Of a stretch of DNA of 27,591 bases, positions 1-27,591 are shown piece by piece. The DNA is taken from positions 1-27,591 of IMG/VR virus record IMGVR_UViG_3300030118_001168. The stretch is one strand, 5' to 3'. The position numbers were made by a program, and so were the translations under genes. The stretch's first letter is position 1. Every line of letters begins with the position of its first letter. The notes under the pieces were generated by a model. The model made no database searches. It was not told the DNA's origin and saw only the letters and a list, made by a program, of their open reading frames with translations. The DNA is from a virus.

Positions 1-175
1 ATGACTAAAGAAGACCCGTCAAATATTGAAATGACAAAAAATGTAGAATTTAACGGTCACACATATTCTGTCGTTCCAAATATGTCAGAAATGACAACGG
101 GTGAATTTATTGACCTTGAAACATACTGCGAAAACGTGACAGAAAACCTTCATAAAATTGCCAGTGTGTTATACA
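1..175 (+). repeat. Terminal redundancy, left copy
   Basis: It matches 27417-27591 with differences only at 78, 150 and 162 (172 of 175 identical). All three are synonymous third-position changes. This indicates a circular or circularly permuted genome. Confidence 0.95.
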
Positions 176-363
176 GAAAACAAATCGGTGACGTTAATTA
201 TTTTGGACGATACAAGGTTGAGGACTACGACCCGACACACGAAAAAGAAGAATTGATGAAATCGTTTCCAATGGGTTATGTTTTAGGCGTTCTAAATTTT
301 TTTTTTCATTTAGGCGAGAAACTTTTGACAGATTCCGCCAATTATTTGGAAACACTAAAGTAA
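1..363 (+). CDS. Tail assembly chaperone (gpG-like), 3' part
   Basis: This is the 3' part of a gene whose 5' part lies at 27210-27591; the ATG at position 1 is an internal methionine. Joined across the circle, the product is about 189 aa and starts MKQIKLTVPDNW. Tail chaperones of this kind coat the tape measure during tail assembly and are not kept in the virion. The role is inferred from three things: position after terminase in a tail module, the T10 slippery run at 297-306 near the 3' end, and an open -1 frame that continues to 575 with strongly protein-like sequence. No conserved catalytic motif is visible. It could be another frameshifted tail gene, but the short/long two-product arrangement is typical of gpG/gpGT. 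Confidence 0.6.
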   Translation: MTKEDPSNIEMTKNVEFNGHTYSVVPNMSEMTTGEFIDLETYCENVTENLHKIASVLYRKQIGDVNYFGRYKVEDYDPTHEKEELMKSFPMGYVLGVLNFFFHLGEKLLTDSANYLETLK

Positions 364-575
364 TACAAAACGAAGGTAAACCAAACCAACGTATTGTAAC
401 AACTGACGAACGATACCAAAAAAAATGGGGTTGGTATGCAATATTATACGACCTTGCAGGGGGTGACATTTTAAAAATTGAACTAGTGACAAAAATTAAG
501 ATTTATGAAAGTTTGACTTTTTTATCTTATAAACAAGACAAATTTATATTAGACAAAGAAAATGCAAAACGATAA
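297..575 (+). CDS. gpT-like -1 frameshift extension of the tail chaperone
   Basis: An open frame without a usable early start runs from the T10 tract to TAA at 573-575. In the upstream gene's frame the tract reads T TTT TTT (297-303), a canonical -1 slippery heptamer. Slipping back one base leads into this frame and gives a product of about 260 aa, against 189 aa without slippage. The extension contains KKWGWYAILYDLAGGDILKI near residue 40, then an acidic, lysine-rich end, and looks like real protein rather than an out-of-frame artefact. The next gene starts at 562, inside this frame. By analogy with lambda gpGT, the extension would contact the tail tube subunit. A homopolymer length error in the assembly is the main alternative. 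Confidence 0.62.
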   Translation, partial: FFFSFRRETFDRFRQLFGNTKVIQNEGKPNQRIVTTDERYQKKWGWYAILYDLAGGDILKIELVTKIKIYESLTFLSYKQDKFILDKENAKR

Positions 576-1062
576 TTTAACATATAACAACATTACATAT
601 CGACAAATGATTGAAACGTTTGACGATATTGCAACAAATCACACACAAATAAAGTCGTTTAATTCTGGTAGTTTAAACGACGTTGACATTGAAAAATTAA
701 ACGTTGGCAATTTTCCGTTGTTATATGTAACGCCAAACCCAGTGAGTGTTGCAGAACAGTCGTTGACATACAGTTTTGACGTAATTGTTGCAACAATAAT
801 TCAAGAGGATTTTACAGACATTGACGACGCATACACGCAAATGTTATTAATTGCAAAAGACGTCATTTCACAATTTAGGCAATCACATATTTTGGTTTCA
901 TATGCAGACCAAAGAACAACGTTAACAATGCCAATTAATTTAACGCCTTTCACTAGTCGTTTTAGCAATATGTTAACGGGTTGGGGTGGCACATTTGAAA
1001 TTGTGTGTAATAATGTTAATAATGTGTGCATTTCGCCAATGACACCAAACGACGGAAATTAA
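562..1062 (+). CDS. Probable tail completion / neck protein
   Basis: This 166-aa protein starts at ATG 562, overlapping the frameshift extension by 14 nt, and ends 1 nt before the next gene. It is mixed alpha/beta with no transmembrane segment. The centre has alternating beta-like stretches (SYSFDVIV..) and the C-terminal half resembles a compact beta fold. Its placement between the chaperone and a gp10-like gene suggests a tail terminator or head-tail joining protein. I recognise no specific motif, so the function rests on context and general resemblance to minor tail proteins of Bacteroidetes phages. Confidence 0.6.
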   Translation: MQNDNLTYNNITYRQMIETFDDIATNHTQIKSFNSGSLNDVDIEKLNVGNFPLLYVTPNPVSVAEQSLTYSFDVIVATIIQEDFTDIDDAYTQMLLIAKDVISQFRQSHILVSYADQRTTLTMPINLTPFTSRFSNMLTGWGGTFEIVCNNVNNVCISPMTPNDGN

Positions 1063-1063
1063 T

Positions 1064-1636
1064 ATGGCATACGAAAATAGTATAAGAGTTTTACAAGGGT
1101 TTGCAAAAAAACAAGTTGACGACGCAAAACGTAATCTTAGCCAGTCAAAAAATTTAGTCAATCAAATCAAATCAATTGTAATTGGCGACTTTTTAAAAGA
1201 CCCAGTTGTTAAATTTACATTGCCTAAATACGCGGGGTTTGTTGACACTGGTGTCAAAGGCGTAAAAAACAAACGCAGACAGTTAAACAGTGCCTTCGCA
1301 AATTTAATATTTGGATTTAAAAGACAACCCGCATTTTCTGGACGAAAAAAAATGATTCCAACGGCGTCAATTGACAAGTGGGTTGTGCGTAAAATTAAAG
1401 GCGACATTCGTGACGACAAAGGGCGATTTGTGTCAAGGCAATCACTAAAATTTGCAATTGCAAAAAGTATATACAAAAAAGGATTAGGGCAGGGCGGTCA
1501 ATATAAAACAGATGTTGGAAAAGGGTTTTTTAGTAAACCTTTAGAACAAAACTTGCCGTTAATGTATCAAAATCTAGCAGGTGCAATTGCAAAAGATATA
1601 AAACAAAACTTAACTAAAGAAGAATATTTCGTATAA
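1064..1636 (+). CDS. HK97 gp10-like tail completion protein
   Basis: This 190-aa, strongly basic protein has many Lys/Arg residues spread through its length. The segment around residues 125-165 (SLKFAIAKSIYKKGL, then GFFSKPLEQ) matches the pattern of HK97 gp10/neck-type proteins, in which a helix is followed by a glycine turn and an FF-x-KP motif. Those proteins sit at the head-tail interface. The stop codon overlaps the ATG of the next gene at 1636 (TAATG), so the two are translationally coupled. The family assignment comes from pattern recognition and was not tested by a search. Confidence 0.62.
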   Translation: MAYENSIRVLQGFAKKQVDDAKRNLSQSKNLVNQIKSIVIGDFLKDPVVKFTLPKYAGFVDTGVKGVKNKRRQLNSAFANLIFGFKRQPAFSGRKKMIPTASIDKWVVRKIKGDIRDDKGRFVSRQSLKFAIAKSIYKKGLGQGGQYKTDVGKGFFSKPLEQNLPLMYQNLAGAIAKDIKQNLTKEEYFV

Positions 1637-3183
1637 TGGCAACAATTCAGATAATACAAATACCAACACAACAACAACTTTACACGGGAACAAACACGTT
1701 TGACGAATGTTTGCCGACAAACTATTTCCCAATTTTGCCAGTGACCGTGCAAGTGCAAGACAATCTTGCAATATATTTTAAAGTTAAATTTATTTTACGT
1801 GTATATAAAGACAGTGTTTCTGACGCTAATTTATTGGCTACACTTAAACAAAGAACAAACAATTTTTCGACAACAACCGACCAAGTTGCAATGTTTGATT
1901 TGCAGGGCATTGTAAACACACAATTAGGATTTACATATCGTGACGCAGACAATGTAAACAATGAAGTGCATAGCATTGGAAACCATGATAATGACCAAAT
2001 ATTTACACGTAACCAAGCGACAATAAAAACTATTGTTGTGGTTGCAACATGGGAAAAATCAGACAACGCAAACGATTCGCCAGTAGAACAAACTGGTGAC
2101 ACAGTGACAATGACAATGTTTTTTGCACCATCAACATTTAGATTATTTAAAACAGTAGACCCGTCAACAAATCCTTTAAACAGTTATTTTATTAATAATT
2201 TAGGTTCACAAGTGTTGACAAACACACCAATTAACAGTGATTTTAGGGTTGGAAATCGTGCGTCTACGGGCATTTTATTACGTGGTCGATTAAATTATGT
2301 TAGTGCGTCAAGTTGTTACCATACAATAGCGTTTTTAAATAAAAGTGGGTGGGGTTCTGACGGTCAATATATAATTTTAAAATATTATGATAGCAATTCA
2401 ACGCAGGTTGGCAACACTTATGCCATAGAAAACAACACAACACAAGGGGGTGTTTTACCTGCAAGTGCAAACAGTGACGATAAATATATGATTTTTGCAG
2501 GTGTTGGAACTAAAAATTTAAATTTTTATGTTGGCGACGCCTATAAAGATACGGTTGCGATTAGCACATTTGACGGTCAACCAAACAACGTGTCTGGGTG
2601 GTCATATTATACAATACATTTGGCAAATGCTACATCTGGCACAGACGCAACGCGTAAATCACAACAATACATTTTTATTAAAGACGACACAGTTGAAAAC
2701 ACGTCAAGTTTTAGTGAGGTGACAAACTGCAAAGGTCAAGTTGTTGTTCGTCTCGCGTGGGTCAATGAACTTGGCGGGTGGGATTATTACAATTTTAGAG
2801 GTGGTCAAGTTGAAACAATGCAAACAGAACGTATTGAATACAGTTCAATATTGGGTGCAGAACAATTGTCTGACAATAACATTTATCGTTTTGACACATG
2901 GGGTCAAGGCAAAAGGACACTTAAAACAAACACAACATTAAAGGCAAGATTGCAAACACAATTTATAACGGAAGAAGAATCTAAATATTTAGAACCATTG
3001 TTCAGTTCACCTGCGGTTATGGTTATTGATAACAACATGGAAACGACAACATTTGAAAACGCAGGTCAATCAGTAATTGTGACAAGCAAATCTTACGAAC
3101 GTAAAACATCACCAAAAAACAAATTAGAAATACAATATACTTTTGAAATAGAATACGCTAATAAATTAAGCACAATTTCGTAA
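1636..3183 (+). CDS. Tail protein (distal tail/baseplate type)
   Basis: The product is 515 aa, rich in Thr, Asn and beta-strand-like alternation, with no signal peptide or membrane segment. The N-terminal 180 residues form one beta-rich unit. The centre (about 195-340) looks like an inserted carbohydrate-binding or jelly-roll type unit with many aromatic residues. The C-terminus (about 435-515) contains ITEEESKYLEPLFSSP and then YERKTSPKNKLEI, a pattern seen near the end of tail proteins in Bacteroidetes prophages. It is coupled on both sides (TAATG at 1634-1638 and 3181-3185). Next to the very large tail gene, a Dit-like role at the tail tip is plausible but inferred. Confidence 0.6.
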   Translation: MATIQIIQIPTQQQLYTGTNTFDECLPTNYFPILPVTVQVQDNLAIYFKVKFILRVYKDSVSDANLLATLKQRTNNFSTTTDQVAMFDLQGIVNTQLGFTYRDADNVNNEVHSIGNHDNDQIFTRNQATIKTIVVVATWEKSDNANDSPVEQTGDTVTMTMFFAPSTFRLFKTVDPSTNPLNSYFINNLGSQVLTNTPINSDFRVGNRASTGILLRGRLNYVSASSCYHTIAFLNKSGWGSDGQYIILKYYDSNSTQVGNTYAIENNTTQGGVLPASANSDDKYMIFAGVGTKNLNFYVGDAYKDTVAISTFDGQPNNVSGWSYYTIHLANATSGTDATRKSQQYIFIKDDTVENTSSFSEVTNCKGQVVVRLAWVNELGGWDYYNFRGGQVETMQTERIEYSSILGAEQLSDNNIYRFDTWGQGKRTLKTNTTLKARLQTQFITEEESKYLEPLFSSPAVMVIDNNMETTTFENAGQSVIVTSKSYERKTSPKNKLEIQYTFEIEYANKLSTIS

Positions 3184-6100
3184 TGAATAGAGTTCGACTA
3201 ATAGTATACAGACAACCAGACAGTGCAACAACAACGGAAACTGGTTATGAACTTGACTTGCAAGGCACTCCAAACGTGTCATTAAATTTTCAGTTTAGCG
3301 ACATAAAAGAACCGCAAACAAGAAAAGCAAGTTTTTCGCAGACATTTAAGTTGCCATTTACTGACACAAACAACGACTTTTTTCAAAACTGGTATAATGT
3401 AAATTTAGAAACACTAATATTTGACACACGCAAAAGGTTTAATGCGATTTTATATGTAGGCACACAACCGCAATTTGAAGGTTTTATTCAGTTAAAAGCG
3501 GTTTATAAAAAAGCGTGTTTATACGAAGTTGTTTTGTTGTCTAATACTGCGGATTTGTTTACAGTAATTGGAAACAAGCCGTTAAAAGACGCGTTTAAAT
3601 TAGCCGACGGGTTTACTTACACGACTGATTATAACCACGACTTTACAGAATCAAATATCAAGGCAAGTTGGGACGGCACGGCAGACGGTTTCAACAATCT
3701 TAGTGGTGTTTCGTTGCGTGATACGACTGGCGGTGTGCAGAAAATAATGTATGACATAAGAGTTACAAAAGCGGGTTTTTTCTATTCTCAAAATGGTGCG
3801 TCATTTTTAAGTATGTCACAAACTAATGTTGACGCCTACGACAACGAACTTGCAAGTATTTTACAGGTGCCAATAACACAATTACGACCGTCAATACAGT
3901 TAAAAGAAGTTTTTGCACGTATCATAAATAGTGCGGGTTTTACGTTTTCGTCTAATTTCATAAACGGTTCATATTTTACTAAACTATTTATGACCCTTGC
4001 GGGTTATTTAGGTGACGAGCCTTTGCCAATGACAAATAGCGGGACGCAACCCGCAGGAGAAATGAAAGTTGGTAACAACAGTCAATGGGGAAATTGTCGC
4101 GGTGGCAACGCGTCAACAATAGCAGGTGACGGACAAGCACTTTTAAATAATAGTGGCAACCCAGTCAACATTGGTCAAACAATAAATCCTGCGTCAACAA
4201 TTGTGACTGTCCCTGCAAATACAACAAGCGGATTTTCTTGCATATTTAACGAACTTGACACATGGAACAGTCAATATAATTATTTTACAAGACAGTTCGA
4301 CGCAATGTTAACACTTAACGTTGGTCACGGTTTACAACTGCAAAACGTTCAAACAACAAACGAAAATTCTGGCGGATATTGGCGACTGCACGTGTATTTA
4401 GTAGAATGGGACACAGTTAATAATGTAGAAGGCAATATAATTGCAGGGAGTGAAGTAATTGAAGAAGATTACACAAATCCGAATTTAATTAGCGACCAAG
4501 TCTTTTTTTACAATCATTTAATTGACTTGACAACAATGGCAATTGGACAGTCTGCACGTGTTAAAATGAAAATGTCACAAGTTAAACGAACAACTGGAAA
4601 CAGTTGTCGAATTCGCTTTGGTTCGCCAGATTATCAAGTTACTTGTGCAAGTTTAAACAACCGTTTAGTTATAACATGGAATAGTTTTTCAACCTTTGTT
4701 TATGGCGTCGGACAAGGTGGTGTCAATATACCGTCATGCGTTGACCCTGCACTAACACAAAAAGATTTTTTAATTGATATAATACAACGTTTCAACCTTG
4801 TTATAATACCAGACCAAGAAGACCCGACAAACTTAATAATTGAACCATACAATGAATTTTTAGCACAAGGAACAATAAGGTCTTGGACGCACAAATTAGA
4901 CTTGTCAAAAGAAATAATTATAAAAGACACAACAGAACTGCAAAAAGCAACAGTTCAATTGTCAGACAAAGAGGACGTTGACTTATTCAACAAAGAAATT
5001 GCCGAAACGCAACCACAAATTAATGTTTACGGACATTACGACGAACTAACAATAAACAATGACTTTGCAAAAGGCGAATTGACAAACAAACCAATTTTTT
5101 CGCCTTATATAAATGGGCAAGTTTATGTCAGTGAAGACACGCAACAACCAACACAAATTAACAACATGGCGGTTCATTATGAACACAGTTACAAAGAAAA
5201 CGAAGGCGAAGTCGAAGTTTCACTTGAACCAGTTAATCCAAAGTTGTTTTTCTATCGTGGCACACCCGTTGACACAATTGGAAACGGCGGTAATGCGGTT
5301 ACATATTATTTACACAATCAAAACGTTGCAGGTGCAACAATCACGGCGTTTGCGTTTACAAATTACCCCGTCTGCACACCATACGACATTGACCCGTCTG
5401 GCACTGACGACACATTCACTTTATCGCCAAATACAAAAAGTCTATATTTTGACGCTAACCCCCCAATTTTTGGCAACCTAACTATTTTTAATTATAATGA
5501 CATAGAGGGGACATGGTCTAACAATACACTATACGGATTATATTGGCGAACATATTTAAATTCGATTTACAACGAAGGTGCGAGAATTATGGAATGTTAC
5601 TTGTATTTGGACGAAGTTGACATTTCAACATTTGGATTTAACGACGAAATATTTATAAAAGACACATACTGGCGTATTTTAAAAATTGAAAATTATCAAG
5701 TTGGCGTAAAAGCAACAACAAAAGTGACGTTGTTAAAAATTATAGAAACTGAAATTCCTTGCATTGGTTGTGATTATGTTATTGCTTCAGATTCAACTGG
5801 GTCAAATTTGTATGCAAATGCACTTTATTGGTGGTGTCCCGAAGACAATCCAAATTGCAATCCTGCAATTGGCAATTATGCAACCGAAGGTGTTGAAGCG
5901 TTTCGTGATGTTGTAGCAAACGAAAGTTGTTGCACGTGTGCAGGTGGCACACCATTGACGGGAATCACGTTTTTTGAAAGTCAAGGTTTATACCCATGTT
6001 TAGCAAATACGGGTTCAATGCCAATTAACCAATTAAACAGAACGTTAGTTCGTTCAGTGTTACAAGGGGGACGAACAAAGCAAATAGGTTTTGGAAAGTT

Positions 6101-6734
6101 TGGAAAAATGCAATTTATTGTTGGTAGTGACAACAACAAGTTTTCGCAAAATATATTGCCAACAATTAAAGACGACTTAGTAATTAAATACAATAATAAA
6201 TTGTCAAACAATCCAGTTGTTAAAGGCGAGTCACACCGTCTTGTTTTATTAGGCAATACAACTGGCAACACACGAGGTTTTGCACACCCCGAAGGTATAT
6301 CTACAAATAAAGGCGTTAGAATACCGACAAACACAAATTTAATTATGCGTGTAAGCGGTATCACAACAGTTGTTGGCGGAACTAACACAACATTTACAGT
6401 TGGAAAAACTGAGGGTTTTGCATATTTTACCGCGTTTATAAATAACCGTGACCACATCACGCAATTAGGGACGGTCGGCGGAACACCAGAGTTTGCAATC
6501 AAAGAATCATCACTTGTTTCAACCTGCACATTAAACATTGTTGCAAATGACAATTATATTGAATTTGGTTTAGACGACAGTAACACAGACACAATAAGAA
6601 GTTGGGCGTTAACAGTTGACGTCATGGTGCAATCTCTTGCAAATATTGACGAACCTTTTGACGAAAATAATGCAATTTTCCAAAATAGTGATAACATAAC
6701 GTTCCAAGAGGGACAACGAATGATATGGAATTAA
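3183..6734 (+). CDS. Large tail tip / baseplate hub protein (Tal-like)
   Basis: At 1183 aa this is the largest gene. Residues 1-140 contain the pattern KEPQTRKASFSQTFKLPFTD, then a small beta domain, as found at the N-terminus of large tail proteins in Bacteroidetes phages. The middle (about 160-860) is beta-rich and Asn/Thr-rich. A cysteine cluster follows at roughly 859-925 (CIGCDY, WWCPEDNPNC, ESCCTC) and may form disulfides or bind metal. The C-terminal 230 residues are a separate glycine- and threonine-rich beta unit that could bind the host surface. It probably forms the tail tip hub with receptor-binding parts. No lysozyme or peptidase motif was recognised. Confidence 0.65.
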   Translation: MNRVRLIVYRQPDSATTTETGYELDLQGTPNVSLNFQFSDIKEPQTRKASFSQTFKLPFTDTNNDFFQNWYNVNLETLIFDTRKRFNAILYVGTQPQFEGFIQLKAVYKKACLYEVVLLSNTADLFTVIGNKPLKDAFKLADGFTYTTDYNHDFTESNIKASWDGTADGFNNLSGVSLRDTTGGVQKIMYDIRVTKAGFFYSQNGASFLSMSQTNVDAYDNELASILQVPITQLRPSIQLKEVFARIINSAGFTFSSNFINGSYFTKLFMTLAGYLGDEPLPMTNSGTQPAGEMKVGNNSQWGNCRGGNASTIAGDGQALLNNSGNPVNIGQTINPASTIVTVPANTTSGFSCIFNELDTWNSQYNYFTRQFDAMLTLNVGHGLQLQNVQTTNENSGGYWRLHVYLVEWDTVNNVEGNIIAGSEVIEEDYTNPNLISDQVFFYNHLIDLTTMAIGQSARVKMKMSQVKRTTGNSCRIRFGSPDYQVTCASLNNRLVITWNSFSTFVYGVGQGGVNIPSCVDPALTQKDFLIDIIQRFNLVIIPDQEDPTNLIIEPYNEFLAQGTIRSWTHKLDLSKEIIIKDTTELQKATVQLSDKEDVDLFNKEIAETQPQINVYGHYDELTINNDFAKGELTNKPIFSPYINGQVYVSEDTQQPTQINNMAVHYEHSYKENEGEVEVSLEPVNPKLFFYRGTPVDTIGNGGNAVTYYLHNQNVAGATITAFAFTNYPVCTPYDIDPSGTDDTFTLSPNTKSLYFDANPPIFGNLTIFNYNDIEGTWSNNTLYGLYWRTYLNSIYNEGARIMECYLYLDEVDISTFGFNDEIFIKDTYWRILKIENYQVGVKATTKVTLLKIIETEIPCIGCDYVIASDSTGSNLYANALYWWCPEDNPNCNPAIGNYATEGVEAFRDVVANESCCTCAGGTPLTGITFFESQGLYPCLANTGSMPINQLNRTLVRSVLQGGRTKQIGFGKFGKMQFIVGSDNNKFSQNILPTIKDDLVIKYNNKLSNNPVVKGESHRLVLLGNTTGNTRGFAHPEGISTNKGVRIPTNTNLIMRVSGITTVVGGTNTTFTVGKTEGFAYFTAFINNRDHITQLGTVGGTPEFAIKESSLVSTCTLNIVANDNYIEFGLDDSNTDTIRSWALTVDVMVQSLANIDEPFDENNAIFQNSDNITFQEGQRMIWN

Positions 6735-6916
6735 TAGAAAAACACATAAAAGTTTCAACGCAATTAATGATTGCAAGTCTTAAAACCGTCAACACTGTCG
6801 AATTGTATGGTGAACCCGATTACAATTTTGTGTATGGTTTGCAAGAAAAACACACAAGTATAATAAAAATGTATAAAGATATAAAACGAATAATATGGCA
6901 GAAGAAGTCACAGTGA
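6725..6916 (+). CDS. Small protein between tail hub and tape measure
   Basis: This 63-aa frame begins at an ATG inside the last codons of the large tail gene (10-nt overlap) and ends 22 nt inside the tape measure gene, a spacing typical of coupled phage genes. The product is largely helical and lysine-rich at its C-terminus, with no membrane segment. I do not recognise it. The position just before a tape measure gene would suit a small tail assembly factor, but that is only context. Confidence 0.5.
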   Translation: MELIEKHIKVSTQLMIASLKTVNTVELYGEPDYNFVYGLQEKHTSIIKMYKDIKRIIWQKKSQ

Positions 6917-8493
6917 ATGTCAAAGTCACGGGTGCGGAACAAGGCAAAAAAGACATTGACAGTTTAAGCGAATCAACAAAAAAAGCAACGCAAGACGCAG
7001 ACAATCTTGGCGGTTCAGTCATGGACGCATGGGGTGAAGTTAACATTCTTGGAACGTCACTTGGTTCTGTAACGAACGCTTTTGTAAAAACTGGTAAACA
7101 AGCCAAATTGATGTTTACGTCAATAAAGGTTGGTTTAATATCCACGGGAATTGGTGCGTTTGTTGTTGCCATTGGTTCACTAGTCACATTTTTTACACAA
7201 ACACAAAGGGGTGCAGAAAAACTGGAAATTGCAATGGCAAAACTTGGTGCAGGTTTTCAAGTTGTTGTTGATAGGGTGTCAAGTTTTGGCGAAGGAATAA
7301 CAAAATTATTTCGTCGTGGTGGTTTTAAAGAAGGCATTGACCAAATAAAAGACAGTTTTAAAGGCGTCGCTAAAGAAATAAAAGAAGACGTCAAAGTCAT
7401 GGGCGAATTGACAGACCAGTCAATAAAACTGCGTGAAGCCGAACGACAAGTAAATGTTGAAACTGCACAAAGACGAGCAGAGATAGAGCAACTAAAACTA
7501 ATTGCCGAAGACAGAACAAAAAGCGAAGAAGAACGGTTGAACGCGTCACAAAAGGCGTTTGACATAGAACAAAACCTTGTTAACCAACGGTTGCACATAG
7601 CAAGAGAACAAGTCAGAATCCAAAAGGAACAAATGGACACGTCTGAAAATATGGAAGAAGACTTGGAAAAATTAACGCAATTAGAAATTAATCTTGCAAA
7701 TATACAACAAGAGTCAACGACAAAGCAAATTGAGTTAAACAATAAGATTAACGCAATTAGACAAGAGGGTGAAGCTAAAAAAGAACAAGCCAGAATAAAA
7801 GAACAACAAGACAAGGAAAAAGCCGAAAAACAAATCCAAACAGACCTTGAAATTTTGCGACAAGCAAACACGACGCAACAAGAAGAAGAACTGTTTCAAG
7901 CGGAACAAAAATATAATAAACTTATTGAACTGGCTAACAAATACGGTCAAGACACGGCATTTATTACTGAACAGTATGGCAAACAAGTTGCAGACATAAA
8001 CGAAAAATATAAAGAAGAAGAAGTTGAAGTAGAGGAGTTTACACAAGAACAAAAACTTGCAATTATAAATCAAGGTTTGTCGGCGATTACTGGTGCGTTA
8101 GGTGAAAACAGTAAAGTTGGAAAAGGTATTGCAGTTGCACAAGCATTAATGAACACTTATCAAGGTATTACAGTTGCTTTAGCGTCTGCACCTCCGCCAT
8201 TTAATTTTATCAGTGCGGGTGCGGTCGGTTTAGCAGGTTTTAAAGCGGTGCAAGACATACTTAAAACAGACCCCGTAAATCCTTCAAGCGGTGGCGGTGG
8301 CGGTGGTGTTTCTGGTGGCGGTGGCGTAGAATCACAAGCACCGCAAGGAATTGGGGGCAATCTGATACCACAACAATTAACGGAACAAGTGCAAGAAACT
8401 GCAAATCAACCAGTTCAAGCATATGTAGTAGAAAACGACATTTCAGAAAGTCAAGCGTTACAACAAGAACTTGACCTTGCAACAACATTGTAA
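6895..8493 (+). CDS. Tail tape measure protein
   Basis: The product is 532 aa. A hydrophobic glycine-rich segment at about 80-102 (STGIGAFVVAIGSLVTFF) is followed by QTQRGAEKL, the typical N-terminal signature of tape measure proteins in this phage group. A long charged coiled coil covers about 165-380, with repeated Glu/Gln/Lys heptads. A second hydrophobic stretch lies at about 400-455, then a Gly-Ser linker near 463-480. Tape measures set tail length and help DNA entry. At about 1.5 angstrom per residue the tail would be near 80 nm, which fits a siphovirus. It starts at ATG 6895 inside the preceding small gene and is followed by a promoter-like site. Confidence 0.88.
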   Translation: MAEEVTVNVKVTGAEQGKKDIDSLSESTKKATQDADNLGGSVMDAWGEVNILGTSLGSVTNAFVKTGKQAKLMFTSIKVGLISTGIGAFVVAIGSLVTFFTQTQRGAEKLEIAMAKLGAGFQVVVDRVSSFGEGITKLFRRGGFKEGIDQIKDSFKGVAKEIKEDVKVMGELTDQSIKLREAERQVNVETAQRRAEIEQLKLIAEDRTKSEEERLNASQKAFDIEQNLVNQRLHIAREQVRIQKEQMDTSENMEEDLEKLTQLEINLANIQQESTTKQIELNNKINAIRQEGEAKKEQARIKEQQDKEKAEKQIQTDLEILRQANTTQQEEELFQAEQKYNKLIELANKYGQDTAFITEQYGKQVADINEKYKEEEVEVEEFTQEQKLAIINQGLSAITGALGENSKVGKGIAVAQALMNTYQGITVALASAPPPFNFISAGAVGLAGFKAVQDILKTDPVNPSSGGGGGGVSGGGGVESQAPQGIGGNLIPQQLTEQVQETANQPVQAYVVENDISESQALQQELDLATTL

Positions 8494-8517
8494 ACAAAAT
8501 TAGCGTTTATATATTTA
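8488..8517 (+). promoter_or_regulatory. Promoter-like site, structural block (copy 1)
   Basis: TTG at 8488-8490, TAAACAAAA at 8491-8499, ten bases, then TATATTTA at 8510-8517 followed by TAAAAAA. It overlaps the end of the tape measure gene and lies just before the protease gene. The 19-base TTG to TATATTTA distance fits the Bacteroidetes -33/-7 promoter form. The same spaced motif recurs at 12274 and 27177, with a variant at 9416. Confidence 0.6.
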
Positions 8518-8532
8518 TAAAAAACAACAGAA

Positions 8533-9402
8533 ATGAAGAAACCTAAAATTGTAGAATTAATAATTGACGAAAGTGAAGACGTGTTTGGAATACAAGCAAT
8601 CAGTCTTGTTTCAAACCCTGCAATTGAACGCGGGTGGGTTGCAATGTCTAAAGACAAATTTGTGTCACTGGCTAAAATAAACGAAGACAAACGAACATTG
8701 ATAGGCGTGGCGTTAATACCAGACAAACACATTCCACGTTATGACCAAGAAAAAAACGAAGATTATGTCGTGTTTTTTAGTAAAGATACTATTGAAAAGG
8801 CACAAGAATTATTTATGAACGGTCTTAAAAATAACAACGCCACTGTTGAACATGAACAAAATGTTGACGGCGTCAGTGTCATAGAAACATGGATAAAAGA
8901 AAGTAAAAACGACAAGTCAAATTTATATGGATTTCAAGACGTGCCAGTTGGTAGTTGGTTTGTAAAAATGAAAATTTACAATGACGAAATATGGAAAGAT
9001 GTAAAGCAAAACAAACTGCGTGGTTATAGCATAGAAGGATTTTTTGTTGATAAGGTCGTAGAAATGCAAAAACAAGACATTTTAGACTTAGCAGACGAAT
9101 GTGTTGACTGTCAAGAAAAAGAAGTGTTAGAAGAAATAAAAGGCGTGTTGTTAGACGCAGAACTTAGACCAGACAAGACCCTTGACGGCACTCCAGTTTA
9201 TAGAGATATTGAAAAGGCGGAATTATATGGCGAATTATTTTTTGACTGTTCTGGAACGCACCAACACGAAATTGACGGTGAAACATTTTACATGGCGTGT
9301 CGAACACATCAAGAATTAATGAAAAAACGCAAGAAAAAAACAAAATATAAACGACGCAAATATGAAAGGCGTTACAATTCTAATCAAGAAACGTTGCAAT
9401 AA
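8533..9402 (+). CDS. Prohead protease (XkdF / peptidase S78_2 type)
   Basis: This 289-aa protein trims the scaffold and capsid during head maturation. It carries the family pattern SLVSNPAIE (24-32), IGVALIPDKHIPRYD (57-71), EHEQN with the likely catalytic His107, and GYSIEGFF with the likely catalytic Ser166. An Asp/Cys segment near 182-200 and a separate C-terminal unit follow (DCSGTHQHEIDGE, then YMACRTHQE); this unit resembles a Cys/His-rich domain often attached to phage head proteins. The last 25 residues are very basic. It is followed by scaffold and capsid genes in the usual order. The start ATG 8533 is the first after the promoter-like site. Confidence 0.85.
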   Translation: MKKPKIVELIIDESEDVFGIQAISLVSNPAIERGWVAMSKDKFVSLAKINEDKRTLIGVALIPDKHIPRYDQEKNEDYVVFFSKDTIEKAQELFMNGLKNNNATVEHEQNVDGVSVIETWIKESKNDKSNLYGFQDVPVGSWFVKMKIYNDEIWKDVKQNKLRGYSIEGFFVDKVVEMQKQDILDLADECVDCQEKEVLEEIKGVLLDAELRPDKTLDGTPVYRDIEKAELYGELFFDCSGTHQHEIDGETFYMACRTHQELMKKRKKKTKYKRRKYERRYNSNQETLQ

Positions 9403-9415
9403 TATTATTTGAAAG

Positions 9416-9442
9416 GCAACAAAATAAATTTAATTATATATA
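9416..9442 (+). promoter_or_regulatory. Variant promoter-like site before scaffold gene
   Basis: GCAACAAAA at 9416-9424, ten bases, then TATATATA at 9435-9442 followed by TAAAAAAA. It aligns without gaps to the TAAACAAAA-N10-TATATTTATAAAAAA motif seen three times elsewhere, with two changes in the upstream box and one in the downstream box. Confidence 0.45.
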
Positions 9443-9457
9443 TAAAAAAATACAACA

Positions 9458-10144
9458 ATGAGTTCATTAAAAAAAATCAAAGAATTACTTAAATTTTCTA
9501 AGAAAAAAACCTATAAAATAAATATGTATGCCGAAGCCGTTCTGGACGACGCAAGAGTTATTGCAACAGATTCTGAATCATTTGAAATAGGTGCAGAGGT
9601 TTATGTTATAAACGACGAAGGTGCGGTTGAAAGTCTAAGTGAAGGCATTTACAAAATGCAAGACGGGTCAGAAATTAGAATTGACGCAGACAGTAAGGTT
9701 GCGGGAATAGGTGACGAAGAAGAAGTTGTCGAAGAAGAAGAAGTTATTGAAGAAGAACTTGCAGAAGAAAAAGACGAAATGTCTAAAAAGTTTTACAACA
9801 AATTTGAAGAAGTGGCAAGTGAAGAACTGGCAAAAAAAATGATTGATTTTATAAAAGAAGAAATGGCAAAAGAAAAGGAAGAAATGTCAGAGCAAATTGA
9901 AGAAGAAGAAAAAGTTGAAGAAACAAAAGAACAAGAAGTTGAACTTGAAAAAACAGAAATGTCATCAGACCTAATGGGCGAGATGTTAACAAGGTTAAAC
10001 GCTATTGAAAGCAAAATGACTGCACTTAGCGAAGAACCTGCAAGTGAAGGTTTAAGCGTCACGCCGAAAGTTGACGCAAATGAAGTTAATTTGTCAAAAC
10101 TGTCGGTTAAAGATAGAATTGCATATTATGTAAATCAAAACTAA
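9458..10144 (+). CDS. Head scaffolding protein
   Basis: The 228-aa product is very acidic. Residues 1-20 are basic (KKIKELLKFSKKK), residues 22-82 form a small beta-like unit, and residues 85-170 are dominated by Glu runs with coiled-coil character. The C-terminus (about 170-228) again looks helical. An acidic coiled-coil protein between the prohead protease and major capsid genes is the usual scaffold arrangement. It would line the procapsid interior and be degraded by the XkdF-like protease. It lacks enzyme motifs. The call rests on composition and gene order. Confidence 0.72.
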   Translation: MSSLKKIKELLKFSKKKTYKINMYAEAVLDDARVIATDSESFEIGAEVYVINDEGAVESLSEGIYKMQDGSEIRIDADSKVAGIGDEEEVVEEEEVIEEELAEEKDEMSKKFYNKFEEVASEELAKKMIDFIKEEMAKEKEEMSEQIEEEEKVEETKEQEVELEKTEMSSDLMGEMLTRLNAIESKMTALSEEPASEGLSVTPKVDANEVNLSKLSVKDRIAYYVNQN

Positions 10145-10155
10145 TTATTTTAAAA

Positions 10156-11094
10156 ATGAAAAAACAAATTTCAAAAAAATATGACTTTACACAATCTGTA
10201 ACGTCTAATTATGCGGGTGAAGAAGCACAAGGCTATATTTCCGCAAGTCTATTATCGAACCCGACTGTTGCAAACGGCGAAATAACCGTTTTAAACAACG
10301 TTGGTTTTAAAGCTAATCTAAGAAAAATAACCGTTGCAGGAACTGCGGGAAACCTTATGGCAGACCAAACGTGTAATTTTACGGATAGCGGAACTGTAAC
10401 TTATGCGGAGAGAGTTCTAGAACCTAAAAAACTTGATGTTAACACGCAGGTTTGTAAAGCGGAATTCCTTAAATCATGGGAAGGTGCAAACATGACGGCA
10501 GGACTTAACGGAACGTTGCCAGTATCTTTTGCAGATTATTTAATTTCGCAAACTGCGGAAAGAGTATCTCAAGAAATACAACAATCAATTTGGGACGGAA
10601 ACGGTGCAAATGACGGACAGTTTGACGGTTTTAAATTACTTTTAGCGGCAGACGCAGACGTGACCGACGTTGCCGCAGTAGGTGGCGGAATTGACGCGGA
10701 TAATGTTGTTGCAGAGGTTGAAAAAGTTGTTAACGCAATTCCAACTGCGGTTTATGGTAAAGAAGATTTAAAAATCTGGATTCCAACTAGCGTTTACAAA
10801 TTTTATGTTTCTGCACAAGCTAAACTAGGCTATTTAAACCAATACAACATGAATGACGGTGGTTTCCCATTCTCATTTAACGGCATACCTTTAGCACACG
10901 CATCAGGTCTTGCAGACAACACAATGATTGCAGGAAGAACGTCAAATATGTTCTTTGGAACTGACGGTTCAACGTCCGAAGTTAGGTTGTTAGACATGGC
11001 AGAATTAGACGGTAGTGACAACGTAAGAATCATTATGCGATTCAATGCGGGTGTCAATTACGCGTTTGGTTCAGACATGGTTCTTTACTCATAG
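10156..11094 (+). CDS. Major capsid protein (HK97 fold type)
   Basis: This 312-aa protein forms the head shell. It lies directly after protease and scaffold genes and has the composition of HK97-type capsids: an N-terminal segment with SASLLSNPTV, a long helix near 130-148 (LISQTAERVSQEIQQSIWDG), then a DGFKLLL segment and a final beta-rich domain (about 215-310) with NGIPLAHASGL and RFNAGVNYAFGSD. No delta domain is obvious, in keeping with a separate scaffold. A strong hairpin terminator follows 12 nt after the stop. Confidence 0.85.
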   Translation: MKKQISKKYDFTQSVTSNYAGEEAQGYISASLLSNPTVANGEITVLNNVGFKANLRKITVAGTAGNLMADQTCNFTDSGTVTYAERVLEPKKLDVNTQVCKAEFLKSWEGANMTAGLNGTLPVSFADYLISQTAERVSQEIQQSIWDGNGANDGQFDGFKLLLAADADVTDVAAVGGGIDADNVVAEVEKVVNAIPTAVYGKEDLKIWIPTSVYKFYVSAQAKLGYLNQYNMNDGGFPFSFNGIPLAHASGLADNTMIAGRTSNMFFGTDGSTSEVRLLDMAELDGSDNVRIIMRFNAGVNYAFGSDMVLYS

Positions 11095-11105
11095 TTTAAA
11101 TAAAT

Positions 11106-11127
11106 AGGGGGTTGCAATAAACCCCCT
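11106..11127 (+). terminator. Hairpin terminator after capsid gene
   Basis: AGGGGGTT at 11106-11113 pairs perfectly with AACCCCCT at 11120-11127 across a 6-nt loop, followed by an AT-rich tail with five T at 11132-11136. This fits an intrinsic terminator that limits read-through from the capsid gene into the next. Confidence 0.8.
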
Positions 11128-11156
11128 TAAATTTTTAATTTATAATAATTAAATAA

Positions 11157-11750
11157 ATGAACAAAAAATATAATTTTGCGTGTAGTGTTAGTTCAGGACG
11201 GGCAATTGGGTGCAAAGATGTTATTGGAGGAATTACAAAGGTGTTTTTAATGCCATTTTCCGAAGGTCTTGAAAACATTTTGACTGTAACTGCGTCAACA
11301 TATTTAGTGACAGACATTACATCCGCAACAACAGTTTTTCAATTTGACCTAAGACCAGAAACGTCAAGTTATACATCTAATTTTAATAGTGACGACGCGA
11401 CTGGAACAAAATTTTATGAGCAAGTTTTGGAATTGCAACTACAAAAAATTGACAAAAAAGATTTGTTTTTCTTAGACGAAATCGTGCAAGGCAGAGTTCA
11501 AGCTTTTGTTCTTGACGCTAACGACAACGTGTTTTTAATGGGAACAAGATTTGGGGCGACTGTCACTGCGGGTAACATGGCAACGGGAACGGCACGTGGC
11601 GACTTGACTGGATTTACAATGACGCTAACTGCACGTGAAGAAATAAACTACATATTAGATGACTCCGCAGGTGTTGGGACTGCAAATTATCCATTTGACG
11701 GTTTGTCAAGTTCTAACGTCACAATCACTTTACCAACATATCCTGCATAA
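11157..11750 (+). CDS. Probable major tail (tube) protein
   Basis: The 197-aa product is beta-rich. It has an N-terminal SSGRAIGCKDVIGGI segment and a C-terminal GDLTGFTMTLTAREE motif near 150-165, the type of strand-and-turn seen in tail tube proteins. It is a lone gene between two strong hairpin terminators, as expected for a structural protein made in large amounts, and sits directly after the capsid gene. No promoter of the TAAACAAAA type is seen in the short gap, so it may be reached by read-through. A head decoration protein is the main alternative. Confidence 0.6.
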   Translation: MNKKYNFACSVSSGRAIGCKDVIGGITKVFLMPFSEGLENILTVTASTYLVTDITSATTVFQFDLRPETSSYTSNFNSDDATGTKFYEQVLELQLQKIDKKDLFFLDEIVQGRVQAFVLDANDNVFLMGTRFGATVTAGNMATGTARGDLTGFTMTLTAREEINYILDDSAGVGTANYPFDGLSSSNVTITLPTYPA

Positions 11751-11778
11751 TAATCATAATTTATTTTATAATTAATAA

Positions 11779-11804
11779 AAAAGGGGTCTTAATTGACCCC
11801 TTTT
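11779..11804. terminator. Bidirectional hairpin terminator
   Basis: AAAAGGGGTC at 11779-11788 pairs perfectly over 10 bp with GACCCCTTTT at 11795-11804, with a 6-nt loop. The T run on the + strand and the A run that becomes T on the - strand allow termination in both directions. It separates the tail protein gene from the convergent - strand gene at 11830-12075. Confidence 0.82.
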
Positions 11805-11829
11805 GCATTTAAATAATATTTGTATTGTT

Positions 11830-12075
11830 TTATTTAGTTTCGACAAAGACAATTTCGTTAGGGTCAATTTGTAATCCATAGCCTTGATAATTTTCATCAT
11901 CACAATAACCAGTATCACCGAGTTTAACATATAATGTTGCATACCAGTCATTTTTAATTTTTACACTATATAGTCTTTTTGTAGTTTTACCCACTCTATA
12001 AAAATTGTCTTCGACATCTAATTTGCTAAATTTTATAAATTTGCCATTCATTCCAAGTGTATTTATATTTTGCAT
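11830..12075 (-). CDS. Small unknown protein, the only - strand gene
   Basis: This 81-aa protein (starts MQNINTLGMNGKF) is soluble, mixed charge and beta-like, and I do not recognise it. It is judged real for two reasons: its leader matches, base for base over about 35 nt, the leader of the + strand gene at 20065 (GTATAGAAAAAAAATAA, then ACTTAAAAATAGAGA before ATG), and it converges on a bidirectional terminator. A host-like promoter precedes it. It is therefore probably expressed early, although it sits among structural genes, and could be an accessory or regulatory gene inserted as a unit. Confidence 0.7.
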   Translation of the reverse strand: MQNINTLGMNGKFIKFSKLDVEDNFYRVGKTTKRLYSVKIKNDWYATLYVKLGDTGYCDDENYQGYGLQIDPNEIVFVETK

Positions 12076-12112
12076 TTCTCTATTTTTAAGTTATTATTTT
12101 TTTTCTATACAA

Positions 12113-12142
12113 TAAATATATAATTAATTTTTTATATAACAA
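12113..12142 (-). promoter_or_regulatory. Host-like promoter of the - strand gene
   Basis: Read on the - strand, TTG (12142-12140), 19 bases, then TATATTTA (12120-12113) fit the Bacteroidetes -33/-7 form. The downstream leader GTATAGAAAAAAAATAA is nearly identical to that after the 20016 site. Confidence 0.6.
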
Positions 12143-12205
12143 GCAACAAAATGTAATTATTTTTTGTCCATATCTGTTAATTGTTTAAAAAAAAATTTAG
12201 GTCTA

Positions 12206-12218
12206 TGTATACTATACA
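12206..12218. promoter_or_regulatory. Small palindrome, possible operator
   Basis: TGTATA-C-TATACA is a perfect 6-bp inverted repeat around one base, lying between the divergent promoters of the - strand gene and of the portal block. It could bind a dimeric regulator. In AT-rich DNA such a palindrome can also arise by chance. Confidence 0.3.
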
Positions 12219-12273
12219 AACACAAAAACGTCTTAAAACGCAGGAAAACGCATAATTTTGCAATTTTTAAAAT

Positions 12274-12303
12274 TAGTAAACAAAAAAGATTTATTTATAT
12301 TTA
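12274..12303 (+). promoter_or_regulatory. Promoter-like site, structural block (copy 2)
   Basis: TAG at 12274-12276, TAAACAAAA at 12277-12285, ten bases, then TATATTTA at 12296-12303 followed by TAAAAAA. The spacing is identical to the copies at 8488 and 27177. It lies 15 nt before the first gene of the portal block. The rest of the gap from 12076 holds the - strand promoter and a palindrome; I see no gene in it. Confidence 0.6.
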
Positions 12304-12318
12304 TAAAAAAGTAACATA

Positions 12319-12501
12319 ATGATTATAGTCAAAAAAGAATATTTAAATATAAAATTAGGCAGTCGACGACTAACACTTGGCGAGTTAAATCAACGTCAAC
12401 TAGAACACACAAAAAACGTTTTTGGCGACAAGTATTTTGAAACTGAAACAACAAAAAAAACAGTAAAAACAAAAAAAAAGAGTGATACACCTGACAGTTA
12501 A
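12319..12501 (+). CDS. Small protein before portal
   Basis: This 60-aa protein is the first gene after the promoter-like site. It has an N-terminal strand-helix pattern (MIIVKKEYLNIKLG, then LTLGELNQRQLEHTK) and a lysine- and threonine-rich tail. Similar short proteins precede the portal region in other Bacteroidetes phages, with no known function. It overlaps the next frame by 20 nt. An A9 run at 12471-12479 lies just before the next gene's start, so frameshifting into that gene is conceivable but not needed to explain it. Confidence 0.55.
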   Translation: MIIVKKEYLNIKLGSRRLTLGELNQRQLEHTKNVFGDKYFETETTKKTVKTKKKSDTPDS

Positions 12502-12922
12502 TTCTAGTGACGCCATGACGTCAAATGAATTTGATTTAATGTTATTAGACAAATCAAATGTTATATATAAACCCATATTGCAATTTGTAAGTCAAGAAAC
12601 AGAAGCAGGAATTTTTGGTCTAGCTACAATAATAGCACTAGACACAAAACAACGTTTTTTTAGACTGCGTATATCTTTGACAAACGACGGCACAAAAGAC
12701 ATAGAAACGGGAAAATTTGGTTTTGGCACGTATGAATTGCCGTTTGGTTTATATAATTACAATGTTTATGACAACATAAGCAACACAAACACGTTAATTA
12801 CTGATTTAAAAATAATACATAAAGGCATGATGAACGTAATTTCTGACCAATCTGCAACGAAATTTGTTGGCAAAATACACAAACAAAACAACAACGTTTT
12901 TGTTTCAAATAATCTGGCATAA
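12482..12922 (+). CDS. Unknown beta-rich structural-type protein
   Basis: The 146-aa frame opens with GTG at 12482, inside the previous gene; the first ATG is at 12514. The GTG start gives a natural N-terminus (IHLTVNSSDAMTS). The protein is beta-rich with aromatic residues (TKQRFFRLRISLTND; YELPFGLYNYNVYDN) and resembles short proteins of Bacteroidetes phages that sit near neck and fibre genes. There is no signal peptide or membrane segment. A head-fibre or tail accessory role is possible. I cannot name it. Confidence 0.55.
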   Translation: MIHLTVNSSDAMTSNEFDLMLLDKSNVIYKPILQFVSQETEAGIFGLATIIALDTKQRFFRLRISLTNDGTKDIETGKFGFGTYELPFGLYNYNVYDNISNTNTLITDLKIIHKGMMNVISDQSATKFVGKIHKQNNNVFVSNNLA

Positions 12923-12923
12923 T

Positions 12924-15221
12924 ATGAAAAATAAAAATAAAAAAAATTATAATATGTCGGTTGTGAATATGTCACATTATAACATTCCGCACATAATAGA
13001 AAAAGACAACAAAGACTTTGTCAGTTTTGGACTTGATAATTTATACCCGCAATATTTAATTGAATTATACACTGGTTCTGGGATAAATTCTGCCATTATA
13101 AAAGGAGTTGCGTCAATGATTGCAGGTGACCAACAAGGTAGTTATCAAGGTTTGGACGTTGTTGATAAAGATATTTTAGAAGGTGACGCAAAAGAACAGT
13201 ATTTAAAATTTGCAAAACTGTTAAATAAAAGTGACCGCAACACAATCAAAAATTTAGCGTTTGACTTAAAACTTTTTGGAACGTGTTATATTAACACAAT
13301 ATATAATAAGACAAAAACCGCTATTGCAGAAATAAAGCACGTTCCCGCACAATACATAAGAAGTGGAAAAATTGACAGTTACGGCAAAATAAATGAATAT
13401 TATTACTCTTATGACTGGTCTAATCAACGAAAATATAAACCGCATATAATAAAAGCGTTTGACCCTAACAACAGAACAGACACTTCACAATTATTGTGTG
13501 TTAAAGAATACAATCCGCAGTCATTTTATTATGGCATACCAGATTATGTTGGCGGGACTGACTATATTAAACTAGATATGTCAATTGCAGAACTACACCT
13601 TGCAAATATTGAACATAATTTTATGCCGTCGGCTATGGTTTCTTTTAACAATGGTATTCCTAGCGACGAAGAACGCATGGAAGTTGAAAGAAAACTAAAC
13701 GACAAATTTTCTGGTTCTGGTAATAGTGGCAAATTAATAATTACATTTAATGACGGCAAAGATACGTCGCCAGAAATAACACCGTTAAACACTGGTGATA
13801 ATGATGACAAATATCAGTTTTTGTCGACAGAGGTTTCGCGAAAGGTTTTGACGGCACATAGAATTGTTAGTCCATTGTTATTTGGGGTAAAAGCCGAAAG
13901 CGGTTTTGGTAACAATGCCGAGGAACTAAAAGACAGTTTTGAACTGTTGTTGTCAAGTGTTATAAAACCATTTCAATCAACATTATTAGAAGGTTTAAGC
14001 AAAGTTTTTAGACTTAACGGCATTGACAGTCTTGACATATATTTTAAGACCGTAAAACCCGCACAATTTATTGATGTTGAAAAAGTAATTGACGAAGAAA
14101 AAGAAGGTATTGACATAGAAGACGTGACCATTGAAAAAATGGAACAAATTATTGACAGTCATAAAAAAAAAAGACAAGATTTTAAAGACCTAAAAGACAT
14201 TGACACAAAGCCAACAAAAGGCATGATTGACGAAGCAAAAAAGGGTTTAGAATGGCGTCGTGAATATGGGCGAGGTGGCACAATGGTTGCCGTTGCACGT
14301 GCAAGGTCAATTGTCAACAATGAAAATTTATCTTTTGAAACAATTTCACGAATGAATAGTTTTTTTGCAAGGCATGAAAAAAGTTCTAAAGGCGGACAAG
14401 GATTTAAACCAAGTCAAGACGGCTACCCGTCGGCAGGACGGATTGCGTGGAGTTTGTGGGGCGGTGACGCGGGACAAACATGGGCAAAGAAAAAAGTTGC
14501 AGAAATTGAAAGGGTTCGTGAAGACTTGTCAATTAACGTGACAGATGACAAGGTTGATTTAAGTTATTTTGACGACATAGGAATAAAACTTGACGAAAAC
14601 AAGTGGTTTGAAGCACATTCAGAAACAATTGATGACCATAAACTAGACAAAAGGTTTCACGAATTTGCTTATGCACCCGCAGGAACTCCAAACGTTGCAG
14701 ACAGTTCATCAGACGTTGGAATGTTTCGAATATTGTATCGTTACAGTCAAACACTGTCAGTTAGCAAAAAAACTGGACAAATAACAAGTCGTGAATTTTG
14801 TCAAAAAATGGTGGCAAAATCTATTGGCGGGACTTTGTATCGTATGGAAGACCTTGAAAAAGCGTCAACACGTTCAGTTAACAAAGGTTTTGGGGCAGGT
14901 GGTTCAAATAGATATAATATTGCATTATATAAAGGCGGAAAAAATTGTCGCCATAAATGGGAACGCGTGTTTTATTTTAGGCGTCAAGTTCCAGAGGGTT
15001 CAACATTTGTTGATGTTGACGGAACAGAATATCAAGAAGGCGAATTTCTGCCAAACGGAACATTAAATAATTTTACACTTGTGTCGCAACAGTTTGCAAA
15101 CGGCAAAATTCCAATGCCAAATGACGCAGACATGAGAAAAACAACTTGGCAAATGCCAAGACACGGTTCATTAAAACCAAACAAAGCAAAGGAAAAAAGT
15201 AATTCAATAAAAGCGGGATAA
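12924..15221 (+). CDS. Portal protein with two C-terminal fused domains
   Basis: With the ATG at 12924, 1 nt after the previous stop, the product is 765 aa; earlier starts would overlap the upstream gene. Residues about 1-410 form the portal, with the signature FVSFGLDNLYPQYLIELY at about 30-48, followed by GINSAIIKG and IAGDQQG. A charged helical linker leads to a domain at about 428-530 (GRGGTMVAVARARSIV; ARHEKS; DGYPSAGRIAWSLWGGDAG), then a domain at about 570-730 with FCQKMV, VNKGFGAGG, LYKGGKNCRHKWER and YFR. These two units recur in phage head proteins, as free domains or fusions, with unknown function. The portal ring is the DNA gateway and joins the connector encoded next. Confidence 0.82.
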   Translation: MKNKNKKNYNMSVVNMSHYNIPHIIEKDNKDFVSFGLDNLYPQYLIELYTGSGINSAIIKGVASMIAGDQQGSYQGLDVVDKDILEGDAKEQYLKFAKLLNKSDRNTIKNLAFDLKLFGTCYINTIYNKTKTAIAEIKHVPAQYIRSGKIDSYGKINEYYYSYDWSNQRKYKPHIIKAFDPNNRTDTSQLLCVKEYNPQSFYYGIPDYVGGTDYIKLDMSIAELHLANIEHNFMPSAMVSFNNGIPSDEERMEVERKLNDKFSGSGNSGKLIITFNDGKDTSPEITPLNTGDNDDKYQFLSTEVSRKVLTAHRIVSPLLFGVKAESGFGNNAEELKDSFELLLSSVIKPFQSTLLEGLSKVFRLNGIDSLDIYFKTVKPAQFIDVEKVIDEEKEGIDIEDVTIEKMEQIIDSHKKKRQDFKDLKDIDTKPTKGMIDEAKKGLEWRREYGRGGTMVAVARARSIVNNENLSFETISRMNSFFARHEKSSKGGQGFKPSQDGYPSAGRIAWSLWGGDAGQTWAKKKVAEIERVREDLSINVTDDKVDLSYFDDIGIKLDENKWFEAHSETIDDHKLDKRFHEFAYAPAGTPNVADSSSDVGMFRILYRYSQTLSVSKKTGQITSREFCQKMVAKSIGGTLYRMEDLEKASTRSVNKGFGAGGSNRYNIALYKGGKNCRHKWERVFYFRRQVPEGSTFVDVDGTEYQEGEFLPNGTLNNFTLVSQQFANGKIPMPNDADMRKTTWQMPRHGSLKPNKAKEKSNSIKAG

Positions 15222-15224
15222 AAT

Positions 15225-15806
15225 ATGTCAACATTAGTTCATTCATTATTACTCAGTGCAGAAAATTTCAAATTAACAATGCCAGTTAGTCAAAGTTGTG
15301 AAAACACATTAATTTCACCAATTATTCTACAAGCACAAGACAAATACATTCAACCAGTTCTTGGAACTGATTTGTTTGAAAAACTTAAAACAGATATCCA
15401 AGGCAACTCATTGTCTGGCGACTATTTAACATTGGTAAGAGATTATATATTAAAATGTTTATGTCAATATACTTATGCAATGTTATTGCCACAATTAAGG
15501 GTTAGAAGTGTCAGACATAGCGTTGTGCAAATGGATAACGAACAAGGTGCGTCAGTTAGTTATGACGACATAAAGCCGTTAATTTCGACGGCGGAAAACA
15601 TGGGCGAATTTTATCGCGAAAGACTCATTGACTATTTACAACACAATTCAAGTTTGTTTCCAGAATATCAAACAAATAATGAAGACCAAATGAGTGCAAC
15701 AACACGAAATTATTATAGTGGCATAAATATGGACAAAAATTATTCAGATATGAATATTATGAAAAAAGCGGTTTTGTCTGCAATGGGACATAAGGACGTA
15801 TGTTAA
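15225..15806 (+). CDS. Head-tail connector / adaptor protein
   Basis: This 193-aa helical protein starts 3 nt after the portal stop. The segment ILQAQDKYIQPVLGTDLFEK near 34-53 is the typical opening of small adaptor proteins (DUF6712-like) that bind under the portal in Bacteroidetes phages. A long helical centre and a C-terminal region with NYYSGINMD complete it. It probably forms the ring joining portal and tail. The assignment is by pattern and by position directly after portal. Confidence 0.65.
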   Translation: MSTLVHSLLLSAENFKLTMPVSQSCENTLISPIILQAQDKYIQPVLGTDLFEKLKTDIQGNSLSGDYLTLVRDYILKCLCQYTYAMLLPQLRVRSVRHSVVQMDNEQGASVSYDDIKPLISTAENMGEFYRERLIDYLQHNSSLFPEYQTNNEDQMSATTRNYYSGINMDKNYSDMNIMKKAVLSAMGHKDVC

Positions 15807-15922
15807 GGGGTAAATATAACACAAAACACGCACAAAAAAACTTTAACAAGTTAAAAAAGTATATAAAACAAATAAACAAAAACAATGGCAAATCAAAGGT
15901 TGACAGACAAAAGTGCATTTAG
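15800..15922 (+). CDS. Possible basic mini-protein
   Basis: A 40-aa frame starts at ATG 15800, overlapping the connector stop by 7 nt, and runs 38 nt into the next gene. The product is highly basic (MLRGKYNTKHAQKNFNKLKK). The start overlap is like that of other coupled genes here, but the 38-nt overlap with the following gene and the biased composition make it uncertain. If it is not translated, the 78-nt gap is an A-rich leader. Confidence 0.35.
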   Translation: MLRGKYNTKHAQKNFNKLKKYIKQINKNNGKSKVDRQKCI

Positions 15923-16430
15923 TGGTAATTTTGCAACAGACGATTTATTTCACGTCGTTGACGCGTCTGACACAAGTGCAAATCCTAACGGCACAAGTAA
16001 AAAAGTAACAAACGAACAAATTTTGCAAACTACAAAAAAGAGTATTTCTAACGCAGAGTTTTTATCTATGCGAACGGGTGCGGGTGTCAACGATTTTGTT
16101 GAATTAATTCCTGCAACTGGTTCTGGAACTTTTATTTTACCTGTTAATATTACAATGTTTATGACATATGCTTCATTAACAGAAACGGGTTCAATAAATT
16201 TATATGTAGGCTACAATCCAACAACCACAACTTATTACACAATATTTGCACGTAATTTTATGAAAAACATTACAACTAATTCAACATTTATTTTGCCTTT
16301 ACTTGGTTCATCAAGTGGTTCACACTCTGCTAGTATAGAAAATCAACCCTTAGTAATGTATTCTAGTGCAAATTTTACTGGTGGTTTTAGTGCCGACGTT
16401 TACATCACATATAGAAAATGTTCAATTTAA
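15885..16430 (+). CDS. Fibre-like structural protein
   Basis: This 181-aa protein has an N-terminal attachment-type domain (MANQRLTDKSAF, then DDLFHVVDASDTSANPNGTS at 19-38) that recurs in phage fibre and tail-spike proteins and anchors them to the virion. The remaining 110 residues are beta-rich with Thr/Ser/Gly, suiting a short receptor-binding or decoration head. It is much shorter than typical tail fibres, so it may be an adaptor or head fibre. The next gene begins within its last 13 nt. Confidence 0.6.
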   Translation: MANQRLTDKSAFSGNFATDDLFHVVDASDTSANPNGTSKKVTNEQILQTTKKSISNAEFLSMRTGAGVNDFVELIPATGSGTFILPVNITMFMTYASLTETGSINLYVGYNPTTTTYYTIFARNFMKNITTNSTFILPLLGSSSGSHSASIENQPLVMYSSANFTGGFSADVYITYRKCSI

Positions 16431-17449
16431 TAATAAAATACATATTAATATTTCCGTGCATTTGTTTAGGACAGTTTTATAAATATGCAACCGTTTATGG
16501 CGGTATGTCATTGCAATCACAAATTAATCAAACACAAACGTTTCAATGGATTAATAATGAATTGACAGAAACAACGCCAGACATTGGCGACAATTACAGA
16601 TATTTTGTCGGCATAAAAAAACTGTCGCGTTTTAAGTGGGAAAAAAAACCAAAATTTTATTATGACGGACAAGAAGAAAACGCAAGTCAATATCGTTCAC
16701 CAGTTGACAAGTTTGAATATTTATTGCAACACGAAAAAATAAAACAGTTTGGTCGAGAATATAACAATCACACAATATGGTTTCGTTATGTGGGGAAATA
16801 TACAAGCACAAAAATAATTTCCACAAATAACGGCTATATTGATTTAAACTATAAATCGTTTGATTTGCGTTTTAAATACGATTTAAGCGGGTTTCGTGCA
16901 ACACTTGGGGGAATAGTAAGGCAACACCCCGTTTATGGCTTAGACCCCTTTAAAATGGATTTTCCAAATTACAATGATTATGAAACAGTTGCTAATTCAC
17001 TGGGCTACGTTAAAGAATGGTATTACATAGACGAAAACGGAAACGGTTATTTAGACAGACTAGAACAATCTTTTAATCGTTGGTTAATAGGCGGTAACAT
17101 TGTTGCACAAAACACGGCACAATTTTTGCAATATTACGCGACAATTCCGCAAAGATACAACAGTAAAAGACTGCATGAACTTGGCAATCAAAGAACATTG
17201 TCTGGCGTCGTTGGACTGTCATATTACATTAATAGTGACAACCATTTTATTTTAGCATATAGCAATTATTTTTTTGTAAATAGTAAATTGACAAAATACG
17301 GGTCAGACACAAACGATTATGACGCAGGATTAATTGCAAATTACAAGATTACTAAAACACTGTCACTATACACACAAATTGAATATTTAAACTATTTTGG
17401 ACGAGAAAACAAAAATATTAACATTGGAATAAATTATATAATATTATGA
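16418..17449 (+). CDS. Exported beta-barrel-like protein with EF-hand loop
   Basis: This 343-aa protein has a signal-peptide-like start (K7, then a hydrophobic stretch to about residue 18, probable cleavage near LG-QF). The rest is rich in aromatic residues, with alternating polar/apolar strands and turns. The C-terminus NINIGINYIIL has the alternating pattern and terminal hydrophobic residue of outer-membrane beta-barrels. A canonical EF-hand calcium loop lies at 205-216 (D205, N207, N209, G210, L212, D213, E216). It lies between fibre and lysis genes. An outer-membrane barrel made in the host, for example to alter receptors or block superinfection, is one reading; a virion surface protein is another. 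The start overlaps the previous gene by 13 nt. Confidence 0.6.
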   Translation: MFNLIIKYILIFPCICLGQFYKYATVYGGMSLQSQINQTQTFQWINNELTETTPDIGDNYRYFVGIKKLSRFKWEKKPKFYYDGQEENASQYRSPVDKFEYLLQHEKIKQFGREYNNHTIWFRYVGKYTSTKIISTNNGYIDLNYKSFDLRFKYDLSGFRATLGGIVRQHPVYGLDPFKMDFPNYNDYETVANSLGYVKEWYYIDENGNGYLDRLEQSFNRWLIGGNIVAQNTAQFLQYYATIPQRYNSKRLHELGNQRTLSGVVGLSYYINSDNHFILAYSNYFFVNSKLTKYGSDTNDYDAGLIANYKITKTLSLYTQIEYLNYFGRENKNINIGINYIIL

Positions 17450-17529
17450 AACGAGTAATTTGCAACATTATCAAAATATTAACTTTAAACAACTTTTGCG
17501 GTGGTTGTTGTAAAAAATGCGACAAATGA
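17446..17529 (+). CDS. Cysteine-rich mini-protein
   Basis: A 27-aa frame starts at ATG 17446, sharing ATGA with the stop of the previous gene, and its own TGA (17527-17529) shares ATGA with the start of the next. Overlaps at both ends argue for translation. The C-terminal part is NFCGGCCKKCDK, with four cysteines in eight residues (C18, C21, C22, C25), preceded by a hydrophobic half. It could bind metal or be membrane-associated. I do not recognise it. Confidence 0.5.
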   Translation: MKRVICNIIKILTLNNFCGGCCKKCDK

Positions 17530-17801
17530 AAATTAACGAAAAATCAGAATTTACACTTGACCTTAAAACAATAATAATGATTGTCGGTTTTGTGATTTCA
17601 TTATCTGCAACATATTACACATTACAAGCCGACATTGAAGAAGCAAAAAAATTGCCAAAACTACCAATTAGTGAAAAAGAATTTGAATTGAAAGACGAAT
17701 TAATCAGAACAACAATAATGAGCAATGCCGACAGACTAGAAAAAATTGAAAACAAACTAAACAAAATTGATGAAAGGTTGTATAATATTAATAATAAGTA
17801 G
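17526..17801 (+). CDS. Membrane-anchored coiled-coil protein, spanin-like
   Basis: The start at ATG 17526 is chosen over 17517 because it forms an ATGA overlap with the cysteine-rich frame; it gives 91 aa. A short polar N-terminus leads to one membrane segment at about 14-31 (TIIMIVGFVISLSATYY), then a charged coiled coil with KLPKLPISEKEF and a heptad-rich end (RLEKIENKLNKIDERL). This topology, next to an endolysin-type gene and holin, suits an inner-membrane spanin or a lysis accessory protein. No outer-membrane spanin lipoprotein with a clear lipobox was found beside it. Confidence 0.6.
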   Translation: MKINEKSEFTLDLKTIIMIVGFVISLSATYYTLQADIEEAKKLPKLPISEKEFELKDELIRTTIMSNADRLEKIENKLNKIDERLYNINNK

Positions 17802-18096
17802 TTTTTTATATTTAGGAAACGCACAAGTTTCAGTTATACACTTTAACAGTGAATGGAATAAAGAAAACGCGTTTGACATATCAGTTTTAAAAGATTGTGA
17901 CAAAAAAAATGTTATGATATGTCACAATGAAAAATTAAAAGACAAACACAATATAATTTCAGTTCCAACAATTATTGTTTTTGACGAAGGCAAAGAGGTT
18001 GCACGATTTCAAGCAAATATTCTTATGAAATTAACTGCAACAAAAAAAGACATACAACAAGAAATTGACAAAATTTACTTGACAAAATTTGAATAA
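17770..18096 (+). CDS. Exported thioredoxin-like protein lacking active cysteines
   Basis: This 108-aa protein starts at ATG 17770 (a TTG precedes it), overlapping the previous gene by 32 nt. A signal peptide covers about 1-18 (hydrophobic, ending GNA). The mature part follows the thioredoxin fold: FNSEWNKEN occupies the position of the WCGPC active site, with Asn at both cysteine positions, and VPTIIVFDEGKEVARFQANI gives the cis-proline strand-turn. Redox activity at that site is therefore unlikely, and a structural or binding role is more plausible. Two other cysteines, in the DCDKK and ICHNE motifs, remain. It is probably periplasmic. Similar small proteins occur in other Bacteroidetes phages, often near lysis genes. 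Confidence 0.68.
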   Translation: MKGCIILIISSFLYLGNAQVSVIHFNSEWNKENAFDISVLKDCDKKNVMICHNEKLKDKHNIISVPTIIVFDEGKEVARFQANILMKLTATKKDIQQEIDKIYLTKFE

Positions 18097-18596
18097 TGCG
18101 TATAAGCAAAAATTTTACACTTAGTGAACTAACGTCGAGCAATACCGCAAAACGTCTTGGCATAGATAACACGCCAGACAAAGAAGGAATAATCAAACTG
18201 CGAATATTAGTCACAACACTATTGCAACCCATTCGTGACCGAATAGGCGTTCCGATACGCGTTTCCAGTGGCTATCGCAGTTTGGAACTAAACAGAACAA
18301 TAACTGGTCGTTCTGATTACATAAGTCAACATTCTAAGTGTGAAGCGGTTGACCTTCAATGTGTAGTTCGTGGAAAAATGGATAATTTAAGAATATACAA
18401 CACGTTAATTGAAGGCGGTTTTGATTTTGACCAGTGCATTTTGGAATTTGGCGGTGCGACAGAAACAACAGAAAGCAAATGTCCAAATTGGATTCATCTG
18501 TCATATAGTATGGACAACAACCGTCGTCAAGTTTTAGTTGCATATAAAGACAAAAACAACCGCACTAAATATCGTAAACCAATAAATAAAATATGA
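18096..18596 (+). CDS. M15-family peptidase (endolysin)
   Basis: This 166-aa protein probably cleaves peptide crosslinks of the cell wall at lysis. It has the Peptidase_M15 pattern: FTLSELTSSNTA near the start, PIRVSSGYRS (53-62), and zinc ligands His79 and Asp86 in SQHSKCEAVD, with His134 in WIHLSY. It covers a single catalytic domain and has no signal peptide, so it needs the holin encoded next. The start shares TAATG with the previous stop, and the holin gene begins in its last 4 nt. Confidence 0.85.
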   Translation: MRISKNFTLSELTSSNTAKRLGIDNTPDKEGIIKLRILVTTLLQPIRDRIGVPIRVSSGYRSLELNRTITGRSDYISQHSKCEAVDLQCVVRGKMDNLRIYNTLIEGGFDFDQCILEFGGATETTESKCPNWIHLSYSMDNNRRQVLVAYKDKNNRTKYRKPINKI

Positions 18597-18973
18597 AATT
18601 TTTAAAATCATTATTTGGAAATATGTCTGTTGACATTAACGCACTGGTTGACAATGTTGTTACAACAGACGAAGAAAAAAAACAACTTAAACTTAAGTTT
18701 AAAGAACTTGTCGCACAAGCCGAGGTGACTGCACAAGAGCAGGTCACAAGACGTTGGGAAAGTGACAACAAGGCGGGTTGGCTACCTGCAAACATAAGAC
18801 CGTTGACACTGGCATTTTTAACAATGATATTTGTGACAATATCTTTTTTTGACGGAAACGTTGGACGATTTGCAATGAACCCAATTTATGCACCTATTTA
18901 CACAAACTTGTTAATGGTTGTTTATGGTTCATATTTTGCAGGAAGGACAATTGAAAAAATGAAAAAATTATAA
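18593..18973 (+). CDS. Holin (3TM-holin-like)
   Basis: The 126-aa product has a helical soluble first half with RRWESDNKAGWLPANIRPLT at about 53-72, the hallmark of the 3TM/GTA-type holin family. Two hydrophobic segments follow (about 73-85 and 100-117), ending in a basic KMKKL tail. It would open the inner membrane and release the M15 peptidase made just upstream. The start overlaps the peptidase stop (ATGA at 18593). The end overlaps the putative start of the metallophosphoesterase. Confidence 0.8.
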   Translation: MKFLKSLFGNMSVDINALVDNVVTTDEEKKQLKLKFKELVAQAEVTAQEQVTRRWESDNKAGWLPANIRPLTLAFLTMIFVTISFFDGNVGRFAMNPIYAPIYTNLLMVVYGSYFAGRTIEKMKKL

Positions 18974-19764
18974 AAAATTTAAAACCATACAGACCGCGAC
19001 TGTCAGAATTAGAATATAAATATGTTAAAAATATTCGCAACAATACTGACGAAATTATTTTAGTCATAAGCGACCTTCACATTCCCTATCATCACCCCGA
19101 CGCAATTTGTTTTTTAGAGGCAATTAAAACGCATTATAATATTGATGTAGACAATCCAAATCATCACATTTGGAATTCTGGAGATGAAGCCGATTTTCAC
19201 GGATTAAGTTATCACGAAAAGGAACAATCACTGGACACGCAACATCAAGAAACAATAAAAGCACGTAAAGTCTTTAAAAAGTTAGAACAGATGTTTCCAA
19301 AAATGACCTTAGTCCATTCAAATCATGGGTCAATGTTATATAGACGCGGAAAAACGCACGGCATTCCAAATTATATGTTACGCGATTACAATGAAGTTAT
19401 TGGCGTTGGCAAGGGTTGGAAATGGTATGCAGATTATAAATTTAAAATGTGCAACGGTCAAACAGTCTTTATGACGCACGGCATGAAAAAAAACGGTTTG
19501 GCACTAGCTAAAGAAATGGGAATGTGTGTTATTCAAGGTCATTATCACACGTGTTTCGAAATAGGTTACACAAGCAACCCAATGAATTTGAACTGGTCAA
19601 TGATGGTTGGTTGTTTAATAAATGATGATTCTAGAGCATACGCATATAATAAGGTTAATTCCGCACGTGTCATTTTAGGTTGTGGCATAATAATAAATGG
19701 ACAACCTCAACTGTTGCCAATGGTTTTGGAAAAGGGCGGTCGTTGGAATGGTCAAATAAATTAA
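18970..19764 (+). CDS. Metallophosphoesterase with non-standard start
   Basis: The full domain (about 264 aa) has the metal-binding motifs of calcineurin-like phosphoesterases in order: SDLHIPYHH, NSGDEADFHG, HSNHG, THG and QGHYHT. The frame has no ATG, GTG or TTG between the in-frame stop at 18952 and the first motif; the first ATG (19291) would remove the first two metal motifs. Candidate starts are ATA 18970, which forms ATAA with the holin stop, ATT 18967, and CTG 19000. Slippage at A6 (18962-18967) in the holin gene would also enter this frame by -1. The natural N-terminus is probably IKNLKPYRPRLSELEYK. The substrate is unknown. Confidence 0.75.
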   Translation: MKNLKPYRPRLSELEYKYVKNIRNNTDEIILVISDLHIPYHHPDAICFLEAIKTHYNIDVDNPNHHIWNSGDEADFHGLSYHEKEQSLDTQHQETIKARKVFKKLEQMFPKMTLVHSNHGSMLYRRGKTHGIPNYMLRDYNEVIGVGKGWKWYADYKFKMCNGQTVFMTHGMKKNGLALAKEMGMCVIQGHYHTCFEIGYTSNPMNLNWSMMVGCLINDDSRAYAYNKVNSARVILGCGIIINGQPQLLPMVLEKGGRWNGQIN

Positions 19765-19777
19765 GTATTTTTGTAAA

Positions 19778-19912
19778 ATGAAAACACTGCACACATACAG
19801 TCGTGACATAATTCTTGACGCAGAATACACGTATAATAAAGAAAACAAAAAGGTGTATAATATTAAAAAATTAAAGCGTCATTTTAAAAATGTAATAGAA
19901 AAATTAAAATAA
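19778..19912 (+). CDS. Basic mini-protein
   Basis: A 44-aa frame starts at ATG 19778 (MKTLHTYSRDIILDAEY), 13 nt after the phosphoesterase stop. It has an acidic patch and a lysine-rich C-terminus, with helical propensity. It is the last gene before a hairpin and the early promoter. I do not recognise it; compact spacing and the normal ATG support it. Confidence 0.45.
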   Translation: MKTLHTYSRDIILDAEYTYNKENKKVYNIKKLKRHFKNVIEKLK

Positions 19913-19944
19913 TTTAAAAATATTTTTGTTGTTTCTATATCTGT

Positions 19945-19968
19945 TAGCACATTTTTTTTTATGTGTTA
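19945..19968 (+). terminator. Possible terminator before the early region
   Basis: TAGCACAT at 19945-19952 pairs with ATGTGTTA at 19961-19968 (8 bp, one G-T pair) around a loop of eight T, with a T-run at 19975-19982. It may end the structural/lysis transcript. The stem is AT-rich, so it is weaker than the two hairpins near 11.1-11.8 kb. Confidence 0.45.
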
Positions 19969-19991
19969 TCTAAATTTTTTTTGCCCAAAAC

Positions 19992-20023
19992 TTGATTTAT
20001 ATTAAAATTATATTATATATTTG
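19992..20023 (+). promoter_or_regulatory. Host-like early promoter
   Basis: TTG at 19992-19994, 21 bases, and TATATTTG at 20016-20023 match the Bacteroidetes -33 and -7 (TAnnTTTG) elements. The following leader, GTATAGAAAAAAAATAA and ACTTAAAAATAGAGA, is shared with the - strand gene at 12075. This is the likely start of the early transcript running to the replication genes. Confidence 0.65.
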
Positions 20024-20064
20024 TCGTATAGAAAAAAAATAACATTAACTTAAAAATAGAGAAA

Positions 20065-20247
20065 ATGAAAACAATACTAGAAAAACAAATCGAATACAAT
20101 TCAGATAAAAAAAGAATACTAACTGAATTAAAAGAATTAACTAAATTAATAGAAAAAGACGAACTTAATCAAAAAACACTTGACAACATATCTAGTTCGT
20201 TAGAAAATATTATTCACGATTCTAATTATAATTATATTTGGGAATAA
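20065..20247 (+). CDS. Small early protein, coiled coil
   Basis: This 60-aa protein is the first gene after the early promoter. It is almost entirely helical and charged (KKRILTELKELTKLIEKDE) and probably forms a coiled coil. Its leader is nearly identical to that of the - strand gene, so both are likely early. I do not recognise it; small early phage proteins often bind host targets, but nothing here shows that. Confidence 0.55.
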   Translation: MKTILEKQIEYNSDKKRILTELKELTKLIEKDELNQKTLDNISSSLENIIHDSNYNYIWE

Positions 20248-20361
20248 ATTAAAATTTAGTCGTTGTGGCGACTATAAACAGTGCATTAAGCCACAAGCGT
20301 CCCGCAGAAATGCGGGGATTGTAAAAACATTAAAAAATAGAGAAATGAAAAATCAATTAAA
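20247..20361 (+). repeat. 115-bp direct repeat, copy 1
   Basis: This segment is identical to 20587-20700 except for one A in a run (A6 versus A5). It spans the ribozyme-like RNA, the leader AAAATAGAGAA and the first five codons (MKNQL) of the downstream gene. Near-identity of non-coding and coding parts suggests recent duplication or conversion of a leader cassette. Confidence 0.95.
20257..20323 (+). ncRNA. Pistol-type self-cleaving ribozyme, copy 1
   Basis: P1 is TAGTCG (20257-20262) with CGACTA (20269-20274). The 6-nt loop TTGTGG pairs fully with CCACAA (20291-20296) to form the pseudoknot. The linker has TAAACAG and TTAAG, both as in or close to the known env25 pistol sequence (UAAAUAG, UUAAG). 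GCGT at 20297-20300 matches the conserved GCGU, with G20297 at the G40 general-base position. P2 is CCCGCA-GAAA-TGCGGG (20301-20316). P3 is TGCA (20282-20285) with TGTA (20320-20323). The predicted cleavage site is A20318/T20319; env25 has G-U there. Cleavage would leave a short A-rich leader on the 20345 gene. Confidence 0.85.
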
Positions 20362-20572
20362 AAGTAAAGCTATCAAAAGAGATAGGGAATTTATAGAGTG
20401 GACTATTAAGTGGTTAGACAAAAGAAAAAAAGATACAATTAGATTTCTTGAACTAAAAGAATTGGGATTACTAAACCAAATCTTTGACCCAAACGAAATG
20501 GATTGTATTGAGATTAGAGTTAAAAATCATTTCGGAACCAGAGAAGAATTTGACCAAATCAGTTTCGGATAA
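20345..20572 (+). CDS. Small unknown protein behind ribozyme 1
   Basis: The 75-aa product begins MKNQL like the gene at 20684, then diverges. It is helical and charged, with WTIKWLDKRKKDTIRFLELK at about 24-43. Codon use differs from the structural genes: Asp is GAT in 3 of 6 cases, and Arg is mostly AGA, whereas structural genes strongly prefer GAC. This suggests separate ancestry. No function recognised. Confidence 0.6.
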   Translation: MKNQLKSKAIKRDREFIEWTIKWLDKRKKDTIRFLELKELGLLNQIFDPNEMDCIEIRVKNHFGTREEFDQISFG

Positions 20573-20586
20573 CCAGAGTATTAATT

Positions 20587-20700
20587 AATTAAAATTTAGT
20601 CGTTGTGGCGACTATAAACAGTGCATTAAGCCACAAGCGTCCCGCAGAAATGCGGGGATTGTAAAAACATTAAAAATAGAGAAATGAAAAATCAATTAAA
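20587..20700 (+). repeat. 115-bp direct repeat, copy 2
   Basis: This is the second copy of the repeat at 20247-20361, offset by 340 bp, with one A fewer in the A-run before TAGAGAAATG. It again ends within the first codons of a small gene starting MKNQL. Confidence 0.95.
20597..20663 (+). ncRNA. Pistol-type self-cleaving ribozyme, copy 2
   Basis: It is identical in sequence to copy 1 over the whole folded region: P1 20597-20602/20609-20614, pseudoknot loop 20603-20608 with 20631-20636, P2 20641-20646/20651-20656 with a GAAA loop, and the predicted cleavage site at A20658/T20659. It lies 20 nt before the start codon at 20684. The arrangement would separate the mRNA of the 20345 gene from that of the 20684 gene. 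Confidence 0.85.
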
Positions 20701-20854
20701 CATAAAAGAATTACAATTGATACAAGATTTAATTGTTGATTGGAAATTTAACAGAGATATTTTGAATCAATTACCCATATCAGATGACAAAAAAAATTTG
20801 TTAGATGAAATAGGCATAAAATTATTAAATCAAATAAGACAACAAAAAGGTTAA
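20684..20854 (+). CDS. Small unknown protein behind ribozyme 2
   Basis: This 56-aa frame (MKNQLNIKELQLIQDLIVDW) is helical, with alternating leucine/isoleucine. It shares only the first five residues with the product of the 20345 gene. Asp codons are GAT in 5 of 6 cases, unlike the GAC-rich structural genes. Placement immediately after a ribozyme leader supports expression. No known family recognised. Confidence 0.6.
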   Translation: MKNQLNIKELQLIQDLIVDWKFNRDILNQLPISDDKKNLLDEIGIKLLNQIRQQKG

Positions 20855-20891
20855 TAATAAATAAAACAAGTATTAATAAAAAAATAGAGAA

Positions 20892-21140
20892 ATGAATAAT
20901 CAAATATATAAGGACGTTACATTAAACGCCGACAGTGTTTCAATTGTTTTAGACGCACTAGAAAAACGAAAAACAAATTTATCTAACATATTAGAAAAAC
21001 TAAGTTTAGATTTACACGCAAGTTATACAGACACCGAAATTCGTGGCGTCCAAAATAACATGACGTTAATTGTTGAGCAAATAAGAACTATAAATATGAC
21101 AATTTCAGAGTTCAAAAATACACGTTACTACACAAAATAA
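20892..21140 (+). CDS. Small unknown early protein
   Basis: The 82-aa product (MNNQIYKDVTLNADSV) is mostly helical, with a heptad-like centre (SIVLDALEKRKTNLSNILEK). Its leader keeps the AAAATAGAGAAATG element and the start MNNQ resembles the MKNQ of the two previous genes, but no ribozyme precedes it. It may have lost the RNA part or share only the translation signal. No function recognised. Confidence 0.6.
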   Translation: MNNQIYKDVTLNADSVSIVLDALEKRKTNLSNILEKLSLDLHASYTDTEIRGVQNNMTLIVEQIRTINMTISEFKNTRYYTK

Positions 21141-21146
21141 TATATT

Positions 21147-21401
21147 ATGAAAAAAAGATATTTAATACACACTAAAGGCAACTATTATACAATGGTGCAA
21201 GACTGCACAGTAATAAACAAAGAAGTCGTTGACGTTAAAGTTGGTCACGGTTATATTGAGTTTTATGGCACTGAAAATGAACTAGACAAAATGTTAGATT
21301 ATTTTGTAAGTCAGGGCGACCAGTATAACAAAGTAATTGGCGTATATGAAGACGACCCCGTTCAAGAGGAATATTACAAAAATTTATTGACAAAAAAATG
21401 A
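21147..21401 (+). CDS. Small unknown early protein
   Basis: This 84-aa protein starts 6 nt after the previous stop. It has a basic N-terminus, a beta-like centre (TMVQDCTVINKEVVDVKVG) and an acidic helical end. No membrane segment or motif is recognised. Its last 4 nt overlap the next start (ATGA at 21398), which supports translation of both. Confidence 0.65.
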   Translation: MKKRYLIHTKGNYYTMVQDCTVINKEVVDVKVGHGYIEFYGTENELDKMLDYFVSQGDQYNKVIGVYEDDPVQEEYYKNLLTKK

Positions 21402-21721
21402 TTAATATACATTGTTTGGAATTTGTTAAGGTCGGCAAAACCTACAAATCAAATCACGGCGGAAAATGGTTTCATATTTATTTTAAAGATAATGACAACG
21501 GCAAAAGTTATCGCACGACATTATATGAAAATATGAGAAATTTTCACAACTGGAAAAAAATTGTTGATTCTGCAACACGTGGTGACTATATTGACAATTT
21601 AAAATTTAAATTATACAAAGGTAAAAAAATTGTAGACGCAGACAGTCACCCAAAATTAATTAGTCAAGATGACATTTTAGAAATAGAAAAGTCTATTTTT
21701 GAAAATTATTTAGGAATATAA
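21398..21721 (+). CDS. Small unknown early protein
   Basis: The 107-aa product (MINIHCLEFVKVGKTY) looks like a compact alpha/beta protein with strands in the first half (KWFHIYFKDNDNGKSY) and a helical acidic C-terminus. It is coupled by ATGA to the upstream gene and followed by the SSB-like gene, so a role in DNA metabolism is possible. I do not recognise it. Confidence 0.65.
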   Translation: MINIHCLEFVKVGKTYKSNHGGKWFHIYFKDNDNGKSYRTTLYENMRNFHNWKKIVDSATRGDYIDNLKFKLYKGKKIVDADSHPKLISQDDILEIEKSIFENYLGI

Positions 21722-21732
21722 ATTATTAAATT

Positions 21733-22182
21733 ATGATAACAAGCAAAATTATAAACATTGAAAAACAATCAAAACCATTTATTACAAATGACGGAAAAAC
21801 ATTATATGTGTTTCAGTTAAAAATGGAAAACGGTGACATTGGCGGACTGTTTAAGACAACGGAAAACCCTTATGTTAGCGTTGGCGACACGATAAATTAT
21901 ACAAAGACAGAACGCGGAAATATAAAGATTCAACGTGACGGATTTGTTTCATCTAACAAAGAAAATTTTAATTATACTAAAGACGAAAAAACTAAAATTT
22001 TTGACGCTAAAGACCGCAGAATTAGTAAATTAGCAATTATTAGAGATACTATACAATTAGTTTGTCATGACAAATTACAAATAAATGAAATGCAACCATT
22101 TGCAGAAAATTTGTTAAATTGGGTTTACGATAAACAAGGCGTTAAGGATTTGGAATTTACAGACGATAAAATTCCGTTTTAA
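21733..22182 (+). CDS. Single-stranded DNA-binding-like protein
   Basis: The 149-aa product has a beta-rich N-terminal half fitting an OB fold (residues about 1-75: INIEKQSKPFITNDGKTLYV, then FQLKMENGD) and a helical second half. It ends in DDKIPF, which closely matches the acidic DDDIPF tip that SSB proteins use to recruit replication partners. It is followed by a replication-initiator-like gene. The C-terminal tip and OB-like pattern support the call; no search was run. Confidence 0.6.
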   Translation: MITSKIINIEKQSKPFITNDGKTLYVFQLKMENGDIGGLFKTTENPYVSVGDTINYTKTERGNIKIQRDGFVSSNKENFNYTKDEKTKIFDAKDRRISKLAIIRDTIQLVCHDKLQINEMQPFAENLLNWVYDKQGVKDLEFTDDKIPF

Positions 22183-22189
22183 ATAAACT

Positions 22190-22257
22190 GACATTCCCGC
22201 GCACACGCCCTTTCTTATTTTTTTTCTCTATTTTATCAGTGTGTGTGTGGGTTTGTC
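22190..22257 (+). other. Long imperfect hairpin between SSB-like and replication genes
   Basis: GACA (22190-22193) pairs with TGTC (22254-22257). After a TT/TT internal loop, 22196-22208 pairs with 22239-22251 over 13 bp, including three G-T pairs. The 30-nt loop is pyrimidine-rich with T8. It is the most GC-rich patch in the early region. It could be an RNA leader structure, a terminator without a U-tract, or part of an origin next to replication genes. Confidence 0.5.
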
Positions 22258-22272
22258 TTATAAATAGAGATA

Positions 22273-23037
22273 ATGAAAAAAACATATTTTAACCACGATT
22301 CTAACGCAAGAAATGATTTAAAACTTATACGATTAAGACGTGCAGGAGGTTTTGAATATTACGGCATATACTTTGCAGTTTTAGAATTGTTATTTAGTGA
22401 GGAAAACAAATTATGTGTTGACGATTACGAAACACTGGCATTTGGTTTGCAATGCGACACAGAAAAACTAAAGTCAGTAATTGAGGATTTTGAATTATTT
22501 GTCATTGAGGGTAATTGTTTTTATTCTAAGCGATTATTTGAGCATATTGAGGAAATTAACAACAAATCAAACAAAGCGTCTGCAAACGCTAAAAAAAGGT
22601 GGTCAAATGCGGTTGCAATGCAGTCGCATAAGGATTGTTCTACTAGTAAAGTAAAAGTAAATAAAAGTAAATTAAATAAAAGTATAGAAGAAAGAATAAA
22701 GGACTTTAAAAAGTCCATACACGCAATAGAAGGTATAAATGAAAATGATAAAAATGATTTTTTTAATTATTGGACTGAAAAGAATAAATCTGGCACAAAA
22801 TTTCGTGCAGAATTGCAACGCACTTTTGACATAAATTTAAGGTTAAAAAGATGGGCGTCAAATAATTTTAACACTTCTAATAAATCAAAGTTTCCCGAAT
22901 ATTTTGACGAATACACATTTAAAAAATTAGACGCTAAAGGTCAACAAGAATATGTTAAACACTTGAAAGACTTAGGATTTGAAACAGTATATTCACCAAC
23001 TGCGGGAACAATGTGGCGAAAAAAACATAAAGAATGA
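22273..23037 (+). CDS. Replication initiator-like protein (Lin1244-type N-terminus)
   Basis: The 254-aa product starts with YFNHDSNARNDLKLIRLR and GGFEYYGIYFAVLELLF, the pattern of the DUF4373/Lin1244-Lin1753 N-terminal domain (about 4-95) found in phage replication organisers. A lysine/serine-rich linker (about 95-145) follows, then a C-terminal region with FFNYWTEKNKSG and RTFDINLRLKRWA, typical of replisome organiser proteins that bind the origin and load the host helicase. It sits after the SSB-like gene. No helicase or polymerase is encoded nearby, so host enzymes are probably recruited. Confidence 0.72.
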   Translation: MKKTYFNHDSNARNDLKLIRLRRAGGFEYYGIYFAVLELLFSEENKLCVDDYETLAFGLQCDTEKLKSVIEDFELFVIEGNCFYSKRLFEHIEEINNKSNKASANAKKRWSNAVAMQSHKDCSTSKVKVNKSKLNKSIEERIKDFKKSIHAIEGINENDKNDFFNYWTEKNKSGTKFRAELQRTFDINLRLKRWASNNFNTSNKSKFPEYFDEYTFKKLDAKGQQEYVKHLKDLGFETVYSPTAGTMWRKKHKE

Positions 23038-23150
23038 TTGACTTAATAAAACATATCTTTGGTTTATGTGGTGAACCCCATATAAATATTTTTACTATAA
23101 TTATGACAACGCCAATAGTTTCATATATAATTTATAAAATATACAGATGA
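23034..23150 (+). CDS. CGEPH-motif small membrane protein
   Basis: A 38-aa frame begins with ATGA overlap with the upstream stop and ends with ATGA overlap with the nuclease gene start. It contains FGLCGEPHINIF followed by one membrane segment (about 20-35) and a basic end (YKIYR). The CGEPH motif with a single membrane helix recurs in small proteins of Bacteroidetes phages and prophages. Function unknown. Confidence 0.65.
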   Translation: MIDLIKHIFGLCGEPHINIFTIIMTTPIVSYIIYKIYR

Positions 23151-23506
23151 AAGAATACGAATTACAAAAGGCGGTTTGTAAATACTTGGACTTGCAAAAC
23201 ATATTATATTGCGGTTCAATGGGTGGCAATTATCAACCACATCAGTCTGTTAGAATACGTCAAAAACTAAGCGGTTACAAACGAGGATTTCCAGATTTAT
23301 TTATTTTTGAACCTGCATTAAAAAAAGACGAAAACAGTTATTGGCATGGTCTTGCAATAGAATTAAAGGTCGGTTATAATAAGGCAACAAAAGAACAATT
23401 GCAGTGGCAAATAGATTTGCAAAAACGTGGTTACGTCGCAAAAATCTGCAACGGACTAGACGAAACGTTGTTAATTATTAGTAAGTATATAAAAGGTCAA
23501 ATATAA
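23147..23506 (+). CDS. VRR-NUC type nuclease
   Basis: The 119-aa protein is a stand-alone PD-(D/E)XK nuclease of the VRR-NUC type. It has an N-terminal helix with Glu5/Gln7, GFPDLFIFEP with Asp50, IELKVG with Glu72 and Lys74, and Gln84/Gln88 in EQLQWQ, in the order expected of the family. Such phage enzymes probably resolve branched DNA during replication or packaging. It shares ATG overlaps with genes on both sides. Confidence 0.85.
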   Translation: MKEYELQKAVCKYLDLQNILYCGSMGGNYQPHQSVRIRQKLSGYKRGFPDLFIFEPALKKDENSYWHGLAIELKVGYNKATKEQLQWQIDLQKRGYVAKICNGLDETLLIISKYIKGQI

Positions 23507-23817
23507 TGAAAATTAAACCAACATTTTACAACACAAGGAACGAACGTTTACACTGGAATTACAAAGATTCTAACAATTGGTTGTTTAAAATAATATATAA
23601 AGACGGCTTTACTTGTAAAGAACAAAATTATATCTTAAGGGACTTGAAACAAGACAAAAAAACAATTTCTTATATTTATAAAAAAATAAAAGAACAGTTT
23701 GACGTCATAGAAATTTTTGTTGACAAATTAAGCAAATATGAATATGACCTTGCAAAAAGCATACAAACGCCGTCAATAATTAATTGTGCTAAAACTAAAC
23801 GAATACTTAAAAAATAA
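23506..23817 (+). CDS. Unknown early protein
   Basis: The 103-aa basic product (MKIKPTFYNTRNERLHWNYK) starts at the last base of the nuclease gene and overlaps the sigma-like gene by 32 nt. It is helix-rich in the second half (TISYIYKKIKEQFDVIEIF). No motif recognised. Its place in the nuclease/sigma operon suggests DNA or regulatory work, without direct evidence. Confidence 0.6.
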   Translation: MKIKPTFYNTRNERLHWNYKDSNNWLFKIIYKDGFTCKEQNYILRDLKQDKKTISYIYKKIKEQFDVIEIFVDKLSKYEYDLAKSIQTPSIINCAKTKRILKK

Positions 23818-24340
23818 TTACAAAAAGTTGAAAGAAATTGCAACAAAAATAACAAGTAATAAAAAATACAACACAGACGACCTTCTACACGACACAATTG
23901 TTGCATTATACGATAGTGACAAAACAAAAATTGAAAAACTAATTGACAAAAAAGAATTAATTTATTGGATTGCTAGAATAATGGTTAATCAATTTCATTC
24001 AAAAACGTCACCATTTTATAAAAAATATAGAAAATACTATAAAATAATTAATGAAAAATTTGTTTTAAACACATGGAACGACCAATATATTAATTCAACG
24101 TCTGACAGAATTCACAGAATGATTGATGAAGACCAAATTGAACAAAAAAAACAATTTGAAAAAGACTTAAAATATATTGAACAAAAACTAAAAACAATAC
24201 ATTGGTTTGACGCGGAATGTTTTCGCATATATTATCAAACTGGTATGTCACTAAATCAATTTTCAAAACAATGCGGTATAAACAGAAACACACTGTATAA
24301 ATCTATTATTAAAGTAAAAAAAATATTAAATGAAAAATAA
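23786..24340 (+). CDS. Sigma-factor-like protein
   Basis: This 184-aa frame starts at GTG 23786 inside the previous gene. Residues 30-44 (TDDLLHDTIVALYDS) follow the region 2 pattern of ECF-like sigma factors, and residues about 145-182 (MSLNQFSKQCGINRNTLYKS) form a region 4-like helix-turn-helix. Between them is a charged linker with IYWIARIMVNQFHSK. Similar proteins are common in Bacteroidetes phages. A natural hypothesis is that it directs host RNA polymerase to the TAAACAAAA-N10-TATATTTATAAAAAA sites before structural genes. It might instead be a DNA-binding regulator without sigma activity. Confidence 0.68.
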   Translation: MLKLNEYLKNNYKKLKEIATKITSNKKYNTDDLLHDTIVALYDSDKTKIEKLIDKKELIYWIARIMVNQFHSKTSPFYKKYRKYYKIINEKFVLNTWNDQYINSTSDRIHRMIDEDQIEQKKQFEKDLKYIEQKLKTIHWFDAECFRIYYQTGMSLNQFSKQCGINRNTLYKSIIKVKKILNEK

Positions 24341-24413
24341 ACAAACACTTGACAAAATAATGTTGTTCATTGGCACAATAACAATTTTGTCTTTAATTAT
24401 AATTTTATGGTAA
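24330..24413 (+). CDS. Tiny single-pass membrane protein
   Basis: A 27-aa frame starts 11 nt before the end of the sigma-like gene and ends 7 nt inside the next. A polar start (MKNKQTLDKIM) is followed by a hydrophobic helix to the end (about 10-27). The overlaps on both sides resemble other coupled genes in this genome. Function unknown. Confidence 0.45.
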   Translation: MKNKQTLDKIMLFIGTITILSLIIILW

Positions 24414-24778
24414 AATCAAAAGGTTTAGGAGACGACATTGACAAATTTACAAGTAAAACGGGTATAAAAAAAGCCGTAAAAATGATATTTGGTGACAGTT
24501 GCGGGTGTGAAGAACGTCGAAAAAAACTTAATAACATGTTTCCAAATTTTAGAAATATTAGACCCTTTACAAAAGACGAAAAACTTATATATGAACAAGT
24601 TATGCCAGACGTTGAAAAAACAAAGACAGTCACAAAAAATCAAAAAATTATATTAAACAAAATATACAAAGCCGTGTTTAATACTGACGCAATGTTTTCT
24701 AATTGTCCGCCATGCGTTAAACGTATATTAGACAATTTAAAACGTGTGTATGAAAAAAGTTGCGATTTAAATGGCTAA
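24407..24778 (+). CDS. Conserved phage protein with CGCxxR motif
   Basis: The 123-aa product starts GLGDDIDKFTSKTGIKKAV, then DSCGCEERRKKLNNMFPNF (about 30-48), and near the C-terminus CPPCVKRILDNLKRVYEKSC. This layout is familiar from hypothetical proteins of Bacteroidetes phages. The two cysteine pairs (CGC and CPPC) may bind a metal together. Function unknown. Confidence 0.7.
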   Translation: MVKSKGLGDDIDKFTSKTGIKKAVKMIFGDSCGCEERRKKLNNMFPNFRNIRPFTKDEKLIYEQVMPDVEKTKTVTKNQKIILNKIYKAVFNTDAMFSNCPPCVKRILDNLKRVYEKSCDLNG

Positions 24779-24893
24779 AAAGGTATTTACACATATTATT
24801 GTAAAAAAAAGAAAAAAACGCGGGAAACACTCTAAAAATGCGTCTAAAGGGCAAACGGCATACAAAAAGAAATATGTCGGTCAAGGCAGATAA
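24771..24893 (+). CDS. Very basic mini-protein (KKRGKH type)
   Basis: A 40-aa frame starts 8 nt before the previous stop. More than a third of the residues are Lys or Arg, with KKRKKRGKHSKNASKG in the middle and a YVGQGR end. Similar short basic proteins ending in GQGR/GQGK occur in related phages near this position. It probably binds nucleic acid, an inference from charge. Confidence 0.6.
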   Translation: MAKKVFTHIIVKKRKKRGKHSKNASKGQTAYKKKYVGQGR

Positions 24894-24899
24894 GTAATT

Positions 24900-25202
24900 A
24901 TGCAAAAACACACAAAGGTTTATTTTGATTTTTTTGGTTATGATGAATCATCATATATTGAATGCGAAATGAATTGCGGTTCACAAGCGGTTGACATTCA
25001 CCATTTAGAACGTAGAAATAAAACAAAAAATGATTATATTGAAAATCTAGTGTCTTTGTGTCGTGACTGTCACATAAAATGCAATGACAGTTGTTTTAAT
25101 ATGTATGTTAGAGTGAAGCACCTTGAAAACGTTATGATTCACATTGTGCAATTAATAGAAATTAATAAAAAACTAAATGCAATTAGAAAAAATAAAAATT
25201 AA
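24900..25202 (+). CDS. HNH-type nuclease-like protein
   Basis: The 100-aa product has a compact HNH/zinc-finger core: Cys22 and Cys26 (CEMNC), DIHHLERR with His34/His35, Asn49 in ENLVSLC, and Cys54/Cys57-His58 (CRDCH). HNH proteins next to terminase genes assist DNA cutting at packaging in several phages, and this one lies shortly before small and large terminase genes. The next gene begins in its last 26 nt. A free-standing homing nuclease is less likely in this tight arrangement. Confidence 0.75.
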   Translation: MQKHTKVYFDFFGYDESSYIECEMNCGSQAVDIHHLERRNKTKNDYIENLVSLCRDCHIKCNDSCFNMYVRVKHLENVMIHIVQLIEINKKLNAIRKNKN

Positions 25203-25683
25203 CTTATTACAACCCGCAGAATACAACCCGCGACAAATAAACACAAAGCAATATAATGATTTAAAAAAATCAGTTGTTAAATTTGGTTGCGTAGACCCTA
25301 TAATTGTAAACGAATATTATGATGACAATAATTATATTGTTATTGGTGGTCATCAAAGATTAAAAATATTACAAGAACTAAATTACACACACGCACCGTG
25401 TATTATTTTAAACCTTAACAAACAAGATGAAAAAGAACTAAACATTAGACTAAACAAAAACGTTGGCGAATGGGACTTTGACATTTTAAGTTCATTTTTT
25501 GACGTGCCAGAATTAAAGGACTGGGGATTTAAAGAAATAGAACTTGATATTAACATTGACAAATTAGATGTTGACAAAGACGAAACATATAAAATAACAG
25601 TCAAAACAAGCGATTCTTTACAAGCTAAAGAATTATTTGACGAATTAAAACAAAGGGGTTTTGATGTAAAAACAAACGGTTAA
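25177..25683 (+). CDS. ParB-like domain protein without methyltransferase
   Basis: This 168-aa protein contains a ParB/sulfiredoxin-type domain at about 5-110: LQPAEYNPRQI, DLKKSVVKFGCVDPIIVN and the IGGHQRLKIL nucleotide-binding motif, then LNKNVGEWDFDIL. In phages and plasmids this domain is often fused to DNA methyltransferases, for which the order NPR-DLK-GGHQR is typical. Here the frame ends soon after, and no catalytic NPPY/DPPY motif is present. The C-terminus (about 135-168) resembles a small ferredoxin-like unit. It may act in packaging or nucleotide-dependent DNA binding, being just before the terminase. Confidence 0.75.
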   Translation: MQLEKIKINLLQPAEYNPRQINTKQYNDLKKSVVKFGCVDPIIVNEYYDDNNYIVIGGHQRLKILQELNYTHAPCIILNLNKQDEKELNIRLNKNVGEWDFDILSSFFDVPELKDWGFKEIELDINIDKLDVDKDETYKITVKTSDSLQAKELFDELKQRGFDVKTNG

Positions 25684-25696
25684 AAAACGGTTACAA

Positions 25697-26038
25697 ATGA
25701 GTGAATTTCCAAACAAAGCAACACAATTTAGTTCAACAAATCAACCAGACAAACGTGGTCGTCCAAAAGGTAGTAGAAATGTTGCGACAGTATTAAAAGA
25801 ATTGTTGTCAACACAAGACACAAACATGGGTGGTGTTGGTGATTTTGGTTCGCCAATTGCAAAAATGTTAATACAAATTGCATTTAGTAAAGACAGTAAC
25901 AACAACGAAAAGTTGAAAGCAATTAAAGAAATACTTGACAGAATTGAAGGATTGCCAGAACAAAACGTCAACGTTTCTGCAAAACCCCCGTCGTGGATAA
26001 ATGAAGACGATGAAGAAACAAGCGAAACCATATTATGA
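25697..26038 (+). CDS. Small terminase subunit-like protein
   Basis: The 113-aa product has a basic N-terminus, KRGRPKGSRNVATVLKELL (about 19-37), the hallmark of DUF5681-like proteins encoded before large terminases. A helical middle (MLIQIAFSKDSNNNEKLKAI) and an acidic tail follow. It probably recognises phage DNA. It overlaps the large subunit frame by up to 38 nt. Confidence 0.65.
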   Translation: MSEFPNKATQFSSTNQPDKRGRPKGSRNVATVLKELLSTQDTNMGGVGDFGSPIAKMLIQIAFSKDSNNNEKLKAIKEILDRIEGLPEQNVNVSAKPPSWINEDDEETSETIL

Positions 26039-27179
26039 TTTAAAAAATTCTAATAAACGAATTTGTGTGTTGCAAGGCGGAACAAGGTCTGGCAAAACAT
26101 ATTCCGTGTTGTTAGCGTTGATTGAATTTGCATATAAAAATAAAGGCAAGGGACTATATATTACAATTGCAAGACAGACATTGCCAAGTTTAAAGGCGAC
26201 GTCAATGCGTGATTTTTTTGACATACTAAACAAGGAAAACTTATATGACGAACGCAATCACAACAAGTCAAATAACATTTACATTTTATATGGCAATTTT
26301 TTTGAGTTTATAAGCACTGATTCAGAACAAAAAGTCAGAGGGCGTAAAAGGTCGGTTTTATTTATGAATGAGTGCAATGAATTCACAATGGACACTTTTA
26401 TTCAATTGTCATTGCGAACAACATATAAAATAATAATTGACTTTAATCCAAGTGAAGAATTTCACTGGCTTTATGAACAAGTTATTGACGCAAAGCGTGA
26501 CGACGTTGACTTTTTTGTTTCTACATATAAAGACAATCCGTTTTTAGAAAAAGCGACAATAAAAGAAATTGAAAGATTAAAAGAAGTTGACGAAAATTTA
26601 TTTCGGGTTTTTGGTGAAGGTCGGCGAGGGGTTGCGACTGACACCATTTTCCCGTCATTTAATATTGTTGACAATATTCCAGACAACGCAAAAGAAATTG
26701 CACTTGGTCTTGACTTTGGTTATTCGGCAGACCCTACCAGTTTGGTTCGTGTATGCAAACACGATTTAGACTTGTATATTGACGAACTGGTTTATCAACG
26801 CAATTTGACAAATCAAGATATTGCAAATAAAATAAAAGAATTAGATATTGACAGACGTTCGGAATGTTTTGCCGACTCTAGTGAACCTAAAAGCATTGAA
26901 GAAATTTTTAGAATGCAAGTTGTTAACATTAAACCCGCTAAAAAGGGACATGACTCCATTCGTATTGGTATAGATGTTATGAAACGGCACAAAATTAACA
27001 TTACAAAACGCAGTGTCAACACAATCAAAGAATTTAGGAACTATAAATGGATAAAAGACAAAAACAATCAAATTACAAACAAGCCAATTGACGCATTTAA
27101 TCACACAATTGACGCGGTGCGTTATGTGTGTTTGAATAAATTAATGGTCACATATTCTGGCAAATATTATGTCAGTTAA
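26001..27179 (+). CDS. terL: Terminase large subunit
   Basis: At 392 aa it packages DNA into the procapsid. The ATPase has Walker A GGTRSGKT (26-33) and a Walker B-like SVLFMNE (118-124, Glu124). The nuclease domain starts at GLDFGYSADPT (Asp238), with Asp292 in FADSSEP and Asp371 in HTIDAVRY as likely metal ligands. The first start is ATG 26001; ATG 26010 is equally possible and loses three residues. It is the packaging partner of the portal, which lies far away (12.9-15.2 kb) and not directly downstream as in most siphoviruses. Confidence 0.92.
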   Translation: MKTMKKQAKPYYDLKNSNKRICVLQGGTRSGKTYSVLLALIEFAYKNKGKGLYITIARQTLPSLKATSMRDFFDILNKENLYDERNHNKSNNIYILYGNFFEFISTDSEQKVRGRKRSVLFMNECNEFTMDTFIQLSLRTTYKIIIDFNPSEEFHWLYEQVIDAKRDDVDFFVSTYKDNPFLEKATIKEIERLKEVDENLFRVFGEGRRGVATDTIFPSFNIVDNIPDNAKEIALGLDFGYSADPTSLVRVCKHDLDLYIDELVYQRNLTNQDIANKIKELDIDRRSECFADSSEPKSIEEIFRMQVVNIKPAKKGHDSIRIGIDVMKRHKINITKRSVNTIKEFRNYKWIKDKNNQITNKPIDAFNHTIDAVRYVCLNKLMVTYSGKYYVS

Positions 27180-27203
27180 ACAAAACAAATAAAATTATAT
27201 TTA
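27177..27203 (+). promoter_or_regulatory. Promoter-like site, structural block (copy 3)
   Basis: TAAACAAAA at 27177-27185, ten bases, TATATTTA at 27196-27203 and then TAAAAAA. It overlaps the terminase stop and precedes the tail chaperone at 27210. Unlike copy 1 it lacks a TTG directly upstream. The start codon is only 7 nt after the TATATTTA box, so a transcript from here would be almost leaderless. Confidence 0.55.
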
Positions 27204-27209
27204 TAAAAA

Positions 27210-27591
27210 ATGAAACAAATAAAATTAACAGTTCCAGACAATTGGAACGACATAACGGTTAAGCAATATCAAGAATTTATAAAAATTGTTGAAAGCGACG
27301 GCAAAGACAAAGACAAAACAATTCAAATGGTGTCTTTATTTTGCAAAGTGCCAATTGACGAATTAAATAATTTTGCATATAATGACATTGACAAAATTGG
27401 AAAAATACTTGTAAAAATGACTAAAGAAGACCCGTCAAATATTGAAATGACAAAAAATGTAGAATTTAACGGTCACACATATTCTGTCGTTCCTAATATG
27501 TCAGAAATGACAACGGGTGAATTTATTGACCTTGAAACATACTGCGAAAACGTGACAGAAAACCTACATAAAATTGCTAGTGTGTTATACA
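27210..27591 (+). CDS. Tail assembly chaperone (gpG-like), 5' part
   Basis: This is the 5' part of the gene completed at 1-363. It begins MKQIKLTVPDNWNDITVKQY, a usual start for tail chaperones of this phage group, and continues past 27417, where the sequence repeats the window start. The window end cuts the frame. Three third-position differences from bases 1-175 are all synonymous, so both copies encode the same protein. Confidence 0.65.
   Translation, partial: MKQIKLTVPDNWNDITVKQYQEFIKIVESDGKDKDKTIQMVSLFCKVPIDELNNFAYNDIDKIGKILVKMTKEDPSNIEMTKNVEFNGHTYSVVPNMSEMTTGEFIDLETYCENVTENLHKIASVLY
27417..27591 (+). repeat. Terminal redundancy, right copy
   Basis: It repeats 1-175. It differs at 27494 (T for A), 27566 (A for T) and 27578 (T for C). 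See the left copy. Confidence 0.95.

Follow-up and report, generated by a model that had tools for sequence, protein, structure and literature searches.

Two identical pistol ribozymes in a duplicated cassette ahead of small phage genes, and their probable part in mRNA processing

The chemistry of pistol ribozymes is well understood, and their biological role is unsettled. Members of the class (RF02679), among them env25 and the pistols of Alistipes putredinis and Lysinibacillus sphaericus, have in common with the two copies described here P1, a 6-bp pseudoknot, P2, P3, the core and the junction length. Pistols are known near phage genes, and their Mg2+-dependent chemistry, which yields a 2',3'-cyclic phosphate and a 5'-OH, is established; the nucleotides at the cleavage site vary somewhat among pistols, and the length of the junction is constant (PMC4604425). 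Clustered prophage hammerheads, reported in 2011 from Agrobacterium tumefaciens (a triple at ardA), Clostridium scindens and Azorhizobium caulinodans, cleave polycistronic RNA both in vitro and in E. coli (PMC3088659). As at our locus, several ribozymes on one strand flank single genes or short blocks, and they are proposed to yield gene-length mRNAs; our locus carries a different ribozyme class, and its cleavage is predicted, whereas that of the hammerheads has been demonstrated (PMC3088659). The HHphage hammerhead variant of haloviruses HF1 and HF2 lies 13 nt before a gene start, a likewise short distance, and a mapped transcript 5' end falls at most 3 nt from its cleavage site, but it is a single-copy ribozyme of the hammerhead class in an archaeal virus (PMC3088659). 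Theta (HDV-like) ribozymes of gut phages are another case of a self-cleaving RNA encoded by Caudoviricetes and proposed to serve RNA processing; they act on the 3' trailers of tRNAs, whereas the pistols described here sit between protein genes (PMC10879173).

The stretch of DNA that we analysed (the window) comprises one IMG/VR virus record in full (27,591 bases, 33% G+C), which has no terminal direct repeat. The best matches of its terminase are mostly in phages of Bacteroides, Parabacteroides and Phocaeicola, at ~40% identity, which makes a Bacteroidota host likely. A 785-aa portal-like ORF (12864-15221) matches a portal family below the Pfam cut-off and over residues 124-359, and because the match is confined to those residues, other domains may occupy the C-terminal half of the ORF. 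A blastn search of 20000-22300 against INPHARED gave no match. The features that concern us are the following.

19991..20023, plus strand: candidate Bacteroidota-type promoter (cTTG-N21-TATATTTG) before the small-gene run, found by eye and with a -7 element scan
20065..20247, plus strand: first small gene, 60 aa (ORF), with leader aaaaatagagaaa-ATG
20247..20361, plus strand: cassette copy 1, comprising ribozyme, leader, ATG and first codons; direct repeat of 20587-20700
20258..20323, plus strand: pistol ribozyme 1 (RF02679, 62.8 bits, E 2e-9, model positions 1-68), predicted cut A20318^U20319
20319..20344, plus strand: A-rich leader of 26 nt on the downstream mRNA after predicted cut 1
20345..20572, plus strand: small gene MKNQLKSK..., 75 aa (ORF)
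20587..20700, plus strand: cassette copy 2, with the same parts as copy 1; direct repeat recognised by comparing the sequences
20598..20663, plus strand: pistol ribozyme 2 (RF02679, 62.8 bits, E 2e-9), identical in sequence to copy 1, predicted cut A20658^U20659
20659..20683, plus strand: leader of 25 nt on the downstream mRNA after predicted cut 2
20684..20854, plus strand: small gene MKNQLNIK..., 56 aa, with a relative in the 59-kb phage contig L333
20881..20891, plus strand: leader motif aaaatagagaa-ATG, lacking a ribozyme, before gene 20892
20892..21140, plus strand: small gene of 82 aa with no ribozyme ahead (ORF)
21147..21401, plus strand: 84-aa gene; of 81 related loci, 30 have a homologue, mostly on the other strand
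22273..23037, plus strand: replication initiation-like protein (Lin1244_N / phrog_2562), the query with which the phage family was collected
26001-27179: Terminase_3 large subunit

The candidate promoter, recognised from sequence alone, has one mismatch in its -33 element and is the sole candidate; no promoter was found that matches both elements, -33 and -7, exactly. The 60-aa protein has no Pfam match above the cut-off, no PHROGs match better than E 0.01 and no relative in IMG/VR by tblastn. Neither the Pfam and PHROGs scans nor IMG/VR held a relative of the 75-aa protein, and IMG/VR held none of the 82-aa protein.

The first-pass annotation had described two RNAs with every element of the pistol architecture, and each element lies where it had been placed. 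An Rfam cmscan over the window returned the two full-length Pistol matches and no other RNA above threshold, both far above the curated RF02679 cut-off of 34.5 bits. In copy 1, P1 is formed by 20258-20262 and 20269-20273, and its 6-nt loop (UUGUGG, 20263-20268) is complementary at 6/6 positions to CCACAA at 20291-20296, giving the pseudoknot. UAAACAG and UUAAG are both present, GCGU occupies 20297-20300, P2 (20301-20306 with 20311-20316) is capped by a GAAA loop, and P3 consists of 4 bp (20282-20285 with 20320-20323), with one nucleotide more on its 5' side than the Rfam consensus. All elements of copy 2 are found at the coordinates of copy 1 plus 340. The env25 numbering and the roles of residues A/G32, G33, G40, C41 and G42 have been described (PMC6154101). 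With that numbering, A20289 corresponds to A32, G20290 to G33, G20297 to G40 and C20298-G20299 to C41-G42, and the same core residues are present in copy 2 (+340), in agreement with the earlier placement of G20297 and G20637 at the G40 position. Pseudoknot-containing hammerheads share both secondary structure and connectivity with pistols (PMC11300833), and the elements could for that reason be taken for members of that class; we regard this as scarcely credible, since Pistol is the only one of all Rfam families, hammerheads included, to reach threshold, and the core residues are those of a pistol.

Six related pistols, taken from the window, from its family and, in one case, from outside it, agree with this fold: 99.2% of cells are paired and 7 pairs show compensatory change, compared with 32-50% paired and 0 compensatory pairs when the same sequences are read in shifted registers. 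P1, P2 and P3 are paired in all six (100%), with compensatory changes in P1 and P2 and variation on one side in P3. The pseudoknot, whose loss in homologous sequences would have spoken against the class, is retained, and 4 of its 6 pairs change on both sides in the relatives. In addition, 25 distinct and fully paired pseudoknots occur among pistols that were collected without demanding a pseudoknot. The E-value and the covariation together exclude a chance origin of the matches. These data indicate that 20258-20323 and 20598-20663 are sound, ordinary members of the pistol class, in a non-trivial arrangement.

When the copies are aligned with the Rfam model and numbered as env25, the predicted cuts fall at 20318^20319 and 20658^20659. 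The dinucleotide at each is A-U, with the junction length kept; the A that stands before the cut, where pistols commonly have G, had been pointed out before and appears to be a minor natural variant. Among 159 unique pistols from viral and bacterial contigs, the junction reads G-G-U in 116 and G-A-U in 7, and this, with the cleavage-site variation on record (PMC4604425), leads us to expect that the window copies would self-cleave. The presence of A-U rather than the commoner G-U nevertheless counts against a role in processing. It would be more at home, as would the stability of the folds (z -2.9), in a static structure that stabilises 3' ends or insulates translation between genes, with cleavage slow or absent. 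We consider such a structure improbable, because the equivalents of A32, G33, G40, C41 and G42 are all kept, the strict junction length is maintained although a static hairpin would not need it, and G-A-U junctions recur in pistols that are otherwise intact.

The two ribozymes lie on the same strand, 340 nt apart, on either side of the 75-aa gene. They had been reported as identical over 67 nt; the identity holds, but its extent is greater: 20247-20336 matches 20587-20676 over 90 nt, and past an A run that differs by one base another 24 nt agree, taking in the ATG and the first ~5 codons. Each unit of ~115 nt begins next to the stop region of the upstream gene and ends ~5 codons inside the downstream gene, and the two are copies of one duplicated cassette among small genes that run rightward. 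No alignment was found between the 75-aa and 56-aa proteins, which were considered as paralogues, nor with the 82-aa protein, and the gene bodies behind the two copies are unrelated. A repeat that is nearly exact and is shorter than or near short-read length could also arise in assembly, by the joining of short-read variants, and neither a second contig with the same arrangement nor, in an exact-motif scan of IMG/VR, a second contig with the window's own ribozyme was found, though near-identical records may have been missing from what was scanned. That the tandem is such an artefact is nonetheless very improbable: the copies differ at their 5' edge and, within the repeat, at one base of the A run, which indicates that both are real sequences, and similar tandem spacing is seen in L191, a family member, as well as in further contigs. 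The matches listed in a blastn search of the cassette against phages were short 33-nt matches to the P2 hairpin in Klebsiella T4-like phages (E 0.07 or worse), which we took as chance or terminator-like.

The ATG follows the end of the ribozyme at 21 nt in copy 1 and 20 nt in copy 2, where ~20-25 nt had been given earlier, and the predicted cut at 26 and 25 nt. The leader and start codon of both copies are predicted to be unstructured. The leader pattern occurs four times, before genes 20065, 20345, 20684 and 20892, with ~1 match expected across the window, and because genes 20065 and 20892 have it with no ribozyme, it seems to be the phage's own translation start region, ahead of which the ribozyme looks to have been placed twice. 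Among the rightward structural genes, a minus-strand 81-aa ORF (11830-12086) has the same leader, aaaatagagaaa-ATG, as the small, presumably early genes and no ribozyme ahead; it is possibly an inserted small gene.

The 56-aa gene has one relative in IMG/VR, on the 59-kb contig of a different phage (L333), where 3001-3165 is 97% identical at the nucleotide level to 20684-20848 of the window over 165 nt. The homology begins exactly at the ATG and stops just short of the stop codon, and in the other phage the gene belongs to a different row of small genes and has another leader and no pistol. Since the match runs from the ATG on and the pistol is absent, gene and ribozyme-leader are separate modules; that they move separately is, as far as we can tell, a new observation, and the 56-aa gene needs no pistol in order to be kept. 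In this other phage MKNQL is the 56-aa gene's own start, which makes copy 2 the likelier source of the duplication, as we infer from the sequences. The near-identity from the ATG on has the appearance of a recent transfer of a single ORF between two phages. The sample number of the contig (3300030406) is also that of L125, a close relative of the window.

This pattern bears on a further explanation, that the ribozyme-leader block serves mainly as a patch of homology for gene shuffling by recombination, with self-cleavage as a side effect. Identical cassettes on both sides of an unrelated 75-aa gene, a 56-aa gene that is 97% identical in a different phage with homology from the ATG exactly, and the patchy presence of pistols across the family are all what such a patch might leave behind. 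The 56-aa gene moved without the ribozyme, however, which therefore did not serve as the shared patch on that occasion, and compensatory changes keep the fold while the sequence drifts. Array copies, mostly 55-85% identical, would make poor patches, and the fixed distance from cut to ATG is left unexplained. We therefore judge this explanation unlikely, though less so than the others considered here.

The family comprises 80 related loci collected by way of the replication protein at 22273, and 79 records were scanned with the pistol model. Pistols were found in 3 of the 79 (one each in L162 and L184, two in L191) and were lacking in the other 76. All occur in the region that corresponds to the window's small-gene run, and each is on the same strand as the gene that it precedes; these genes are unrelated. 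Their cuts precede the ATG by 25 nt in L162, 34 nt in L184 and 26 nt at both copies of L191. The latter is thus a tandem pair within the same family with 26-nt leaders, and one of its copies, at 82% identity, is the closest pistol to those of the window. When other ribozyme classes were sought in 11 related loci that lack a pistol, no Rfam family reached threshold. The absence of a pistol from 76 of 79 records, from the leader of gene 20892 and from the 56-aa gene of L333 indicates that the function is dispensable, which counts against the processing role. Homologues of genes 21147 and 21398 are on the opposite strand in most relatives, and the small-gene block therefore appears inverted in the window. 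The block covers window positions 20065-21721, from gene 19778 to the replication gene, and in most of L123-L202 its orientation is apparently the opposite one, with the two homologues on the minus strand.

Pistols are common in IMG/VR and in GTDB genomes according to a core-pattern scan. The Rfam model found two to five copies in 9 of 49 IMG/VR records, a figure that is not a rate since some records had been chosen for two prior scan matches. The descriptor gave 17 multi-copy sets; discounting L105, which repeats the genes of L207, and L280, a non-coding array, left 15 contigs of the sampled public data, the window included, in which 2-5 pistols lie on the same strand amid small genes. The duplicated cassette had been thought unusual, a view that these contigs, with L191 of the same family among them, do not bear out. 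Gene maps show each copy wedged between two successive ORFs of its strand, and in many cases it overlaps the stop codon of the upstream one. Typically 24-40 nt separate pistol and start in the multi-copy contigs, and from cut to ATG the median for multi-copy sets and family singletons is 26 nt (quartiles 25-38). Among 137 non-redundant pistols, 54% have the start codon of an ORF of at least 40 codons 10-60 nt past the cut; random positions on the same strand give 21%, and the opposite strand gives 12%. In 77% the pistol begins between -20 and +30 nt of an upstream ORF's stop, a placement seen at 22% of random positions. These controls are crude because gene calls were simple long ORFs, yet the contrast is large. 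Copies are more alike within a set (68.5% identity) than between sets (60.4%), as are the 20 nt past the cut (63.7% versus 50.3%); the higher identity within sets fits duplication within a genome and later drift under which the fold is preserved. The densest row seen is that of L204 (G077; 2090-4485, minus strand), with five pistols in 2.4 kb, each before a small gene, and recurring aagggagagaacATG leaders.

The discounted array of L280 (SLSH01000368.1, 1829-2929, minus strand) consists of ~3.4 tandem units, non-coding and ~323 nt long, on a contig of 3.2 kb that was binned with a Bacteroidales MAG. It contains four copies of the pistol, of which three exceed the Rfam cut-off and the fourth scores 29.2 bits. 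A neighbouring 359-aa ORF is tyrosine recombinase-like by eye and has no Pfam match. The array has the appearance of a satellite- or retrozyme-like repeat of ribozymes, unlike the phage rows. No report of pistol arrays or rows was found in the literature searched, to which the 2015 discovery paper and a 2019 review did not belong.

From the ribozyme family and its geometry, covariation, placement, duplication and recurrence in other phages, we infer cutting in the cell of one shared transcript, with an effect on expression. That the pistols are intercistronic sites of mRNA processing, which would cut one transcript into separate mRNAs for two small phage genes as the first-pass annotation proposed, is our best reading and in our judgement probable. 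As the rightward small-gene transcript emerges, each pistol would fold and cut itself at its predicted site. The upstream message would then end in a compact ribozyme with a 2',3'-cyclic phosphate, and the downstream message would carry a 5'-hydroxyl on an A-rich leader, short (25-26 nt) and unstructured, that resembles the likely leader of the first gene. Neighbouring small genes would thereby obtain separate mRNAs, with their expression and decay uncoupled. The second copy arose through duplication of the ribozyme-leader cassette.

The window is a good example of a recurring, poorly understood layout and not a one-off. More tentatively, and short of what we would call probable, pistol ribozyme-leader cassettes may be a portable punctuation, in many phages of several host groups, for operons of small genes, which would set an mRNA 5' end ~25 nt before any gene, duplicate, drift with the fold kept and reassort independently of the genes behind them; this could be the main role of pistols. 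Rows of pistols at a near-constant 24-40 nt before start codons, with identical copies ahead of unrelated genes and a ribozyme-free copy of one of these genes, provide a clean natural comparison and make the hypothesis of mRNA processing directly testable.
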